A stretch of 64,000 bases of DNA, taken from positions 1 to 64,000 of the forward strand of contig NZ_AZAY01000008.1 of the NCBI RefSeq assembly GCF_001021165.1, given 5' to 3'. Under the pieces are notes generated by a model. That model ran no database searches. It was not told where the DNA came from and saw only the letters and a list, made by a program, of their open reading frames with translations. Made by a program: the position numbers and the translations under genes. Position 1 is the stretch's first letter. Each line of letters opens with the position of its first letter. Below, one piece after another: positions 1 to 64,000 of the stretch. Source of the stretch: Marinitoga sp. 1197. Its GTDB lineage: Bacteria; Thermotogota; Thermotogae; Petrotogales; Petrotogaceae.

Positions 1-167
1 CTTGGTCTTCCATTATCCTGTGAGTACTTATCTTCTACTAACTTATATATGAAATCAAATTTTATTGCTGCTTCTATTTTTCTTACTAAATGGTCTTCCG
101 GCACCAAATCCTCTATTGCTACCATCTCTATTTGTCTTCTTGCATCTCTTTTCCTTTTGGTGATCAC
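1..167 (-). CDS. IS1182-family (DUF772) transposase, N-terminal fragment
   Basis: The first 55 codons of a transposase read leftward and leave the window without a stop. The start is a GTG at 167 with a good GGAGGTG ribosome site six bases upstream. The protein starts MITKRKRDARRQ and then shows the DUF772 N-terminal pattern: LVPEDHLVRKI followed by F-I-Y-K-L-V and Y-S-Q-D-N-G-R-P. In this family that region precedes the DDE catalytic domain, which lies outside the window. The frame is open over all visible bases, so the copy could be intact. It would catalyse cut-and-paste movement of its own element. Family assignment rests on this N-terminal motif only. Confidence 0.75.
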   Translation of the reverse strand, partial: MITKRKRDARRQIEMVAIEDLVPEDHLVRKIEAAIKFDFIYKLVEDKYSQDNGRP

Positions 168-181
168 TTCTTTCACCTCCA

Positions 182-230
182 AAAAAAAATCCAAGTAACC
201 CCTATTTTTATTATACCAGGATTACTTGGA
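182..230 (-). terminator. Inverted repeat plus T-tract guarding the transposase gene
   Basis: Read on the minus strand, TCCAAGTAA (230-222) pairs with TTACTTGGA (198-190) and is followed at once by a run of nine T, just before the transposase ribosome site. This has the form of an intrinsic terminator placed to stop read-through transcription into the transposase, a role known from other insertion sequences. The 23-base loop is long, so strength is uncertain. Confidence 0.45.
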
Positions 231-239
231 CTTTGTCGA
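210..239 (-). promoter_or_regulatory. Probable transposase promoter inside an insulating inverted repeat
   Basis: On the minus strand a perfect TATAAT (bases 215-210) lies 18 bases from TCGACA (239-234), which matches the -35 consensus at five of six positions. The -10 box falls in the loop of a 9-bp inverted repeat (190-198 with 222-230). A transcript started here would contain only one arm of the repeat, whereas a transcript entering from outside would contain both. Confidence 0.5.
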
Positions 240-246
240 CAGTCTG

Positions 247-281
247 AAACAATCTGAGATAGATATCTCAGATTGTTTTTT
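247..281. terminator. 14-bp perfect hairpin with T-tract between the IS and the GGDEF gene
   Basis: Bases 247-260 pair perfectly with 265-278 around the tetraloop AGAT. A run of six T follows on the plus strand (276-281), so the best orientation is plus; in the minus direction the tract is only GTTT, which is weaker for the GGDEF gene that ends at 280. The hairpin begins where the insertion sequence appears to end, so the element may have inserted beside an existing terminator. Confidence 0.6.
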
Positions 282-1749
282 ATTTTATATTTATTTTTCC
301 TTTTGAAGATTTTTTTATTTCATATAATAGTTCATCTGCTTTCTTTAAACACTGATATATTTTTAATGAGTTTTCACATACAACCCCACCAGACGAAAAA
401 GTATATCCAACTTCTTTTTTAAAATCCTTATTTATTCTAAAAAGTATATCAAATAAATCTTTACTATTTATTGATTCAAAAATTAAAACAAATTCATCTC
501 CTCCATATCTAAAAGTTTTATCCTCTCTTCTAATGTTTTTTAATACTATATTAGAAAAAGCTCTTATAATTTTATCTCCTTTGTCATGACCATAAGTATC
601 ATTAATTTTTTTAAAATCATCCATATCTATAAAAACGATCCCTATATTTTCTTTTCTGGATAATGTTAACGTCTCTATATATCTATCCAAACTCCTTCTA
701 TTGTAAAATCCTGTTAAAAAATCTTTTTCAGCTTCAAATCTTAAAGCATCTATAAATAATTTATTTTCCCATAATATTATTGTTTGTTTTGAAAAATAAT
801 CCAAAATATATAATTGATCCCTTGTAATCGGTTTAAGATTATATCTATTATCTGCTATTATAAAACCAAAATTTTTATTTTCACTTTTTAATGAACAAAT
901 TGCACATTCACCAATAATATTTAAAGCATTTGATATTTCAATAGGTAAAATCGAAGCAGGAATATGCATAGCTTTACCAGAATTTAATATCTCTTCAAAT
1001 AAGGTATTTTTTGATATAATGTCTTCATTTATTTTAAATGATCTTATTTCTTCTTCTAATGAACTAAAATATTCACTACCTTTATAATTCTTTATTTTTT
1101 CCTCAAAGTCTATATTAGATTCTTCCATATATTTCCAAACTCTATGAGCTTCTTCTTCATTTTTAAATCCTAATGCCCTAAAAACTTCATAACTATCTCC
1201 TTTTTTTTGAAATAATATTGCTCTGTTAAATGATCCCCCTATGTTTACTGTAATTGCCGTCAAATAAATGAATATTAATTTATCAATATTTGTTTCTTTT
1301 TTTGCTGCTTCTTCCAAAAAAGTTCTTGAATTTAGCATTACATATGATAATCCACTACCTTTTAAAAAAGTTGAAACCATTTCCAATGAAATTAAAGGTG
1401 ATGAATTTGAAATTATATAATACATTATTTCACTCTCAGATTTTAACAACAATTCATAATTTAATTTTAATTTTTTTTCTTTATATATTAGTTCTACTTG
1501 TTGCCTTTTAACTCCTTTCAAAATAACTATTTTTCTTATATTAAAAAATTTGAATATTCTTGCTATTCTAATAAATTTAAATATATTTTCTGGTACAAAA
1601 TTAGGATTTTCACAAATATAAATATCTACGTCTATGGATTCTATAAATTTACTAATATTTTCAATCAAAAAATAAAAACCTATGTCAAATTGCGTACTAT
1701 TTATATGTTTCTCATATAATTTTAATTTTTCTCGAATTCCAATGTCCAT
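280..1749 (-). CDS. GAF-like/GGDEF diguanylate cyclase
   Basis: Likely makes the second messenger cyclic di-GMP from two GTP. The C-terminal third is a complete GGDEF domain: FxDxDxFKxxND (metal and nucleotide binding), then the active-site GGDEF at about residues 416-420. RRED lies five residues before it, which is the RxxD inhibitory product-binding site. Residues about 220-320 look like a GAF-type sensor domain (D-N-R-Y-N-L-K-P-I-T-R-D-Q-L pattern); the N-terminal 200 residues are not recognised. No signal peptide or membrane helix is seen, so it is probably cytoplasmic. I start at the ATG at 1749, because the in-frame GTG at 1758 is part of the AAGGTGAT ribosome site. Monocistronic, 489 aa. 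Confidence 0.85.
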   Translation of the reverse strand: MDIGIREKLKLYEKHINSTQFDIGFYFLIENISKFIESIDVDIYICENPNFVPENIFKFIRIARIFKFFNIRKIVILKGVKRQQVELIYKEKKLKLNYELLLKSESEIMYYIISNSSPLISLEMVSTFLKGSGLSYVMLNSRTFLEEAAKKETNIDKLIFIYLTAITVNIGGSFNRAILFQKKGDSYEVFRALGFKNEEEAHRVWKYMEESNIDFEEKIKNYKGSEYFSSLEEEIRSFKINEDIISKNTLFEEILNSGKAMHIPASILPIEISNALNIIGECAICSLKSENKNFGFIIADNRYNLKPITRDQLYILDYFSKQTIILWENKLFIDALRFEAEKDFLTGFYNRRSLDRYIETLTLSRKENIGIVFIDMDDFKKINDTYGHDKGDKIIRAFSNIVLKNIRREDKTFRYGGDEFVLIFESINSKDLFDILFRINKDFKKEVGYTFSSGGVVCENSLKIYQCLKKADELLYEIKKSSKGKINIK

Positions 1750-1850
1750 AATTATCACCTTGTTTAAATTGTAATTAAAATTTTAAAATAGAAACAATTA
1801 AAAAAATTTTTTCTGCTATAATTTATTATAACAGAAAACGGGGTGATTAT

Positions 1851-3203
1851 ATGAAAAAAATATTTTTATTTCTATTTTTAATATTCCAAATTTCAATTTT
1901 TCCATTTAATTTATTAAATAATTATGATTTTTATTTTTATTTTCACAATCCACAATTATTTTACCATAATTTATATAGTAATATTTCATTTTTTAGATAT
2001 TTATATTCAAAAGAAGGAGCAGGACAAGAATCATTATATGAATATTTAATTAAAAATTTAAAAGATGATGAAATAAATGATGTAAATAAATTTATATCTT
2101 CAAATTTTTTGATTATATCTAACAATCATTTTGATATTAAAGATTTTTTCTGGATAAATCCTGCTCAGGATATAATAAAATTTCTTAAAAATTTTAATGG
2201 TTATATAATAACAGATTACAATAATCAGGAAAAGTTAATTAATTTGATAAAAAATCTTTTTAGTTATGAGGTAGAATATATTAAGCAGACAGGTGAATAT
2301 TTAGTAAAAGAGCTCAATTTAAAAGTTTATTTAATAGGGGGACATATTATATTTTATAATGATTATATATCTTTAGAGAAAATATTTGAGTTATTGGATG
2401 ATTTTAATTTAATAAAATTGAACATAAAAGATAATATTTATATATCATTTAAAAATCAGAAGTTTAATTATTTAGTTGAACCATTCCAGAAATTATATAT
2501 GTCAAAATATTCTGATAATATTTCTGGGAATGTAAAAATAAATTATTATAATAAAGAAATTATTTTTAATGTAGAAAGCTCATTAAAAATAATAAGCATA
2601 TCAAGATTTGATAAAAATTATAAAGTTTTTGGAGATTCATTAATTTACCTGAATTTAAATGAGATATCGGAGGTTTATAATATTACTTCAAAGATATTTT
2701 CGCCTATAGACGAATATTCTCGTAACTCATTAATGTATATTTTAAAATCGATTAAATATAAGGGGAATATATATTTGAGTGAATATTTTTCCAGAAAAGG
2801 TGATGGTATTTCTGTAATTATTCCTGGAGAAGTGTTTCTTGACAAAATAGAAGATAAAATGAAAAAATGGGGAATAGAAAGAAAAACTCTTGGAAACTAT
2901 TTTTATTATTCTATTTATTATAATAATATAGGTTCTGCTATATATTTATATGTAAACAAAAATAGTATGATAATATCTTCAATAGCTCCATCTTTGATGA
3001 AATATTTAATAGTTAGTTCAAAAAAATTTTCAAATTTGAGAATTTTCGATTCAAATGATATTCCGGACAATATTTTGTATATATGGTATTCAAATATAAA
3101 TGCTTTTTTTGAAGAATATATAGGAAATTCTGTGCCGGGTGAATTTATAATAATTAATGCATCAGATAATAATAGATTTATAGAAAAAATAATATTAAGG
3201 TAG
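1851..3203 (+). CDS. Secreted or membrane-anchored protein of unknown function, upstream of secA
   Basis: I do not recognise this 450-aa protein. It begins with a basic MKK and a hydrophobic stretch of about 17 residues ending near P-F-N, a probable signal peptide or N-terminal anchor. The rest is rich in Tyr, Phe, Asn and Ile with alternating polar and hydrophobic residues and no cysteine, which fits an exported domain in an AT-rich genome. The start has a GGGGTGAT ribosome site, and a TATAAT box lies at 1817-1822. secA follows nine bases after the stop, so the two are probably co-transcribed. A role in export or the envelope is only a guess from position. Confidence 0.6.
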
Positions 3204-3211
3204 GTGTTTAT

Positions 3212-5662
3212 ATGAATATATTAGCAAAGATTTTCGATAAAAACAAAAGGATTTTGAATAAATATAAAAAGGTAGTAGAAAAAATCAATTTATTGGAAGA
3301 TACCATGGAAAAACTAACGGATGAGGAATTAAAAAATAAAACAGATGAATTTAAAGAAAGATTGAAAAATGGAGAGACTGTTGATGATTTATTGGTAGAA
3401 GCTTTTGCTGTAGTAAGAGAAACATCTAAAAGAGTCTTAAAAATGAGACATTTTGATGTTCAACTAATGGGAGGTATTGCATTACACGAAGGTAATATAG
3501 CAGAAATGAAAACTGGTGAAGGTAAAACATTGGTTGCGACATTACCTGTATATTTAAATGCTTTGAGTGGAAAAGGTGTGCATCTTGCAACACATAATGA
3601 TTATCTGGCAAAAAGGGATGCGCAATGGATGGGGCCAGTATATGAATTTTTGGGTTTAAGCGTCGGTTTTATTCAAGCTGGAATGGAAAACGAAGATAGA
3701 AAAAAAGCATATCAATGCGATATCACTTATGGAACAGCAAATGAATTTGGATTTGATTATTTAAGAGATAACCTTGTATATGATTTAAAAGATAAGGTTC
3801 AAAGAGGTCATCATTATGTAATAGTTGATGAAGCAGATAGTATATTAATAGACGAAGCGAGAACACCATTGATAATATCCGGGCCATCAGATACTCCATC
3901 ACATCTTTATACTAAATTTGCATCAATAGCAAGAAAATTAAGAAAAGATGAAGATTTTACGCTGGATGAAAAAAGTAAGGCTGTAATTTTAACTGATGAT
4001 GGTATAGCAAGATTAGAAAAAATGCTTGGAATAGAAAATTTATACGATCCTAAAAATATACATTTCTTATTTCATACATTAAATGCATTAAAAGCCTTAC
4101 ACTATTTTAAAAGAGATAAAGATTATATTATTCAAAATGGCGAGATTATAATAGTTGATGAATTTACTGGAAGATTGATGCAGGGAAGAAGATATTCTGA
4201 AGGATTGCATCAGGCAATTGAAGCCAAAGAAGGAGTTAAAGTCAAAGAAGAATCATTAACATATGCAACTATAACATTTCAAAATTATTTTAGAATGTAT
4301 GAGAAATTAGCTGGTATGACAGGTACTGCAAAAACTGAAGAAGATGAATTCAAACAAATTTACAATTGTGAGGTTGTTGTAATACCAACAAATAAGCCGG
4401 TAATAAGAAAAGATAAAAATGATTTAATATTTAAAACACAAAAGGAAAAGTGGAATGCCGTAGTAAAAGAAATAAGTGATAGACATAAAAAAGGTCAACC
4501 AATGCTGGTTGGTACAACTTCTATAGAAACAAGTGAGTTGTTGAGTCATATGTTAAAAAAAGAAGGTATTCCTCATAATGTATTAAATGCAAAATATCAT
4601 GAAAAAGAAGCTGAAATTATAGCCCAGGCTGGTCAGAAGGGTATGATAACAATAGCCACAAATATGGCAGGTAGAGGAACTGATATTAAATTAGGTGAAG
4701 GTGTTGTAGAATTAGGTGGATTATATGTATTAGGGACTGAAAGACATGAAAGTAGGAGAATTGACAATCAGTTGATAGGTCGTTCTGGAAGGCAAGGGGA
4801 TCCAGGGGAATCAAGATTTTTCCTTTCTTTTGAGGATGATTTATTAAGATTATTTGGTGGCGATAAATTAAAAAATATAATGAATACTTTAAAAATTGAA
4901 GATGGGCAACCTATTGAACATTCGTTGCTGAGTAAAATAATAAGAGATGCGCAGAAAAGAGTAGAAGGAATACATTTTTCTATAAGAAAAAGACTTTTTG
5001 AACTCGATTCTATTATGGATTATCAGAGATCATCAATATATTCTCATAGGGATTGGATATTAGGACAGGAAAATTATGATGAACATTTAAAGGAAATATT
5101 TGAGGATGTTGTCGATAGACTTGTTGAATCTTCCATAAATGAAGAGGAATTTGTGGATAAAGAAGAATTAATGAAAAAATTACAGATGTTTGGTATAGTT
5201 GAAAAGGTAGAATATGATAGTGTTGAAGAATGTAAGGATAAGGTATTTAAAATATTATGGGATAAATATCGTTCAAAAAAGAACGAGTTTGGAGATGAGT
5301 TCCAGAGAATAGCTAAATTTATAATGCTCAGAATAATTGATGAAAGATGGAGAAAACATCTTGAAGCAACGGAACATTTAAAAGAAGCTGTTAGCTTAAG
5401 AGCTTATGGACAAAAAGATCCGGCAATGGAATTTAAAAAGGAATCATATATTTTATTTGAAGAATTGATAAATAATATATATGATGACACTGTTTCTTAT
5501 TTGTTAAGAATAATAAAAGTGGATACATCGAAAGAAGAGGAGGAAACAAAAAAGAAGATACATCAATTGAATTTTGTTCATAATGATACAAGTGTAATAA
5601 ATAGAGCGGAAAAAAGAAAAGAGAAAAAGAAAACTCATAAAAGAATTAGAATAAAGAGGTGA
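3212..5662 (+). CDS. secA: Preprotein translocase ATPase SecA
   Basis: Motor ATPase that drives unfolded preproteins through the SecYEG channel at the inner membrane. The features are all in order: Walker A TGEGKT at 101-106, the DEAD-box helicase motif [13 protein letters not shown] near 206, the preprotein cross-linking region, the second nucleotide domain with GRGTDIKLG near 487 and [15 protein letters not shown] near 522, and the helical scaffold. The protein (816 aa) stops in a Lys/Arg-rich tail and has no CxCxSGKx(n)CH zinc-binding element, which many SecA proteins carry to bind SecB and phospholipid. The prfB ribosome site overlaps its stop codon, so translation is coupled to the next gene. 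Confidence 0.97.
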
Positions 5663-5666
5663 AAAA

Positions 5667-6773
5667 ATGCTTGATTATGAAGTGAAGGTAAAAATTGATG
5701 AATTACATGAGAAATTTAAAAATCTTCAGAATCTTTTTGATATAAATAAAACAAATTCGAGAATAAATGAGTTGGAAAAAAATATGACAGATCCGGATTT
5801 CTGGAATGATCAAAAACGTGCAGAAAAAATATCGAGAGAATTACAACACTTAAAGAATGAAAGAGAAGAATTTGAAAATCTCCAATCTTTATTTGAAGAT
5901 CTTCAGGTTGCTATAGAATTTAGTGAGGAAGACCCTTCAATGGATGAACAGGCTCTTGAAATACTTAAAGAAATAGAAACAAAGGTAAAAAGTTTTGAAC
6001 TGGCAATGTTATTATCTGGGAAATATGACTCAAATAATGTATTTTTAACGATTCATCCAGGAGCAGGAGGGACAGAATCACATGATTGGGCAGATATGCT
6101 ACTTAGAATGTATACAAGATGGGCAGAAAAGAATTCATATAAAATAGAGATAATAGATTATTTGCCTGGTGATGAAGCCGGAATAAAAAGTGTTACAATA
6201 AAGATAAATGGATCCTTTGTTTATGGGAAATTAAAATACGAATCAGGAGTTCATAGATTAGTTAGAGTTTCTCCTTTTGATGCTGCAAATAGGAGACACA
6301 CTTCCTTTGCATCCGTTTCAGTAACTCCAGAATTAGAAGAAGATATTGATATAGAAATAAGACCAGATGATTTAAAAATAGATACCTATAGAGCTGGAGG
6401 TGCAGGAGGACAACATGTTAATAAAACAGACTCTGCTGTTAGAATAACTCATTTACCTACAGGTATTGTGGTTGCCTGTCAAAATGAACGATCTCAACAT
6501 CAGAATAAAGCAACAGCCATGCAAATTTTAAAAGCCAGACTTTTTGAACTTGAAATGAAAAAGAAAATGGAAGAAAAATTAAAGTTGATGGGTGATATGA
6601 AGGATATATCATGGGGAAATCAAATAAGATCTTATGTGTTGTATCCTTATAAAATGGTTAAGGATCATAGAACAAATTACGAAACATCAAACGCTGATGC
6701 TGTATTAGATGGTGATTTAGATGGATTTATAGAAGCAGAACTTCTGTATTTTGCAAAATTAAATAAAGAATAA
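5667..6773 (+). CDS. prfB: Peptide chain release factor 2
   Basis: Recognises UGA and UAA stop codons and triggers peptide release. The GGQ motif sits in GGAGGQHVNKTDSAVR and the class-defining SPF tripeptide in RVSPFDAANRRHTS, which marks RF2 rather than RF1. The 368-aa frame is continuous: the in-frame UGA and programmed +1 frameshift that regulate RF2 in many bacteria are absent, and the N-terminal region aligns through that position without interruption. The ribosome site GAGGTGA contains the secA stop codon, and the start follows at 5667. A strong hairpin terminates the unit at 6778. Confidence 0.97.
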   Translation: MLDYEVKVKIDELHEKFKNLQNLFDINKTNSRINELEKNMTDPDFWNDQKRAEKISRELQHLKNEREEFENLQSLFEDLQVAIEFSEEDPSMDEQALEILKEIETKVKSFELAMLLSGKYDSNNVFLTIHPGAGGTESHDWADMLLRMYTRWAEKNSYKIEIIDYLPGDEAGIKSVTIKINGSFVYGKLKYESGVHRLVRVSPFDAANRRHTSFASVSVTPELEEDIDIEIRPDDLKIDTYRAGGAGGQHVNKTDSAVRITHLPTGIVVACQNERSQHQNKATAMQILKARLFELEMKKKMEEKLKLMGDMKDISWGNQIRSYVLYPYKMVKDHRTNYETSNADAVLDGDLDGFIEAELLYFAKLNKE

Positions 6774-6777
6774 TTAT

Positions 6778-6811
6778 AAAATATGGCCGTGGTTCATGGC
6801 CATATTTTACT
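6778..6811. terminator. Shared terminator of prfB and the convergent MNT gene
   Basis: Bases 6778-6788 pair perfectly with 6798-6808 (11 bp, GGCC at the top of the stem) around a nine-base loop. The A-tract on the left and T-tract on the right make it usable in both directions. Confidence 0.85.
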
Positions 6812-6824
6812 TATGAAAATTTAA

Positions 6825-7139
6825 TCAATCTCTTTTGTATAAAATTTTACCAACTCTATCTATATGCTCTTTTAGTTCTTTGCTATCTATTTTATTATAA
6901 ATTATTAAATCTATTCCATATGGAATTTCAAGTTTTTCAATTTCAACCTGAATTGAGACAATATCATTTATGTTTAGAACTTCTCCATATAGTGCTATAT
7001 CTATATCCGAACCATTTTTAAAATTTTCCTTTGCTCTTGAGCCAAATAAAACAACCTTTTTTATTTTTTTGTTGTTAGAAAATATTTTAATAAGGTCTTT
7101 CCGGAGCTTTTTTTTATTCCAAATTTCATTAATCCTCAT
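6825..7139 (-). CDS. MNT-type nucleotidyltransferase, antitoxin partner of HEPN protein
   Basis: Small (104 aa) minimal nucleotidyltransferase. It has the diagnostic GS-x10-DxD pattern: G33-S34 in LFGSRAKENF and D45-x-D47 in GSDIDIAL. In characterised HEPN/MNT modules such proteins AMPylate or otherwise neutralise the HEPN RNase. It overlaps the HEPN gene by 11 bases, and its ATG follows AAGGA almost without spacing, so translation probably depends on coupling to the upstream gene. Whether this pair is an active toxin-antitoxin module or a domesticated pair cannot be told from sequence. Confidence 0.85.
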   Translation of the reverse strand: MRINEIWNKKKLRKDLIKIFSNNKKIKKVVLFGSRAKENFKNGSDIDIALYGEVLNINDIVSIQVEIEKLEIPYGIDLIIYNKIDSKELKEHIDRVGKILYKRD

Positions 7140-7545
7140 TCCTTTTTAAACTTTCTAATTTTTGAATTAATTTTTTAAATTCATCATAATAAAGATTAAT
7201 AATTAAATCAACTATTTCATCTGCTGTACTTTCGTCATATGTATGGCTCGTCAAATTTCTACTTAATATCATTTTCATCCATATATCTCCATTAATTATA
7301 ATCCTATTTTTAAAAGCGTCTCTTATCGCATCTCTTGAACCATATATATTAAAGTTTCCTTTATTCTCAAAAAAATCTTTCAATGTTTTCCAGGCTAATT
7401 CATGTGTATATTCAAAACTTTGAATTAATCCTTGCTTTTCCAATATAGAAAGATCTCTTTCTTTCGAAAGCTTAACTGCATTGCTTAATTGATTAAAAGC
7501 TTTTTTAAGATTTTGAAATCTTTGAATCCATCTAATGTCTTTCAT
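7129..7545 (-). CDS. HEPN-fold, HI0074-family protein (MNT partner)
   Basis: A 138-aa helical protein of the HI0074 or 'nucleotidyltransferase substrate-binding' family. It shows the family pattern E-Y-T-H-E-L-A-W-K-T-L-K at 45-56 and the HEPN RNase motif R-x4-H at R96-H101 in SRNLTSHTYDE. The intact motif means an RNase toxin role is chemically possible. The start is taken at the ATG at 7545, which has GGTGAG at a proper distance; an in-frame ATG at 7560 lacks a ribosome site. The pair closes a five-gene minus-strand run, 17 bases after the outer-membrane-like gene, and is not isolated as a typical mobile toxin-antitoxin cassette would be. Confidence 0.8.
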   Translation of the reverse strand: MKDIRWIQRFQNLKKAFNQLSNAVKLSKERDLSILEKQGLIQSFEYTHELAWKTLKDFFENKGNFNIYGSRDAIRDAFKNRIIINGDIWMKMILSRNLTSHTYDESTADEIVDLIINLYYDEFKKLIQKLESLKRNED

Positions 7546-7562
7546 TATTCTCACCAACATAC

Positions 7563-8906
7563 TTAAAATCTATATTCCACCCCAATATTAAAGTTATAAT
7601 AAAATTCATCCTTGTTTGATGGTTTAAATATTTTCATATCGTAATTGTCGCTTTCTGAGGTATCCACAAGTTCTAACTTGTTTTTCGTATATCTCAAATT
7701 CATACCATTAAATATTTTTAATCCATAAAAAGGATAATCAACTTTTAAACTAAAATCATATTTATGCTCTAATATTTTATCATCTAAAAATTTTGTTCCC
7801 TGACCTCCTTCTGTCCATGTTGTATATTCTCCCCATGGATTTGCCGGTGATTTACTTCCAGAAATAACATATTCAAAACTTCCATTTATATTTATATTTT
7901 GAATTTTATTTTCATATATCGCCATAAATGCTATATTGTTTTCACCATTATAATATCCTATATAATTCTCTTCATTGGGTATTGTTTTTCCATTAATATC
8001 AACATCAGGATAATATGTATATCCATAATATTTATTTGTTCCATTTCCAGACGGTTGAAATGTATATTTTGTAGCTCCTGCACTGTATAATCCAAATGCA
8101 CCATACTTTGTTTTTATTTTGCCTCCAAAACTCCATGCGATTTTATCCGGATTTTGGTAAGCCTCTGGATCTAAAATTCTATTTGCATTTATATCATCAA
8201 CCAAAATTTGACCGTAATAATAAAGGGTTTCATTTTTATAGTCTAACATAAACCCCATTATTGAATTTGCGTTATATCCATGATACCATGGTTTTCCAGA
8301 AGATATATTTACATATTGAACAAAAAAGTTTGGTATTACATTTAAAAAATATTCTATATCAAATGCTGTATTTACATAAACGGCTGATTCTTCATATGCA
8401 AATCTAAAGTTCCCAATTTTTAATCCATATGTTTTAAAATTCGCTCCTCTATCTTTATAACCAAGTTGAGACTGCCTGTTTAATTCAATATATCTTGTTT
8501 CATAAAAAAACGATTCATCTTCATAATTGAAATCTATAATAACAGATGATAATCCTTTAGAGGAAATGTACAATGAATATGGTGAATCTACAATATCATA
8601 ATGTTGCAATCGTCCAAATCTTAATTTATAATTGTCAAAATCAATAGAAACTCCACCATTTTTCATATAGAAATAATAGCCTTCATAAAAAGCATTTTCT
8701 AACCCGCTTAAATTGTATTTGTCATCATTATAAGCATTTAATTCTCCTAAAAAATTAAAACCTTTAAAATCATGTGTAACTTTAAAAGTAAAACCTTGAA
8801 ATGATTTTATATTATTCATATTATTGTCCATTCGTAACGAAAAATTAAAACCATAAGTTATTAAAGAAATTGCACTAATTAATATAATAAGAATACTTTT
8901 CTTCAA
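7563..8906 (-). CDS. Predicted outer-membrane beta-barrel protein
   Basis: A 447-aa exported protein with a clear signal peptide (Lys-Lys, then I-L-I-I-L-I-S-A-I-S-L-I-T-Y-G-F). The body alternates aromatic and polar residues (many Y-x-Y and G-x-Y strands), has no cysteine and ends in Y-R-F. A terminal aromatic residue on a last amphipathic strand is typical of outer-membrane barrels. The specific family and cargo are not recognised. I start at the TTG at 8906, which follows GGCGGGG and directly yields the signal peptide; an upstream TTG at 8939 would add eleven residues before it. It starts one base after the stop of the FolD-like gene. Confidence 0.65.
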   Translation of the reverse strand: MKKSILIILISAISLITYGFNFSLRMDNNMNNIKSFQGFTFKVTHDFKGFNFLGELNAYNDDKYNLSGLENAFYEGYYFYMKNGGVSIDFDNYKLRFGRLQHYDIVDSPYSLYISSKGLSSVIIDFNYEDESFFYETRYIELNRQSQLGYKDRGANFKTYGLKIGNFRFAYEESAVYVNTAFDIEYFLNVIPNFFVQYVNISSGKPWYHGYNANSIMGFMLDYKNETLYYYGQILVDDINANRILDPEAYQNPDKIAWSFGGKIKTKYGAFGLYSAGATKYTFQPSGNGTNKYYGYTYYPDVDINGKTIPNEENYIGYYNGENNIAFMAIYENKIQNININGSFEYVISGSKSPANPWGEYTTWTEGGQGTKFLDDKILEHKYDFSLKVDYPFYGLKIFNGMNLRYTKNKLELVDTSESDNYDMKIFKPSNKDEFYYNFNIGVEYRF

Positions 8907-8907
8907 C

Positions 8908-9909
8908 TTAAAACCCCGCCTTTTTAATATTTTTTTCAAAGTTCTTTAACTCTCTTAAATCATTTTCTGGCAATTTTCTGTTTACAAGATAAAATAGGTT
9001 AGAAATTAGTCTGTGCAATGTCATATCATTTATTCTATTACCTTTTTTTACCAAATTCCATTTTGGAGAAATTTTAAAAATTTTATCAAAAACATCAGGA
9101 TATTCAAAATTTCCTTCGAAAGCTATATCAAAAACAATAGAATTTTCTGGTATATATTTTGTTGGTATTATAAATTTTTCTGATGGAACAGCAGAAATAA
9201 TTATATCAGAAATAGAAACAAATTTCATAATATCCTCATAATCTGTATATTTTTGACAAACTCTAACACTTGCATTTTCATTTAACATCATCAAAGCAAG
9301 AGACCTTCCAACAGCAAGAGAATCATTAATAACTACAATTTTTTTACCTTCTAATTTGAACGGATTTTCAAATAAATTATCTGGGTATATTCCGTTAATT
9401 TTAAAATGATTTTCATAAACCAAATAATTTCTTTTTAATACATATAATATTCCTTTCGCAGTAGGAGGTATAACCAATTTTCTTAAATTCTCATTGTCAC
9501 TATAAAATTCATGCTGAACCAGATACCCCATATATTCGTGATTTAATCCCTCAACATCTTTTTCGATGGACACTAAATTCATAAAATAGGTATCTTTTAT
9601 ATTAAATGGAGTAGGATACATGACAATAATACCGTGAGTATTATTGTCATTATTATAATACATAATTTTTTTCTCCAATTCTAATTTACTCGAAACATTA
9701 TCAAGAACAAAATTTATATTGTATTTTTTACAGATATTCTTAATTCCTTTTGCATAAGAAATACTTCCAGCATCATCAGAAGTCAATATGCAGGTTAACT
9801 GAGGTATAATATTATTTTTTTTGTATAATTCGATATTTTTTTTAAAAATTGGCTCATCAAAAGTACGAATTAAATATGCGATATCGAATAATTTATTTTC
9901 GAAATCCAT
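8908..9909 (-). CDS. Divergent FolD-like protein (methylene-THF dehydrogenase/cyclohydrolase fold)
   Basis: The fold is that of FolD, which oxidises methylene-tetrahydrofolate and hydrolyses the methenyl product. Recognisable blocks are a D-x-x-S-x-S-Y segment, E-K-D-V-E-G-L-N (family DVDG), P-P-T-A-K-G (family P-C-T-P-x-G) and a Rossmann segment GKKIVVINDSLAVGRSLA. Key residues differ: in a gapless alignment the catalytic lysine of Y-x3-K is Ile (S-Y-A-K-G-I), the conserved Q before L-P is Tyr, and P-C-T-P is P-P-T-A. Its 333 aa exceed the usual 280-300. Folate chemistry is therefore doubtful. The start is uncertain: ATG 9909, GTG 9912 and TTG 9918 all lie next to the G-rich ribosome site. 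Confidence 0.65.
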   Translation of the reverse strand: MDFENKLFDIAYLIRTFDEPIFKKNIELYKKNNIIPQLTCILTSDDAGSISYAKGIKNICKKYNINFVLDNVSSKLELEKKIMYYNNDNNTHGIIVMYPTPFNIKDTYFMNLVSIEKDVEGLNHEYMGYLVQHEFYSDNENLRKLVIPPTAKGILYVLKRNYLVYENHFKINGIYPDNLFENPFKLEGKKIVVINDSLAVGRSLALMMLNENASVRVCQKYTDYEDIMKFVSISDIIISAVPSEKFIIPTKYIPENSIVFDIAFEGNFEYPDVFDKIFKISPKWNLVKKGNRINDMTLHRLISNLFYLVNRKLPENDLRELKNFEKNIKKAGF

Positions 9910-9938
9910 CACCCCCAAAACTTTTTTGAAAATTTCAA

Positions 9939-10253
9939 TTATTTATCATCATCAAGCATAATAAAGTCTTCATTTTCATCAATATCAACGCTGTCCATGA
10001 TTTTTTTCCATTCTTCTTCAACCTTTTCCAGTTCATCATCATCTTCAACAGCATCTAAAAATAACTCGCCGTTATTTTCATTAACCTTAAAAGCAACAGT
10101 ATCTCCCAGGATAATATCTTCACTATCTTCCTCTCTAAATGCTTCATAACAGATCCAGTATTTTTTGCCTTCGATATTTAATTCTTCCACAAACATAAAA
10201 TTATATTCATTGCCATCTTCTCCTGTAATTGTGAAAAATTCCAATCTATCCAT
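9939..10253 (-). CDS. DUF1292 (YrzB-like) protein
   Basis: A 104-aa, very acidic cytoplasmic protein with the DUF1292 pattern: F-x-x-x-x-E-D-G-x-E-Y at the N terminus, an E-E-L-N-I-E-G-K-K-Y-W-I-C-Y segment in the middle and an acidic helix (E-E-E-W) near the end. The family is widespread in Firmicutes and related phyla and has no settled function. It has an excellent GGAGGG ribosome site and is the first gene of a minus-strand run continuing into the FolD-like gene (29-base gap). It diverges from smc. Confidence 0.75.
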   Translation of the reverse strand: MDRLEFFTITGEDGNEYNFMFVEELNIEGKKYWICYEAFREEDSEDIILGDTVAFKVNENNGELFLDAVEDDDELEKVEEEWKKIMDSVDIDENEDFIMLDDDK

Positions 10254-10392
10254 ATATATCCCTCCAAAATTTAATATTTTCTATTATTTATAGATATACT
10301 TTCTGAACATTCTATTATTATTTTAAAATAAAAATATGAAATTCCAGTGTCTAAAATATGATATAATATAAAAGAATAAGGGGGTTTTAGTT

Positions 10393-13300
10393 TTGAATTT
10401 ATTAGAAATGCGTATTAAGGGTTTTAAAAGTTTTGCAAAAAATATAATATTAAATCTAAATGCAAATATTGTTAGCGTAGTTGGACCAAATGGCTCTGGC
10501 AAATCCAACATAGTAGATGCTTTAAGATGGCTTCTTGGAGAACATTCTTCTAAACAGATAAGGATTTCGGAAAAATACGATGTTATATTTGGAGGATCAG
10601 AAAAATATCCACCATCAAAAAAAGCAGAGGTTTTTATAAAAATAAAAGATGTAAATGGAAAAATCAGAACAATAGGTAAAATATTAACAATAGACGGAAA
10701 AACTCAATATAAAATAGATAATAGAAATGCAAGATTAAAAGATATTTTTGATGTTATTGGTGGATCAGGTGTGGGGAAATCTTTTTATTCGATTATATCT
10801 CAAGATCAGGTTAGAGAATTAGTTTCAGCTTCTTCAGATCAATTAAGAACTATAATAGAGGATGCGGCAGGAATAAAAATATATCTGGATAAGAAAGAAA
10901 TTGCATTGAAAATGTTAAATCAAACAAAAGAAAATTTAGAAAGACTAAATGATGTTTTATATGAAGTTGAAAAAAGAGTTAGATCGTTGTCCAATAGAGC
11001 TTCAAGAGCAAAAAAACATGTGGAATATAGTAATGAATTAAAGGTTATAGGAACAAAATACTATGGAGCGAAAAGTTTATCTATAGACAAAAAAATAAAG
11101 GATATAGATGATAAAATAAAAAATAACAGGTTGAAAATAAAAGAGTATCTTTCTGAAAGCTTTGAAGTGGAGAGATTATATAAAGAGCTTAGAAAAGAAA
11201 TTGAGGAAAAGGAAGAGCAATTATCAATATATGGAGAAAAGATCGAAAATTTCAGACAGAGATTAAAATCATATGAAGAAATGAAATTACATCTTGAGAA
11301 AGAGATTAATGATTTAAATTCTAAAATTGTTGAAAAGGATTGGGAAAGGAAAAGATTTGAAGAAGATTTGCAGAAAAATAAAAAAAGATATGGAGAAATA
11401 AATGATTTGCTTGGGAAATATGAAAGTGAGATTGAAACGTATATAAAAGAGATTAAAACAATAGAAGAAGAAAAAAGAAAAATAGAGAGTTCTATTTCAG
11501 AAGAAATGAATAAATTGACAGAGTTAAAAGAAAATATAAAAAAGACAAATAATGAATTAAAAAATCTTGAAAGTAAAAAAAATAAATTAATTAATGAACT
11601 GGCTGATAAAGAAGAGAGATTAAATTTTTTAAATGTAGAAAAAGATAATCTTGGAAAAACTATAGAAAAGCTCGAAAAAAATTTAAAAAGGATTGAAACA
11701 GAATTAAAAACAATAACAAAAAAAGAGGAAAAATTAAATGCAGAAATATATGAAAAAAACATAGTAGTGGAAGAATTACATACTAAATTAACTAATATAT
11801 ATAATTATTTGAAAAAGCTAAAACATGATAAAGATATAACAGAGAGAAAAATACAAAATCTGTCATTTCAAATTACAGAATATGAAGGATTTTCTTTTGC
11901 GATAAAAAAATTATTTGAAGCATTTCATAAAGAGGAAAATTTAATAGATGTTGTTTTAAATTTAATTGAAGTTCCTGAAGAACTTGAAACAGCAGTGATG
12001 ATGGTTGCAGGGTATAGATTGCAAAATGTAGTTGTAAAAAATTCAAGATATGTATCAACATATATAAATTATTTAAAAGCGGAACAAGCTGGGAGGATCA
12101 CATTTATTCCTCTTGATTTAATCAATCCAAGGATAAAAAAATATAAAGAATTAAGCAATGAGCCAGGATTTTATGGATATATTATAGATTTAATAAATTA
12201 TAAAAAAGATTATGAAAAAGCAATACAATATATATTTGGTAATGCCGTTGTAGTCGATGCACTAAATACCGCTTTAAACATTAAAAACAATTATAAAAAT
12301 ATTTCTTTGACTATAGCCACTATTGATGGAGAAATAATAAATACATCAGGAGCGATAACAGGTGGTAAATCAAAAGGAAATAATTCAACGTTATTATTGT
12401 CAAGAAAAAGAGAATTACAGGATTTAAAAGAAAATTTAAAAGAAATTGAAGAAGAAATAAAGGTAAAAGAAGAAGAATTAAAAAAAGTAGAATATGAATA
12501 TAAAAAGAATTCCTTAGAATTAAAAAAGCTGGAGGATAAACTGAATGAAATAAAATATGATAGATTAAATGGAGCGAATTCATATAAAGAATTTAAAAAC
12601 AATTACGAATCTGCTAGAAAAAGATATAATGAGATTATAAATAGAATAGATTCTTATGAAATACGACAAGAAGAAATAAAGGAAGAATTAGTTGATATTG
12701 ATAATATGATTTTAGAAAACACAGAAAAAATAAGTTATTTAGAAATAAAAATATCTGAAATAGAGAAAACAAATCACACAACACATGAGGAACTGCGGTT
12801 AAAAATAGCTAAATTAGATGAATTGAATCTATATAAAAACTCAATAGAAACAAAAATATCCGAATATTCCTCTGAAAAAACAAAAATAAAAAATGAGATA
12901 AATACAATAAATAATACAATAGAAGAGATAAATAATCTATTAAACGAATTAAAAATACAGATAAACAGGAAAAAAAGCGATTTGGTGGAGTATGAAAAGG
13001 AAATAAAATCCATGAATAACGAAATAGAAAATGCATTTAAAATGTTGAAAATGAGTAGAGAGGGAAAAACTGAAAAATTTAGCGAACTTGAAAAATATGA
13101 ACACAAAAAAAATGAATTAAAGGATAAGATTGATGAATTAAAAAATATATCCCATGATCTGGATTTGGAAATACAAAATTTAAAACATGAAAAAGACTTT
13201 TTAATAGAAAAGGCTAAAAATGTTGGTATAGAATTGTCTGATTTTATATATGAAGAATTATCTGAAATGGAAATATTAGCTCTTGAAAGAAGAATAGAAG

Positions 13301-13938
13301 ACATAAAAAAAGCATTAAAACATATAGGTAGTGTTGATTTGGGAGTTTTAGATGAATATGAAATGGTAAAAAGTGAATTAGACGATAGACGAAAACAAAA
13401 AGAAGATATCTTACAATCAATAAAATCTCTAAAAGAAGGCATAGAAAAGATAGATAATGAAGCTGAAGAAAAATATTTAAATACATTTAATCTTGTTAAT
13501 GAAAAATTTGGACAATTTATAAAAGAATTGTTTGTTGGTGGAGATGGAGTGCTAAAAATGGTTGGAGAAGGTAAATCATTTGAAAAAGGAGTTGAAATAT
13601 CTGTAAAGAAACCCGGTAGAAATTTTCAAAAATTACAATTATTCTCTGGGGGTGAGAAAGCTTTAATAACTTCCGCATTTTTATTTGCTCTAATGAATGT
13701 TAATCCGAGTCCTTTTTATTTATTGGATGAAATAGATGCGCCTCTTGATGATATAAATGCAGGGAAACTTGCAAAGCTGATAAAAAATCATGCTCAAAAA
13801 ACGCAATTTATAATAATAACGCACAATAAATTGATGATGGAAATAGGTGAGATTTTTCATGGAATAACAATGAGACATGGTGTTTCTCAAGTTGTTCCTG
13901 TCGATTTTAAATTTATAGAAAAGTTAGAAACCACATAA
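10393..13938 (+). CDS. smc: Chromosome segregation ATPase SMC
   Basis: Structural maintenance of chromosomes protein (1181 aa), which dimerises and, with ScpA/ScpB, organises and segregates the chromosome. The order is complete: N-terminal head with Walker A GPNGSGKS at 31-38, a long Lys/Glu-rich coiled coil (about 165-500), the globular hinge (about 500-660, including AGYRLQNVVV and SGAITGGKS), a returning coiled coil, and the C-terminal head with signature LFSGGEKAL at 1083-1091 and Walker B LLDEID at 1110-1115. The start is a TTG with AAGGGGG upstream; the following LLEMRIKGFKSFA matches the usual SMC N terminus. A TATAAT box lies at 10362-10367. Monocistronic. Confidence 0.97.
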   Translation: MNLLEMRIKGFKSFAKNIILNLNANIVSVVGPNGSGKSNIVDALRWLLGEHSSKQIRISEKYDVIFGGSEKYPPSKKAEVFIKIKDVNGKIRTIGKILTIDGKTQYKIDNRNARLKDIFDVIGGSGVGKSFYSIISQDQVRELVSASSDQLRTIIEDAAGIKIYLDKKEIALKMLNQTKENLERLNDVLYEVEKRVRSLSNRASRAKKHVEYSNELKVIGTKYYGAKSLSIDKKIKDIDDKIKNNRLKIKEYLSESFEVERLYKELRKEIEEKEEQLSIYGEKIENFRQRLKSYEEMKLHLEKEINDLNSKIVEKDWERKRFEEDLQKNKKRYGEINDLLGKYESEIETYIKEIKTIEEEKRKIESSISEEMNKLTELKENIKKTNNELKNLESKKNKLINELADKEERLNFLNVEKDNLGKTIEKLEKNLKRIETELKTITKKEEKLNAEIYEKNIVVEELHTKLTNIYNYLKKLKHDKDITERKIQNLSFQITEYEGFSFAIKKLFEAFHKEENLIDVVLNLIEVPEELETAVMMVAGYRLQNVVVKNSRYVSTYINYLKAEQAGRITFIPLDLINPRIKKYKELSNEPGFYGYIIDLINYKKDYEKAIQYIFGNAVVVDALNTALNIKNNYKNISLTIATIDGEIINTSGAITGGKSKGNNSTLLLSRKRELQDLKENLKEIEEEIKVKEEELKKVEYEYKKNSLELKKLEDKLNEIKYDRLNGANSYKEFKNNYESARKRYNEIINRIDSYEIRQEEIKEELVDIDNMILENTEKISYLEIKISEIEKTNHTTHEELRLKIAKLDELNLYKNSIETKISEYSSEKTKIKNEINTINNTIEEINNLLNELKIQINRKKSDLVEYEKEIKSMNNEIENAFKMLKMSREGKTEKFSELEKYEHKKNELKDKIDELKNISHDLDLEIQNLKHEKDFLIEKAKNVGIELSDFIYEELSEMEILALERRIEDIKKALKHIGSVDLGVLDEYEMVKSELDDRRKQKEDILQSIKSLKEGIEKIDNEAEEKYLNTFNLVNEKFGQFIKELFVGGDGVLKMVGEGKSFEKGVEISVKKPGRNFQKLQLFSGGEKALITSAFLFALMNVNPSPFYLLDEIDAPLDDINAGKLAKLIKNHAQKTQFIIITHNKLMMEIGEIFHGITMRHGVSQVVPVDFKFIEKLETT

Positions 13939-13963
13939 AAAATTAATATAAAATTTATTTATC

Positions 13964-13998
13964 AGCCCTTGATTCAAATAAATCAAGGGCTTTTTATT
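13964..13998 (+). terminator. smc terminator
   Basis: Bases 13964-13974 (AGCCCTTGATT) pair perfectly with 13981-13991 around a six-base loop and are followed by a T-rich tract. Confidence 0.9.
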
Positions 13999-14100
13999 TT
14001 GTGTGATAGATATAAAATAAAGATTATTTCGGTATTTTAGAAATGGGTAATAGAAATTTTTTTAATATGTTATTACAACTGATTAACTCACATTATAAGT

Positions 14101-14128
14101 AGATATGTAAAATTATTTAAGCATATCT
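14101..14128. promoter_or_regulatory. Candidate operator: 7-bp inverted repeat upstream of the purine promoter
   Basis: AGATATG at 14101-14107 is repeated in inverted form as CATATCT at 14122-14128. The centre-to-centre distance is 21 bp, two helical turns, which suits a dimeric regulator, and the site ends 14 bases before the -35 box. No regulator gene is adjacent. In AT-rich DNA a 7-bp repeat can arise by chance. Confidence 0.3.
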
Positions 14129-14142
14129 TTCTAATATATTAC

Positions 14143-14171
14143 TTGTAATATTTTGATAATAAGTATATAAT
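14143..14171 (+). promoter_or_regulatory. Sigma-70 type promoter of the xdh/all operon
   Basis: TTGTAA (14143-14148) and a perfect TATAAT (14166-14171) are separated by 17 bases, 74 bases upstream of the first gene of the operon. Confidence 0.6.
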
Positions 14172-14195
14172 ACTAAATATAAATACAACAAAAAC

Positions 14196-14221
14196 AAAAA
14201 ACTGAAAAAGTTTTTTATTTT
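14196..14221 (+). terminator. Possible leader hairpin (attenuator-like) before xdhB
   Basis: AAAAAACT (14196-14203) pairs with AGTTTTTT (14209-14216) around GAAAA, and more T-rich sequence follows. It lies between promoter and first gene, so it could act as an attenuator, but almost all pairs are A-T and the hairpin would be weak at high growth temperature. Confidence 0.25.
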
Positions 14222-14244
14222 ATTTTTCTAAAGGGGGGAAAGAA

Positions 14245-15111
14245 ATGATAACGTTTAGTTATGACTATGTGAAACCCAAAACACTAGACGAAGCCCTGGA
14301 AATACTAAATAAAGAAGATGCTTATCCTATCCTGGGTGGAACTGACTTAATTGTGAAAATGAGAGCAGGAAGAATTAAACCAAAATTAGTAGTTGATTTA
14401 AAGGGAATTGATGAACTATTTCATGTAGATTTTTCAAAAGATGCAGGATTAACTTTTGGTGCTGGACTAAAACTCAATGTATTAATTGAAGAATTCAGTT
14501 ATATTAAAGAGTATTATCCAACATTGTATCAGGGAATCAGAGTTGTCGGAGGATATCAAACCCGCAATAGAGGAACTGTAGTTGGAAATATTTGTAATGC
14601 TTCTCCAGCCTCAGATACAGCCCCGGCTTTACTTACATATGATGCCGAATTGACATTAGTTTCATTAAACGGAGAAAGAAAAGTTAAGATAAAAGATTTC
14701 TTTACTGGACCTGGAAAGACAGTGTTAGAAAAGGGTGAAATAGTTAAATCTATACATATACCATATGAAGGTGAAAGTGTTGGAAGGTATTATAAAGTCT
14801 CAAGGATTAAAGCTGTTGATCTTTCTACAATAGGAATGGCGCTAACAATTATTGATCCAAAAGGGAAAAGAGATATTAGAGTTGCTTTAGCTTCAGTAGC
14901 TCCAACACCTGTAAGAATTTTTGAAGCTGAAGAATTTATAAAAGATAAAGAATTAACAATGAAAAACGTGGAAGAATTTGCTCAAATTATTCATGATAGT
15001 GTTAACCCTATAACAGATGCAAGAGGTACTGCAGAATATAGAAAAAGAATGGCTAAAATATTACCAATTAAATTATTAAGAGAATTGAATATGATAAAGG
15101 AGGGATTATAA
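14245..15111 (+). CDS. xdhB: Xanthine dehydrogenase family, FAD-binding subunit
   Basis: Medium subunit of a three-subunit molybdenum hydroxylase; it passes electrons between the iron-sulfur subunit and NAD or another acceptor through FAD. FAD-binding segments are visible: PILGGTDLIVKMRAG near 28-42 and N-R-G-T-V-V-G-N-I-C-N-A-S-P-A-S-D near 107-123, both contacting flavin in this family, followed by the CO dehydrogenase flavoprotein C-terminal domain. There is no four-cysteine iron-sulfur insert of the kind in 4-hydroxybenzoyl-CoA reductase. It is 288 aa, normal for the family. First gene of the operon, ribosome site GGGGGGAAAG, and its stop overlaps the next start as TAATG. Confidence 0.92.
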   Translation: MITFSYDYVKPKTLDEALEILNKEDAYPILGGTDLIVKMRAGRIKPKLVVDLKGIDELFHVDFSKDAGLTFGAGLKLNVLIEEFSYIKEYYPTLYQGIRVVGGYQTRNRGTVVGNICNASPASDTAPALLTYDAELTLVSLNGERKVKIKDFFTGPGKTVLEKGEIVKSIHIPYEGESVGRYYKVSRIKAVDLSTIGMALTIIDPKGKRDIRVALASVAPTPVRIFEAEEFIKDKELTMKNVEEFAQIIHDSVNPITDARGTAEYRKRMAKILPIKLLRELNMIKEGL

Positions 15112-15581
15112 TGAAAATTGCTTTTACTGTAAATAATGAAAATATTGAAGTGGAAGTAAAACCAAATGAGACCCTCCTCGATGTTCTAAGAGAGAAATTG
15201 TATTTAACAGGTGCAAAAGAAGGCTGTGGAAATGGAGAATGTGGAGCATGTACTGTTATATATAATGGAAGACCTGTGAATTCATGTTTGGTTTTGGCTC
15301 CTGAGGCTGATGGTGCTGTTATCGAAACAGTTGAAGGATTGACAAAGGATAATAAACTACATCCAATTCAGGAAGCATTTATAGAAGCAAATGCATTTCA
15401 ATGCGGTTATTGTACTCCAGGCTTTATAATGTCCACAAAAGCTATGCTGGAAAAAATACCAAATCCTACAAAAGAAGTTATTGTAGAAAGATTGGCAGGA
15501 AATTTATGTAGATGTACAGGGTATACTGTTATTTTAGATGCTGTTAAATTAGCTGCCCAGAAAATGGGAGGTGCAGAATAA
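15111..15581 (+). CDS. xdhC: Xanthine dehydrogenase family, [2Fe-2S] subunit
   Basis: Small electron-transfer subunit with two [2Fe-2S] clusters linking the molybdenum site to FAD. The plant-type ferredoxin cluster ligands are C39, C44, C47 and C59 (KEGCGNGECGACTV), and the second, helical-bundle cluster uses C98, C101, C133 and C135 (QCGYCTPGF and LCRCTGY). All eight ligands are present and the length (156 aa) is typical. It is coupled to genes on both sides by TAATG overlaps, which suggests equal production of the three subunits. Confidence 0.95.
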   Translation: MKIAFTVNNENIEVEVKPNETLLDVLREKLYLTGAKEGCGNGECGACTVIYNGRPVNSCLVLAPEADGAVIETVEGLTKDNKLHPIQEAFIEANAFQCGYCTPGFIMSTKAMLEKIPNPTKEVIVERLAGNLCRCTGYTVILDAVKLAAQKMGGAE

Positions 15582-17932
15582 TGAAATATGAATATAAACC
15601 ACCAATTAAATTTGAATATGTTGGAAAACCTATGAACAGAGTTGACGGATTCGAAAAAGTTACCGGAAATGCAAAATATGTAACTGATATGTTTTTCCCG
15701 AATATGCTTTATGCTGCAGTTAAAAGAAGCCCTATACCTCATGGGATTATTAAAAAAATTGATACTTCAAAAGCAGAAGCATTGCAAGGCGTAAGAGCCA
15801 TTGTTACTGGAAAAGATGTTCCATATAGACAGGGAATATATCTTGTTGATAGACCAATAATTACACCAGATAGAGTTAGATATGTTGGAGAACCAGTAGC
15901 AGCTGTAGCGGCTGATTCTCTTGAAATTGCAAGAAGAGCTGTTGAACTAATAGAAGTAGAATATGAAGAACTGCCAACTGTTCAAGATCCTAGAGAATCA
16001 ATGAAGGGCGAAGTTCTAATACATCCAGATTTAGCTAATTATGAAAGATTACCGATTTATAATATTGAACCTGAAAAAAATGTTTTTCATCATCATAAAA
16101 CAAGAAAAGGAGACGTTGAAAAAGGATTTAAAGAAGCAGATGTTATTGTTGAAGGTGATTATTATCTACCTCAAATGTATCATGCGCCACTTGAACCACA
16201 TGCAGCAATTTCTTTCTGGGATTATAACGAAAAATTGACTGTATGGTCAAGTGCACAATCTCCATTTACATTAAGAAACTTAATTGCTGTTGCATTTAAA
16301 ATCCCAAGACATAAAGTTAGAGTTATTGCTCCATATGTGGGTGGAGGATTTGGTGGAAAAGCTGGTATAAATATGGAAGGTATTGTAATTGCATTATCAG
16401 AAAAAGTAAAAGGAAGACATATAAAATTAGTATATACAAGAGAAGAAGATATCTCAGCTGTTGTTAGACAAGCTATGTATGCCCATGTAAAAACGGGAGT
16501 TACTAAAGAAGGAAAAATAGTTGCAATGGAAGCAACGTTAATTTTCGATGGTGGAGCATATGCGGAATATGGAACTAATGTTGTTAGAGCTGCAGGATAT
16601 ACATTGCCTGGGGGATACTATGTTCCAAACTTAAAAACGGACTCATATGGCGTATACACCAACCATTTCCTTGGTGGAGCTTTTAGGGGATTTGGACATG
16701 GTGAATTACATTGGGCAACAGAAAGAAATTTAGATGAAGTCGCTCAAAAGTTAGGAATGGATCCACTTGAATTAAGATTGAAGAACGTTCTAAAACCAGG
16801 GTTAACTAATTCAATGGGACAAACTATACATCATGATACAGGCGATATTGAAGCTTGTTTTAAAAAAGCTGCAGAATTGATAGAATATGATAAAAAATCA
16901 AAACAACCTGAGAATCCAAGAAAGGTTAGAGGAAAAGGAATCGCTGGACTAGTTAAAGCACCAGCTATGCCAACAAATGCCGGTTCTGCTGTAATAATAA
17001 AATTCCATGAGGATGCTACAGTCACGTTACAAGCAAGTATTCAGGAAATTGGTCAAGGCTTCAATACTGCTGTTACTCAAATGGCTGCAGATGCTCTACA
17101 CATCTCGCCAGACAAAATACATTTCGTAATGCCTGTTGATACAGATGTAAACCCATATGAATGGCAGACTGTTGCTTCAAGAGCATTATGGACAGTTGGA
17201 AATGCATTATATAGAGCTGCAGAAGATGCTTTAAATCAAATTAAAGATACAGCATCCAAAGTATTGGGTGTTGCTCCACATAATCTTGAAGTTGAAGACG
17301 ATAGAGTTTATGTTAAATATAGACCTGAGAAATATATTTTATTAAAAGATATCGTTATGGGGTACACTTATCCAGATGGTCATGCAATTGGAGGTCCTGT
17401 AATAGGAAGAGGAAGTTTTGTCCCTGAAATGTTAACAAACCTTGATCTTGAAACAGGCCAGGGAAATGCAGCTGCTGAATGGACATTTGGTGCTCAAGCT
17501 GCTGAAGTAGAAATTGATTTAGATACTGGAGAACTTAAGATGCTCAAATTAGTTGGTGTTTTTGATGCTGGAACAATTATTAATCCTATTACTGCAGGAG
17601 GACAGGTTGTTGGTGGGATGATTCAGGGTATGGGACCTGCATTATTTGAAGGAGTTAAATACAATGACAAAGGTTATCCATTAACTGTATCTTTTACAGA
17701 TTATAAAATACCAACAATTGCTGATATCCCTGATGAAATAAAATATGATTTTGTTCAAACATTTGAAGAATCTTCTCCATTTGGGGCAAAAGGTGTTGGA
17801 GAACATCCTATGATTTCTGTTCCGCCAGCAATTGCTTCAGCAATATATGATGCACTTGGAGTAAATGTTAATGAATTACCATTAACAGCAGATAAAATCT
17901 TAAATGCTTTAGATAAAAAAAATAATAATTAA
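15581..17932 (+). CDS. xdhA: Xanthine dehydrogenase family, molybdenum-binding subunit
   Basis: Catalytic subunit (783 aa) of a molybdopterin hydroxylase, probably acting on a purine. Molybdopterin-binding segments are present: GGGFGGKAG near 254-262, G-A-F-R-G-F-G-H-G near 365-375 and Q-E-I-G-Q-G-F-N near 487-494, and the active-site glutamate lies in GAKGVGEHP near residue 740. The chain contains both the ald_Xan_dh_C and the Mo-binding domains in full. In reverse, under reducing conditions, enzymes of this class can reduce urate to xanthine; direction and exact substrate cannot be read from sequence. Permease and AllFGH-like genes follow in the same direction without a terminator. Confidence 0.93.
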   Translation: MKYEYKPPIKFEYVGKPMNRVDGFEKVTGNAKYVTDMFFPNMLYAAVKRSPIPHGIIKKIDTSKAEALQGVRAIVTGKDVPYRQGIYLVDRPIITPDRVRYVGEPVAAVAADSLEIARRAVELIEVEYEELPTVQDPRESMKGEVLIHPDLANYERLPIYNIEPEKNVFHHHKTRKGDVEKGFKEADVIVEGDYYLPQMYHAPLEPHAAISFWDYNEKLTVWSSAQSPFTLRNLIAVAFKIPRHKVRVIAPYVGGGFGGKAGINMEGIVIALSEKVKGRHIKLVYTREEDISAVVRQAMYAHVKTGVTKEGKIVAMEATLIFDGGAYAEYGTNVVRAAGYTLPGGYYVPNLKTDSYGVYTNHFLGGAFRGFGHGELHWATERNLDEVAQKLGMDPLELRLKNVLKPGLTNSMGQTIHHDTGDIEACFKKAAELIEYDKKSKQPENPRKVRGKGIAGLVKAPAMPTNAGSAVIIKFHEDATVTLQASIQEIGQGFNTAVTQMAADALHISPDKIHFVMPVDTDVNPYEWQTVASRALWTVGNALYRAAEDALNQIKDTASKVLGVAPHNLEVEDDRVYVKYRPEKYILLKDIVMGYTYPDGHAIGGPVIGRGSFVPEMLTNLDLETGQGNAAAEWTFGAQAAEVEIDLDTGELKMLKLVGVFDAGTIINPITAGGQVVGGMIQGMGPALFEGVKYNDKGYPLTVSFTDYKIPTIADIPDEIKYDFVQTFEESSPFGAKGVGEHPMISVPPAIASAIYDALGVNVNELPLTADKILNALDKKNNN

Positions 17933-17972
17933 TTTATATGTCTATCCAAATCTTTTTTAGGAGGGGAGAAAC

Positions 17973-19274
17973 ATGAGCGAAAGCGAATATTTGAATATCG
18001 TTCCACAGGAAGATAGAAGTAAAGGTATGGGAACTGGGGGATTAATATTACTTGGATTACAACATACCTTTACAATGTTTGGTGCAACAGTTTTGGTTCC
18101 TTATTTGACAGGAATTCCTGTTAACGTTGCTTTATTTACCGCTGGTCTTGGGACGTTATTATTTCATTGGATTACTAAATGGAAAGTACCAGTCTTTTTA
18201 GGTTCGAGTTTTGCATATATTGCACCAATAATAGCGGTTACAATGCACTATATGAAAGAAGCAGGTTTGCAATATGGAAATATTCAGGATGCAGTAAATG
18301 CAGGGGTAGATCTGAAACCATATCTAGCATATGCAACAGGAGGTATCTTTTTAGCTGGTTTGGTTAAATTTGGTTTTGGATGGCTTATAAAGCTCATAGG
18401 AATTAGACGATTTGAAAAGTTATTCCCGCCTGTAATATCTGGAACAATGATTATATTAATTGGTTTAATCTTGAGCCCTGTTGCAGTGAATATGGCAAGC
18501 GGTAATTGGTGGATAGCATTAGTATCGTTATTTACAGCTATTATAGTTAGATTATATACAAGAGGATTTAGTAGGTTAATTCCTGTTATTTGGGGGATTA
18601 TCGTGGGCTATATTGTTGCAGCTATTACTGGAAATGTTCATTTTGCAGAAGTCGGAACAGCTGGATGGGTAGGATTCCCGAAAATTTATTTACCAAAATT
18701 TTCATGGTATGCTGCTGCTGCAATAGTTCCAGTAGCTATTGCTCCATCAGTAGAACACTTTGGTGATGTTTTTGCAATATCTGCAGTTGTAGGGAAAAAA
18801 TTCTATGAAGATCCAGGAATGCATAGAACATTAATGGGCGATGGATTGGCAACATCATTGGGTGGATTCTTAGGTGGCCCTGCAAATACAACATATAGTG
18901 AAAACACTGGAGTTTTAGCATTCACAAAAGCTTTTAACCCATGGATTATGAGAATCGCTGCATTTTTTGCGATATTAATGGCTATGATACCAAAAGTTGG
19001 AGCAATTGTCAGATCAATCCCTGTTCCTGTAATGGGTGGAATAGAAATATTATTATTCGGTATGATTGCAAGTATTGGTGCAAAAACTTTAATTAATAAT
19101 CAAGTAAAAGTTGAAGGAAAGAATTTAGTAACAATGTCATTAATGTTAGTTACTGGTTTAGGTGGAGCTGTATTTCAAGCTGGGAACTTTGCATTACAAG
19201 GGTTAGGACTTGCTGCTGTAGTTGGTATAGTTGTTAATGGTATATTATCTTTAACCGGTGCATCTAACGAATAA
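17973..19274 (+). CDS. NCS2-family nucleobase permease (UraA/xanthine permease type)
   Basis: Inner-membrane proton- or sodium-coupled importer of a nucleobase. It has about 14 hydrophobic segments over 433 aa, the N-terminal QHTFTMFGATVLVP segment close to that of UraA, and the NCS2 signature as NTTYSENTGV near 305-314. By sequence style it resembles uracil permeases; by context, directly after xanthine dehydrogenase subunits, the cargo is more likely xanthine, urate or another oxopurine. The ribosome site AGGAGGGG is strong. It begins 40 bases after xdhA with no terminator in between. Confidence 0.9.
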   Translation: MSESEYLNIVPQEDRSKGMGTGGLILLGLQHTFTMFGATVLVPYLTGIPVNVALFTAGLGTLLFHWITKWKVPVFLGSSFAYIAPIIAVTMHYMKEAGLQYGNIQDAVNAGVDLKPYLAYATGGIFLAGLVKFGFGWLIKLIGIRRFEKLFPPVISGTMIILIGLILSPVAVNMASGNWWIALVSLFTAIIVRLYTRGFSRLIPVIWGIIVGYIVAAITGNVHFAEVGTAGWVGFPKIYLPKFSWYAAAAIVPVAIAPSVEHFGDVFAISAVVGKKFYEDPGMHRTLMGDGLATSLGGFLGGPANTTYSENTGVLAFTKAFNPWIMRIAAFFAILMAMIPKVGAIVRSIPVPVMGGIEILLFGMIASIGAKTLINNQVKVEGKNLVTMSLMLVTGLGGAVFQAGNFALQGLGLAAVVGIVVNGILSLTGASNE

Positions 19275-19292
19275 TTCTTAGTGAGGTTTAAA

Positions 19293-19964
19293 ATGGTTGA
19301 AATATCAAATACGACTTTTGCTAAAAAAGGATATGCTAAAAGTTTTTTCAAAACCAGACATTCAAATTATTTTTTGTTTGATGATGATGACATTTTTACA
19401 ATTTCCACTTATGATAATAGGGTTGGGGCTTTGGGGATGGTCGCCCCTCCCCATTTTTTGAAATTTTCAACATTAAAAATTGAAAATAATTATTTGATAT
19501 TTGATGATAAATTTATTTTGAAGGATTTTGCTATTTATAATCCTAAAATTAATAAAATTATTTTCTACGAAACATACAATAAAGTAAAAAATGTACTGAA
19601 AAACAGATTAGATTATAGAATTTACAATAAAATTATTGGTTCTTTAGAAAATAGTTCCTTTATTGATTTAATAGGTTTTGGACCAGGATTAACTCCGTTA
19701 TTTGACGATATTCTATCTGGAATATTATTGTTAAATTATTTTTACAACAAAAAGTTAGATTATAAAACTATATTAAAAATAGCAAAAACAAGAACAAATA
19801 ATCTTTCTTATTTTCAAATGAAATACGCCACAAATGGTTATGCACCAAAACCTGTTAAATTATATTTAGAAAATATTAATAAGGCTGCATTGTTAAACAT
19901 GGGGGATACTTCAGGATTAGGTTGGATGTTAGGTATATCATTTTTCATTGATTTGGAGGGATAA
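19293..19964 (+). CDS. allH: DUF2877 protein, AllH-like subunit of a carbamoyltransferase
   Basis: A 223-aa DUF2877 protein with the family motif G-F-G-P-G-L-T-P-L-F-D-D near 128-139 and S-G-L-G-W near the C terminus. In E. coli the homologue AllH (formerly YlbF) is one of three subunits reported to form oxamate transcarbamylase, which converts oxalurate and phosphate to oxamate and carbamoyl phosphate. The two partner subunits follow directly. Start at ATG 19293, with GAGG six bases upstream; the in-frame GTG at 19281 overlaps that ribosome site. Orthology to AllH by substrate is inferred from the three-gene set. Confidence 0.75.
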   Translation: MVEISNTTFAKKGYAKSFFKTRHSNYFLFDDDDIFTISTYDNRVGALGMVAPPHFLKFSTLKIENNYLIFDDKFILKDFAIYNPKINKIIFYETYNKVKNVLKNRLDYRIYNKIIGSLENSSFIDLIGFGPGLTPLFDDILSGILLLNYFYNKKLDYKTILKIAKTRTNNLSYFQMKYATNGYAPKPVKLYLENINKAALLNMGDTSGLGWMLGISFFIDLEG

Positions 19965-19966
19965 AC

Positions 19967-21508
19967 GTGGTTTATAAAATGATTAAACCAAATGCATATT
20001 ATGATTCCGTTACATTAATGCTTATAACAGAAGATATAAAGAAAAAAGATAACGTTGAAGAAGCTCTTGTTGGAATGGGTACAGAAACAAATAAGGAGTT
20101 TTTAAAAGAATTGGGAATGCTCGATTCAGAGTTAGAAAGTACCACTCCAAATGATTTATTGATTGTGGTCAAGGGTGAAAATATAAATATGGAAGAAATT
20201 GAAGCAGAGGTTGAAAAATTACTTAAAGCAGAAACTCAGGAAGATGAAGGTGAAAAGTTTTACCCATCACTTGAGAGTGCGGTAAAAAGATTAGATGGAG
20301 CAAATATGGCAGTTATTTCCATAGCTGGGGAATATGCTGGTCTAGAAACGAAAAAGGCTCTAGATATGGGATTAAATGTAATGTTGTTTAGTGATAATGT
20401 ACCAATAGAAACAGAAATAGACCTGAAGAAATATGCACTTGAAAAAGGATTGCTGGTAATGGGGCCAGATTGTGGAACAGCAATAATAAATGGAGTACCC
20501 ATGGCATTTTCAAATGTAGTAAAACGAGGAAAGATTGGTATTGTGGCAGCATCTGGAACTGGGGCTCAGGAAGTTTCATCCATAATATCAAATCTTGGTT
20601 GTGGAATATCTCAATTGATTGGTACAGGTGGAAGAGATGTAAAAAAAGATGTTGGTGGATTAATGTTTTTAGAAGGTATTAAAAGATTAATTGAAGATGA
20701 TGAAACTGAAATAATTGTTCTTGTATCAAAACCACCTTATCCAGAAGTTGTCTCAAAAGCAGTGGAATTATTGAAAAAAACAAACAAAAAACATGTAGTT
20801 CATTTTGTCAATGGTATTGTAGAAGATTCTGAAATAACAGTAGGTCATACGCTTGAAGATGCTGCAATAAAAGCTGCTTTATTATGTCAGGGAAAGGAAA
20901 TAGATAAAGACGAATATACATATTTTGACTTTTTAGAATCATTTGATTTTGATGTAAAGGTTAAAGAGGAAGTAGCTAAAATAAAAGAAGGTAAATATAT
21001 AAGAGGATTATACTCTGGTGGAACTCTTGCCGATGAAACAATGGTATTATTAAGCAAAGAAATAGGCGGTATATATTCGCCTAAACCATTAAATCCTGAA
21101 TATTTACTGGAAAATATTAATGAAAGTAAAGAGCATACAGTTGTGGACATGGGAGAAGATGAATTTACAGTAGGAAGGCCGCATCCTATGATTGACTTTA
21201 CAATGAGAAAATCAAGATTGATAAAAGAATATATAGATAAAGATACAGCTATTATTATGGTAGATGTTGTATTGGGTTGGGGATCACATATGGATCCAGC
21301 AGGTGAAATTGCAGAGGCTGTAAAAACAGCAAGGGAAACTTCAGATAAATATAGATGTGTAATTGCAAATATCTGTGGTACATATGAAGATCCACAAAAG
21401 TATTATGAACAAAAAAAGAAACTGGAAGATGCTGGGGTTATAGTCTTCCCAAGCAATGCAAGTGCAGTAAAATTTGCAGTTAATGTTTGGAAGGAGTTGG
21501 GAAGATGA
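19967..21508 (+). CDS. allF: FdrA/AllF-like acyl-CoA-synthetase-fold protein
   Basis: A 513-aa protein of the FdrA family, which shares the CoA-binding fold with succinyl-CoA synthetase alpha subunit. Visible marks are an N-terminal Y-x-D-S-V-T-L-M block, MGPDCGTAIING near 164-175, I-G-I-V-A-A-S-G-T-G-A-Q-E, and a C-terminal FTVGRPHPMID with G-W-G-S-H-M-D-P-A. In E. coli the homologue is AllF, a subunit of oxamate transcarbamylase. The start is GTG with a GGAGGG ribosome site that overlaps the end of allH, and its stop overlaps the next start (ATGA), so the three subunits are translationally linked. Confidence 0.88.
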   Translation: MVYKMIKPNAYYDSVTLMLITEDIKKKDNVEEALVGMGTETNKEFLKELGMLDSELESTTPNDLLIVVKGENINMEEIEAEVEKLLKAETQEDEGEKFYPSLESAVKRLDGANMAVISIAGEYAGLETKKALDMGLNVMLFSDNVPIETEIDLKKYALEKGLLVMGPDCGTAIINGVPMAFSNVVKRGKIGIVAASGTGAQEVSSIISNLGCGISQLIGTGGRDVKKDVGGLMFLEGIKRLIEDDETEIIVLVSKPPYPEVVSKAVELLKKTNKKHVVHFVNGIVEDSEITVGHTLEDAAIKAALLCQGKEIDKDEYTYFDFLESFDFDVKVKEEVAKIKEGKYIRGLYSGGTLADETMVLLSKEIGGIYSPKPLNPEYLLENINESKEHTVVDMGEDEFTVGRPHPMIDFTMRKSRLIKEYIDKDTAIIMVDVVLGWGSHMDPAGEIAEAVKTARETSDKYRCVIANICGTYEDPQKYYEQKKKLEDAGVIVFPSNASAVKFAVNVWKELGR

Positions 21509-22908
21509 GTTTATTTAAAGAAGAATTAAAAATAGTAAATATAGGATTAAAATCATTCTATGAAGATTTGAAAAAACAGGGAGCAAATGTTGTTCATGTT
21601 GATTGGAAACCACCTCTTGGTGGAGCGAAAGCAGTTGAAATATTAAGTGAATTTTCAAAGTTAAACGTTGATATTGAAAAAGCAAATGCAGAAGCAGTAG
21701 AAAGAATTATGAATTCTCAGCCTACATTAGTTGGAATGGGTATAGCAAGAGATGTTGTTCCAGGTATGAAAGATAATTTAATTTTACATGCAGGCCCTCC
21801 AATTACATGGGATCGAATGTGTGGCCCTTTAAAGGGAGCTATTATTGGTGGATTGATTTATGAAGGAAAAGCTAAAGATGAAAAAGAAGCTATTGAGTTG
21901 ATTGAATCTGGTGAAATAGAATTTGATCCATGGCATCATCATGATGGTGTTGGACCTATGGCTGGAGTTGCGACAGCTTCTATGCCTGTATTTATCATAG
22001 AAAATAAAACATATGGTACAAAAGCTTATTGTACAATGAATGAAGGGTTGGGAAAGGTTTTAAGATATGGAGCCAATGGCCCTGATGTAATTGAAAAATT
22101 AAAATGGATGGAAGAAGTATTATATCCTGTTTTGAAAGAAGCAATTGAGATAAAAGGTGAAATTAATCTAAAGAATTTAATCGCTCAGGCCGTTCAAATG
22201 GGAGATGAATGTCATAACAGAAATAGAGCAGCAACCTCATTATTTATAAGAGAAATAGCTCCTGCGATATTAGATACTCATTTTTCAAATAAAGAGAAAA
22301 AAGCAGTTATAGAATTTATCAATGCCAATGATCATTTCTTCTTAAATCTTTCAATGCCAGCAGCAAAATCAGCAACACTGGCAGCAGAAGGAATAAAGGG
22401 GAGTACTGTAGTTACAGTAATGGCAAGAAATGGAACGGATTTTGGTATTAGAGTAGCAGGATTACCAGGCAAATGGTTTGTTGGTACTGCTCAGGAAGTT
22501 GAAGGTTTATACTTCCCAGGATTTACAAAGGAAGATGCAAATCCTGATATTGGAGATAGTACAATTACAGAAACTGGTGGATTTGGCGGCTTTGCAATGG
22601 CTGGAGCCCCAGCAATAGTAAAATTTGTTGGTGGGACGGTTCAGGAAGCTATTGATACAACCTTAAAAATGTATGAAATAACAGATGCAGAAAATAATAC
22701 ATATAAAATACCATTCTTAAACTTCAGGGGAACTCCTACAGGGTTAGATATAAAGAAAGTTGTTGAGAAAGGTATATTACCAAGAATAAATACTGGTATA
22801 GCTCATAAAGATCCAGGCATAGGTCAAGTTGGGGCAGGATTGACCTATCCGCCTATGAACATATTTATAGATGCATTAGAAGCATTTGTAAAAGAATACT
22901 CAGACTAA
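21505..22908 (+). CDS. allG: DUF1116 protein, AllG-like subunit of a carbamoyltransferase
   Basis: A 467-aa DUF1116 protein, the third member of the AllF/AllG/AllH set (E. coli YlbE). Family blocks visible include V-D-W-K-P-P-L-G-G near 38, A-G-P-P-I-T-W-D-R-M-C-G-P near 93, F-D-P-W-H-H-H-D-G-V-G-P-M near 142 and Q-M-G-D-E-C-H-N-R-N near 232. Its conserved His, Asp and Arg residues are candidates for binding the carbamoyl substrate. The start at 21505 overlaps the allF stop as ATGA and has AAGGAG eight bases upstream. No carbamate kinase, which would make ATP from the product, is encoded next to it. Confidence 0.85.
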   Translation: MSLFKEELKIVNIGLKSFYEDLKKQGANVVHVDWKPPLGGAKAVEILSEFSKLNVDIEKANAEAVERIMNSQPTLVGMGIARDVVPGMKDNLILHAGPPITWDRMCGPLKGAIIGGLIYEGKAKDEKEAIELIESGEIEFDPWHHHDGVGPMAGVATASMPVFIIENKTYGTKAYCTMNEGLGKVLRYGANGPDVIEKLKWMEEVLYPVLKEAIEIKGEINLKNLIAQAVQMGDECHNRNRAATSLFIREIAPAILDTHFSNKEKKAVIEFINANDHFFLNLSMPAAKSATLAAEGIKGSTVVTVMARNGTDFGIRVAGLPGKWFVGTAQEVEGLYFPGFTKEDANPDIGDSTITETGGFGGFAMAGAPAIVKFVGGTVQEAIDTTLKMYEITDAENNTYKIPFLNFRGTPTGLDIKKVVEKGILPRINTGIAHKDPGIGQVGAGLTYPPMNIFIDALEAFVKEYSD

Positions 22909-22920
22909 GGGGGGATTATT

Positions 22921-23712
22921 GTGGCAGGTATTAAAGTGTATGATTTAACTCAAAAGATAGGCATTACAACACCACCATGGCCAGGTTACGAACCAATGAA
23001 ATTATGGTATTTCAAAAGGATGATGCTTCAAAAAGTTAATGGTCAAATAGTACAAACAAGTATGCATAATGGAACTCATCTCGATGGACAAAGACATTTT
23101 ATGACAGGTGGAAGAGATATAGCTTCATTGCCATTAGACGGTTATTTATTCCATGAAGGTGTAATATTAGATATTTCCAAAGAAGTTGGAGATTTTGATA
23201 TCTATACACCTGAAACATTATTAAAAGTAGCAAAAGAAAATGATCTTGAAATCAAAAAAGGTGATATTATAATTATTAATACAGGATATCACAAATATGC
23301 ATGGGATCAACCAGAAGCAAATGAAAATAAATATTATTATTTCCATCCAGGACCTGATCAAAGATTTGCGGATTGGTTAAAAGAAATGGAAATTAAATGG
23401 GTTGGCGTAGACTGTGGTTCTGCTGACCATCCAATGAATACTATATTAAGAGAATACAGACCTGAATTTGCTGCTATGGCAGATAAGCATTTTAGAGAAA
23501 AATATGGAAAACCTCTTGATGAATATTTTGATGATAAAACTTATCAATTAATGCATATTGATTTATTCCCACATTTGATTTTACATGCAGAAAATCTTGG
23601 TGGAGAAATAGATAAAGTATTAAACAGAAGAATGTACATTGGTATATTCCCGTGGAGATTAGTTGATGGGGAATCAAGTATCGCTCGTGTAGCTGCATTT
23701 GAAATAGAATAA
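22921..23712 (+). CDS. Cyclase-family metal-dependent hydrolase
   Basis: A 263-aa member of the 'putative cyclase' family (PF04199), which includes kynurenine formamidase and isatin hydrolase and opens cyclic or N-formyl amides using zinc or manganese. The metal motif H-x-G-T-H-x-D is present as M-H-N-G-T-H-L-D-G-Q-R-H-F near residue 50, although the usual Pro after Asp is replaced by Gly-Gln. The conserved G-V-D-C-G-S-A-D-H-P is seen in the second half. In this operon it could hydrolyse a ring or amide of a purine breakdown product; the substrate is unknown. GTG start, ribosome site AAGGGGGG, 12 bases after allG. Confidence 0.82.
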   Translation: MAGIKVYDLTQKIGITTPPWPGYEPMKLWYFKRMMLQKVNGQIVQTSMHNGTHLDGQRHFMTGGRDIASLPLDGYLFHEGVILDISKEVGDFDIYTPETLLKVAKENDLEIKKGDIIIINTGYHKYAWDQPEANENKYYYFHPGPDQRFADWLKEMEIKWVGVDCGSADHPMNTILREYRPEFAAMADKHFREKYGKPLDEYFDDKTYQLMHIDLFPHLILHAENLGGEIDKVLNRRMYIGIFPWRLVDGESSIARVAAFEIE

Positions 23713-23750
23713 TATAAAACGAATAAAAAAAGTAATGGAGGGGAAAGATT

Positions 23751-24473
23751 ATGTGGAAAGAAATACCGGAAAAAGTATCACAGGAAAAAATAACATTTGA
23801 CGTTAGGGAATTAGAACCATTATTATCAGGTCCATCATTAAAATTAGAACCATACAAACCAGAAATGGCTAAATTAAAAGACGGTAGTTATTTATATATC
23901 AGACCATTAGAAAAAGAAGAAGTTCCTAAATTATTGCCATTCATAAAGAAATTATTGGATGTTGATCATGATTTTTATGATATTGTTGGTGTAAGAGTTT
24001 ATGGAGAATTATTAGGTTGGTATAGAAATAGATTAAAAGATCCATATTTTATGATAGGAACAATTAATGGGAAATTAGCAGGCTTTGCAAATGCAAGAGT
24101 TATGAATAATGGAATTCATATTAGTCTTCATTCAATGGCTTTTGTTAGAGGATTAAGAGTTGGAGCTATTATGTATTATGCCAAAGCAAAATATGCATTT
24201 GAAAAATTAGGTGCAAAAGAATGGTGGGCAACATATGAAAGTTATAATGGATTTAAGAGATGGGGACTCGGAATGGCACAACCATCATATCCATGGCCAG
24301 ATGTACAACATGAACTTGGCGGAGCTAAAGTATATTATGTAACAAAGGAATATTGGGATCTTTCAATAAAAGAATACTTAGAACAATTGGTAAAAACAGA
24401 ATTAGTAGAACCTACACCAGAAGTTGTTGAAGCAAATAAAGAATTGATAATTCCAGACAGTCCCGTCGTTTAA
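23751..24473 (+). CDS. GNAT-like protein of unknown function, last gene of the purine operon
   Basis: A 240-aa cytoplasmic protein. The central part (about 60-200) has a GNAT-like layout: an L-x-I-R-P-L segment, a strand P-Y-F-M-I-G-T-I-N-G-K-L-A-G-F, and R-G-L-R-V-G-A where the acetyl-CoA pyrophosphate loop (R/Q-x-x-G-x-G/A) would lie, then a helix and W-A-T-Y-E. The region around W-G-L-G-M-A-Q-P-S-Y-P-W-P and the C-terminal tail do not match any family I know. It has its own GGAGGGG ribosome site 38 bases after the cyclase gene, and the operon terminator follows it. A role in modifying a purine catabolite is inference from position. Confidence 0.6.
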   Translation: MWKEIPEKVSQEKITFDVRELEPLLSGPSLKLEPYKPEMAKLKDGSYLYIRPLEKEEVPKLLPFIKKLLDVDHDFYDIVGVRVYGELLGWYRNRLKDPYFMIGTINGKLAGFANARVMNNGIHISLHSMAFVRGLRVGAIMYYAKAKYAFEKLGAKEWWATYESYNGFKRWGLGMAQPSYPWPDVQHELGGAKVYYVTKEYWDLSIKEYLEQLVKTELVEPTPEVVEANKELIIPDSPVV

Positions 24474-24480
24474 ATAAAAT

Positions 24481-24508
24481 GGCAGGCCATTGGCCTGCCT
24501 ATTTTTTA
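24481..24508. terminator. Terminator of the purine operon, shared with the convergent gene
   Basis: GGCAGGCC (24481-24488) and GGCCTGCC (24492-24499) form an 8-bp all-G/C-closing stem with a three-base loop; T-rich tracts follow on both strands. Confidence 0.9.
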
Positions 24509-24546
24509 TATTTATAAAATAAATTGCGCTAGTTGACTATTATAGG

Positions 24547-24578
24547 ACTTAATTTCATTATGGGATTAAGTTTTTTTA
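24547..24578 (+). terminator. Second, weaker hairpin downstream of the purine operon
   Basis: ACTTAAT (24547-24553) pairs with ATTAAGT (24565-24571) across an 11-base loop and is followed by a run of T on the plus strand. It could be a back-up terminator. Confidence 0.4.
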
Positions 24579-24580
24579 AC

Positions 24581-25300
24581 TCATAACAATAATCTTTTTA
24601 ATATTTCCCTATATTCTTCATTAATATAAATCTTACCTTTTTCTCCAAATAATATTCTTTCTTTTTTAGAAGGTGAATTACGTGATATGGCACTTGTAAA
24701 GGCAGAAACCGAACGTGTATCTTTTAACTGTAAATCTTTCATTATTTCATCTTTAGAACTTTTCCCTTTTTTTACCATATATTTCAAAAATTCTCTTGTA
24801 GAGTCAGTTAATGAATTTATCAAACCCTTTAACTCTTCTTCAGACCATTTTTCGTCTGTTATTTTAGATGTTCCTATTAATTCTTTAAAAACCCTGATTC
24901 TTTTAGCAATATCATTTGATAATATTCCAAAAAGATATTCTGTTGGCAAATTTCCATAATCCAATAATTCAATTAACTCTATTAGAAGAGGTTCAGTTTT
25001 TAATATACCTTTATTTAATTCCAGTATATCAAAATTTATTTTTTCATTACCGTAAATCAAAATTTTCTTTTCAAAATCAACGGAGATACGTAAACGGTTA
25101 AATAATGATATAATAAATAAGGAAAGGAATTTATTATCAATTTCTCTGGGAAATGTTTCGGATTTTAAGAAATCCAATATTTCATAAAAATCACTTTTTG
25201 AATTCAATTTGTCAAAAATTTCTACTTTTAACTTTTCTTCTTCGTTCATTATATTATTTCCAAGAAAAGAATATAATGTTTTGAGTATTTCTTTGTACAA
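24581..25300 (-). CDS. Uncharacterised protein with a possible winged-helix C terminus
   Basis: I do not recognise this 239-aa cytoplasmic protein. It is mostly helical and charged. The last 80 residues (S-T-R-E-F-L-K-Y-M-V-K-K-G-K-S-S-K-D-E-I, then V-S-A-F-T-S-A-I-S-R-N-S) resemble a winged-helix DNA-binding domain, with a turn-helix pattern and a Ser/Arg-rich second helix. It could therefore be a regulator, but no family is assigned. The start is set at TTG 25300, five bases after GAGGTGAT; the in-frame GTG at 25309 is inside that ribosome site. It diverges from the RluA gene and converges on the purine operon. Confidence 0.55.
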   Translation of the reverse strand: MYKEILKTLYSFLGNNIMNEEEKLKVEIFDKLNSKSDFYEILDFLKSETFPREIDNKFLSLFIISLFNRLRISVDFEKKILIYGNEKINFDILELNKGILKTEPLLIELIELLDYGNLPTEYLFGILSNDIAKRIRVFKELIGTSKITDEKWSEEELKGLINSLTDSTREFLKYMVKKGKSSKDEIMKDLQLKDTRSVSAFTSAISRNSPSKKERILFGEKGKIYINEEYREILKRLLL

Positions 25301-25362
25301 ATTTATCACCTCGTTATAAATGTATGTTATTATATATATTATATCAAAAAAGGAGCGATTTT

Positions 25363-26250
25363 ATGCAAAAAAAAGTAATTGTAAACGATAAAAATTATTA
25401 TAAAAGATTGGATAAGTTTTTAAGAAATAATTTTAGTAATTTGAAATTAGGATTTATATATAAACTCATTAGAAAAGGTTTTGTATATGTAAATAGTAAA
25501 AGGGTAAAAAAGCAGGATTATGAGTTGAATATAGGAGATATCATTGAGATAAAGTACAAAGGGCCACTTGAAGAAAGAAAAAAAGAAGAGAAAATATTAC
25601 CAAGGCCACTTGATTTTGAAATTATTTTTGAAGATAAAAATATTATTGCAATTAATAAACCAGCAGGTGTTTCTGTTCATCCGGGGAAAAATGAAGAAAA
25701 GGTTACTATTATAGAGGGGGTATTATATTATTCGAAAGGTGAATTCGAACCACATCTTGTTCATAGATTGGACAAACATACTTCCGGGGTTTTAGTGATT
25801 GCTAAAAATAAACAGGTTGCAAGGGAATTAACAGATATTATAAAAGGAAGAGATATAACAAAAAAGTATTATGCACTGGTTTTAGGGAAATTAAAGGGGA
25901 AAAATAATAAATTAGAAAGTGTATTTGAAGATAAAAAAGCCTTGTTGTTTTATGATGTTGTTGATAATTACAAAATAGAAAATACAGATTTATCCTTTGT
26001 GGATGTTGAAATAAAAACAGGAAGGAAACATCAAATAAGAAAACAATTTGCAGAAATAAAAAGTCCTGTTGCAGGAGATAATAAATATGGTAATTTTGAA
26101 ATAAATAAAAAGTTGAAAAGATTAATTGGATTGAAACGATATTTTTTACATTCATACTTTCTTGAATTTATATATAAAAATAAGCGTTATACATTAATTT
26201 CTAATTTAACACCTGATTTAAAAAAGGTTTTAGATAGATTAGATTTTTAA
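25363..26250 (+). CDS. RluA-family 23S rRNA pseudouridine synthase
   Basis: Converts specific uridines of structured RNA, usually 23S rRNA, to pseudouridine. The N-terminal S4 RNA-binding domain (about 10-75, with L-I-R-K-G-F-V-Y-V-N) is followed by the catalytic domain with HLVHRLDKHTSGVLVIAK, in which the Asp of R-L-D is the catalytic residue, and by the I-x-T-G-R-K-H-Q-I-R motif. Length 295 aa is normal for RluD/RluC-type enzymes; which member it is cannot be decided. The start at 25363 has AAAGGAG; an upstream in-frame ATG has no ribosome site. The membrane-protein gene follows after 22 bases. Confidence 0.93.
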   Translation: MQKKVIVNDKNYYKRLDKFLRNNFSNLKLGFIYKLIRKGFVYVNSKRVKKQDYELNIGDIIEIKYKGPLEERKKEEKILPRPLDFEIIFEDKNIIAINKPAGVSVHPGKNEEKVTIIEGVLYYSKGEFEPHLVHRLDKHTSGVLVIAKNKQVARELTDIIKGRDITKKYYALVLGKLKGKNNKLESVFEDKKALLFYDVVDNYKIENTDLSFVDVEIKTGRKHQIRKQFAEIKSPVAGDNKYGNFEINKKLKRLIGLKRYFLHSYFLEFIYKNKRYTLISNLTPDLKKVLDRLDF

Positions 26251-26272
26251 ATATATTGAGGAAGTGATTTTT

Positions 26273-27535
26273 TTGAAAAAACATAAAAGATTATTTTATA
26301 TTTTGATTATAGTATATGCAGTGTTCTTATTTGTTTATATAACTTTTAATGATATAAAATTTTTAAAAAATGGTTATCATATTATTGATAATAAAAAACT
26401 TGAAAAACATTCTATTATTGTAGAAAATAAAAAAATTGATTATTATAAATATCAAAACTTTGTAATTATAAGTGAAAATTCGACTAATTTAAGTTTGAAT
26501 GATTTTAAAGAATTTATAATGAATTTTGATAATATAATAATTGCCGAATTTTCCGATTTTGGTTTTTTATTTGATAAATACAAGATTTATCTAAATAATT
26601 CAGAATTGCGAAAAATCAGATATGCACATTATATAAAGCCAAAAGAGATGGATAAATACAATATTAGTCAAATCACCCAGCGTTTCTGGCGTGCATTTAA
26701 TGAAAGAAGAATAAATGTATTTTATATACCATCGCATAAAAAAAGGAATGAAATAATAAAATCTATAAACAATAATCTAAAAAATATAGATAAAAATATT
26801 CCTCCTTTATTTAATACCAATAGATGGCTCAATTATCTTACAATGTCAATAATTTCTATATACTTATTGTTTTTAAGCCCAATATTATCTATAAGTTATA
26901 TAGTTGCATATATATTTTTTACTTCGTGGTCCTATGTTTTTTTAGCTATAGTGTTTTCATTTATTATATGGATAAAGTGGAAAAATAAATATTTTAGTAT
27001 TAAAAATGTAGTCAATTTATTATTATTAACTATAATATTTGGAATATTGATATATGGAACAGGATATACCTACTTACTTGTTTACAAAATTTCTGTAGTA
27101 AGAGGGGTAAAATTATTGCTCATAACTCTACCAATAACTTTATTCATAGTTCAATTACGAAATTTTAAATTGAATAAAAAAGATATACTTTTTTCATCAA
27201 TAGTATTGACATCAATATTTTTTTATTATATATTGAGAAGTGGAAATTTTGGATTTGCAACAATGTTTGAAAGAAATTTAAGAGATATGCTTGAGAAACT
27301 GTTAATAGCCAGACCACGATTTAAAGAATTATTTTCATATATCTTTATTTTTTCAAATCCACCTACCAGATTTTTTAAAATATTCTGGAATATTGGGCAA
27401 TCAATATTATTTATATCTGTCTTAGATACTTTTTTACATTTTCAAACACCATTATATTTAGGAGTTTTAAGAACTTTAAATGCATTTATAATAACTTTAT
27501 TTTTATATAAAATGTTAAAGAAAATTCTATTTTAA
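26273..27535 (+). CDS. Multi-pass membrane protein resembling DUF5693
   Basis: A 420-aa inner-membrane protein. It has one N-terminal membrane helix (about 5-25), an external or periplasmic domain of about 150 residues, then about eight hydrophobic segments to the end. The soluble part contains Y-A-H-Y-I-K-P-K-E-M and R-F-W-R-A-F-N-E-R-R-I-N-V-F-Y-I-P, which resembles the H-x-I-x-P-E-E...R-A-x-x-E-R-N-I-R-V-x-Y pattern of DUF5693 proteins; that family has no proven function but often neighbours envelope polysaccharide genes. It is shorter than most members. Start taken at TTG 26273 after GAGGAAG; the in-frame GTG at 26264 is too close to the ribosome site. Confidence 0.55.
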   Translation: MKKHKRLFYILIIVYAVFLFVYITFNDIKFLKNGYHIIDNKKLEKHSIIVENKKIDYYKYQNFVIISENSTNLSLNDFKEFIMNFDNIIIAEFSDFGFLFDKYKIYLNNSELRKIRYAHYIKPKEMDKYNISQITQRFWRAFNERRINVFYIPSHKKRNEIIKSINNNLKNIDKNIPPLFNTNRWLNYLTMSIISIYLLFLSPILSISYIVAYIFFTSWSYVFLAIVFSFIIWIKWKNKYFSIKNVVNLLLLTIIFGILIYGTGYTYLLVYKISVVRGVKLLLITLPITLFIVQLRNFKLNKKDILFSSIVLTSIFFYYILRSGNFGFATMFERNLRDMLEKLLIARPRFKELFSYIFIFSNPPTRFFKIFWNIGQSILFISVLDTFLHFQTPLYLGVLRTLNAFIITLFLYKMLKKILF

Positions 27536-27606
27536 AGAAAAAAAAGTAATAATTAATAAAGATTTATATGAAAAACGTTATTAAGTTAAACTATTTAAGA
27601 ATAAAT

Positions 27607-27640
27607 AAAAACAGGCCAAAAAGGCCTGTTTTTATTTATT
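27607..27640. terminator. Shared terminator of the membrane protein gene and pepD
   Basis: AAAAACAGGCC (27607-27617) pairs perfectly with 27623-27633 around a five-A loop; A- and T-tracts flank it, so it works in both directions. Confidence 0.88.
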
Positions 27641-27644
27641 CTTA

Positions 27645-29093
27645 TTAATAATTTTTCATTTCTTTTAATATTTCAATTAAAAATTCCCAGACTCTTTTTA
27701 CTGAAGATATGCTCATTTTTTCCTGTGGTGTGTGAACATCATAGAGATTAGGTCCAAAAGAAATCATATCAACATCTTTCAATTTTCCTGATAAAATACC
27801 ACATTCTAATCCTGCGTGAATAGCTGCTATTTCTGGTTCTTTACCATACATATCTTTATATACTTTTTTCATCAATTCTCTTATTTTTGAATCTGGTTTA
27901 TATTCCCATGCGGGATATGGAGCATTTGTTGTTATAGTTGCTCCAGTTAAATTTGCGATAATCTCTGATTTATTATGGATTAGATCTCTTAATGTTTCTA
28001 CAGAACTTCTTGTTGCTGAAGTAAATTCTATCTTATTATTATATGTTTTTACGATACCAAGATTACTGGAACTCTCAACCAGACCTTCGATAGCTTTGCT
28101 CATTGTTTGAACTCCATCATGAACTAACATCAAAATATATATTGCTTTTTCAAAAGATTCTTTTGTTAATGCACTTTTTGGCTTTTCCATTTCCTTAATT
28201 GAAACAGTTACATCTGGATCTGAAACGCTTAATTCATTTTTAAAGGTTTTGTTCCAATATTCAATAATTTCTTTTGCTTTTTCCATATTATCAATAATCA
28301 ATTCTGCTGTTGCTTCTCTCGGAATAGCATTGCTTTTATCTCCACCATTTATTGAAGCACATTCAACTTTTATTTTTTTATTTAAATCATACAGCACCCT
28401 TCCTAATAATTTATTAGCATTACCTCTTTGTTTTATAATTTCCATACCAGAATGGCCACCCTGTAATCCTGAAATTACTAATCTTAAACCATGTTTGTTC
28501 TTTGGTTCTATAAATTCAACGGGTAATGTTATAATATCTCTTAAACCGCCAGCACAACTTACATAAAATATTCCTTCTTCTTCTGAATCAATATTTAATA
28601 ACACTTTTCCTTTTAATAATGAAGGATCCAATTCATTTGCTCCAGTCATTCCTGTTTCTTCTTCTGTCGTGAATAATGCTTCTATTTCTGGATGTTCAAT
28701 ATCTTTTGAATCTAATACGGCTAAAGCGTAAGCTACTGCAATACCATTATCTGCACCTAATGTTGTATTAGTTGCTTTTATATAATCACCGTCTATCTGT
28801 AATTTTATAGAATCCTTTGAAAAATCATGATTTGAATCAGATGTTTTTTCACAAACCATATCAATATGCCCCTGAAGAATAACCCCTGGGGCATTTTCAT
28901 AACCTTTGGTTGCTGGTTTTCTTATAATCACATTTAATGCTTTGTCTTGAATGTATTCTAAATTTCTTTCTTTAGCAAAATTTACAAGATAATCGCTAAT
29001 AGCTCTTTCATTTCCTGAACATCTTGGTATTTTACTTATTTCTTCAAAATAATAAAACACCTTTTCAGGCTTTAGCCCTTTTAATATTCTCAT
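27645..29093 (-). CDS. pepD: PepD-type aminoacyl-histidine dipeptidase (M20)
   Basis: Cytosolic zinc dipeptidase with broad specificity. M20 metal-binding blocks are all present: G-H-I-D-M-V near residue 74, TLGADNGIA near 113, the catalytic and metal Glu pair in TTEEETGMTGA near 142, and the C-terminal H-x-G-L-E-C-G and Y-D-V-H-T-P near 430-455. The 482-aa length and the N-terminal FEEISKIPRCSGNE match PepD rather than PepT or ArgE. The ribosome site is AAGGAGG. It would supply amino acids from peptides, fitting a fermentative heterotroph. Confidence 0.93.
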   Translation of the reverse strand: MRILKGLKPEKVFYYFEEISKIPRCSGNERAISDYLVNFAKERNLEYIQDKALNVIIRKPATKGYENAPGVILQGHIDMVCEKTSDSNHDFSKDSIKLQIDGDYIKATNTTLGADNGIAVAYALAVLDSKDIEHPEIEALFTTEEETGMTGANELDPSLLKGKVLLNIDSEEEGIFYVSCAGGLRDIITLPVEFIEPKNKHGLRLVISGLQGGHSGMEIIKQRGNANKLLGRVLYDLNKKIKVECASINGGDKSNAIPREATAELIIDNMEKAKEIIEYWNKTFKNELSVSDPDVTVSIKEMEKPKSALTKESFEKAIYILMLVHDGVQTMSKAIEGLVESSSNLGIVKTYNNKIEFTSATRSSVETLRDLIHNKSEIIANLTGATITTNAPYPAWEYKPDSKIRELMKKVYKDMYGKEPEIAAIHAGLECGILSGKLKDVDMISFGPNLYDVHTPQEKMSISSVKRVWEFLIEILKEMKNY

Positions 29094-29168
29094 TTAATTT
29101 CCTCCTTAACTTAGTTTGTTTTGCGAATATTATTTAATAATATTATATCATATATATCAAAAATTTTA

Positions 29169-29342
29169 TTAAAATTCTATACCGATATTTATCCATATAA
29201 AAGCTAAACCCCATTCTGGGTATGTAATTGTTAAAGTATCATTTTTTTCTGATGCATTTCTATTTTTATATAAAAATAGAAAAATATCAATAACAGGGTA
29301 TTCGATAAATATGTTTTTAAAAGTATTTCTTAATCTGAAAAA
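29169..29342 (-). pseudogene. Possible 3' remnant of an outer-membrane-type protein gene
   Basis: Between pepD and xth an open minus-strand frame of 57 codons lacks any ATG, GTG or TTG start and any ribosome site. It ends in Y-P-E-W-G-L-A-F-I-W-I-N-I-G-I-E-F before a TAA. A last amphipathic strand ending in Phe is what the C terminus of a barrel protein looks like, and several such proteins occur in this window. The 5' end is cut by a stop at 29345-29343 in front of the xth promoter. It may be a relic left by deletion, or chance. Confidence 0.3.
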
Positions 29343-29387
29343 TTATATCATATTTATGGTATAATTTCATTAAGGAGCGTGATATTA

Positions 29388-30152
29388 ATGAAAATCATAT
29401 CTTGGAATGTAAATGGTATAAGAGCAGCTATAAAGAAAGGTTTTATAGATTTTCTGGATTCTGAAGATCCTGATATTTTATGTGTTCAAGAAACAAAAGC
29501 AAGGAAAGAACAATTAACAAAAAAATTTTTAAATTATGGTTCATGGAAAAAGTATTTTGTTTCAGCGGAAAAAAAAGGGTATAGTGGTGTTGCTACTTTT
29601 ACAAAAATAGAGCCAAAAAATATTTTAAAAGGTTTTGGGATTGAAAAATTTGATTCTGAAGGAAGAACATTAATTACTGAATATGAAAACTTTTCGCTTT
29701 TTAATATATATTTTCCTAACGGTAAAGCAAGACAGGAAAGATTGGAATATAAAATGGATTTTTACTATTATTTATTGGAATTTTTAGAAGATTATAAAAA
29801 GAAACAACCTAATATTATTATTTGTGGTGATGTAAATACTGCACATAAAGAAATAGATCTTGCAAGGCCAAAGGAAAATGAAAATGTATCTGGATTTTTG
29901 CTTATAGAAAGAGAATGGATTGATAAACTTTTAAATAGTGGTTTTATAGATACATTTAGAATGTTTAATCAAGAGCCAAATAATTATACATGGTGGGATT
30001 ATAAAACTAGAGCAAGAGAAAGGAATGTTGGATGGAGAATAGATTATTTCTTTATAAGTACTCCTTTGGAAAATAAAATTAAAGATGCTTTTATTCTTTC
30101 AGATGTAATGGGATCAGACCACTGCCCTATTGGAATTGAAATTGATATTTGA
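29388..30152 (+). CDS. xth: Exodeoxyribonuclease III / AP endonuclease
   Basis: DNA repair enzyme that cuts 5' of abasic sites and trims 3' ends. The EEP-fold catalytic set is complete: WNVNGIRA near the start, V-Q-E-T-K-A (metal Glu), [20 protein letters not shown] (Asp and Asn), R-x-I-D-Y-F and the terminal G-S-D-H-C-P-I (catalytic Asp-His). The length, 254 aa, is normal. Start set at ATG 29388, nine bases after AAGGAG; the in-frame GTG at 29379 abuts the ribosome site. A TATAAT box lies at 29360-29365. Confidence 0.96.
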
Positions 30153-30160
30153 TTTAAAAC

Positions 30161-30192
30161 AAAAGCCCTCCATTCGGAAGGCTTTTATTATA
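30161..30192. terminator. Shared terminator of xth and the ferredoxin-fusion gene
   Basis: AAAAGCC (30161-30167) pairs with GGCTTTT (30180-30186), the stem continuing after one mismatch with TCC/GGA around ATTC. T-tracts occur on both strands. Confidence 0.8.
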
Positions 30193-32059
30193 TTTTAAAT
30201 ATTTCCATTAATTTCTCATCTAAAGTAGCGCTAATAATATTGTTTTTTATTAATATGTCATAAAAATTATACACTTTATCTTCAAGTTCTTTTCCAGATA
30301 TATATTTAAATGTTACTCTTTCAATAAATTTCTCCACGTTTTTTATTGGTGCCCTCATCATATCAAATGAAAGTTTTGCTGCTTCTTTCTTATTGCTATT
30401 TACCCATTCTATTGCAGCTTTTAATTCTTCTAAGACAATCTTTACAATTTCTGGATATTCTCTAACTAATTCTCCTTTAAATACAACCCCTGCATTTGGT
30501 AATAATCCAAATCCTTCGTTTATTTCATTCCATATTTTTCCATATGATAGTTCTGAATAAGTTATATTGCTTTCTTCTAATGCTTTTATCACAAATCCTG
30601 CTTCTGGTTCTCTTAATAAGACTGTATCTACTTTACCAGATAGAAAATCCATCATTATTTGTTTAGGTCTACCAAATGGATTTCCATAAGTAAATTCAAA
30701 ATCTTTTATATTGAGACCCTTTGCCTCTATTAAATATCTGGTTATTTTAGCTGGTGGTGCATCTTCAAAAAGTGGTATATGTATTTTTCTTCCTTTTAAA
30801 TCCTCAAGAGATTTTGCTATATAACCTCTTGTTAATATCGTAAAGTTATCCCAAACAAAAACAACAGGCATTTTCACATCCATATCTTTCAACTTCGAAG
30901 CAGTTATTAATGCTGAAAAGCTTATATCTGCTTTTTTATTTATTATCCATCCAAGATGCTTTTCTGTTTCTTCCCATATTTTTAACTCTTTTATATTTAC
31001 AACTTGTTTTAATTTTTTTGATTGTAATAATCTCATGATTATAGGATATCCTACAGGAGTTGCAGATTGTATTGTTATTGTTGGCTTATCAGAATAATTA
31101 TAATTATTAATATCATTTTCAATTCTGCGTGTAAAATATACTTTTACTTCATATGGATTAATTTCTTTAACTTCAGCATCAAATCCCATTCCATCTAGCA
31201 TATTTATTAAAGGGGTTGGAACAAAAGTTTGAACTAATATAAAACCTTCACCTGGATCTAATGAATAAGCTTTTTTTATAATTATATCAAATGGATCCTG
31301 TTGCATCTTTCTTACATCAAGAATTTCATAATCTTTATTGTTTTTTAATTTTGAAGGTTTATTATAGACAGAAATTCTTGTTTTATATGGATTAATTTTA
31401 TTTAGATTATATAGGAATTTATGAGATTCTATTACTTTTATTATTGGTTCAGGGTCTATTTCTCCCTCAAAAACTAATGATTTTCCAGGTTTTAAATTTT
31501 CTATTTGATTAACGATTAAAGTTAAAGTTTCAACCTCATATTTTTGAATTTTCATAATCGTTTCAGGTTCTTCCCATGCGATTTCGGTGCTGTTGTATTC
31601 TGGTTTCGTGTCTTTTATACATTCGGGAAATAATTTATATAATTCTTTTTCTAATCCTAATTCTTTATTTATAGCATGTAATATCTCGCATAAAGAAACG
31701 CCTGCCATTTTAGCAGCATTTTTGAATGTAGCATATTTTGCAATGGTATTCCACATTACAGGATTTTGCATTGTCTTAAATTTTGGTGATATTTTTAATA
31801 AAACCTTTTTTAAATGTGGATATTTTTCTAATGTTTCCCTGATTTTTGAATCTCCAGTAATTGGTTCACTTTTTTTTGAAAAGATAGCTTTAGTTGGACA
31901 AATATTCATTGCTCTCTGACTATTGCTTAATTCTGTTTTATTTTCAGGTTGTTTAAAAACTATAGCTTTCCCATTCTCTATTTTAAAATTTTCTGGAGCA
32001 GTTCTCACACATGCCTTGCAAGCTATACATTTTTCTTTTTCAACATTAAATTTCTCCAT
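30188..32059 (-). CDS. Ferredoxin - DUF1858 - DUF2249 (x2) - NMT1-like substrate-binding fusion
   Basis: A 623-aa protein with an unusual domain string. Residues 1-60 form a single-cluster ferredoxin (C11, C14, C17 and C54; the extra disulfide cysteines of Thermotoga ferredoxin are missing). Residues about 70-135 match DUF1858 (N-A-A-K-M-A-G-V-S-L). Residues about 170-330 show two DUF2249-like units, the second with L-D-V-R-K-M and D-P-G-E-G-F-I-L-V. From about 335 to the end it resembles SsuA/TauA/NMT1 periplasmic binding proteins (P-V-G-Y-P-I-I-M-R-L, then L-K-G-R-K-I-H-I-P). There is no signal peptide and no ABC transporter next to it, so it is probably cytoplasmic and may sense a small molecule or redox state. 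Monocistronic. Confidence 0.7.
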   Translation of the reverse strand: MEKFNVEKEKCIACKACVRTAPENFKIENGKAIVFKQPENKTELSNSQRAMNICPTKAIFSKKSEPITGDSKIRETLEKYPHLKKVLLKISPKFKTMQNPVMWNTIAKYATFKNAAKMAGVSLCEILHAINKELGLEKELYKLFPECIKDTKPEYNSTEIAWEEPETIMKIQKYEVETLTLIVNQIENLKPGKSLVFEGEIDPEPIIKVIESHKFLYNLNKINPYKTRISVYNKPSKLKNNKDYEILDVRKMQQDPFDIIIKKAYSLDPGEGFILVQTFVPTPLINMLDGMGFDAEVKEINPYEVKVYFTRRIENDINNYNYSDKPTITIQSATPVGYPIIMRLLQSKKLKQVVNIKELKIWEETEKHLGWIINKKADISFSALITASKLKDMDVKMPVVFVWDNFTILTRGYIAKSLEDLKGRKIHIPLFEDAPPAKITRYLIEAKGLNIKDFEFTYGNPFGRPKQIMMDFLSGKVDTVLLREPEAGFVIKALEESNITYSELSYGKIWNEINEGFGLLPNAGVVFKGELVREYPEIVKIVLEELKAAIEWVNSNKKEAAKLSFDMMRAPIKNVEKFIERVTFKYISGKELEDKVYNFYDILIKNNIISATLDEKLMEIFKI

Positions 32060-32345
32060 ATAAATTCCACTCCTTTATATCAATATATCAAATTAATTCG
32101 GATAATTTTTATCTAATTATATTATATACTATTTGTATATATTTTTCTGTAACTTAGATTACGATTTTATCTTTTGCCCTTTTAAAGAATTTATTTCAGA
32201 GATTAAAAGAAACACAAAGAAGAAATTCATTGCATGAAAAATTATTTGTACAAAATTTAAGTATTATAAATTACAAACAAAAAGCGTCTACGAAATTGTA
32301 GACGCTTTTTGTTTTGAGTTTTTATTAACCGAAAAATTTTGAAAA
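32060..32345 (-). other. Intergenic region upstream of the ferredoxin-fusion gene
   Basis: About 215 AT-rich bases between the amylase terminator and the fusion gene. I see no ORF. A TATAAT on the minus strand (32126-32121) could be the -10 box of the fusion gene, but no good -35 box is placed at the right distance. Confidence 0.35.
32275..32317. terminator. Very strong 17-bp hairpin terminator after the GH13 gene
   Basis: Bases 32275-32291 pair perfectly with 32298-32314 around a six-base loop (GAAATT). The A5 and T5 tracts are part of the stem, so termination is possible in both directions. It ends the minus-strand GH13 transcript. Confidence 0.9.
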
Positions 32346-33719
32346 TTATAATCTTTTATAAGCAGAATATGTCCTGTATTCTTTTAATTCCATATAGTAT
32401 ATGCCATAAGAATTGGGGGGTATTTTTCCTTTTACACTGCCCATAGCAATGTATAATCTATTACTACTAAAATGGTCTTTCATGTGCATGGCATCCAGTA
32501 GCAGGGATTCGTTAAAATATAAATGTATATCCTTTTCTTTATCCGTTGGATTAATTATTATCAATTTGGAATCTTTTATATTTTTATATTTTCTATAATA
32601 AGCAAGTATATCATTATCATTGGAAATAACTTCATAATAATTTCCCTTTTTTAAAGCATCAGAATTTTTAAATAACTTTATAAGTTTTTTATAAAATTTT
32701 AGAACTTCATTTTGATTATCAACCTTTTCCCATTCCATAACTCCACGGCAAAATGGATCATTATCTCCAGTCATCCCAATTTCTTCGCCGTAATATATTA
32801 AAGGGCTACCAGGTAATGTAAATTGCATAATTACAGCCATTTCCCAATTGGTTCCAAATATATTTTTAATTCTTGCTGAATCATGAGAAGAGAGCATATT
32901 CCATGATTTTAGGATTTTCAAACCACTATCCATTATAACTTTATTTAAAATTTCAGATGAGGTTTTTCCGCTTAAATTTCCTGTTAAATAGTTTATAATA
33001 ATATCTGTATAGTAATAATTCATAATACCATCCATTATCTCTATCCAATCTTTAGGATATGCCCATACTTCGCCAATAATCTCGTGATTACCAGATAATT
33101 TTATATGTTTTACTATATCTTTTAAAATATTGAATCCAAGATCATAAGCACAATCAAGGCGCCAATGATCAACTCCTAATTTCATCCATTTTTTCATCAC
33201 AGAATTCTCATCCTGCCATAATATTTTTTGTAACTGTGGATTTTCCAGATTTAATTCTACCAGTGATGAATGATCGCGCCAGAAAGTATAATATCCATTT
33301 TCTTTTCTAAAATAATCCTTTTCCTTTTTTCCTTCTAGAGCTTTTTTAAACCAGATACTTTTGTCGCTCATATGATTTAAAGCAATGTCAAGATATAACT
33401 CTATATTTTCTTTATGAAGAGAATTTATTAAATTTTTAAGATCATTTTCATCACCCAAAACTGGGTCTATTTTAAAATAATCTATTGCATCATATCTGTG
33501 GTTACTATTAGCTGTAAAAATAGGCGTGAGATATATAAAATCGATTCCCAGATCTTTAAAATAATCTATTTTTTTCTCAATGCCTTTTAAGTCGCCACCA
33601 TACAATCTTTTTCCTGCTTTTTCATCATTTATAATAGGAGTTTCCCATGGTGTATTTCCTCTGTTATAATAAGAGTAAAATCTATCAGGAAATATCTGAT
33701 AACCAATTTTAGCTTCCAT
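32346..33719 (-). CDS. Cytoplasmic GH13 alpha-amylase/neopullulanase-type glycosidase
   Basis: A 457-aa alpha-glucan hydrolase without signal peptide. The GH13 conserved regions are present: D111-I-A-L-N-H116 (region I), G-V-D-H-W-R-L-D189 (region II, nucleophile Asp), I-I-G-E217-V-W (region III, acid/base Glu), and S-S-H-D280 (region IV). A short beta domain follows the barrel. The start Y-Q-I-F-P-D-R-F and the G-G-D-L-K-G-I segment are typical of cyclomaltodextrinase, neopullulanase and intracellular maltodextrin-degrading enzymes, but the N-terminal domain those enzymes often carry is absent. It probably degrades imported maltodextrin or stored glycogen. Ribosome site GAGGTGA. Confidence 0.9.
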   Translation of the reverse strand: MEAKIGYQIFPDRFYSYYNRGNTPWETPIINDEKAGKRLYGGDLKGIEKKIDYFKDLGIDFIYLTPIFTANSNHRYDAIDYFKIDPVLGDENDLKNLINSLHKENIELYLDIALNHMSDKSIWFKKALEGKKEKDYFRKENGYYTFWRDHSSLVELNLENPQLQKILWQDENSVMKKWMKLGVDHWRLDCAYDLGFNILKDIVKHIKLSGNHEIIGEVWAYPKDWIEIMDGIMNYYYTDIIINYLTGNLSGKTSSEILNKVIMDSGLKILKSWNMLSSHDSARIKNIFGTNWEMAVIMQFTLPGSPLIYYGEEIGMTGDNDPFCRGVMEWEKVDNQNEVLKFYKKLIKLFKNSDALKKGNYYEVISNDNDILAYYRKYKNIKDSKLIIINPTDKEKDIHLYFNESLLLDAMHMKDHFSSNRLYIAMGSVKGKIPPNSYGIYYMELKEYRTYSAYKRL

Positions 33720-33836
33720 AATTCACCTCGCTCTATTTTTATTTCGATGAAAATCAAAAATATTTTATCATAAATAAGAATTTTTTTCAATAATCAAAAA
33801 TAAATAAAAACAATAACGAATTTTAGGGGGGATTAT

Positions 33837-34682
33837 ATGAATATTAGAAAGGCTAAAGAAAATGATAAAAAGGATTTAGTTGAAGTAACAAGGTATTCCT
33901 GGGATGATGATTATATACCAGAAGTTTTCGATGACTGGGTAAAAGAAAAAAATGGGAATTTTTATGTGATTGAGGAAAAAAATAAAGTAATCGGGTGTGG
34001 AAGGATGAAAGAAATAAAGCCGGGTATCTTCTGGCTTGAAGGGTTACGTGTTCATAAAAATTTTAGAAACAAAGGTTATGCTAGAAAATTGACAGAATTT
34101 TTTCTTAAATTAGCAGGTGAAAAAGGGTATAAAAAAATAATGTTTTCAACTTATTTTGAAAATGTCGAAAGCAGACATATAATGGAAAATTATGGATTTG
34201 TTGTTTTTTCAAAATATAAATGGTTGTATTTCAATGAGAAAAAATATAATGAATTATCAGATGAAAATTTTAAAATTGCTGAAGATTTTGAAAAAATAAA
34301 AAATTATATATTTAATTCTATTGAATACAAATATTTTAATTATATTTCATTTGCCTGGACATTTATAGAATTTGATGTAGAACTATTAAAATATATTTTT
34401 GATAGGAAAGAAATATTTATAAAAGAAAGTGAAGGGGAAATTGAAACCTTAGTTATTTTAAGCGAATATCTGCAAAAAAATAACACATTATCAATATCTT
34501 TTATTTCGGGAGATATTGAAACAGCATTGGATTTTTCAATATATCAATATTTAAAAAAAGAAAAATCATATCTTAATATTATGATTCCAGAAGAGCTGCA
34601 TATTAAAAATAAATTTTTAAATAAGGGGTTTTTAGAAGAAGATAATGAAAAAACAAATGTTCTGTTGTATGTTCTTGAATAA
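33837..34682 (+). CDS. GNAT-family N-acetyltransferase with extra C-terminal domain
   Basis: The first 130 residues are a GNAT acetyltransferase: M-N-I-R-K-A start, the strand F-Y-V-I-E-E-K-N-K-V-I-G, motif A L-R-V-H-K-N-F-R-N-K-G-Y-A binding acetyl-CoA, and E-S-R-H-I-M-E-N-Y-G-F at the end of the fold. The remaining 150 residues (281 aa total) are not recognised and could be a second, degenerate GNAT-like unit, since they contain D-F-S-I-Y-Q-Y-L and E-E-L-H-I-K-N-K-F-L-N-K-G-F, patterns that recall the end of such a domain. The acceptor is unknown. It stands alone between two terminators, with an AGGGGGG ribosome site. Confidence 0.75.
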   Translation: MNIRKAKENDKKDLVEVTRYSWDDDYIPEVFDDWVKEKNGNFYVIEEKNKVIGCGRMKEIKPGIFWLEGLRVHKNFRNKGYARKLTEFFLKLAGEKGYKKIMFSTYFENVESRHIMENYGFVVFSKYKWLYFNEKKYNELSDENFKIAEDFEKIKNYIFNSIEYKYFNYISFAWTFIEFDVELLKYIFDRKEIFIKESEGEIETLVILSEYLQKNNTLSISFISGDIETALDFSIYQYLKKEKSYLNIMIPEELHIKNKFLNKGFLEEDNEKTNVLLYVLE

Positions 34683-34700
34683 AGGCGGTTTGACGTATTT

Positions 34701-34742
34701 AAAAAGATTTATAAACAAAAAAGGTTATAAATCTTTTTAAAA
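34701..34742 (+). terminator. Terminator after the GNAT gene
   Basis: Bases 34701-34714 pair perfectly with 34725-34738 (14 bp, almost all A-T) around a ten-base loop, ending in a T-tract. Confidence 0.7.
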
Positions 34743-34823
34743 CGAGTTATTAAAAAAAGGATAAAATAAGGTAAAATTTAAAGTAGAATTTATATTATGT
34801 AAATCTTTTTTTGGAGGGATACA

Positions 34824-37097
34824 ATGAAAATTGTAGGAAAAATTGCACAAAGAATAGAAGCAAAAGAAAAGGCGTATGGTGAATCATTGTATACACCGGA
34901 TTTATATTTTGATAGAATGCTGTATGCTGGTGTGGTTTATTCAAATATTCCACATGGAATATTAAAAAGCATAGATATTACTGAAGCTGAAAAGGTTCCA
35001 GGAGTTGTTAAAATAGCGACATATAAAGATGTACCTGGAACAAATAAATTTGGTGTTATTACAAAAGATATGAGATTTTTAATACCAATTGGTGAAAAAA
35101 TCAGATTTGAACATGATTCAATAGCATTAATAGCAGGAGAAACAAAAGAAGCTGTTGAAGAAGCTATTGAAAAAATACATTTTGAAGTTGAAGAACTTCC
35201 CGGAGTGTTTACGATTGAAGATGCCATTAAAGATGAAATAAAAGTAAATAATGAAAAAACAAATATAGCATTTCATAAAAAAATCAGAAGAGGAAATGTT
35301 GATGAAATTTTTAGAAATGCTGACTTAATAATAGAAAAAGAATTTGAAACAGATTACCAAGAGCAGGCGTATCTGGAAACACAGGGAGTTGTAGCATATT
35401 ATAATGGAGATGTAATGAAGATCTATGCATCAATGCAATGTCCGTTTTATGTTCAGGAAGATGTTTCTGAAATATTAAATATTTCATTTAATAAAGTGGA
35501 TGTTATTCAAATGGAAACAGGTGGGGGATTTGGTGGAAAGGAAGATGTTCCTTCATATATTGCATCAAAAGCAGCTTTGCTCTCTTATTTAACAAGAAGA
35601 CCAGTAAAACTGATATATGAAAGAGAACACGATATAAAAGAAACAAGTAAAAGACATCCTTCAAAATCATACTATAAAGCAGCTTTTAAAAAAGATGGAA
35701 CATTAATAGGGCTAAAAAGCAAAACATACCTTGATATGGGAGCTTATTCTACATTATCTCCTATAGTTATGTATAGGACATTAACTCATTCAGCGGGGGC
35801 ATATAAAGTTCCAAATGTATATGTGGATGTTTATGGAGTATATACAAATAAAGTTCCATGTGGGGCTTTTAGAGGATTTGGTTCTCCTCAGGTGCTATTT
35901 GCTATTGAATCTATAATGGATGAGGCTGCAGAAAAATTAAATATGGATCCATGGGATATACGATATAAAAATGCTCTTGAAGTAGGTGATGAAACATCTA
36001 CCGGTCACAAATTGGAATATTCTGTAGGAGCGAAAAAAACCCTTGAGAATATTAAAAGGTTGTCTAATTATGATAATTTAAAAAAAGAAATAAAAGAATT
36101 TAATAAAAGTAATAAATTGAAAAAGCGTGGGTTGGGTTGGTCTCATATTATATATGGCGTAAGTTTAGGAGCTGGAGGACAGCATCTTGATGCTTCAAAT
36201 TCAGAAGTTCATGTTTTTCCTGATGGAACTATAAACATAATGTTTGGTGGTACAGAAATTGGTCAAGGAGCCAAAACGGCAATTTCAATGATTGTTTCGG
36301 AGGTTTTAGGGCAAAAACTTGAAAAAATAAATGTATTGCAAACAGACACGTTTATAGTACAGGATAGTGGTCCTACAGTGGCTTCAAGAACAACGGTATT
36401 TAGTGGAAATGCAGCAAAAGATGCGGCTGAAAAAATAAAAAGGAATATAATAGAATTTTTATGTAAAAAATTTGATGTTGAAGAAAAAGATATAAAAATA
36501 AATTTAGGAATATATAAAATAAAAGATAAAGAATATTCATTTGAAGAGATAGCAAAAATGGCAAATGACGCAAATGTAAAATTAAATGAATCAGGTTGGT
36601 TTAAATCTCCGAAATTAAATTTTGATATGGAAAATGGTGTAGGGGAAGCATATATAACTTATACATATTCCACACAACTTTCATTGGTAGAAGTGGATAT
36701 GTTAACTGGAAAGGTTGAAGTTATAAAAATGTGGATATCTCATGATATTGGTAAAGCAATAAATTACGATGGAGTAATAGGGCAGATTCAAGGTGGTGCT
36801 GTTCAGGGTATGGGACATGCAATAATGGAAGAAATAAAACAGGTTAACGGAAAAATTATTACATCAAATTTTAATAATTACGTTATTCCCACTATAAAAG
36901 ATATTCCAGAGATTATACCTAATATAGTGGAAGAAGAGTTTCCATATGGGCCATTTGGAGCAAAAGGAATTGGAGAACCCTCATTGATGAGTGCTCCACC
37001 ATCAATAGCAAATGCAGTTTCAAATGCCATAAAAAAAAGAATTTCAAGAATACCAATAACTATGGAAAATGTAATATCCTTGATAAATGAAAAATAA
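34824..37097 (+). CDS. Molybdenum hydroxylase subunit (XdhD/XdhA-like), stand-alone
   Basis: A 757-aa molybdopterin-binding subunit of the xanthine dehydrogenase family. It has G-G-G-F-G-G-K-E near 233-240, G-A-F-R-G-F-G-S-P near 350, E-I-G-Q-G-A-K near 480 and the active-site Glu in GAKGIGEPS near 718. Unlike the first locus, no FAD or [2Fe-2S] subunit gene is adjacent, and unlike E. coli XdhD there is no fused iron-sulfur domain. It must borrow partners, perhaps XdhB/XdhC from 14245-15581, or use subunits coded elsewhere. The next two genes, a PLP enzyme and an oxopurine deaminase-like protein, suggest a purine-related substrate. Ribosome site GGAGGG. Confidence 0.88.
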   Translation: MKIVGKIAQRIEAKEKAYGESLYTPDLYFDRMLYAGVVYSNIPHGILKSIDITEAEKVPGVVKIATYKDVPGTNKFGVITKDMRFLIPIGEKIRFEHDSIALIAGETKEAVEEAIEKIHFEVEELPGVFTIEDAIKDEIKVNNEKTNIAFHKKIRRGNVDEIFRNADLIIEKEFETDYQEQAYLETQGVVAYYNGDVMKIYASMQCPFYVQEDVSEILNISFNKVDVIQMETGGGFGGKEDVPSYIASKAALLSYLTRRPVKLIYEREHDIKETSKRHPSKSYYKAAFKKDGTLIGLKSKTYLDMGAYSTLSPIVMYRTLTHSAGAYKVPNVYVDVYGVYTNKVPCGAFRGFGSPQVLFAIESIMDEAAEKLNMDPWDIRYKNALEVGDETSTGHKLEYSVGAKKTLENIKRLSNYDNLKKEIKEFNKSNKLKKRGLGWSHIIYGVSLGAGGQHLDASNSEVHVFPDGTINIMFGGTEIGQGAKTAISMIVSEVLGQKLEKINVLQTDTFIVQDSGPTVASRTTVFSGNAAKDAAEKIKRNIIEFLCKKFDVEEKDIKINLGIYKIKDKEYSFEEIAKMANDANVKLNESGWFKSPKLNFDMENGVGEAYITYTYSTQLSLVEVDMLTGKVEVIKMWISHDIGKAINYDGVIGQIQGGAVQGMGHAIMEEIKQVNGKIITSNFNNYVIPTIKDIPEIIPNIVEEEFPYGPFGAKGIGEPSLMSAPPSIANAVSNAIKKRISRIPITMENVISLINEK

Positions 37098-37130
37098 TAT
37101 TAAAAGACAGAACAAGGGGGTAGTTATAGA

Positions 37131-38546
37131 ATGAAAAGAGTGCCGATCGTAGGTCCAACATACGAAGAAATGTTACATCCTGAAAAAATTGATCCAGAAA
37201 TCAGAAAAAGAGCTATAGAAATGAAGGAAAAGGATCCGCTTCATCCAATTAATTTATTTAATATATCCTGGAAGGATGAAAATAATGAAATAAGGTATTT
37301 TGTTATGCCAAAAGAATTAACAGGTGTTGATGCAAATATTATAGTTTTATATGCTAAGGATTTCCCATCTGGAAGTCATAAAGTTGGAGCAACATATTCT
37401 GTATTAATGGAAAAAACAATAACCCATGAAGTAGATGCCTCTATTCATAAATTGGTATGGCCTTCAACGGGAAATTACGGTATAGGTGGAGCTTTTGTTA
37501 GTTCAAGAATGAATTATGATTCCTTAGTAATTTTACCGGAAGAAATGAGTCAAGAAAGATTTGACATAATTCGAAAATATGGTTCTGATGTTATAGCAAC
37601 TCCTGGATGCGAATCAAATGTTAAAGAAATTTATGATAAAACAAAAGAACTGAAACAAAATGATCCTGAACATATAAGAGTATTAAACCAATTTGAAGAA
37701 TTTGCGAATTATAGATTCCACTATTATGTTACTGGAAATACTATGATTGAAACAGTGAAAAGGTATCATATAGGAAATGAAAGAATTGCGGCGATTGTTT
37801 TAGGGGTTGGTTCTGCAGGAACAATTGCCAGTGGAGATAGAGTAAAACAGGAATTTCCAGAAGTTAAAATAGTGGCCATGGAACCGGTCCAATGTCCAAC
37901 AATTGCTTTAAATGGGTATGGAGGACATGATATTCAGGGAATTGGAGATAAACACGTTACATGGATACACAATGTTATGAATAACGATGCTGTTGTTTTA
38001 GTAGATGACGTTGATAGCAAAAAGATGTTACAGGTATTAACAGATGAAGAAGGGAAAAAATTCTTAAAAGAATTTGTGGATCCAGAAATGGTGGAATATA
38101 TTTCAGATAAGTTTGGTATTTCAGGTATTGCAAATGTTATTGGTGCTATAAAAATGGCTAAATTTTATAATCTAAAATCCGATGACAATATATTTGTTGT
38201 TGCTACTGATAATATTGCCAGATACCATTCTGTAATGGAACAAATGACAGAAACGTATGGTAAATTAGACAGAGCAGAAGCAAAATCAAGGGTTGAAAGA
38301 ATATTCTTATATCAGGAAACGTCCGGGATATTTGAAGGGGATAAATATAATAGAGAAAGATGGCATAATTTGAAATATTATACATGGATTGAACAACAGG
38401 GAAAAACAATAGAAGAATTAGATGCACAGAAAGAACAAAAATACTGGGAAGAACATCAAAAAAAGGTTCATGAAATTAACAAATTACTGGAACAATATAG
38501 AGAGGAACATAAAGCGACTTTAAGGAAGGTGTGGCTTGAAAAATGA
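37131..38546 (+). CDS. Fold-type II PLP-dependent enzyme of unknown substrate
   Basis: A 471-aa member of the tryptophan synthase beta/cysteine synthase superfamily. The PLP lysine is probably K84 in S-G-S-H-K-V-G-A; the phosphate-binding partner segment S-T-G-N-Y-G-I-G-G is near 113-121, and a Gly-rich G-V-G-S-A-G-T-I loop lies near 226. It is longer than cysteine synthases and does not match TrpB or threonine synthase. Fold-type II lyases such as diaminopropionate ammonia-lyase (YgeX) belong to E. coli and gut-bacterial purine clusters; this protein may fill a similar role, but it is not clearly YgeX. It is followed by the amidohydrolase with an ATGA overlap. Confidence 0.75.
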   Translation: MKRVPIVGPTYEEMLHPEKIDPEIRKRAIEMKEKDPLHPINLFNISWKDENNEIRYFVMPKELTGVDANIIVLYAKDFPSGSHKVGATYSVLMEKTITHEVDASIHKLVWPSTGNYGIGGAFVSSRMNYDSLVILPEEMSQERFDIIRKYGSDVIATPGCESNVKEIYDKTKELKQNDPEHIRVLNQFEEFANYRFHYYVTGNTMIETVKRYHIGNERIAAIVLGVGSAGTIASGDRVKQEFPEVKIVAMEPVQCPTIALNGYGGHDIQGIGDKHVTWIHNVMNNDAVVLVDDVDSKKMLQVLTDEEGKKFLKEFVDPEMVEYISDKFGISGIANVIGAIKMAKFYNLKSDDNIFVVATDNIARYHSVMEQMTETYGKLDRAEAKSRVERIFLYQETSGIFEGDKYNRERWHNLKYYTWIEQQGKTIEELDAQKEQKYWEEHQKKVHEINKLLEQYREEHKATLRKVWLEK

Positions 38547-39898
38547 GGAAATTATTTAAAAATATATCATATCTTGCAACATTCGATAATGAAAATACAG
38601 AATTGAAAAATGCATACATTTATATTGAAGATAACGTTATAAAGGATATAGGAACTGGTAATCCTGATATGACAGCAGATGAAATTATAAATTGTAAAGA
38701 TATGCTTATAATGCCAGGATTTGTAAATACTCATCACCATTTATATCAGTCTTTAACAAGAAATGTTAAAGGAGCTCAAAATGCAAAATTATTTGATTGG
38801 CTTGTATTCTTATATGAACGATGGAAAAATATAGATAGAGAAGGTTTTTATATAAGTTCAATTATAGCAAATTATGAAATGATGAAGACGGGAGTTACAA
38901 CTACTACGGACCATTTATACTTATATCCATATGGTTTAAATGAGGCAATAGATGCAGAAATAGAAGGAGCAATAAGAACAGGAATTCGTTTTCACCCAAC
39001 TCGTGGAAGTATGTCAATGAGCAAAAAAGATGGAGGTTTACCACCTGATAGTGTTGTGCAAACAGAAAAGGAAATAATAAAAGAGAGTATAAGAGTAATT
39101 GAAAAATATCATAATCCAGAAAAATATTCTATGTTGAGAATAGCATTAGCACCATGTTCCCCTTTTTCTGTTACAGCAGATCTTATGAAAGAAACTGTAA
39201 AAATTGCAGAAGAATATGATGTATTAATGCATACGCATGTTGCAGAAACACTTGATGAAGAAGAGTATTGTATAGAAAGGTTTGGAAAGAGACCAGTAGA
39301 TTATATGGAAGAATTAGGTTGGTTAAATCCTCGTGCATGGTTTGCTCATCTTGTATGGTTAAATGAATCAGATATAGAAAAGTTATCACAAAATGATGTT
39401 GGCATGGCACATTGTCCATCTTCAAATATGAGGCTTGGTTCTGGAATTGCTCCAGTAACGAAAATGAAAGATAAAATGCGAATAGGAATAGCAGTAGATG
39501 GAAGTGCAAGTAATGATACAAATAATATGATTGCAGAAATTAGGAATGCTTTGTTATTACAAAGGGTAAAATATGGTGCAGATGCATTAACAGTGAGAGA
39601 AGCATTGAGGTTAGGAACTGTTGGTGGAGCAAGAGTGTTAAGGATGGATGATTATATAGGAAGTCTAGAAATTGGTAAAGCGGCGGATTTTATAGGATTC
39701 AATTTAAATAGATTAGAATTTGCAGGTGGCCTTGATGATCCGTTGGGAGCTGTTTTAATGTGTGACGGAAAACAGGTTGATTTAAATGTTATAAATGGAG
39801 AAATAAGAATAAAAGATGGAAAAATTTTAGATGAAGAATTGCCGAAATTAATAGAAAGACATAATGAAATATCAAAAAAAGTTATAAATAGTTTATAG
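38543..39898 (+). CDS. Amidohydrolase, 8-oxoguanine deaminase / SsnA-like
   Basis: A 451-aa metal-dependent deaminase of the COG0402 group. The metal ligands are visible: N-T-H-H-H at 62-66, H-T-H-V-A-E-T near 231 (His and catalytic Glu), A-H-C-P-S-S-N-M near 290, and the Asp in A-V-D-G-S-A-S-N-D near 318. The stretch H-H-H-L-Y-Q-S-L-T-R followed by A-Q-N-A-K-L-F-D-W-L is close to that of characterised 8-oxoguanine deaminases, which convert 8-oxoguanine to urate and ammonia. Guanine, isoguanine or another aminopurine are alternatives. The start overlaps the PLP gene stop (ATGA), so the two proteins are made together. Confidence 0.8.
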   Translation: MRKLFKNISYLATFDNENTELKNAYIYIEDNVIKDIGTGNPDMTADEIINCKDMLIMPGFVNTHHHLYQSLTRNVKGAQNAKLFDWLVFLYERWKNIDREGFYISSIIANYEMMKTGVTTTTDHLYLYPYGLNEAIDAEIEGAIRTGIRFHPTRGSMSMSKKDGGLPPDSVVQTEKEIIKESIRVIEKYHNPEKYSMLRIALAPCSPFSVTADLMKETVKIAEEYDVLMHTHVAETLDEEEYCIERFGKRPVDYMEELGWLNPRAWFAHLVWLNESDIEKLSQNDVGMAHCPSSNMRLGSGIAPVTKMKDKMRIGIAVDGSASNDTNNMIAEIRNALLLQRVKYGADALTVREALRLGTVGGARVLRMDDYIGSLEIGKAADFIGFNLNRLEFAGGLDDPLGAVLMCDGKQVDLNVINGEIRIKDGKILDEELPKLIERHNEISKKVINSL

Positions 39899-39931
39899 AA
39901 AAGATGCGGCATATGCCGCATCTTTTCTAAG
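39897..39931 (+). terminator. Terminator of the second purine locus
   Basis: Bases 39897-39910 pair perfectly with 39915-39928; the centre GCGGCATATGCCGC is a full palindrome. The stem overlaps the last codon of the amidohydrolase gene and ends in T-rich sequence. Confidence 0.9.
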
Positions 39932-40105
39932 ATTTCTGTTAGGGAGGATAAAATTGTTTATATTTTAATCAAAAATTATAAATATACTAAAGCAATGATT
40001 ATGGCAAAATTCACAAAAAATTAATCTTTTCGTTTTTTATTTTTACATAAAAGTGATTTAATATTGGTGAATTTACGCGTGTTTATAATATTCAGGGGGA
40101 TATTA

Positions 40106-41509
40106 ATGATGAATGAAAAGATGAAAAATTTCCTGTTTGAAAAATACTTTGAAGATAATAATATGGGGATATTAATAGTAAAAGATAAAAAAGTAAAATA
40201 TATTAATAAATCATATAAAATACTTGCCAGATTATTTGATACGGATATGGAAAAAACATCTCCTGTAGATATATATTTCAATTACGAGAAATATCTGGAA
40301 AAAAATACCCATTTGAGAAAATTAAAAGATTTATTCGATTCTATAACTATATTTCGTTTCTCGAAAACAGACATGACATTTACGCATGTTGAAGAATTTA
40401 ATAGTAAATTTCTTGAATTTAAATTTAAGGGAGTAATTATAGATAATGAAAAATATTATATAATTACAGTTTTAGATGTAACCAATGAAATAAAACTACT
40501 TGATTATAAATATCTTGAAATATCAAAAAAAATAGGTGAATTGAGTTTTAGAGAACTATCAAAAGAAGATTTCAACAGTAAAATAATATATGAAAATATT
40601 CACCTTATTTTAAAAGAATATAATATAGTCAATGAGTTAGCGATTTCAATATTGAAGGGAGATAAAATATATATTGAATTTGGGATAATAAATGGAATTA
40701 ATCTAACTGGGAAAAAATATTCAATAGCCGATAAATCTTTAACATCATATATTATTAATTACAATAAAAGAATATATATACCAAATTCTTTGAATTTTAA
40801 ACTGCCATATGGGTATAAAATTTTTCATATAGGTCCAAAGCCTAAGCCTTATAGCGTTTATGGTGTTCCGTTAAGAAATGAAAATGGAGAAGCATATGGA
40901 GCAATTTTGTATGAAAGACCTGAAGAATATAAGTTTAATAGTTTTGATTTTAAATTTTTAGATGAGGTTACATATACAATTCAATCTGTAATAAGATTTA
41001 ATAAATTATATAAAGAATTACATAATGAAAAAACAAAATATTATGAAATGTCGATTCGAGATCATCTAACAAGAGCATATAATAGATCCTTTTTAGAAGA
41101 ATATTTGAAGAAAATATATAATAAAAGCAAACGATACAATGAGAGAGTGATTTTGAGTTTTATAGATATAGATAATTTTAAAAAAATAAATGATAAATAT
41201 GGACATGATTATGGGGATATGTGCTTAACTGTATTTTCTGAGACGGTATTTTCTAATATTAGAGAATCAGATGTTTTTGCGAGATATGGTGGGGACGAAT
41301 TTGTTATAGTTTTTCCGAATACAACATTTGAAAATTCAGAAAAAGTTATGAAAAGGATTAAACGAAAGCTAAAGAGAACGGAATTTCCAATAGATATATC
41401 CTTTGGTTTAACTGAAATTGATATAAATCTCTCATTAAAGGAAAATATGAAAAAAGTAGATGACCTAATGTATCAAATGAAAAGGATAAAAAACACCGGG
41501 ACAAAATAA
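40106..41509 (+). CDS. PAS-GAF-GGDEF diguanylate cyclase
   Basis: A 467-aa predicted cyclic di-GMP synthase without membrane segments. Residues about 10-135 look like a PAS domain (N-M-G-I-L-I-V-K-D-K-K-V-K-Y-I-N-K, ending in T-V-L-D-V-T-N-E). Residues about 140-315 look like a GAF domain (Y-G-V-P-L-R-N-E-N-G). The GGDEF domain follows with S-F-I-D-I-D-N-F-K-K-I-N-D and GGDEF at about 395-399. RESD lies five residues before it, an intact RxxD inhibitory site. The ATG at 40106 is five bases after AGGGGGA; longer in-frame starts at 40064-40067 lack a ribosome site. The signals sensed by PAS and GAF are unknown. Confidence 0.87.
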   Translation: MMNEKMKNFLFEKYFEDNNMGILIVKDKKVKYINKSYKILARLFDTDMEKTSPVDIYFNYEKYLEKNTHLRKLKDLFDSITIFRFSKTDMTFTHVEEFNSKFLEFKFKGVIIDNEKYYIITVLDVTNEIKLLDYKYLEISKKIGELSFRELSKEDFNSKIIYENIHLILKEYNIVNELAISILKGDKIYIEFGIINGINLTGKKYSIADKSLTSYIINYNKRIYIPNSLNFKLPYGYKIFHIGPKPKPYSVYGVPLRNENGEAYGAILYERPEEYKFNSFDFKFLDEVTYTIQSVIRFNKLYKELHNEKTKYYEMSIRDHLTRAYNRSFLEEYLKKIYNKSKRYNERVILSFIDIDNFKKINDKYGHDYGDMCLTVFSETVFSNIRESDVFARYGGDEFVIVFPNTTFENSEKVMKRIKRKLKRTEFPIDISFGLTEIDINLSLKENMKKVDDLMYQMKRIKNTGTK

Positions 41510-41529
41510 AATCCCCGGTGTTTTTTTTA
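41491..41529. terminator. Shared terminator of the GGDEF gene and tex
   Basis: AAACACCGGG (41491-41500) pairs with 41514-41523, followed by T8 on the plus strand; the left arm lies inside the GGDEF reading frame. On the minus strand a T-tract follows as well, just after the tex stop. Confidence 0.88.
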
Positions 41530-43668
41530 CGACCTCAATTTTAAATTAATCCTCTTTAAATCTTTATCTATATCTAAAATTTCCACAGTTACTATTTGAT
41601 TTATACCTAAAACTTCAGAAGGATGCCTTATAAACTTTTCTGAAATATTAGATTTATGTATTAATCCATTTTCTTTAATACCAAGATCAACAAAAGCTCC
41701 AAAATCTGTTATATTTGTAACTCTTCCTTGTAAAATCATTCCGATTTTTAAATCTTCCAATGTTAAAACATCTTCATACAATAGTGGTTGAGGCAATTCA
41801 TCTCTTAAATCTCTACCAGGTTTTTGTAATTCAGAAATTATATCCTTTAATGTATATTCACCTATTCCTAATTTTTCAGATAATTCTTGAATATTTATAT
41901 TATTCAACTTTTCTCTTATTAAATTTAATTTTTCATTATCTAAAATATCTTCTTTTTTAAAACCTAAAAAATCTAATAATTCTTCAGTTTTCTTATAACT
42001 TTCTGGATGAATTCCGGTGATTTCTAAAGGGTTATTTCCATCAAATATTCTTAAAAAACCTGCAGCCTGTTCAAAAGATTTTGGGCCAAAACCCTTTACT
42101 TTTAATAAATCTTTTCTTTCTTTAAATGGTCCATTTTCCTCACGAAATTTTACAATATTTTCTGCCAGTTTTGGAGTAATACCAGAAATATATTGTAATA
42201 GAGCAGAAGATGCTGTGTTTAAATTAATTCCAACGAGATTTACAACATGTTCAACAGTATTTTCAAGCTTTTCTTTTAATAATTTTTGATTCATATCATG
42301 TTGATATTGACCTACTCCTAAAGATTTTGGGTCTATTTTTACAAATTCTGCTAAAGGATCTTGTATTCTTCTGCCAATACTAATAGCACCTCTTACAGTA
42401 ACATCTAAATCTGGGAATTCTTTTACTGCTAATTTTGAAGCTGAGTATACTGAAGCACCTGATTCATCTGCAAATATGTATTTTAAATTTAAATTATGTT
42501 TTTTAACAGTATCAACTATAAACTTTTGTGTTTCCCTTGAAGCAGTGCCATTGCCAATAACAATAAGATTTAAATTGTACTTTTTAATTAATTCTAAAAC
42601 AATTTTTTCGGCATTTTCAAAATCATTCTTTGGAGGAACTGGATATATAGTGTTATTTTCTAAAAATTTTCCAGATTCATCAAGAGCTACAACCTTACAC
42701 CCAGTTCTATATCCAGGATCAATTGCTAATACTCGTTTATTCTTCAATGGAGGAGTAAGCAATAATTCCTTTAAATTTTTAGAAAATAATTCAATAGATT
42801 TTTCTTCTGCACGCTGAGTTAGAATATTTCTAACTTCATTTGAAATAGATGGAAACAACATATTTTTAAATCCATAATCTAACCCTTCTTTTATTATTTT
42901 GTTATTTTCTTCAAATTTTGTTAAATACTCTTTATATAATTTATTTATATACTTTTCATCAAGAGATAATTTTACAGTTAAAACCCCTTCTTTCTCTCCT
43001 CTGTTAATTGATAACACTCTATAATTTGGTATTTTATGTATTTCCTGCGAAAATTCATGATACATATCATATTTTGTTTTTTCTTCTAAGAATTTCTTTT
43101 TTTTATAACTTTCTATTTTTCCATATTTCAGTAAATCATTTCTTAGGATTTTTCTTATTTTTTCATTATGTGCAAAGTATTGTCCTATTATATACTTTAC
43201 CCCTTCTAAAACTTCATCAAGTGTTTTAACCTTATCATTAATAAATGCATTGGCCTCTTTTTCTATATTTGTTATTTTTTGTAAAAAAATTTTTTGAACC
43301 AAAGGTTCCAAGCCATTTTCAATAGCTATATCTGCTTTTGTTTTTTTTCTTTTTTTATAAGGTAAATAAAGATCTTCTACCTCGCTTAATTTTGTAGCAT
43401 TCAGAATTTTGTTTTTTAACTCTTCAGTTAATTTCCCTTGTTCTTCTATTGATTTGATAATACTTTCTTTTCGTTTTTCTAATTCTGTTTGATATTGATA
43501 TAACTCAGAAATTTTTCTAACTTCTTCTTCAGTAAGATTTCCTGTAGCCTCTTTTCTATATCTGCTTATGAAAGGTATAGTATTACCATTATTCAATAGT
43601 TCAATTGTATTTTTTACCTGCCAATCTTTAACGTTTAAGTCTTTTGAAATTATATTTATAATATTCAT
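41527..43668 (-). CDS. tex: Tex-family RNA-binding transcription accessory protein
   Basis: A 713-aa nucleic-acid-binding protein. The order of domains is the usual one: N-terminal helix-rich Tex domain with F-I-S-R-Y-R-K-E-A-T-G near 34-44, the YqgF/RuvC-like domain with A-I-D-P-G-Y-R-T-G near 317, helix-hairpin-helix units (A-S-S-A-L-L-Q-Y-I-S-G-I near 495, and L-L-K-V-K-G-F-G-P-K near 530), and a C-terminal S1 domain (G-R-V-T-N-I-T-D-F-G-A-F-V-D-L-G). Tex affects transcription and RNA turnover in several bacteria; its precise activity is unsettled. Single gene with a GAGGTGA ribosome site. Confidence 0.95.
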   Translation of the reverse strand: MNIINIISKDLNVKDWQVKNTIELLNNGNTIPFISRYRKEATGNLTEEEVRKISELYQYQTELEKRKESIIKSIEEQGKLTEELKNKILNATKLSEVEDLYLPYKKRKKTKADIAIENGLEPLVQKIFLQKITNIEKEANAFINDKVKTLDEVLEGVKYIIGQYFAHNEKIRKILRNDLLKYGKIESYKKKKFLEEKTKYDMYHEFSQEIHKIPNYRVLSINRGEKEGVLTVKLSLDEKYINKLYKEYLTKFEENNKIIKEGLDYGFKNMLFPSISNEVRNILTQRAEEKSIELFSKNLKELLLTPPLKNKRVLAIDPGYRTGCKVVALDESGKFLENNTIYPVPPKNDFENAEKIVLELIKKYNLNLIVIGNGTASRETQKFIVDTVKKHNLNLKYIFADESGASVYSASKLAVKEFPDLDVTVRGAISIGRRIQDPLAEFVKIDPKSLGVGQYQHDMNQKLLKEKLENTVEHVVNLVGINLNTASSALLQYISGITPKLAENIVKFREENGPFKERKDLLKVKGFGPKSFEQAAGFLRIFDGNNPLEITGIHPESYKKTEELLDFLGFKKEDILDNEKLNLIREKLNNINIQELSEKLGIGEYTLKDIISELQKPGRDLRDELPQPLLYEDVLTLEDLKIGMILQGRVTNITDFGAFVDLGIKENGLIHKSNISEKFIRHPSEVLGINQIVTVEILDIDKDLKRINLKLRS

Positions 43669-43700
43669 ATTAAATCACCTCTAATATTTCTTCTAATGAT

Positions 43701-43731
43701 AATAAAACAGGGATTATATCCCTGTTTTATT
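43701..43731 (-). terminator. tig terminator
   Basis: AATAAAACAGGGA (43701-43713) pairs perfectly with 43719-43731 around a five-base loop. It lies between the 3' end of tig and the tex start. Confidence 0.85.
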
Positions 43732-43739
43732 AATTGAAA

Positions 43740-45026
43740 TTAATTTTCTTCTTTTTCCTCTTCTTCATTTTTTTGCTTTTCTTCAAAATTTTCAACTTCA
43801 ACTATTTCAACTTTTTCTGTGATATGTTCGGCAACTTTTTTACTTAAAATATCCCACATTAAGTTTCCTAAGATTTCTGCATTTGAATATATAATTTCTT
43901 TGGCTTTATCATGTGGAAGCCTATACATGTGTGCGAATGAGTGTATTGCTTCATTTAATTCCTTCTCTTCTACTTTTATATTATTTTCTTCTGCGATTTT
44001 ATTTATTATTGTCATTTCTTTTATGGATTTTAAAGCTTGTTCTTTTAATTCGTTTATGTATGCCTCTTCTCCACCGTGTTTTTCTAATTCTTCTTCGTAT
44101 TTTCCATTTTGTTTAACTCTTTCTAATGTTTTTTCAACAAAATCATCAATTGTTTCGTCTGATACATCAACTTCAACGTATTTGTGTAATTCAGCCAAGA
44201 TGTAATTCTTTATATAATCATCTTTCCATACTTTAAATGAATCTGCTCCTTCCTTAGCTAATTTTTCTTTTAATTCAAGTACAGAATTTATTTCAGCATC
44301 TAATGTTTTAGCAATATCATCAGTTAACTCAGGAACAATTCTTTTATATACTCCTTCAACGTTTATTTGATATAAATATTTTTTGTCTTCAAATTCTCTG
44401 TTGATTTCAACATAATCTCCCTTTTTCTTTCCAATTAAATCTGTAACCATAGGTCTTTTATCTTCTTCGTATAACACATATTCGCTTTCTTTATCTTTAA
44501 ACAATTCTTTACCTTCTGCGTTTAAAACTGTATATTTTACTTTAACAAGATCTCCAATTTCTGCTGGTTCATCTTTTTCTTCTAAAATAGGATTTTCTTC
44601 AAGTAAATCTTTTATTCTATCTTCTACAAATTTTTCAACAACTTCTTTTTCCGTTGGAACTTCAACTTTTATTTCTTCGAATTTTGTAGAAACAACTTCC
44701 GGGTGTTCGTGCATTAATACTTCAACTTCTGCTGAATCATTATCCAATGCAAACGATTCAATATATGGACCAAATAAAACCTTTTCATCTTTAAACGAAT
44801 CTTCAACCTTTTCTATTAATATTTCTCTAACCATTTCTACGAAATCTTCACCAAATTTTATTTTCATAACCTTTTTTGGGACTTTACCTTTTCTAAATCC
44901 ATGAAATGTGTATCTTTGATTTAATTCTCTAACTATCTGGTTTTCAGCGTTGTCAATATCCTTTTTATCAAATTTTACCAAATATCTTTTTACATTTTTT
45001 TCTTCCGATATAATTTCCTTTTGCAT
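43740..45026 (-). CDS. tig: Trigger factor chaperone / peptidyl-prolyl isomerase
   Basis: Ribosome-bound chaperone that shelters nascent chains. The ribosome-binding signature GFRKGKVP is at 43-50, an FKBP-like isomerase domain lies near 150-240 (A-E-I-G-D-L-V-K-V-K-Y), and the long helical C-terminal domain follows, ending in an acidic Glu-rich tail. The 428-aa length is normal. Start at ATG 45026, with AAGGAG eight bases upstream; the in-frame GTG at 45035 follows the ribosome site too closely. clpP/clpX/lon, often next to tig, are not here. Confidence 0.95.
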   Translation of the reverse strand: MQKEIISEEKNVKRYLVKFDKKDIDNAENQIVRELNQRYTFHGFRKGKVPKKVMKIKFGEDFVEMVREILIEKVEDSFKDEKVLFGPYIESFALDNDSAEVEVLMHEHPEVVSTKFEEIKVEVPTEKEVVEKFVEDRIKDLLEENPILEEKDEPAEIGDLVKVKYTVLNAEGKELFKDKESEYVLYEEDKRPMVTDLIGKKKGDYVEINREFEDKKYLYQINVEGVYKRIVPELTDDIAKTLDAEINSVLELKEKLAKEGADSFKVWKDDYIKNYILAELHKYVEVDVSDETIDDFVEKTLERVKQNGKYEEELEKHGGEEAYINELKEQALKSIKEMTIINKIAEENNIKVEEKELNEAIHSFAHMYRLPHDKAKEIIYSNAEILGNLMWDILSKKVAEHITEKVEIVEVENFEEKQKNEEEEKEEN

Positions 45027-45044
45027 TCTTAACACTCCTTTTTT

Positions 45045-45089
45045 AAAATTATTTCAATTAAAATTATTTCAATTAAAATTATTTCTATT
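45045..45089. repeat. Three tandem 15-bp units upstream of tig
   Basis: AAAATTATTTCAATT occurs at 45045-45059 and 45060-45074, and with one mismatch at 45075-45089. The array lies between the tig ribosome site and a minus-strand TATAAT (45099-45094), so it would be in the tig 5' untranslated region. It is not a CRISPR array: there are no spacers. Confidence 0.8.
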
Positions 45090-45239
45090 TCATATTATAC
45101 AAGGAATATATCTTAATACTGTTAAAATTAGGTCAAAATAGGATTTCGGGGACGTAATAACTTTTATAACTTTTCTTTCTATTAATCTTTTTTTTTTGAA
45201 AAAAATGTTGTATAATAAAAAGGGGATGGAGGTGGAATT

Positions 45240-46892
45240 TTGAACAAAAAAAGTATAAGAACTTTATTGTTTAATCATTCATTTATTATTGTATTATTAC
45301 TATCTTTAATAATGATTATAATCATTATGTTTTCAATAAACATTTTTTTTAAAAAAATGTACAACTCGACAATAAAACAATCTGTAATATCTGTAAATAG
45401 ATACTTTAATAGTAATTTGAAGTATCTGGATTATTATAGTGTTGAATATGAAAATATTGTTAAAAATTTTCTTGATGAAGTATATGTGATGTACTTTAAT
45501 AAAAATTTTTCAGAAAAATATAACAAGTTAAAGAGTTCGTATATTAAAGATAAACAGTTTATTAAAGATATAAATTATTATATAATAAATAAGGATGGTG
45601 TGATTACAGAGACGGATTATCAAAAAGATTTAGGATTAAATATATCCAAAAGAGTACCAACTTTTTGGAAAAAATTAAATACAAAATTAAAGGAAAATGG
45701 AGAATATATAGAAAAGATATCATTTGAATTGAAAACAAATTTACCACGTATATATGGGTATAAAATTTTAAACGATGGAGAAATTTTTGAAGTGGGTATA
45801 TTATTAAATGATAGAGCTGTTCCTAATTTCTTTAAAGAAATATCTTCTGTTAAATTTAATTTTATTGAAGGAATATATGTTTATAACATTTCATATATTC
45901 CGTTTTCATTTGAATCTCCTTTTTTAGATGATAAGGAAAAATTAATATTTGATGATATTGATTATTTTAATAATAGTTCAGATTATATTATAAGAGAAAA
46001 GGTTAATGGAGAAAAAACGTTCGTTTATTTAAAGTGGAGACCTGATGAGGATTATACATTAACTGCTTTGACAAAAATAGAGATTGATTTTTCCGAGTTG
46101 ATAAAAACAAAAAATTATATTATTTTTATATCTTTGTTGGTAACGGCGATATTTTTATTTGTTTTTACGATATATCTGTATTATAATGCCAGAAAGGTGG
46201 AAAAACCTTTACAACAATTGATTCGTAATATTGAAAATGGAAAAATTGATGAAATAGAAACAGCTATTTTTGAAATAGATACATTGATAAAGTATTATTC
46301 TCATTTACTTTCAGAGCTGGTGAAAAAAGCTAATGAAGAGGAAGAAGAATTGCTAAATTTAAAGAAAAAACTTGAAAACATTGAAAAAGAAAAGAATATG
46401 TTATATGATATAGCATTAAAAGATGAATTAACAAAATTATTTAACAAAAAAGGAGCGGAAAAGGTTTTTCAAAGGGTAATAAGCAATAATGAGAGTTTTT
46501 GTGTAATTTATATAAATTTAGATAATTTAAAAAATGTGAAAAAAGCATTTGGTGAAAATATATCAGATGATTTGATAAAAGATTTTGTAGAAATAGTAAA
46601 GAAGACTATCAGAGACAGGGATTTTATATTTAGGCTTAGTGATGATGAATTTTTAATTTTGTTGAGATTTGTTAATATAGAAATATCTCAGAAAATATTA
46701 AAAAGATTAGTGGAATATGTAAAGAAATTTAACATAACTACAGATAAGGATTATAAGATATCAATGAGTTATGGATTATTGGAATATACTGGTCAGGATA
46801 TTAAAGATATTATAACGGATGCGAGAAAAAAAATGGAAGATATGAAAGAAAAAAAGAAAGAAATTTTAAAAAGGTTGAAAAATAAAAGGTAA
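45240..46892 (+). CDS. Membrane sensor with degenerate GGDEF (SDDEF) domain
   Basis: A 550-aa membrane receptor. One membrane helix at about 13-35 and another at about 288-310 bracket an extracytoplasmic domain of about 250 residues, which looks like a Cache-type sensor by its position and Y-Y-I-I-N-K-D-G-V-I-T-E-T-D pattern. A HAMP-like linker and coiled coil follow, then a GGDEF fold in which the active site reads SDDEF (about 467-471) and the metal motif is I-N-L-D-N-L-K. Cyclase activity is therefore unlikely. R-D-R-D five residues before SDDEF keeps the RxxD product-binding site, so it may be a cyclic di-GMP receptor. TTG start after GGAGGTG; TATAAT at 45211-45216. Confidence 0.82.
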   Translation: MNKKSIRTLLFNHSFIIVLLLSLIMIIIIMFSINIFFKKMYNSTIKQSVISVNRYFNSNLKYLDYYSVEYENIVKNFLDEVYVMYFNKNFSEKYNKLKSSYIKDKQFIKDINYYIINKDGVITETDYQKDLGLNISKRVPTFWKKLNTKLKENGEYIEKISFELKTNLPRIYGYKILNDGEIFEVGILLNDRAVPNFFKEISSVKFNFIEGIYVYNISYIPFSFESPFLDDKEKLIFDDIDYFNNSSDYIIREKVNGEKTFVYLKWRPDEDYTLTALTKIEIDFSELIKTKNYIIFISLLVTAIFLFVFTIYLYYNARKVEKPLQQLIRNIENGKIDEIETAIFEIDTLIKYYSHLLSELVKKANEEEEELLNLKKKLENIEKEKNMLYDIALKDELTKLFNKKGAEKVFQRVISNNESFCVIYINLDNLKNVKKAFGENISDDLIKDFVEIVKKTIRDRDFIFRLSDDEFLILLRFVNIEISQKILKRLVEYVKKFNITTDKDYKISMSYGLLEYTGQDIKDIITDARKKMEDMKEKKKEILKRLKNKR

Positions 46893-46903
46893 GGAGAAAA
46901 AAT

Positions 46904-47548
46904 ATGGAAATAGTGCCTTTTTATAGAAAAAAAAATGTAGAAGTTTATTTATTTATAATGCCACCTTTTGGAGTAAATACATATGTGATTAAATCAAATA
47001 AAACTATAATTATAGTGGATCCTGGTTGTGGAAATCAACATATTTTTAATTATTTTGGAGTAGAAAATTTCAAATATAAAGGAGTTTTAGTTACTCATAC
47101 GCATTACGATCATATAGCTGGGCTAAATGAATTTGATAAATTTCATATAATGATTCCTCATAAGGAAATAATAGGGTTAAAAGATAAATCCAGAAATTTG
47201 AGTTATATGTTTGGTGAAGAGTTTGAAACCAATATAAATTACACAGAAATTTACGAAGGTTATTATGATTTTGGTGGTTTAAAATTTATGGCATCTTATT
47301 ATTCAGGCCATACACCGGGTTCTATGATTTATGATTTTGGTGATTTTATTTTTACAGGTGATTTTATATTTTGTGACTCTGTTGGCAGAACAGATTTGCC
47401 TTATGGAGATGAAAAGGTTATGTTTGAATCATTAAAAAAATTTGATGAATATATAAAATCGAAAGAGGAGACAGTATTAATCATGCCAGGACATATGGAA
47501 ATATGTTATTTGAAAGATTTAAAAAAGAATAATATATTTTTAATTTAA
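46904..47548 (+). CDS. Metallo-beta-lactamase-fold hydrolase (glyoxalase II-like)
   Basis: A 214-aa cytoplasmic metal hydrolase. The MBL metal motif H-x-H-x-D-H is present as T-H-T-H-Y-D-H near 66-72, the third-site His in S-G-H-T-P-G near 144, the bridging Asp in F-T-G-D-F near 160 and the last His in M-P-G-H-M near 198. The layout and size are like glyoxalase II-related proteins; the substrate is not known. It lies 12 bases after the sensor gene and 25 bases before purB, in the same direction, and may share their transcript. Confidence 0.88.
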   Translation: MEIVPFYRKKNVEVYLFIMPPFGVNTYVIKSNKTIIIVDPGCGNQHIFNYFGVENFKYKGVLVTHTHYDHIAGLNEFDKFHIMIPHKEIIGLKDKSRNLSYMFGEEFETNINYTEIYEGYYDFGGLKFMASYYSGHTPGSMIYDFGDFIFTGDFIFCDSVGRTDLPYGDEKVMFESLKKFDEYIKSKEETVLIMPGHMEICYLKDLKKNNIFLI

Positions 47549-47573
47549 AAAAATAAATTTCTGGAGGTAAAAA

Positions 47574-48869
47574 ATGATTGATCGATATGCGCTTTCACCT
47601 GTAAAAGAAATATGGTCAGAGGAAGAAAAATATAAAAGATGGTTGGAGATTGAGTTATCAGTAATAGATGCATTTGAAGAAAAAAATATAGCACCAAAAG
47701 GTACGGCTAAAAAGATCAGGAATCAGGCTAAAATTGACGTAGAAAAAATTTTAAAAATTGAAAGTATAGTAGATCATGATGTAATTGCGTTTATTAAATC
47801 AATTACAGATAATATGGGGGATGAGGCAAGATATTTCCACAAGGGATTAACATCTTCTGATATAGTAGATACAGCATGGTCTTTAGGTTTAAAAAGAGCA
47901 GGAGAAATAATATTAGAAGAGATGAAAAAATTATCCCAGATTCTAAAAGAAAAAGCTATAAAATATAAATATTTATCCACAGTTGGAAGATCTCATGGCG
48001 TTCATGCTGAACCGACATCATTTGGTTTAAAAATGTTATCATATCTTGCTGAATTGGAGAGAAATATAAAACGATTTGAAATATCTATTGAAAATATATC
48101 TTATGGAAAATTAAGTGGGGCAGTAGGAAATTATGCAAATATAGATCCGGAAATAGAAAAAATAGCATTGAACAAATTAGGATTAAAACCAGAAACAGTA
48201 GCAACGCAGGTTGTTCCAAGGGATAGACATGCAGAATTTTTATCTTCATTAGCGTTAATTGGTGCTGGAATTGAAAGAATAGCTGTTGAAATTAGACATT
48301 TACAAAAAACAGAAGTATTAGAAGCTCAGGAACCATTTAAAAAAGGTCAAAGAGGATCTTCCGCAATGCCGCATAAAAAGAACCCTATATTATGCGAAAG
48401 GTTAACTGGAATGGCGAGAATGTTGCGAAGCTACACTGTTTCCGGTTATGAAAATATAGCTCTATGGCATGAAAGAGATATATCTCATTCTTCTGTGGAA
48501 AGGGTATTTTTACCAGATGCAACATTAATAGCATTTTATATGGTCAAAAAAGTTCAATATCTTATAGATAATCTAATTGTGAATGAAGATAGAATAAAGG
48601 AAACATTTGAAAAGTCATATAATCTTGTATATTCTCAGAGAGTATTGCTATCATTAATAGATAAAGGCCTAAGTCGTGAAGAAAGCTATAAATTTGTTCA
48701 AAAATATGCATTAAAAGCATGGGAAGAAAGAAAAGACTTTAAAAAAATATTATGGGAAAATAGTAGAATAAAAGAGTTATTTAAGTCCGAAGAATTTGAT
48801 GAAATATTTACTCCTGATTATTATTTAAGAAATATTGATGCAATATATGAAAGATTCAATTTAAAATAA
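47574..48869 (+). CDS. purB: Adenylosuccinate lyase
   Basis: Catalyses two fumarate-releasing steps of purine synthesis: SAICAR to AICAR and adenylosuccinate to AMP. The superfamily signature is present as GSSAMPHKKNP near 262-272, with T-S-S-D-I-V-D-T near 88 and the catalytic His segment G-R-S-H-G-V-H-A-E-P near 140. At 431 aa it is of the shorter B. subtilis/Thermotoga type. Ribosome site GGAGG, and a hairpin follows the gene. No other pur genes are adjacent. Confidence 0.95.
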   Translation: MIDRYALSPVKEIWSEEEKYKRWLEIELSVIDAFEEKNIAPKGTAKKIRNQAKIDVEKILKIESIVDHDVIAFIKSITDNMGDEARYFHKGLTSSDIVDTAWSLGLKRAGEIILEEMKKLSQILKEKAIKYKYLSTVGRSHGVHAEPTSFGLKMLSYLAELERNIKRFEISIENISYGKLSGAVGNYANIDPEIEKIALNKLGLKPETVATQVVPRDRHAEFLSSLALIGAGIERIAVEIRHLQKTEVLEAQEPFKKGQRGSSAMPHKKNPILCERLTGMARMLRSYTVSGYENIALWHERDISHSSVERVFLPDATLIAFYMVKKVQYLIDNLIVNEDRIKETFEKSYNLVYSQRVLLSLIDKGLSREESYKFVQKYALKAWEERKDFKKILWENSRIKELFKSEEFDEIFTPDYYLRNIDAIYERFNLK

Positions 48870-48903
48870 AAAATGAGAATTTGGAATTGAACAAAATAAA
48901 AAG

Positions 48904-48932
48904 CAAAATCCCCGAAAACGGGGATTTTGTTA
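48904..48932 (+). terminator. purB terminator
   Basis: CAAAATCCCC (48904-48913) pairs perfectly with 48920-48929 around a six-base loop; it could also end the minus-strand ispE transcript about 100 bases further on. Confidence 0.85.
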
Positions 48933-49033
48933 ATTTAAGATTGTGTGCAGTTATATCTTTTCGATCATATAATGCTCAATATGGTAATTTATTTTTTTCT
49001 TAATTACCCACACTTTTCGTGGAAAAACTATTT

Positions 49034-49795
49034 TTATATATATTGTATTGAAAATATAGTGCTACCAGACCCACTCATTAAAGAAATAATAGAATTTTTA
49101 TCCATATTTTCTTTAATTCTTTTTAATTTTGGATATTTTGGAAAAACCACCTGCTCAAAGATATTAAATGTATTTTCTTTTACTTTTATATAATCTCTTT
49201 CTTTTAATCCTTCATATAACTTCATTGGATCGCCGAATCTTGTTAATTTACTCCAACTTTTATCTATTTCATTATACATTTCTGGTGTGGATATATGAAT
49301 ACCAGGAAAATTAAATTCAAAATTTAATTTTAGAGGTTCTAAGAAAGTTAATTTGTCACCAATCCCTTCAGCAATAGCAGTACCACCAAAAATTAAAAAT
49401 GGAACGTCTCCTCCAACCTTTGCACCAATTTCAATAATATCATTATCAGAGATATTATATTCATCTTTTAAAAATCTTAAAACAGCGGCAGCATCAGCGC
49501 TTCCGCCGCCAATGCCTCCACCTTCTGGCAATTTTTTGCTTAAATGTATTTTCAAATTAAACCTATATTCCGTTAAGTTCTTAAATGTATCTATAGCTTT
49601 TTTTATCAAGTTATTATTCCAAGGGAAATTCAATTCAGGAGACGACGTAAACATTTCTTTTTCAGCAAATTCAATATCTATTTCATCATATAAAGGAATA
49701 CTTTGGAAAATCGTTAGAATATTATGATAGTTATCGACTCGTTTTTCTATAACATCCAAAAAGAGATTAACCTTCGCATAAGCTTTTAAAAGCAT
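49034..49795 (-). CDS. ispE: 4-diphosphocytidyl-2-C-methyl-D-erythritol kinase
   Basis: GHMP kinase of the non-mevalonate (MEP) isoprenoid pathway; it phosphorylates CDP-methylerythritol at the 2-hydroxyl. Visible marks are the N-terminal A-Y-A-K-V-N-L-F-L-D with the catalytic Lys at 8, the ATP loop LPEGGGIGGGSADAA near 89-103, and the C-terminal M-S-G-S-G-S-T-I-F loop. At 253 aa it is slightly short at the C terminus, but all motifs are intact. Its start overlaps the last base of the Nudix gene stop, so these genes form an operon with hslV. Confidence 0.93.
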   Translation of the reverse strand: MLLKAYAKVNLFLDVIEKRVDNYHNILTIFQSIPLYDEIDIEFAEKEMFTSSPELNFPWNNNLIKKAIDTFKNLTEYRFNLKIHLSKKLPEGGGIGGGSADAAAVLRFLKDEYNISDNDIIEIGAKVGGDVPFLIFGGTAIAEGIGDKLTFLEPLKLNFEFNFPGIHISTPEMYNEIDKSWSKLTRFGDPMKLYEGLKERDYIKVKENTFNIFEQVVFPKYPKLKRIKENMDKNSIISLMSGSGSTIFSIQYI

Positions 49796-50379
49796 TAAAT
49801 CACCTCTAAGGCTCTTAATGCTATTTTAGACCAACCCTCAAATTCTCCATTGAAATCTTTAAACTCTGTTTCGTTTAGCCAAAGTTCTTTAAAGTTTTCT
49901 TTTTCTTTAATATTAACATTTGTAACATATGCAATAAATAAAACACCAAGATGAACCCTTGAAACTTCTGTAGAATCATCTAAAATAAGACCGACGTATT
50001 CTAATGATTTTAATTCATCAATATATAATTCTTCATTTAATTCTCTGTTTAATCCGTTATAAAATGTTAATTCTGAATTTTTATTTTTATCTATTGGATT
50101 AATGTGGCCGCCAATTCCAACACTATATAAATTATGTAATCTTTTTTCTGTTTGCTTTTTAGTCCTTTGAACTACTAATATTTTATTTTTTTTGTTCTTG
50201 ATAACGACATAAGGAATTATTTGTTTTGTTGATTCATCTTTTTCGGCAATTTCTCTATCAATAAAATATGCATTATTAAATATTTTTTCTAAAATATTTT
50301 GCTCAACAATTGTAAATCCATTATAAAAGTTTATATCATTTAATATTTCATTGTCAATTACCCAAACTTTTTCTTTCAT
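49795..50379 (-). CDS. Nudix-type hydrolase with N-terminal extension
   Basis: A 194-aa protein with the Nudix core near 95-130: G-G-H-I-N-P then [11 protein letters not shown], matching the G-x5-E-x7-R-E-U-x-E-E pattern although the first Glu position is shifted by an insert (I-D-K-N-K-N-S-E). The first 60 residues are an additional domain (V-W-V-I-D-N-E-I-L) seen in some Thermotogota and Firmicutes Nudix proteins. The substrate, probably a nucleoside diphosphate derivative, is unknown. Start ATG overlaps the hslV stop (ATGA). Confidence 0.82.
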
Positions 50380-50909
50380 TCAATAACCTCCACGGTAATA
50401 TTTTGATTTGTATAAATACAAATTTCTCCGGCTATTTTTAATGATTTTTCAGCGATTTCTTTTGCATCTAAGTCTGTGTTTTTTAACAAAGCTTTTGCTG
50501 CTGCAAGAGCATATGGCCCTCCAGAACCAATAGCCATCACATTTTCTTCTGGTTCAATTACCTCGCCATTACCGGAAATGAGTAGCAAGTAATCTTTATC
50601 ACCAACTAATAACATAGCTTCTAATTTTCTTAAAACTTTATCTGTTCTCCAATCTTTTGATAGTTCTACAGCAGCTTTTAATAAGTTTCCAGCATTTGCT
50701 CTATATTTTATTTCAAATCGCTCGAAAAGGGCTAGGGCATCAGCAACAGAACCTGCAAACCCCGCTATAACTTTTCCTTCACCAAGGCGTCTGACTTTTC
50801 GTGCTGTACCTTTAAAAACAGTATTTCCAAGAGTTATTTGCCCATCACCTGCTATTACAGTTTTTCCGTTTTTTCTTATTCCAACTATTGTGGTTCCTCT
50901 AAATTCCAT
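50376..50909 (-). CDS. hslV: HslV, proteolytic subunit of the HslUV protease
   Basis: Proteasome-like threonine protease. The mature N terminus T-T-I-V-G starts at residue 6, so five residues (MEFRG) are removed as a propeptide; T6 becomes the nucleophile. [21 protein letters not shown] and [10 protein letters not shown] are conserved, and 177 aa is normal. The unfoldase partner HslU usually follows hslV, but here a Nudix gene and ispE follow instead, and hslU is not in this window. First gene of a three-gene minus-strand operon, ribosome site GAGGTGA. Confidence 0.96.
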
Positions 50910-51067
50910 TGTATCACCTCAGTTCCTAAGAAATTTTTAAGTATAATAATATATAATATAATTATATCCATATATCTTTAAGAGCGGACATTAATTGTTT
51001 TGTAAAGTAAATAAATTATAATTTTGTTGTATAACAAATAATATTATAGCATAAAGGGGGTAAAAAG

Positions 51068-51517
51068 ATGAAAAAGGTATTTTTAATTTTTGCAATTGTA
51101 ATTTTAATGTTAAATGTGGTGAATGCAGCAAAGCCTGTTTTTTCCTTGGATATAGTAATTCCAACATTAAAAGATATAACAGGACGATTTGATGCGATAT
51201 TATCCTTTGAAGATTTTTCAAGTTTAAAATATGGGTTTGATTCAGGATTTTATTTTCCATTTATAAAGTATTATTTATATGATTTAAAGGGAACTTTTGA
51301 TTTTAGCACTATTGTTGATACTATTGATTATAAGACAAAATTTTCTGTAATGGCAACATTTGGAAAAAGAGAAGCCTCAATAATTATAGAACAACCAATT
51401 TCATCAGACTTGGATTTTTCCACGAAATATGGAATAAAATTCTTTGTAGAGGGACTTGGAGGATATATGATATTAGAAACAACGTTAAAAGAAATATATA
51501 TAGGTTTTACATATTAA
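51068..51517 (+). CDS. Small secreted protein of unknown function
   Basis: A 149-aa protein with a clean signal peptide: M-K-K, hydrophobic core and V-V-N-A-A, with cleavage predicted after about residue 20. The mature part alternates hydrophobic and polar residues and ends in Y-I-G-F-T-Y, so it may be a small beta-rich envelope protein. No family is recognised. It has an AAGGGGG ribosome site and lies 12 bases upstream of a response regulator, so it is probably co-transcribed with the two-component system and may be linked to its signal. Confidence 0.55.
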   Translation: MKKVFLIFAIVILMLNVVNAAKPVFSLDIVIPTLKDITGRFDAILSFEDFSSLKYGFDSGFYFPFIKYYLYDLKGTFDFSTIVDTIDYKTKFSVMATFGKREASIIIEQPISSDLDFSTKYGIKFFVEGLGGYMILETTLKEIYIGFTY

Positions 51518-51529
51518 GAAGGGGTAAGT

Positions 51530-52192
51530 ATGTTTAAAATATTAATAATAGAAGATGATAAAAGTATTTCTAGACTTTTGGAATTAGAACTCAAACATGA
51601 GGGGTTCAAGGTTGATGTTGCTAATGATGGTAATGAAGGATTGGAAAAATATGAGCAATTTAAACCTGATATAATCATTCTGGATTTGATGTTACCCGGG
51701 ATGGATGGTATGGAAATTGCAGATTCTATAAGAAATTATGACCACAATGTTGGAATAATAATGCTTACAGCAAAAGGGGATTTAAAATCAAGAATAGAGG
51801 GTTTAAAAACTGGAGCAGATGATTATGTTGTGAAGCCTTTTGAAATAGAAGAGTTATTGGCAAGAATAGAAGCTCTACTAAGAAGGCTTGGGAAACATGA
51901 GGTGTTAAGCGTATCAAATATAGAGCTGGATTCAGAAAAAATGGAAGTTAAAGTAAAAGGAAAAGAGATTAATCTTACATTAACAGAATTTAATTTGTTA
52001 AGATATTTGCTTGTAAACAGAAATAGTGTAATATCAAAAGAAAAATTACTTGAAGAAATCTGGGGATATGACGATCCAGAAAATATAAATCTGGTAGAGG
52101 TATATATTAATTATTTAAGAAAAAAACTTGGAAATGAAGGGAAAAAAATAAAGACTGTGAGAGGTGTTGGATACGTTTTCAAAGAAGAGTAA
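51530..52192 (+). CDS. OmpR/PhoB-family response regulator
   Basis: DNA-binding response regulator of 220 aa. The receiver domain has the acidic pair E8-D9-D10, phospho-acceptor D52 in I-L-D-L-M-L-P-G, T80 and K102 (V-K-P-F). The C-terminal winged helix contains L-T-E-F-N-L-L-R-Y-L and ends in T-V-R-G-V-G-Y-V-F, as in PhoB/OmpR. The histidine kinase gene overlaps its 3' end, so the pair is a cognate two-component system. The stimulus and target genes cannot be told from sequence. Confidence 0.95.
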   Translation: MFKILIIEDDKSISRLLELELKHEGFKVDVANDGNEGLEKYEQFKPDIIILDLMLPGMDGMEIADSIRNYDHNVGIIMLTAKGDLKSRIEGLKTGADDYVVKPFEIEELLARIEALLRRLGKHEVLSVSNIELDSEKMEVKVKGKEINLTLTEFNLLRYLLVNRNSVISKEKLLEEIWGYDDPENINLVEVYINYLRKKLGNEGKKIKTVRGVGYVFKEE

Positions 52193-53507
52193 AAAAAGTG
52201 TTGTTGTAAATTTAACTGTAATATATACAACGGTTATAATAATAATTTTATTAACAGTCATATTTTCAATGAGATATTTTGTTGAAAAAATGTCTATAAA
52301 GTCTTATGCAATAATCTTGAAACAGCAAGTTGAAAAAATTTCGGAACCTACCCGTATTATGGGGCGGGCTATGGGAAATATGATGGGGAATATGCTAAAA
52401 GATACTGAAAAATTAAAAAGAAGCATTATTTCAAATAAAGTAGTTATACTTGATGGAATAATATTAAATGATCCGTATAATATTGTGGATGAAAAAATCT
52501 ATAATTTAAAGAAAAATTATGCAACATACGAAAAAGACGGAATATATTATATATTTATTAGAACTAAGATATTTAACGATTCTGAATTGATTATGGGTGG
52601 TCCGTCTTTAGAATATACTGCGGTTATAAACACATTTAATTCATTAGCTCTTGGTTTGAGTCTTATTAGTATATTAATTTCTTTCATCATATCATATTAT
52701 TTTGCAAAAAAATCGTTAAAACCTTTGTTGAAAATATCTGAGGAAATAGCAGAAATTAATGTTGAAACACTTGATAAGAGGATTCCAGAACAAAAATTCA
52801 TAGAATTTCATAAATTAACAGAAAATATAAATGAGATGTTAGAAAAGATAAATAAAGGGTATGAACTTCAGAAACAATTTGTTTCTGATGTTTCACATGA
52901 ATTAAGAACACCTCTTACTTCCATAATAGGATATATAAAGTTAATTGAAAGATGGGGGAAACAAGATGAAAAAGTATTATTGGAATCTATAGAAAATATA
53001 AAAGAATCATCCAACTATCTTAAAGAGATGATTGAAAACTTATTATTATTGACAAAAGTTGAAGAAGAAATAAAATTCGAATACGTAAATTTGAAAGAGA
53101 TAGTTGAAAAAGTGATAAATATGTATAAAAATGAAGATGTTGATATAAAAGCTGAACTAAAAGATATCAATATTAAGACTAACAAAGAATACTTAGGTAT
53201 TCTCTTAAAGATTATTCTCGAAAACGCAATAAAATATACAAAATTAAATAATAAAAATGAGGTTATTGTCAAAATATCAGAAGATTCAATAGAAGTGATT
53301 GATAATGGGCCTGGGATAGAAAAGGATGAAATACCAAAAATTTTCGAAAGATTTTATAAAGCAGATAAATCCAGAGCAGTAAAAGGGTTTGGATTAGGGT
53401 TATCTATTGCAAGGAGAATAAGCGAAAAAATTAATGTAAAAATAGAAGTTATAAGCAATATGGGTAAAGGAAGTACATTTAAGATTAAATTTTCTAAAAT
53501 ATTTTGA
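52164..53507 (+). CDS. Membrane sensor histidine kinase
   Basis: A 447-aa kinase that phosphorylates the preceding response regulator. Two membrane helices (about 16-37 and 158-180) flank an extracytoplasmic sensor of about 120 residues rich in Met and Gly near 66-80. HAMP follows, then the H-box S-D-V-S-H-E-L-R-T-P with H245, and the ATPase boxes N (E-N-A-I-K-Y-T), G1 (D-N-G-P-G), F (F-E-R-F-Y-K-A-D) and G2 (G-F-G-L-G-L-S). It overlaps the regulator by 29 bases; GTG 52164 and TTG 52167 are both possible starts and neither has a well-spaced ribosome site, which suggests translational coupling. Confidence 0.93.
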   Translation: MLDTFSKKSKKSVVVNLTVIYTTVIIIILLTVIFSMRYFVEKMSIKSYAIILKQQVEKISEPTRIMGRAMGNMMGNMLKDTEKLKRSIISNKVVILDGIILNDPYNIVDEKIYNLKKNYATYEKDGIYYIFIRTKIFNDSELIMGGPSLEYTAVINTFNSLALGLSLISILISFIISYYFAKKSLKPLLKISEEIAEINVETLDKRIPEQKFIEFHKLTENINEMLEKINKGYELQKQFVSDVSHELRTPLTSIIGYIKLIERWGKQDEKVLLESIENIKESSNYLKEMIENLLLLTKVEEEIKFEYVNLKEIVEKVINMYKNEDVDIKAELKDINIKTNKEYLGILLKIILENAIKYTKLNNKNEVIVKISEDSIEVIDNGPGIEKDEIPKIFERFYKADKSRAVKGFGLGLSIARRISEKINVKIEVISNMGKGSTFKIKFSKIF

Positions 53508-53532
53508 TTTTTTAATAAATTTGGTGTATAAT
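53504..53532 (+). promoter_or_regulatory. Promoter of the yicC-remA-gmk-rpoZ unit
   Basis: TTGATT (53504-53509) and TATAAT (53527-53532) are 17 bases apart; a second TATAAT overlaps just downstream (53535-53540). The -35 box overlaps the stop codon of the histidine kinase gene. Confidence 0.55.
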
Positions 53533-53556
53533 AGTATAATAAGAAGAGGTGAAAAT

Positions 53557-54432
53557 ATGAGAAGTATGACAGGTTATGGGAGAATAGAGGAAAATATAGG
53601 TAATTATAGTTATACTGTTGAAATTAAATCTTTAAATGGAAAACATTTAAATATAAAGGTTAATTTACCATGGATATACTCTTCACTGGAGTTAAAAATA
53701 AATGATTTGCTAAAAAAATATTTTAAAAGAGGGTCATTAAATATTTATATAGATATCAGACTTTTACAACCAAAAGATATAATAAAAATAGATAAGGCTC
53801 TTGCTAAATCTTATTTTGATGCATTAAATGATCTTGCCAGCTATCTTCATTTAAATGATTTGCCAAATTTAGAACTTCTAATAAGATTCAAGGAAATAAT
53901 GAGATATTCTATCGAAGAAAATGATCTGGAAATAATATGGAGTGGTCTTGAGAAAGCTGTTTTAAAGAGTATAGAAAAAACTCTTGAAGTTCAAAAGTCT
54001 GAAGGAGAAAAAATAAAGAAAGTTTTAACAACATATATAGATAAAATTGAAGTAATAACCTCTGAAATAAAAAAATATTCTTCAAAGATGAAGGATTATT
54101 ATAAAGAAAAATTAAATGAATCCTTAAAAGATCTAGATCTGGAAATAGAATATAATAAGGAAAGACTTGAATATGAAATAGCTCTTATTTTAGAAAGAGG
54201 AGATATAACAGAAGAAATAGATAGATTAAATATGCATGTGAAAAAATTCAGAGAATTAATATCTTCAGATCTTGAAGTAGTAGGGCAAAATTTAGACTTT
54301 TTAGCTCAGGAAATGCATAGAGAATTCAATACAATTGCATCTAAATCAAAATTAAAAGAAATAACGGCTTTATCCATTGATGGGAGATTACATGTAAATA
54401 AAATAAAAGAGCAGGTTCAAAATATCCATTAA
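53557..54432 (+). CDS. yicC: YicC-family endoribonuclease
   Basis: A 291-aa protein starting with the family hallmark MRSMTGYGR. The C-terminal DUF1732 segment is present (E-I-D-R-L-N-M-H, then Q-N-L-D-F-L-A-Q-E-M-H-R-E-F-N-T-I-A-S-K). YicC/YloC proteins have been shown to cleave RNA in E. coli and B. subtilis. The start is set at ATG 53557 after GAGGTGA; a frame that extends to 53521 would start inside the promoter. As in many Thermotogota and Firmicutes, it is followed by remA, gmk and rpoZ. Confidence 0.93.
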   Translation: MRSMTGYGRIEENIGNYSYTVEIKSLNGKHLNIKVNLPWIYSSLELKINDLLKKYFKRGSLNIYIDIRLLQPKDIIKIDKALAKSYFDALNDLASYLHLNDLPNLELLIRFKEIMRYSIEENDLEIIWSGLEKAVLKSIEKTLEVQKSEGEKIKKVLTTYIDKIEVITSEIKKYSSKMKDYYKEKLNESLKDLDLEIEYNKERLEYEIALILERGDITEEIDRLNMHVKKFRELISSDLEVVGQNLDFLAQEMHREFNTIASKSKLKEITALSIDGRLHVNKIKEQVQNIH

Positions 54433-54490
54433 AAATACATTCATAAAAAAATATTTACAATTAATATAAATTATATCGGAGGTGTAAGTT

Positions 54491-54784
54491 ATGTACGGTT
54501 TAATAAATATTGGATTTGGTAATGTTGTAATTGGAGATAGAGTAATAGCAATTGTCAATCCAGAATCTTCACCATTGAAAAGATTAAAAGATATAGCAAA
54601 AGAAGAGGGAAAATTAATAGATGCAACATATGGAAGAAAAACAAGAGCTATAGTTATAACTGATAGTAATCATATAATCTTAAGTGCTATTCAACCTGAA
54701 ACAATAAGTGGAAGATTTATGCAGAATTTTTATGATGTAGAAAGTGCCCTTGAAAAAATAAGGAGAGAGGTATATTCTAAATGA
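54491..54784 (+). CDS. remA: RemA/DUF370 DNA-binding regulator
   Basis: A 97-aa protein of the RemA family, with [19 protein letters not shown] and [10 protein letters not shown] conserved, then S-x-x-Q-P-E-T-I. In B. subtilis RemA is a DNA-binding activator of biofilm matrix genes; in Thermotogota its role is unknown. The gene starts 58 bases after yicC with a GGAGGTG site, and overlaps gmk by four bases (ATGA). Confidence 0.9.
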
Positions 54785-55404
54785 CAAAAGGAATTCTTTA
54801 CGTTGTCAGCGGGCCAAGTGGTGTGGGTAAATCTTCAATTATTAAAAGGGCTATGGAAAAATTAGAGGACTTTTCATTTTCGGTTTCATATACCACAAGA
54901 CCAGTAAGGCCAGGAGAAACTGATGGAAAGGATTATTTTTTTGTAGATGAAAATACATTTAATGAAATGATTGAAAAAGATGAATTTTTAGAGTATGCCA
55001 ATGTACATGGACATAAATATGGAACTTCAAAAAAATATATAGAAAAAAAAATAAACGAAGGATTTAATATAGTTCTGGATATAGATGTTCAGGGAGCCTT
55101 AAATGTAGTGAAAAAAATGCCTAAAGAAACAGTATTAATTTTTATAGCTCCTCCTTCATATTCAGAGTTGAAAAAAAGATTAATGAATAGAGGAACAGAA
55201 AAAGAAAAAGATTTAAAAATAAGATTGGCTGATGCTAAATGGGAGTTATCTAAAATAAATGAATTTGATTATTTAATAGTAAACGAGGATTTAAATGAAG
55301 CTATAAATCAGTTAATAGCAATATTTATAGCAGAACAGATAAAAACAGAAAGAGTTACAGAACATTTAGGAAAGTATTCATTTTTTAAAATTGAGGAGGA
55401 ATAA
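54781..55404 (+). CDS. gmk: Guanylate kinase
   Basis: Phosphorylates GMP to GDP. P-loop GPSGVGKS at 11-18; GMP-binding [10 protein letters not shown] near 38-47; D-x-D-V-Q-G-A near 100. 207 aa is normal. It is two bases upstream of rpoZ, the classical gmk-rpoZ pairing. Confidence 0.96.
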
Positions 55405-55406
55405 GA

Positions 55407-55649
55407 ATGTCTATGGATTTTAATTACGATAAAATCATGAATAAAGTAGGATTTAAATATGTTGTCCCAATAATGGTAGCAAAAAGGGTCCAGATATTAA
55501 AAGAAGAAGGGTTTGATTCAACTTCAAAGCCTCTTGTAAAAACAGCTGATAACAATTTTGTTACTATAGCTTTTAAAGAAATTGAAAAAGGTCATGTGAG
55601 ATTAAAAAACAAAGATAAACTGGAAGAGTATAAACCTGAGGTGAAATAG
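55407..55649 (+). CDS. rpoZ: RNA polymerase omega subunit
   Basis: An 80-aa omega subunit, which helps assemble RNA polymerase by folding around beta-prime. It matches by the segment Y-V-V-P-I-M-V-A-K-R-V and by T-I-A-F-K-E-I-E-K-G, and by its position directly after gmk. The ribosome site GGAGGA lies in the gmk end. Sequence is divergent from E. coli omega, as is usual for such a small protein. Confidence 0.88.
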   Translation: MSMDFNYDKIMNKVGFKYVVPIMVAKRVQILKEEGFDSTSKPLVKTADNNFVTIAFKEIEKGHVRLKNKDKLEEYKPEVK

Positions 55650-55650
55650 T

Positions 55651-56199
55651 TTGAAAAAAAACTATATAATTATATTATTATTTATATTGATAAATGCTGT
55701 GTTTTTTTCTGTTAATTTAGATATAGGAATGTCTTTTTTAACTGGTGAAAATAATTGGAACATGGCTTTAAGATTAGGGCTTGAAGAAAAGAATTTTGCG
55801 TTTTCAAGCGATATAACATATGTTTCTACACCGAATTTTAGTTTTATAACAATAATGGATGTAAGTACTTCAATATTAAAGATAAATGATAATAGCTATG
55901 TAAATTTCGGTATAGCATGGTTTAATGATAGAATAACAGATGAAGCAACACAGAATAGAAGTATATTTTTGATGTATTCTGGTTTGAATTTGAGTATTAA
56001 AAATTTAGCTTTAAAATTTGGATTTGGATATCCATTATCACAAAAAGAATATTCTAATAATTTGAGTGATTATATGTTTTTTAAAATAACCTACATAGTA
56101 CCTCCACCAGAAGATTTTATAGATGATTTGAAAATAGAGTTTCGATTTTTAAATGGTAGAAAAGATTTTTCATTATATTTTTCGGAGCCAATAAAATGA
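55651..56199 (+). CDS. Small exported protein of unknown function
   Basis: A 182-aa protein with an N-terminal signal peptide (L-K-K-N, then about 14 hydrophobic residues up to F-F-S-V-N). The mature part has alternating aromatic strands (S-S-D-I-T-Y-V-S-T, F-G-I-A-W-F) and may be a small beta barrel or beta sandwich. I know no family. TTG start with GAGGTGA that overlaps the rpoZ end. It overlaps the prepilin-like gene by four bases (ATGA) and so belongs to the same operon. Confidence 0.6.
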   Translation: MKKNYIIILLFILINAVFFSVNLDIGMSFLTGENNWNMALRLGLEEKNFAFSSDITYVSTPNFSFITIMDVSTSILKINDNSYVNFGIAWFNDRITDEATQNRSIFLMYSGLNLSIKNLALKFGFGYPLSQKEYSNNLSDYMFFKITYIVPPPEDFIDDLKIEFRFLNGRKDFSLYFSEPIK

Positions 56200-56633
56200 A
56201 AAAAGGCTTTTTAATGATTGAAACGTTATTTTCAATAATGGCTATATCTATAATATCAATAATTGTCCTTGCCCTGTTTGCAAGGACAATTATTATGTTT
56301 AATAACGTGTTAAAGATGGAATTTAACAAAATAAATGTAGAAAATTCCATTATAAATCTTTTTCGATTTTTTCGTGATGATATAAAAGTAGATACAGTTA
56401 CTTTTAAAGATGCTGGATACAAAAAATACTTTGAATTTGAACGAAAAAATGGAGAGAAAGCTCAACTTGAGAAAATATCTAATTATTTAAAATTAGTGTA
56501 TATAGACGTTTATAATAAGAAGACATATGAATATTTATATACTGGTAAAGAAATTGATATAAATAAAATAGGAAATTTTTTAGAATTTAATTTTGAAGAA
56601 TATAATTTAAATATATATTCCAGGGAGTGGTAA
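56196..56633 (+). CDS. Prepilin-like protein with type IV N-terminal methylation motif
   Basis: A 145-aa protein whose N terminus KKGFLMIETLFS carries the prepilin peptidase site: cleavage after G4, new N-terminal F5, and the conserved Glu at position +5 (E9), followed by a membrane helix of about 20 residues. Such proteins are pilins, pseudopilins of type II secretion or of DNA-uptake machinery (ComG-like). The small C-terminal domain is beta-rich and unrecognised. The comF-like gene two genes later makes a role in DNA uptake plausible. A perfect 15-bp inverted repeat lies within codons of the membrane helix (56258-56294). Confidence 0.7.
   Translation: MKKGFLMIETLFSIMAISIISIIVLALFARTIIMFNNVLKMEFNKINVENSIINLFRFFRDDIKVDTVTFKDAGYKKYFEFERKNGEKAQLEKISNYLKLVYIDVYNKKTYEYLYTGKEIDINKIGNFLEFNFEEYNLNIYSREW
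56258..56294. repeat. 15-bp perfect inverted repeat inside the prepilin-like gene
   Basis: AATAATTGTCCTTGC (56258-56272) is repeated in inverted form at 56280-56294, with a seven-base spacer CCTGTTT. It lies in the coding sequence of the membrane helix and has no T-tract after it, so it does not look like a normal terminator. In the mRNA it would form a stable hairpin about 60 bases from the start codon. Confidence 0.85.
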
Positions 56634-56634
56634 A

Positions 56635-57909
56635 ATGGCAAATCCAATAATAGAAGCTTATAAAATACTTCAGGAAAAAATAAGGCAGGATAATATGAGG
56701 TTATATCTTGAACTTCTGGATTCCAGAGTGTCGACTGTAAAAGCAAAATCTATTCAGGAATTATTAAAACAAAAAGTTGAAGTTACACATATTCACGAAA
56801 TGCTTGAAGATAATAGTCCTGATGTAAGAATTTCTGCACTGAAATATCTTGAAAAAATGGGAAGATTGGATTGCGAAATATTAAAAGAATTATTCAAGGA
56901 TGTTTCATCAACAATCAGAAAAGAAGCCGTTAAATTATATCTTTCTCTTGGTTGTGAGAATTTTGAATTTATATATCCACTTGCAAAAGATCCGGATTTT
57001 AAAGTGCGTTTTCAATTAATAAGCTCTTTTATAGAATTTTATCCCGAAGATCTGGATAAACTGAAGGAAAAATTTATAGGTGAAACAAATCCTCAGATAA
57101 AAATATTATTGAATATAACAGAAAATATTAGCGAAGTTGTTTTGTCAAATAATGTACCTTTAAACTTAAAAAAATTAATATTAAAGCGTTATTTTGAATC
57201 AAATGATTCGATAACTGTATATAATACATTCAGCAATATTTATAAAGAGACAGATAAAACCATAAAAATAATTTTAATAAAATATATATCCGGATTACCC
57301 TGTGAAATATCGAAGACGTTTTTTACTAAAAATATTGAAGACGAAACAGATATAGAATTGTTATTTGAATTGGTGAATAGAGGTAAAAAAATCTGTGGAA
57401 ATGATATAATTCCTGATTTTGCTATAGAAAAATTTATCGACAGTGAAATAGCAAAAATTAAAAATTTTGGATTTAAATTAGCTGCAGAAAAAGATGATAT
57501 GGGATATGTTGATTATGCGAGGGAATTGTTAGAGGTAGTCGAAGATGAATTGTTAAATGGTCCGGTGAATTATCTTCTTCATTTTTTGGATTATACATTA
57601 CTTGAAAAAGTTCCAGAATTTTTGGAATCAGTATCAGTTAAAAGAAAGAATTATGCATTACAAATAATAAAAAAATTAAAGGCTGAACAATTTTTAATGG
57701 AAGTATCTAAAATTGCTGAAAATAAAAAATTTCCAGTAAATTTAAGAAAGAATGCCTTAAGCATATTAAAAGTTTTAAAAGCTAATAGTTTTTGGGAAAC
57801 GCCTTTTAATATTTTAAAAGATGAAGCTGAAAATGGAACATTGAAATTAACAGCTCTTACAACTTTGCTGAAATTAAATCCAGAGGTAATGCCAAATGTT
57901 CTTGAATGA
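56635..57909 (+). CDS. HEAT-repeat-like helical protein
   Basis: A 424-aa cytoplasmic all-helical protein. Residues about 30-130 contain HEAT-like units (D-N-S-P-D-V-R-I-S-A-L-K-Y-L and V-S-S-T-I-R-K-E-A-V-K-L-Y-L, then D-P-D-F-K-V-R-F-Q-L-I), and the rest continues with weaker helical pairs. HEAT repeats form scaffolds for protein-protein contacts; the partner is unknown. It begins one base after the prepilin-like stop and overlaps the comF-like gene by 14 bases, so it is co-translated with both. Confidence 0.72.
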   Translation: MANPIIEAYKILQEKIRQDNMRLYLELLDSRVSTVKAKSIQELLKQKVEVTHIHEMLEDNSPDVRISALKYLEKMGRLDCEILKELFKDVSSTIRKEAVKLYLSLGCENFEFIYPLAKDPDFKVRFQLISSFIEFYPEDLDKLKEKFIGETNPQIKILLNITENISEVVLSNNVPLNLKKLILKRYFESNDSITVYNTFSNIYKETDKTIKIILIKYISGLPCEISKTFFTKNIEDETDIELLFELVNRGKKICGNDIIPDFAIEKFIDSEIAKIKNFGFKLAAEKDDMGYVDYARELLEVVEDELLNGPVNYLLHFLDYTLLEKVPEFLESVSVKRKNYALQIIKKLKAEQFLMEVSKIAENKKFPVNLRKNALSILKVLKANSFWETPFNILKDEAENGTLKLTALTTLLKLNPEVMPNVLE

Positions 57910-58510
57910 AATTTTTGGAAATAAATGCAAAATTTGCAAAAAAAATATTTTACCGAATAAAATAATATGCGAGTCTTGTGAAGACTCGCTTTTTCAACCT
58001 TCTTTTATAGAAAATGATAATATTATTTATTTTGCAGGTGTTTATGAGAAACCATTATCTTCTTTGATAAAAGAATTTAAATTTAAACAAAATATATATT
58101 TAGCGAAAATTTTCTCAAAATTATTATATAAAACATATAAATATTATAATATTGATTTTTATGAATTTCCTGAGATTGTCTATATACCTTCCATAAAAAA
58201 ACATTTAAAAATAAGAGGATATAACCCTGTATATATAATATCAAAAGAATTCTCTAAATTAACGGGATTTAAATTGAATCATAATTTAAAAATACAAAAA
58301 GGATATACAAAAACTCAAATAGAAGCATTAAATTATTATCAAAGAATAAAACAGGTAAAAAATAAATTCATATTTGAAAAAAAAGATGAAAAAAATTATA
58401 TATTAATAGATGATGTATATACCACTGGAGCTACTGTTAATGAGGCTATTAAAAATTTAGATGGCAATGTTATTACCATAGTTCTTTGCAGGAATGTAAA
58501 AAAGCAATAA
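57896..58510 (+). CDS. comF: ComF-family phosphoribosyltransferase-like protein
   Basis: A 204-aa ComF/GntX-type protein. An N-terminal zinc-ribbon motif C-K-I-C...C-E-S-C lies near residues 10-27, the conserved I-P-S...R-G-Y-N-P lies near 95-108, and the PRPP-binding loop I-L-I-D-D-V-Y-T-T-G-A-T near 163-174. ComF is required for uptake of transforming DNA in naturally competent bacteria, while the PRTase activity itself is not defined. It starts inside the HEAT gene with GAGG nine bases upstream and ends the operon that begins with yicC. Confidence 0.88.
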   Translation: MFLNEIFGNKCKICKKNILPNKIICESCEDSLFQPSFIENDNIIYFAGVYEKPLSSLIKEFKFKQNIYLAKIFSKLLYKTYKYYNIDFYEFPEIVYIPSIKKHLKIRGYNPVYIISKEFSKLTGFKLNHNLKIQKGYTKTQIEALNYYQRIKQVKNKFIFEKKDEKNYILIDDVYTTGATVNEAIKNLDGNVITIVLCRNVKKQ

Positions 58511-58660
58511 TCTTTAACAAATTTAGTATCTCGTTATTATTTATGAATAAAATGAGTTACATAGAGAATGCTTTATATTATACCTGTTTGCTAAAAAAAA
58601 ATATATGATACAATTTAAAGGGTTGGAAATTTAAATTATGTAAAAAATGGGGGTTAAATA

Positions 58661-59458
58661 ATGATAATAGACAAAAAACTATCCAGATTATTGGAGAGTG
58701 AAGAACCAAGCATTCAGGAATTAAGAAATATAGCTAAAAATATGGGGATTAAATTAAAGAGATCAATGAGAAAAAAAGATATTATAAAAGTAATAAAAAA
58801 TAAGTTGTTGCAATTAAAAGAAGAGGGGTTGATAACAGATACTTCAAACCAATTATCGTATCAAATTCCTCATATTAATAGTATTGATCTGATTAAAAAC
58901 AATCAAGAAATGTTAAATGAAAACATTTTTATAATAAATAGTGTTAATGCAAATTGGATATATGCAGTTTGGAATTTTTCCAAGGAAATGATACAAAAAA
59001 TAGATAAAATACCTGAAAGTTCAAAAATCGTAATGAGATTTTATGATGTAACAAATAAAGATTTCGCGATAGATGAAGCAAATAGAATTTATGAATCTTT
59101 GGATAATTTGAGAGAATATAAAAGTTATTACTTTTTTATTCCAGGATCAAATGCTGAATATATTGCGGAAATTGGATATTTAGATGAAATAAAAAATTTT
59201 AATGCTTTGATTAGAAGTAATAGATTGATAATGCCATCAGAAAATATAAATATTGCGGAAAATGTGGTCATATATAATCCTAAAACGAACAAAAAAAGAA
59301 AATTGAAAAAAAATATAAATATAAATATAGTTGAAAAAATCCCTGGATTGTCAAGTAATAATATGGTATTGCCTCAATTAGGAAATAGACCTCCTATATC
59401 CGGTGGCGGTTCATTTGTATGGAATCTTTATTCTTTAAATAGGGGGATAAAAAAATGA
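58661..59458 (+). CDS. DUF4912 protein
   Basis: A 265-aa protein. Residues 1-50 resemble a SAP/Rho-N-like helix-turn-helix (E-L-R-N-I-A-K-N-M-G-I-K-L-K-R-S-M-R-K-K-D-I). The middle (about 85-185) matches DUF4912: W-I-Y-A-V-W-N-F-S, V-M-R-F-Y-D-V-T and Y-I-A-E-I-G-Y-L. The C terminus has G-G-G-S-F-V-W. Proteins of this type sit beside GH57 genes in Thermotogota, and the next gene overlaps by four bases and is GH57, so a function in glycan metabolism or its regulation is likely. Own ribosome site GGGGG; upstream 150 bases are gene-free with a weak promoter-like TTGCTA/TACAAT. Confidence 0.78.
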   Translation: MIIDKKLSRLLESEEPSIQELRNIAKNMGIKLKRSMRKKDIIKVIKNKLLQLKEEGLITDTSNQLSYQIPHINSIDLIKNNQEMLNENIFIINSVNANWIYAVWNFSKEMIQKIDKIPESSKIVMRFYDVTNKDFAIDEANRIYESLDNLREYKSYYFFIPGSNAEYIAEIGYLDEIKNFNALIRSNRLIMPSENINIAENVVIYNPKTNKKRKLKKNININIVEKIPGLSSNNMVLPQLGNRPPISGGGSFVWNLYSLNRGIKK

Positions 59459-61044
59459 ATAATGGGAATATAATATTTGTACTTCATTCACATTTGCCAT
59501 ATGTTAGACATCCTGATTATGAAGAATTTATGGAAGAAAGATGGTTATTTGAAGCAATAACAGAAACGTATATTCCACTGATTAGAGTTTTTCAAAATCT
59601 TGAAAAAAAAGGTATAAAATTTAAATTGGTAATGAGTTTTTCTCCTACTTTGATTGAAATGTTAAATAGTATGGACTTGCAGGAAAAATATGTTAGATAT
59701 CTAAAAAAAATTATAGAATTATCAGAAAAAGAATATGAAAGAACCAAAGATGAAGAATTAATAAAACACAAAATGGCAGATTATTATAAAAATAACTTTA
59801 AAGAAATATTAGAAATATTCGAAAAGATGTATAATAAAAATATATTAGATGCATTTAAAGAGTATTATGAAAAAGGTTATCTGGAATTAATAACAACATC
59901 TGCGACGCATGCGGTTTTACCTATATATTCTGAATATCCTGAAATAGTAAAGCTTCAAATAAAATATGGTTTAGAAACATTCAAAAAAGCTTTTGGTTTT
60001 TATCCAAAAGGTTTTTGGCTCCCGGAACTTGGATATTATGAAGGTTTAGATATATATTTAAATCAATACAAAATTGAATACACATTTGTTGAAAAAAATG
60101 GGTTAATATATGGTAATCCATATCCAATATATAATGTATATAATCCAGTCATAACGAATTCAAGTATTTTTGTATTTTCAAGAGATAAAGACAATAATAT
60201 AGAAATTTTTGACACAGAGTTTGGATATTTGAATGATCCCAGATATAGAGAATTTTATCGGGACATAGGTTTTGATAGAGAATATGAATATATAAAAGAT
60301 TATATAGATAAAAGTGGTGTTAGATGTAATACAGGAATAAAATATCATAAAATAACAGGTAAAGACAAAGAGCTATTTGATAAAATGTTATATGATATAG
60401 ATGAAGCCTATACAGCAGTAAAAAGTAATGCAGAAGATTTTGTTCAAAAAAGATTAAAGCAATTAAAGGAGTTAAATGTGGAATATCCGGATTTAGAACC
60501 GACAATGGTATATGCTTTTGATACAGAATTTTTTGGTCATTGGTGGTATGAAGGAATTATGTTTTTAGAAAAAGTAATAGAAAAGGTATATAATACAGAA
60601 GAATTGAAACTGGAAAATCCAAAAAATATTTTAAAGAGGGTTGAAGAAGTACAAATTGTAAATCCTTCAAGATCAACGTGGGGAATAAATGGTTTTTTTG
60701 AAGAATGGATAAATGGAAATAACGATTGGATATATCCAGCAATTTATGAAATGATTGAAATATTAAAGGTGAAAATGAATAAAAAATATAGTGATGTAGA
60801 AAAAAATATAATATCTTTAATGATAAAAGAGCTAATGTTAGCACAATCAAGTGATTGGGCGTTTATAATAAGTTCAGGCACAACTGTAGAGTATGCCGTT
60901 AACAGAATAAAAACACATGTGAAACGTTTTTTTGAACTTAATGCAATGCTTGAGAGTGGAAAAATTGAAAAAAATAAGTTAAAATATTATATGTGGGTGG
61001 ATAAAATTTTTGAGAACATTGATTATAATGATGTTATTTTGTAA
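59455..61044 (+). CDS. GH57 1,4-alpha-glucan branching enzyme
   Basis: A 529-aa cytoplasmic glycosidase-type enzyme that introduces alpha-1,6 branches in glycogen. GH57 regions: H-S-H-L-P-Y near 11-16, W-L-P-E-L-G-Y-Y near 188-195 with the nucleophile Glu at 191, A-F-D-T-E-F-F-G-H-W-W near 353-363 with the general acid Asp, and the C-terminal helical domain (D-W-A-F-I-I-S-S-G-T). The architecture (catalytic barrel, DUF1957-like region, C-domain) matches Thermotoga and Thermus branching enzymes. Overlaps the DUF4912 gene start-to-stop (ATGA). 26 bases separate it from porC and no terminator is seen. Confidence 0.92.
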   Translation: MNNGNIIFVLHSHLPYVRHPDYEEFMEERWLFEAITETYIPLIRVFQNLEKKGIKFKLVMSFSPTLIEMLNSMDLQEKYVRYLKKIIELSEKEYERTKDEELIKHKMADYYKNNFKEILEIFEKMYNKNILDAFKEYYEKGYLELITTSATHAVLPIYSEYPEIVKLQIKYGLETFKKAFGFYPKGFWLPELGYYEGLDIYLNQYKIEYTFVEKNGLIYGNPYPIYNVYNPVITNSSIFVFSRDKDNNIEIFDTEFGYLNDPRYREFYRDIGFDREYEYIKDYIDKSGVRCNTGIKYHKITGKDKELFDKMLYDIDEAYTAVKSNAEDFVQKRLKQLKELNVEYPDLEPTMVYAFDTEFFGHWWYEGIMFLEKVIEKVYNTEELKLENPKNILKRVEEVQIVNPSRSTWGINGFFEEWINGNNDWIYPAIYEMIEILKVKMNKKYSDVEKNIISLMIKELMLAQSSDWAFIISSGTTVEYAVNRIKTHVKRFFELNAMLESGKIEKNKLKYYMWVDKIFENIDYNDVIL

Positions 61045-61070
61045 TCAATATCTGAAAGGAGGGCATAAGA

Positions 61071-61646
61071 GTGCCAGAAAAATATTTTGAAATCAGATGG
61101 CATGGAAGAGCTGGACAGGGTGCAAAAAGTGCTTCACAATTTTTGACTGAAGCAGCTGTTGAAGCTGGGAAGTATTCAACAGCATTCCCGGAATACGGAG
61201 CAGAAAGATCAGGAGCTCCAATGAAAGCTTTTAACAGAATAGCAGATGTTCCTATTAGAATAAGAAGTGGAATTGAAAATCCTGATGTTGTTGTTATTTT
61301 TGACGATACTATGTTAGGATTACCAGAATTAACAGCTGGATTGTCAGAGAATAAAATAATGTTAGTAAACACAGTTTTATCACCTGAAGAAGTTAAAGGA
61401 AAAACAGGATTTAACGGTAAAATATATACAATACCAGCAACAGATATAGCTTTAGAAGAGATAAAAAGAGGAATTCCTAATACAGTTATGATAGGTGCTT
61501 TAGTAAAATTAACGAATATAGTTCCTTTAGATGTAGTAAAAGCAAAGGTTAAGAAAACATTTGAGAAAAAATTTGCACCGGAAGTAGTTGAAGCAAACAT
61601 TAGGGCAGTTGAAAGGGGTTATCAGGAGGTGAAAGGTAATGCCTAA
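61071..61646 (+). CDS. porC: Pyruvate:ferredoxin oxidoreductase, gamma subunit
   Basis: Gamma subunit (191 aa) of the heterotetrameric enzyme that converts pyruvate and CoA to acetyl-CoA, CO2 and reduced ferredoxin. It has the family pattern E-I-R-W-H-G-R-A-G-Q-G-A-K near 7-19, and F-P-E-Y-G-A-E-R-S-G-A-P-M near 42-54. GTG start with AAAGGAGGG. The gene order gamma, delta, alpha, beta is that of Thermotoga maritima and archaeal POR, a core enzyme of sugar fermentation in this phylum. Confidence 0.95.
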   Translation: MPEKYFEIRWHGRAGQGAKSASQFLTEAAVEAGKYSTAFPEYGAERSGAPMKAFNRIADVPIRIRSGIENPDVVVIFDDTMLGLPELTAGLSENKIMLVNTVLSPEEVKGKTGFNGKIYTIPATDIALEEIKRGIPNTVMIGALVKLTNIVPLDVVKAKVKKTFEKKFAPEVVEANIRAVERGYQEVKGNA

Positions 61647-61947
61647 ATACGATAGCTGGAAAGAAATGCCAATTGCAGGAGTTATTGATAAACCGGCTAC
61701 AGCAAGAGAATATAATACAGGTACATGGAGAATAATGAGGCCAATTGTGAATAAAGATGCATGTATTAATTGTATGCAATGCTGGTTATATTGTCCAGAT
61801 ATGGCAATAGAAGGAAAAGTAAAAGAAGACGGAAAAACAGAAATGATAGGGTTTGATTATAATTATTGTAAAGGTTGTGGAACATGTGCAAAGGTATGTC
61901 CTGTAAATGCAATTGAAATGAAACCTGAAACGGAATTTTTAAAATAA
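61639..61947 (+). CDS. porD: Pyruvate:ferredoxin oxidoreductase, delta subunit
   Basis: A 102-aa ferredoxin-like subunit with two [4Fe-4S] motifs: C-I-N-C-M-Q-C-W-L-Y-C-P near 39-50 and C-K-G-C-G-T-C-A-K-V-C-P near 78-89. It passes electrons from the TPP site to external ferredoxin. Its start overlaps porC by eight bases and has AGGAGGTGA. Confidence 0.96.
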   Translation: MPKYDSWKEMPIAGVIDKPATAREYNTGTWRIMRPIVNKDACINCMQCWLYCPDMAIEGKVKEDGKTEMIGFDYNYCKGCGTCAKVCPVNAIEMKPETEFLK

Positions 61948-61962
61948 GGAGGTTGAATATAA

Positions 61963-63132
61963 ATGCCTACAAAGTTAGCAATAACTGGTGCAGCTGCAGT
62001 AGCCCATGCAATGAGACAGATAAATCCTGATGTTGTGGCTGCATATCCAATAACACCACAGACTCCAATAGTTGAATATTTCGCACAATTTGTAGCTGAT
62101 GGTGCAGTAGATACTGTAATGGTACCAGTTGAATCTGAACATTCAGCAATGAGTGCTGTTGTTGGTTCAGCTGCTGCTGGTGCAAGAACAATGACAGCAA
62201 CAGCTGCAAATGGATTAGCTTTAATGTTTGAAATAGTTTATATTGCAGCATCAATGAGATTGCCAATTGTAATGCCAATCGTAAATAGAGCATTATCAGG
62301 ACCTATAAATATACATGGTGATCACTCAGATGCATATGCTGTAAGAGATGCAGGATGGATACAATTATTCGCAGAAAATTCTCAAGAAGCTTATGACATG
62401 ACAATTATAGCAACTAAATTAGCTGAAAGAGAAGAAGTATTAACTCCAGCCATGATAAATTTAGATGGATTTATTACATCACATGGTGTTGAAGGAGTAG
62501 AAATTTTAGATGATGAAGCTGTAAAGAATTTTGTTGGATTATGGGAACCTAAATATCCATTATTGGATATTGATAATCCAATTACACACGGTCCATTGGA
62601 CTTGTTTGACTATTACTTTGAACATCATAGACAACAACAGGAAGGTTTGAAAAATGCTTATAAAGCATTACCAGAAGTATTTGCAGAATATGAAAAAATA
62701 TCAGGAAGAAAATATGATTTCCTTGATTTATATAGAATGGACGATGCTGAATATGTAATGGTTGTATTAAATTCGGCAGCTTCAACAGCAAAATACGTAG
62801 TTGATGAATTGAGGGAAAAAGGCATAAAAGCAGGATTGGTAAAACCATGGGTATTTACACCATTCCCTAAAAAGGAAATTTTATCAGCTCTTGATGGAAG
62901 AAAAGCAGTAGTTGTTCTTGATAGAGCTATGTCATTTGGTAAAGAAGCTCCATTATATTCATTAATAAAATCAGCATTATATGAAGCAAAAGAAAAACCA
63001 ATGATAGGTTCATACGTATATGGATTGGGTGGAAGAGATGTAACACCATCAATGTTACATATTCCATTTGAAGAAGCAATTAAAGGTGAATTAGATCCAA
63101 ATGATGAAAGATATCTTGGCTTAAAAGAATAA
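61963..63132 (+). CDS. porA: Pyruvate:ferredoxin oxidoreductase, alpha subunit
   Basis: A 389-aa alpha subunit. The TPP pyrimidine-binding half starts with A-A-Y-P-I-T-P-Q-T-P near 26-35, P-V-E-S-E-H-S-A-M near 56-64 and G-A-R-T-M-T-A-T-A-A-N-G near 73-84, and the transketolase C-domain-like region follows (G-L-V-K-P-W-V-F-T-P-F-P). The first residue pairs with porB for the active site. Ribosome site AAGGAGG, 15 bases after porD. Confidence 0.97.
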   Translation: MPTKLAITGAAAVAHAMRQINPDVVAAYPITPQTPIVEYFAQFVADGAVDTVMVPVESEHSAMSAVVGSAAAGARTMTATAANGLALMFEIVYIAASMRLPIVMPIVNRALSGPINIHGDHSDAYAVRDAGWIQLFAENSQEAYDMTIIATKLAEREEVLTPAMINLDGFITSHGVEGVEILDDEAVKNFVGLWEPKYPLLDIDNPITHGPLDLFDYYFEHHRQQQEGLKNAYKALPEVFAEYEKISGRKYDFLDLYRMDDAEYVMVVLNSAASTAKYVVDELREKGIKAGLVKPWVFTPFPKKEILSALDGRKAVVVLDRAMSFGKEAPLYSLIKSALYEAKEKPMIGSYVYGLGGRDVTPSMLHIPFEEAIKGELDPNDERYLGLKE

Positions 63133-63148
63133 TTGGAGGTGAACAATA

Positions 63149-64000
63149 GTGCCTGTAAATATGAAACAATTAATTAATTTGGTAGATAAAGAAGATTGGC
63201 CATTTACTCAAGGACATAGATTATGTCCAGGATGTAATGCACCAATGGTAGCAAAATGGGCAACAATGACTGCAAAGGCTTTAGGATACGAACCTGTAGT
63301 TGGTGCTGCAACTGGTTGTTTGGAAGTTTCAACAACAATATATCCATTTACAGCATGGAATATACCATATATACATAATGCATTTGAAAACGTAGCAGCA
63401 ACGATTTCCGGTGCTGAAGCAGCATATAGATCATTAAAAAATAGAGGAAGACTAAAGACAGATAAACCTATTAAATTTATCGCATTTGGTGGAGACGGAG
63501 GAACATATGATATAGGTCTTCAATCATTATCAGGAGCAATTGAAAGAGGTCACGATTTCTTATACATTTTATATGATAATGAAGGATATATGAACACAGG
63601 AAACCAGAGATCAGGTTCAACACCTCCAGGTGCTGATGCAACAACAGAACCAATTGGAAAAGTAAAAACAGGAAAAGTAATGTTTAAAAAGAACATAGTA
63701 GAAATAATTGGAGCTCATGAAAATGTTTATGCTGCAACTGCATCCACATCAGATCCTTTTGATTTTATGGCAAAGGTTGAAAAAGGATTAAAACATGAAG
63801 GTCCAGCATTTATAGCAGTATTGGCTCCATGTGTAAGATTCTGGAGAATTCCTGAAAGTGATGGTCCAGCTATAACCAAATTAGCTGTTGAAACAAAGTA
63901 CTGGCCATTATATGAAATTGACAGAGGAGTTTATAAAATAACAAGAAAACCGAGAAACTTTAAGCCAATCGAAGAATATATCAGGTCAATAGGAAGATTT
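63149..64000 (+). CDS. porB: Pyruvate:ferredoxin oxidoreductase, beta subunit (3' end outside the window)
   Basis: The frame is open from the GTG at 63149 to the last base, 284 codons, with no stop; the T. maritima protein has about 40 more residues. Iron-sulfur ligands are seen in L-C-P-G-C near 24-28, A-T-G-C near 60 and A-P-C-V-R near 227. The TPP and magnesium motif is G-G-D-G-G-T-Y-D-I-G near 114-123, with Y-D-N-E-G-Y-M-N-T-G near 145. GTG start after TTGGAGGTGA, 16 bases after porA. Confidence 0.95.
   Translation, partial: MPVNMKQLINLVDKEDWPFTQGHRLCPGCNAPMVAKWATMTAKALGYEPVVGAATGCLEVSTTIYPFTAWNIPYIHNAFENVAATISGAEAAYRSLKNRGRLKTDKPIKFIAFGGDGGTYDIGLQSLSGAIERGHDFLYILYDNEGYMNTGNQRSGSTPPGADATTEPIGKVKTGKVMFKKNIVEIIGAHENVYAATASTSDPFDFMAKVEKGLKHEGPAFIAVLAPCVRFWRIPESDGPAITKLAVETKYWPLYEIDRGVYKITRKPRNFKPIEEYIRSIGRF

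Follow-up and report, generated by a model that had tools for sequence, protein, structure and literature searches.

What does a substrate-binding-protein (SBP) fold do inside a cell, behind a ferredoxin? This question is raised by a gene of Marinitoga sp. 1197 in the 64,000-nucleotide stretch of DNA analysed here (the window), whose product joins a [4Fe-4S] ferredoxin domain, DUF1858 and two DUF2249 units to an SBP domain of the SsuA/NMT1 type. The first-pass annotation had read this five-part string without a signal peptide and without a transporter nearby, and had proposed either a cytoplasmic ligand- or redox-sensing protein or an enzyme built on a binding-protein fold.

Architecture and location of the protein

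The open reading frame begins with an ATG start codon, and an AAAGGAG stands at 32070-32076 (features in Table 1). By searching the encoded protein against Pfam profiles with the gathering thresholds as cut-off, we found that Fer4_13 (residues 6-59, E 2e-14), DUF1858 and one DUF2249 passed, whereas NMT1_2 on the SBP domain and the other DUF2249 fell below threshold, both being confirmed otherwise. The NCBIfam profile SsuA_fam also matched the SBP domain, below its curated cut-off (E 1e-6). In structure comparison by VIA-align, the N-terminal parts matched ferredoxins (Z 12.8), 2fi0 for DUF1858 (Z 7.8) and TusA/SirA-like proteins (Z 8-9). Taken together, Pfam, NCBIfam, an hhalign comparison between the DUF2249 units, the AlphaFold2 model and the NMT1 matches of relatives bear out the domain string as first proposed. 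This architecture is no chance fusion, since relatives from different phyla share it at 42-59% identity. Among open-licence papers, including those on nitric oxide (NO) or Marinitoga, we found none describing the full string; the protein family is undescribed but widespread.

Table 1. Features of the gene, its product and its promoter (window coordinates, all on the minus strand)
Feature	Residues	Position	Strand	Basis
Whole gene: Fer4 - DUF1858 - DUF2249 - DUF2249 - SBP (SsuA/NMT1 type)	623 aa	30188..32059	-	ORF, Pfam/NCBIfam, full-length homologues
Single-cluster [4Fe-4S] ferredoxin domain	1-62	31874..32059	-	Fer4_13; VIA-align Z 12.8 to P. furiosus ferredoxin 1siz
DUF1858	67-126	31682..31861	-	Pfam PF08984, E 5e-16; matches 2fi0
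Candidate metal or redox site	C124-x3-H128...C147	31619..31690	-	invariant in 55/55 homologues
First DUF2249-like unit, degenerate	166-234	31358..31564	-	below Pfam threshold; hhalign 96.8% to second unit
Second DUF2249 unit, TusA/SirA-like fold	245-312	31124..31327	-	PF10006, E 1e-12; Z 8-9
Type-II SBP domain	323-623	30188..31093	-	SsuA_fam; NMT1 of relatives; VIA-align
Predicted -10 box TATAAT		32121..32126	-	palindrome centre near -41.5, class-II activator position
HcpR2-type palindrome		32149..32162	-	GTAATCTAAGTTAC on the gene's strand (GTAACttagATTAC on the plus strand); one mismatch to GTAACnnnnGTTAC

The N-terminal domain has a ferredoxin fold and four cluster cysteines (C11, C14, C17 and C54), which are invariant in every aligned homologue possessing the domain, as in a single-cluster [4Fe-4S] ferredoxin. 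Around the end of DUF1858, C124, H128, N131 and C147 are kept in all 55 aligned proteins. The conservation of the two cysteines and the histidine suggests a metal or redox site; C147 adjoins a low-confidence stretch of the model (residues 148-152), and in an alignment the Thermus protein DrpB lacks all three equivalents.

The two DUF2249 units were matched by profile-profile comparison (hhalign 96.8%, E 3e-10) and show an identical strand-helix order in two AlphaFold2 models (mean pLDDT 88 and 90), which confirms the unit at residues 166-234 as a diverged copy of the recognised one. In the latter, the PF10006 match spans residues 247-311, and VIA-align returned YeeD, the SirA-like structure 3hz7 and TusA. 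At the place of the TusA CPxP motif stands FVPTPL, with P281 and P283 invariant and no cysteine. We therefore rejected a TusA-like sulfur relay, with which the fold alone agrees.

The fold of the C-terminal domain was confirmed by the AlphaFold2 model, in which residues 322-623 matched SsuA, PqqT, Thi5, NrtA, CmpA and 3hn0 (VIA-align Z 21-26), and by PF09084 (NMT1), which matched in 22 of 35 relatives. This domain is the most conserved part of the family, with 55 invariant positions. Its loops QSATPxxYP, WEETEKHxxW, WDNF, PLFxxAPP, PFGRP, LREPEA and PNAG keep the majority residue in 86-98% of cases and, judging from the type-II SBP fold, probably face the cleft. Such loop conservation is the pattern expected from selection for one specific ligand; a profile search of the domain against PDB sequences returned just a weak SsuA match, which did not indicate the ligand.

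We found neither a signal peptide nor a transmembrane helix in the 623 residues: mean hydropathy over 19 residues peaks at 0.02 within the first 40 residues and at 1.19 over the whole protein, and the ferredoxin domain already begins at residue 3. The flanking genes encode unrelated enzymes (exonuclease III-like, alpha-amylase, GNAT, xanthine dehydrogenase and others), and those scanned include no ABC permease. On both points the first-pass annotation was right. No NO-related gene and no nar or DrpA gene lies beside the Marinitoga gene in the window, and no ANTAR domain of the NasT type was found in the nine flanking genes scanned. The window also holds a purine-breakdown-like cluster at 34824-39898 (xanthine dehydrogenase molybdopterin subunit, PALP-family PLP enzyme and SsnA-like amidohydrolase) and, at 24581-25309 on the minus strand, a 242-residue open reading frame without a Pfam match at E 1e-6. 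The local context being uninformative, we therefore turned to the neighbourhoods of relatives.

Promoter, distribution and gene neighbourhoods

Rodionov et al. described HcpR2 as the Crp/Fnr-family protein that regulates hcp in Clostridium, Bacteroides, Thermotogales and Treponema; its box is GTAACnnnnGTTAC, its recognition helix has a proline at position 181 and, in Thermotogales, its predicted regulon consists of hcp only (PMC1274295). The palindrome upstream of the Marinitoga gene is the single match to the pattern GTAACNNNNRTTAC in the 64 kb of the window, where 0.10 would be expected. Genome-wide, this pattern occurs five times; three matches fall within coding genes, and the only two intergenic ones lie upstream of our gene and of the hemerythrin-hcp operon on contig 34. 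Because the total count is not above that of a reversed-pattern control, the argument for HcpR2 rests on position and spacing: both the box of our gene, GTAACttagATTAC, and that of the operon, GTAACcatgATTAC, stand 22 nt before a TATAAT. On the same contig (locus L127), a Crp/Fnr gene (776-1447) adjoins hcp (1483-3165) and carries GVTRPALSR, which is the R180/P181 recognition helix described for HcpR2 (PMC1274295). The hemerythrin-PAS and hcp operon with its HcpR2-type box spans L127:776-4368, and its hemerythrin gene appears to be an unlisted member of the regulon.

A perfect box also precedes the M. lauensis orthologue, with a box-to-TATAAT spacing of 22-23 nt across this and the window gene, and a box with one mismatch precedes that of G007; none was found upstream of the G002 gene, whose protein is 77% identical. 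Among the 75 family members with readable upstream DNA, five have a perfect box and eight a box with at most one mismatch, compared with means of 0.01 (maximum 1) and 0.44 (maximum 3) in 200 shuffled sets. The upstream regions of most homologues show no recognised NO-regulator box, although many sit after Rrf2-qNor genes. DNR-type boxes (TTGATATAAATCAA) upstream of the gene at L043 and L045 fit an NO regulator, the pattern being weakly specific in AT-rich DNA. Membership of the Marinitoga gene in an HcpR regulon is well supported, and HcpR probably acts there as an activator.

The family proved widespread, with about 90 homologues, mostly full length, yet rare in Thermotogota. In a scan of 84,980 prokaryote species, each represented by a single genome, we obtained 91 relatives, of which 80 were kept, from Bacteroidales, Chlorobiota, Desulfurellales, KSB1, Fermentibacteria, Clostridia, Izemoplasma and a single contig assigned to an archaeal bin. 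Within Thermotogota, 4 of 103 genomes carry the gene: the window genome, G002, G003 (M. lauensis) and G007. Its surroundings differ in G007, and G002 and M. lauensis share one setting beside the ribosomal L21 gene (L004; L003 and L007). In a tree, the Marinitoga copies group with a Eubacteriales MAG and ML8_F1 (SH-aLRT 82-95%, some branches being long); this grouping and the patchy distribution suggest horizontal transfer. We rejected a phage origin, since the viral scan gave small ferredoxins only, and a plasmid origin, since no plasmid protein covers 80% of the query. The small ferredoxin-like stretches lie on 36 IMG/VR viral contigs (L087-L122) and are 42-51% identical to the N-terminal domain. 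In M. lauensis the orthologue (L007:9999-11877) is divided into two open reading frames of 252 and 373 aa with a 4-base overlap in the linker that joins the DUF2249 units, which may be a strain frameshift, a sequencing error or a real split.

We then assigned by Pfam the neighbours within six genes of each homologue. A quinol-type NO reductase is found at 12 loci, often adjoined by a regulator of the Rrf2 type (NsrR superfamily); Hcp occurs at five loci (downstream), hemerythrin or hemerythrin-PAS at six, Rrf2 at 11 and Crp/Fnr at four. At L080, L083, L085 and L086 the ferredoxin domain is missing from the protein, and a separate 62-aa ferredoxin gene stands just upstream. At two of these loci, L085 and L086, a perfect HcpR2 box is present and the genes follow in the order Crp/Fnr on the opposite strand, then fdx, target and hcp. 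Five other loci (L016, L018, L022, L038 and L078) encode a fusion of 1143-1164 residues in which a PepSY_TM membrane protein precedes the target part, and the four helices with their positive charges place this part in the cytoplasm; elsewhere PepSY_TM is a separate neighbouring gene. We found no description of such a fusion in the literature, where PepSY-like proteins have been suggested to carry electrons across the membrane (PMC8238504). Another group of about 13 loci, mostly Bacteroidales, lies in MRP-ATPase/NifX/DUF59 clusters without NO genes. At nine loci (L011-L013, L015, L021, L023, L031, L040 and L072) we observed MRP/NBP35-type ATPases with ferredoxin domains, NifX-like proteins, DUF5320, cupin and DUF59 around the target. 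Across 294 genomes of one order, that of a Bacteroidales MAG, the family occurs in 25, NO reductase in 62 and both in 12 (Fisher p 0.0015, uncorrected for kinship); about half of the family genomes in this order lack this NO-reductase domain. Hcp was found in 21 of 54 family genomes, many of which are incomplete MAGs.

Proposed role and rival explanations

Promoter, neighbours and co-occurrence place the protein in the anaerobic nitric-oxide (nitrosative) stress response, as an accessory protein with a new domain combination. Our main reading, which we put at a little better than even (about 0.55), is a ferredoxin-linked cytoplasmic protein of this response under HcpR-type control. Related observations come from other systems: in C. 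difficile, hcpR controls the ferredoxin-like frdX and hcp, and knockdown of either leads to NO sensitivity (PMC12915319), and DUF1858 or DUF2249 genes have been tied to nitrogen oxides elsewhere (PMC6282519, PMC11218638, PMC6710368). Around the features computed directly (architecture, cytoplasmic location, the box and its spacing, NO-detoxification genes as recurrent neighbours, and the conservation of cysteines and SBP loops), we infer the following electron flow, C/H/C centre, ligand binding and reaction. An HcpR-type Crp/Fnr activator that also controls hemerythrin-hcp would switch the gene on when NO is present. The N-terminal [4Fe-4S] domain would take up low-potential electrons and hand them on to a centre in the region of DUF1858, with C124, H128 and C147 as candidate ligands, and to a ligand held by the SBP domain. 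The job of the ferredoxin module is likely to be docking and electron transfer, since some operons have a free ferredoxin gene instead. The SBP domain would close over a small polar cytosolic ligand, which may be the substrate or a signal gating electron delivery, and the protein, together with Hcp or NO reductase, would help to remove nitrogen oxides or to repair iron centres damaged by NO. In Bacteroidota, PepSY_TM might serve as the membrane electron partner.

The strongest rival is a cytoplasmic nitrogen-oxide sensor, with an SBP domain for nitrate, nitrite or another ligand, a cluster that senses NO or redox state and a DrpB-like core that signals to a regulator. We consider it possible, at well under even odds, and nothing separates it decisively from the main reading. 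In Thermus thermophilus, nitrate-respiration promoters are deregulated when the cytoplasmic DUF1858-DUF2249-DUF2249 protein DrpB is lost (PMC6282519). NasS, an NrtA-like protein without a signal peptide, senses nitrate/nitrite in the cytoplasm (PMC3795266), and the cytoplasmic regulatory domains of CmpC/NrtC are among the VIA-align matches (Z 21-22). However, the Marinitoga protein has no DNA-binding, RNA-binding or known signalling domain and its gene lies away from nitrate-respiration genes; DrpB, for its part, does not have the three invariant residues. The separate small ferredoxin gene of some operons suits electron transfer better, and at the promoters of the Marinitoga gene and the fdx-target-hcp loci NO is likely to be sensed already by an HcpR-type regulator. 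Because an output domain is missing and an HcpR-type regulator is likely to act at the promoter, the balance tips to a redox protein. Of the initial proposal, the cytoplasmic location and a ligand- or redox-related role hold, given the missing signal peptide, the topology of the fusions, the invariant cysteines and the cleft loops; between sensor and enzyme, which it had left open, we keep the sensor as a rival, as nothing in the analysis points to a transcriptional output.

Catalysis by the SBP-fold domain itself, with the ferredoxin as electron source, is unlikely in our view. Thi5, MqnD, MqnA and DszB are among the structural matches, and the presumed cleft loops are rich in invariant charged residues (E364, E366, H368, D404, R464, R483, E484 and E486). 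However, conserved clefts are common to all SBPs and no enzyme subfamily leads by sequence. Moreover, when Thi5 was aligned by hand on the secondary structure of the model, its K62 and H66 fell on S382 and T386, and the CCCFC loop was missing. We hold as equally improbable a non-NO-specific handling of Fe-S or metal cofactors, in partnership with MRP/NBP35-type ATPases, NifX-like and DUF59 proteins. The large Bacteroidales group in such clusters speaks for it, and means that the common theme of the family may be Fe-S proteins and not NO; but the HcpR2 boxes, the NO-reductase and Hcp operons and the solitary Marinitoga gene would then be left unexplained. Far less probable still is an exported SBP of an ABC importer that merely gained N-terminal domains. 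Its fold and a remote resemblance, at 24-28%, to exported SBPs encoded in ABC operons, some of which lie next to NnrS, Crp/Fnr or hcp, are set against the lack of a signal peptide and of a nearby permease and the cytoplasmic topology of the PepSY fusions, and we rejected it. Exported SBP/permease/ATPase operons beside NnrS, Crp/Fnr, hcp, ferritin or heme-uptake genes occur on Nitratiruptor, Arcobacter and Paraclostridium plasmids (L123, L124 and L126).

Returning to a ferredoxin-linked protein of the NO response, a broader version of it is tentative, and we rate it only slightly above the sensor. The family might form a widespread undescribed arm of anaerobic NO defence, in which a cytoplasmic SBP domain takes up a ligand related to nitrogen oxides and a new C/H/C centre at DUF1858, driven by the ferredoxin, acts on the ligand or on damaged iron centres. 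DUF1858 and DUF2249, both poorly understood, recur in denitrification and NO regulons, and the fusion offers a concrete system in which to learn their function, with an HcpR-type box in a cultivable anaerobe and, elsewhere, a ferredoxin gene on one side and hcp on the other. The predicted HcpR2 regulon of Thermotogales is extended as well, and a further case is added of a binding-protein fold at work inside the cell.

Comparison with known systems

The periplasmic SBPs SsuA, NMT1 and BDI_1369 (3hn0) share the fold of residues 323-623 (VIA-align Z 20-26) at 10-17% identity but, unlike the Marinitoga protein, are exported and work with ABC permeases. NrtA agrees in structure only (Z 21.5, 12% identity). 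The HMP-P synthase Thi5, the best Foldseek match, is a cytoplasmic SBP-fold protein as here; its active-site residues are absent from the Marinitoga protein, and we rejected a Thi5-like pyrimidine synthase despite that match. NasS and the C-terminal regulatory domain of NrtC/CmpC likewise have an SBP fold in the cytoplasm without export, but NasS acts with NasT and the NrtC/CmpC domain with the transporter ATPase, and both lack a ferredoxin, DUF1858 and DUF2249. The TusA/SirA sulfurtransferases have the fold of the second DUF2249 unit, but their catalytic cysteine at the PxP motif is absent here.

DrpB is cytoplasmic too and has the three middle domains in identical order, at about 23% identity. 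It is encoded downstream of a nitrate-reductase operon and lacks the ferredoxin, the SBP domain and C124/H128/C147. We did not file the Marinitoga protein as a DrpB, given its extra Fer4 and SBP domains and the absence of a DrpA/nar context.

A 62-aa ferredoxin near hcp on a Paraclostridium plasmid is 33% identical to our ferredoxin domain. In the FrdX-Hcp pair of the HcpR regulon (PMC1274295, PMC12915319), a ferredoxin protein stands under an HcpR-type box, comparable to the fdx-target-hcp order at L085 and L086. The Marinitoga protein resembles this pair in regulation and gene order, and the 623-aa fusion is a new candidate member of the HcpR2 regulon.
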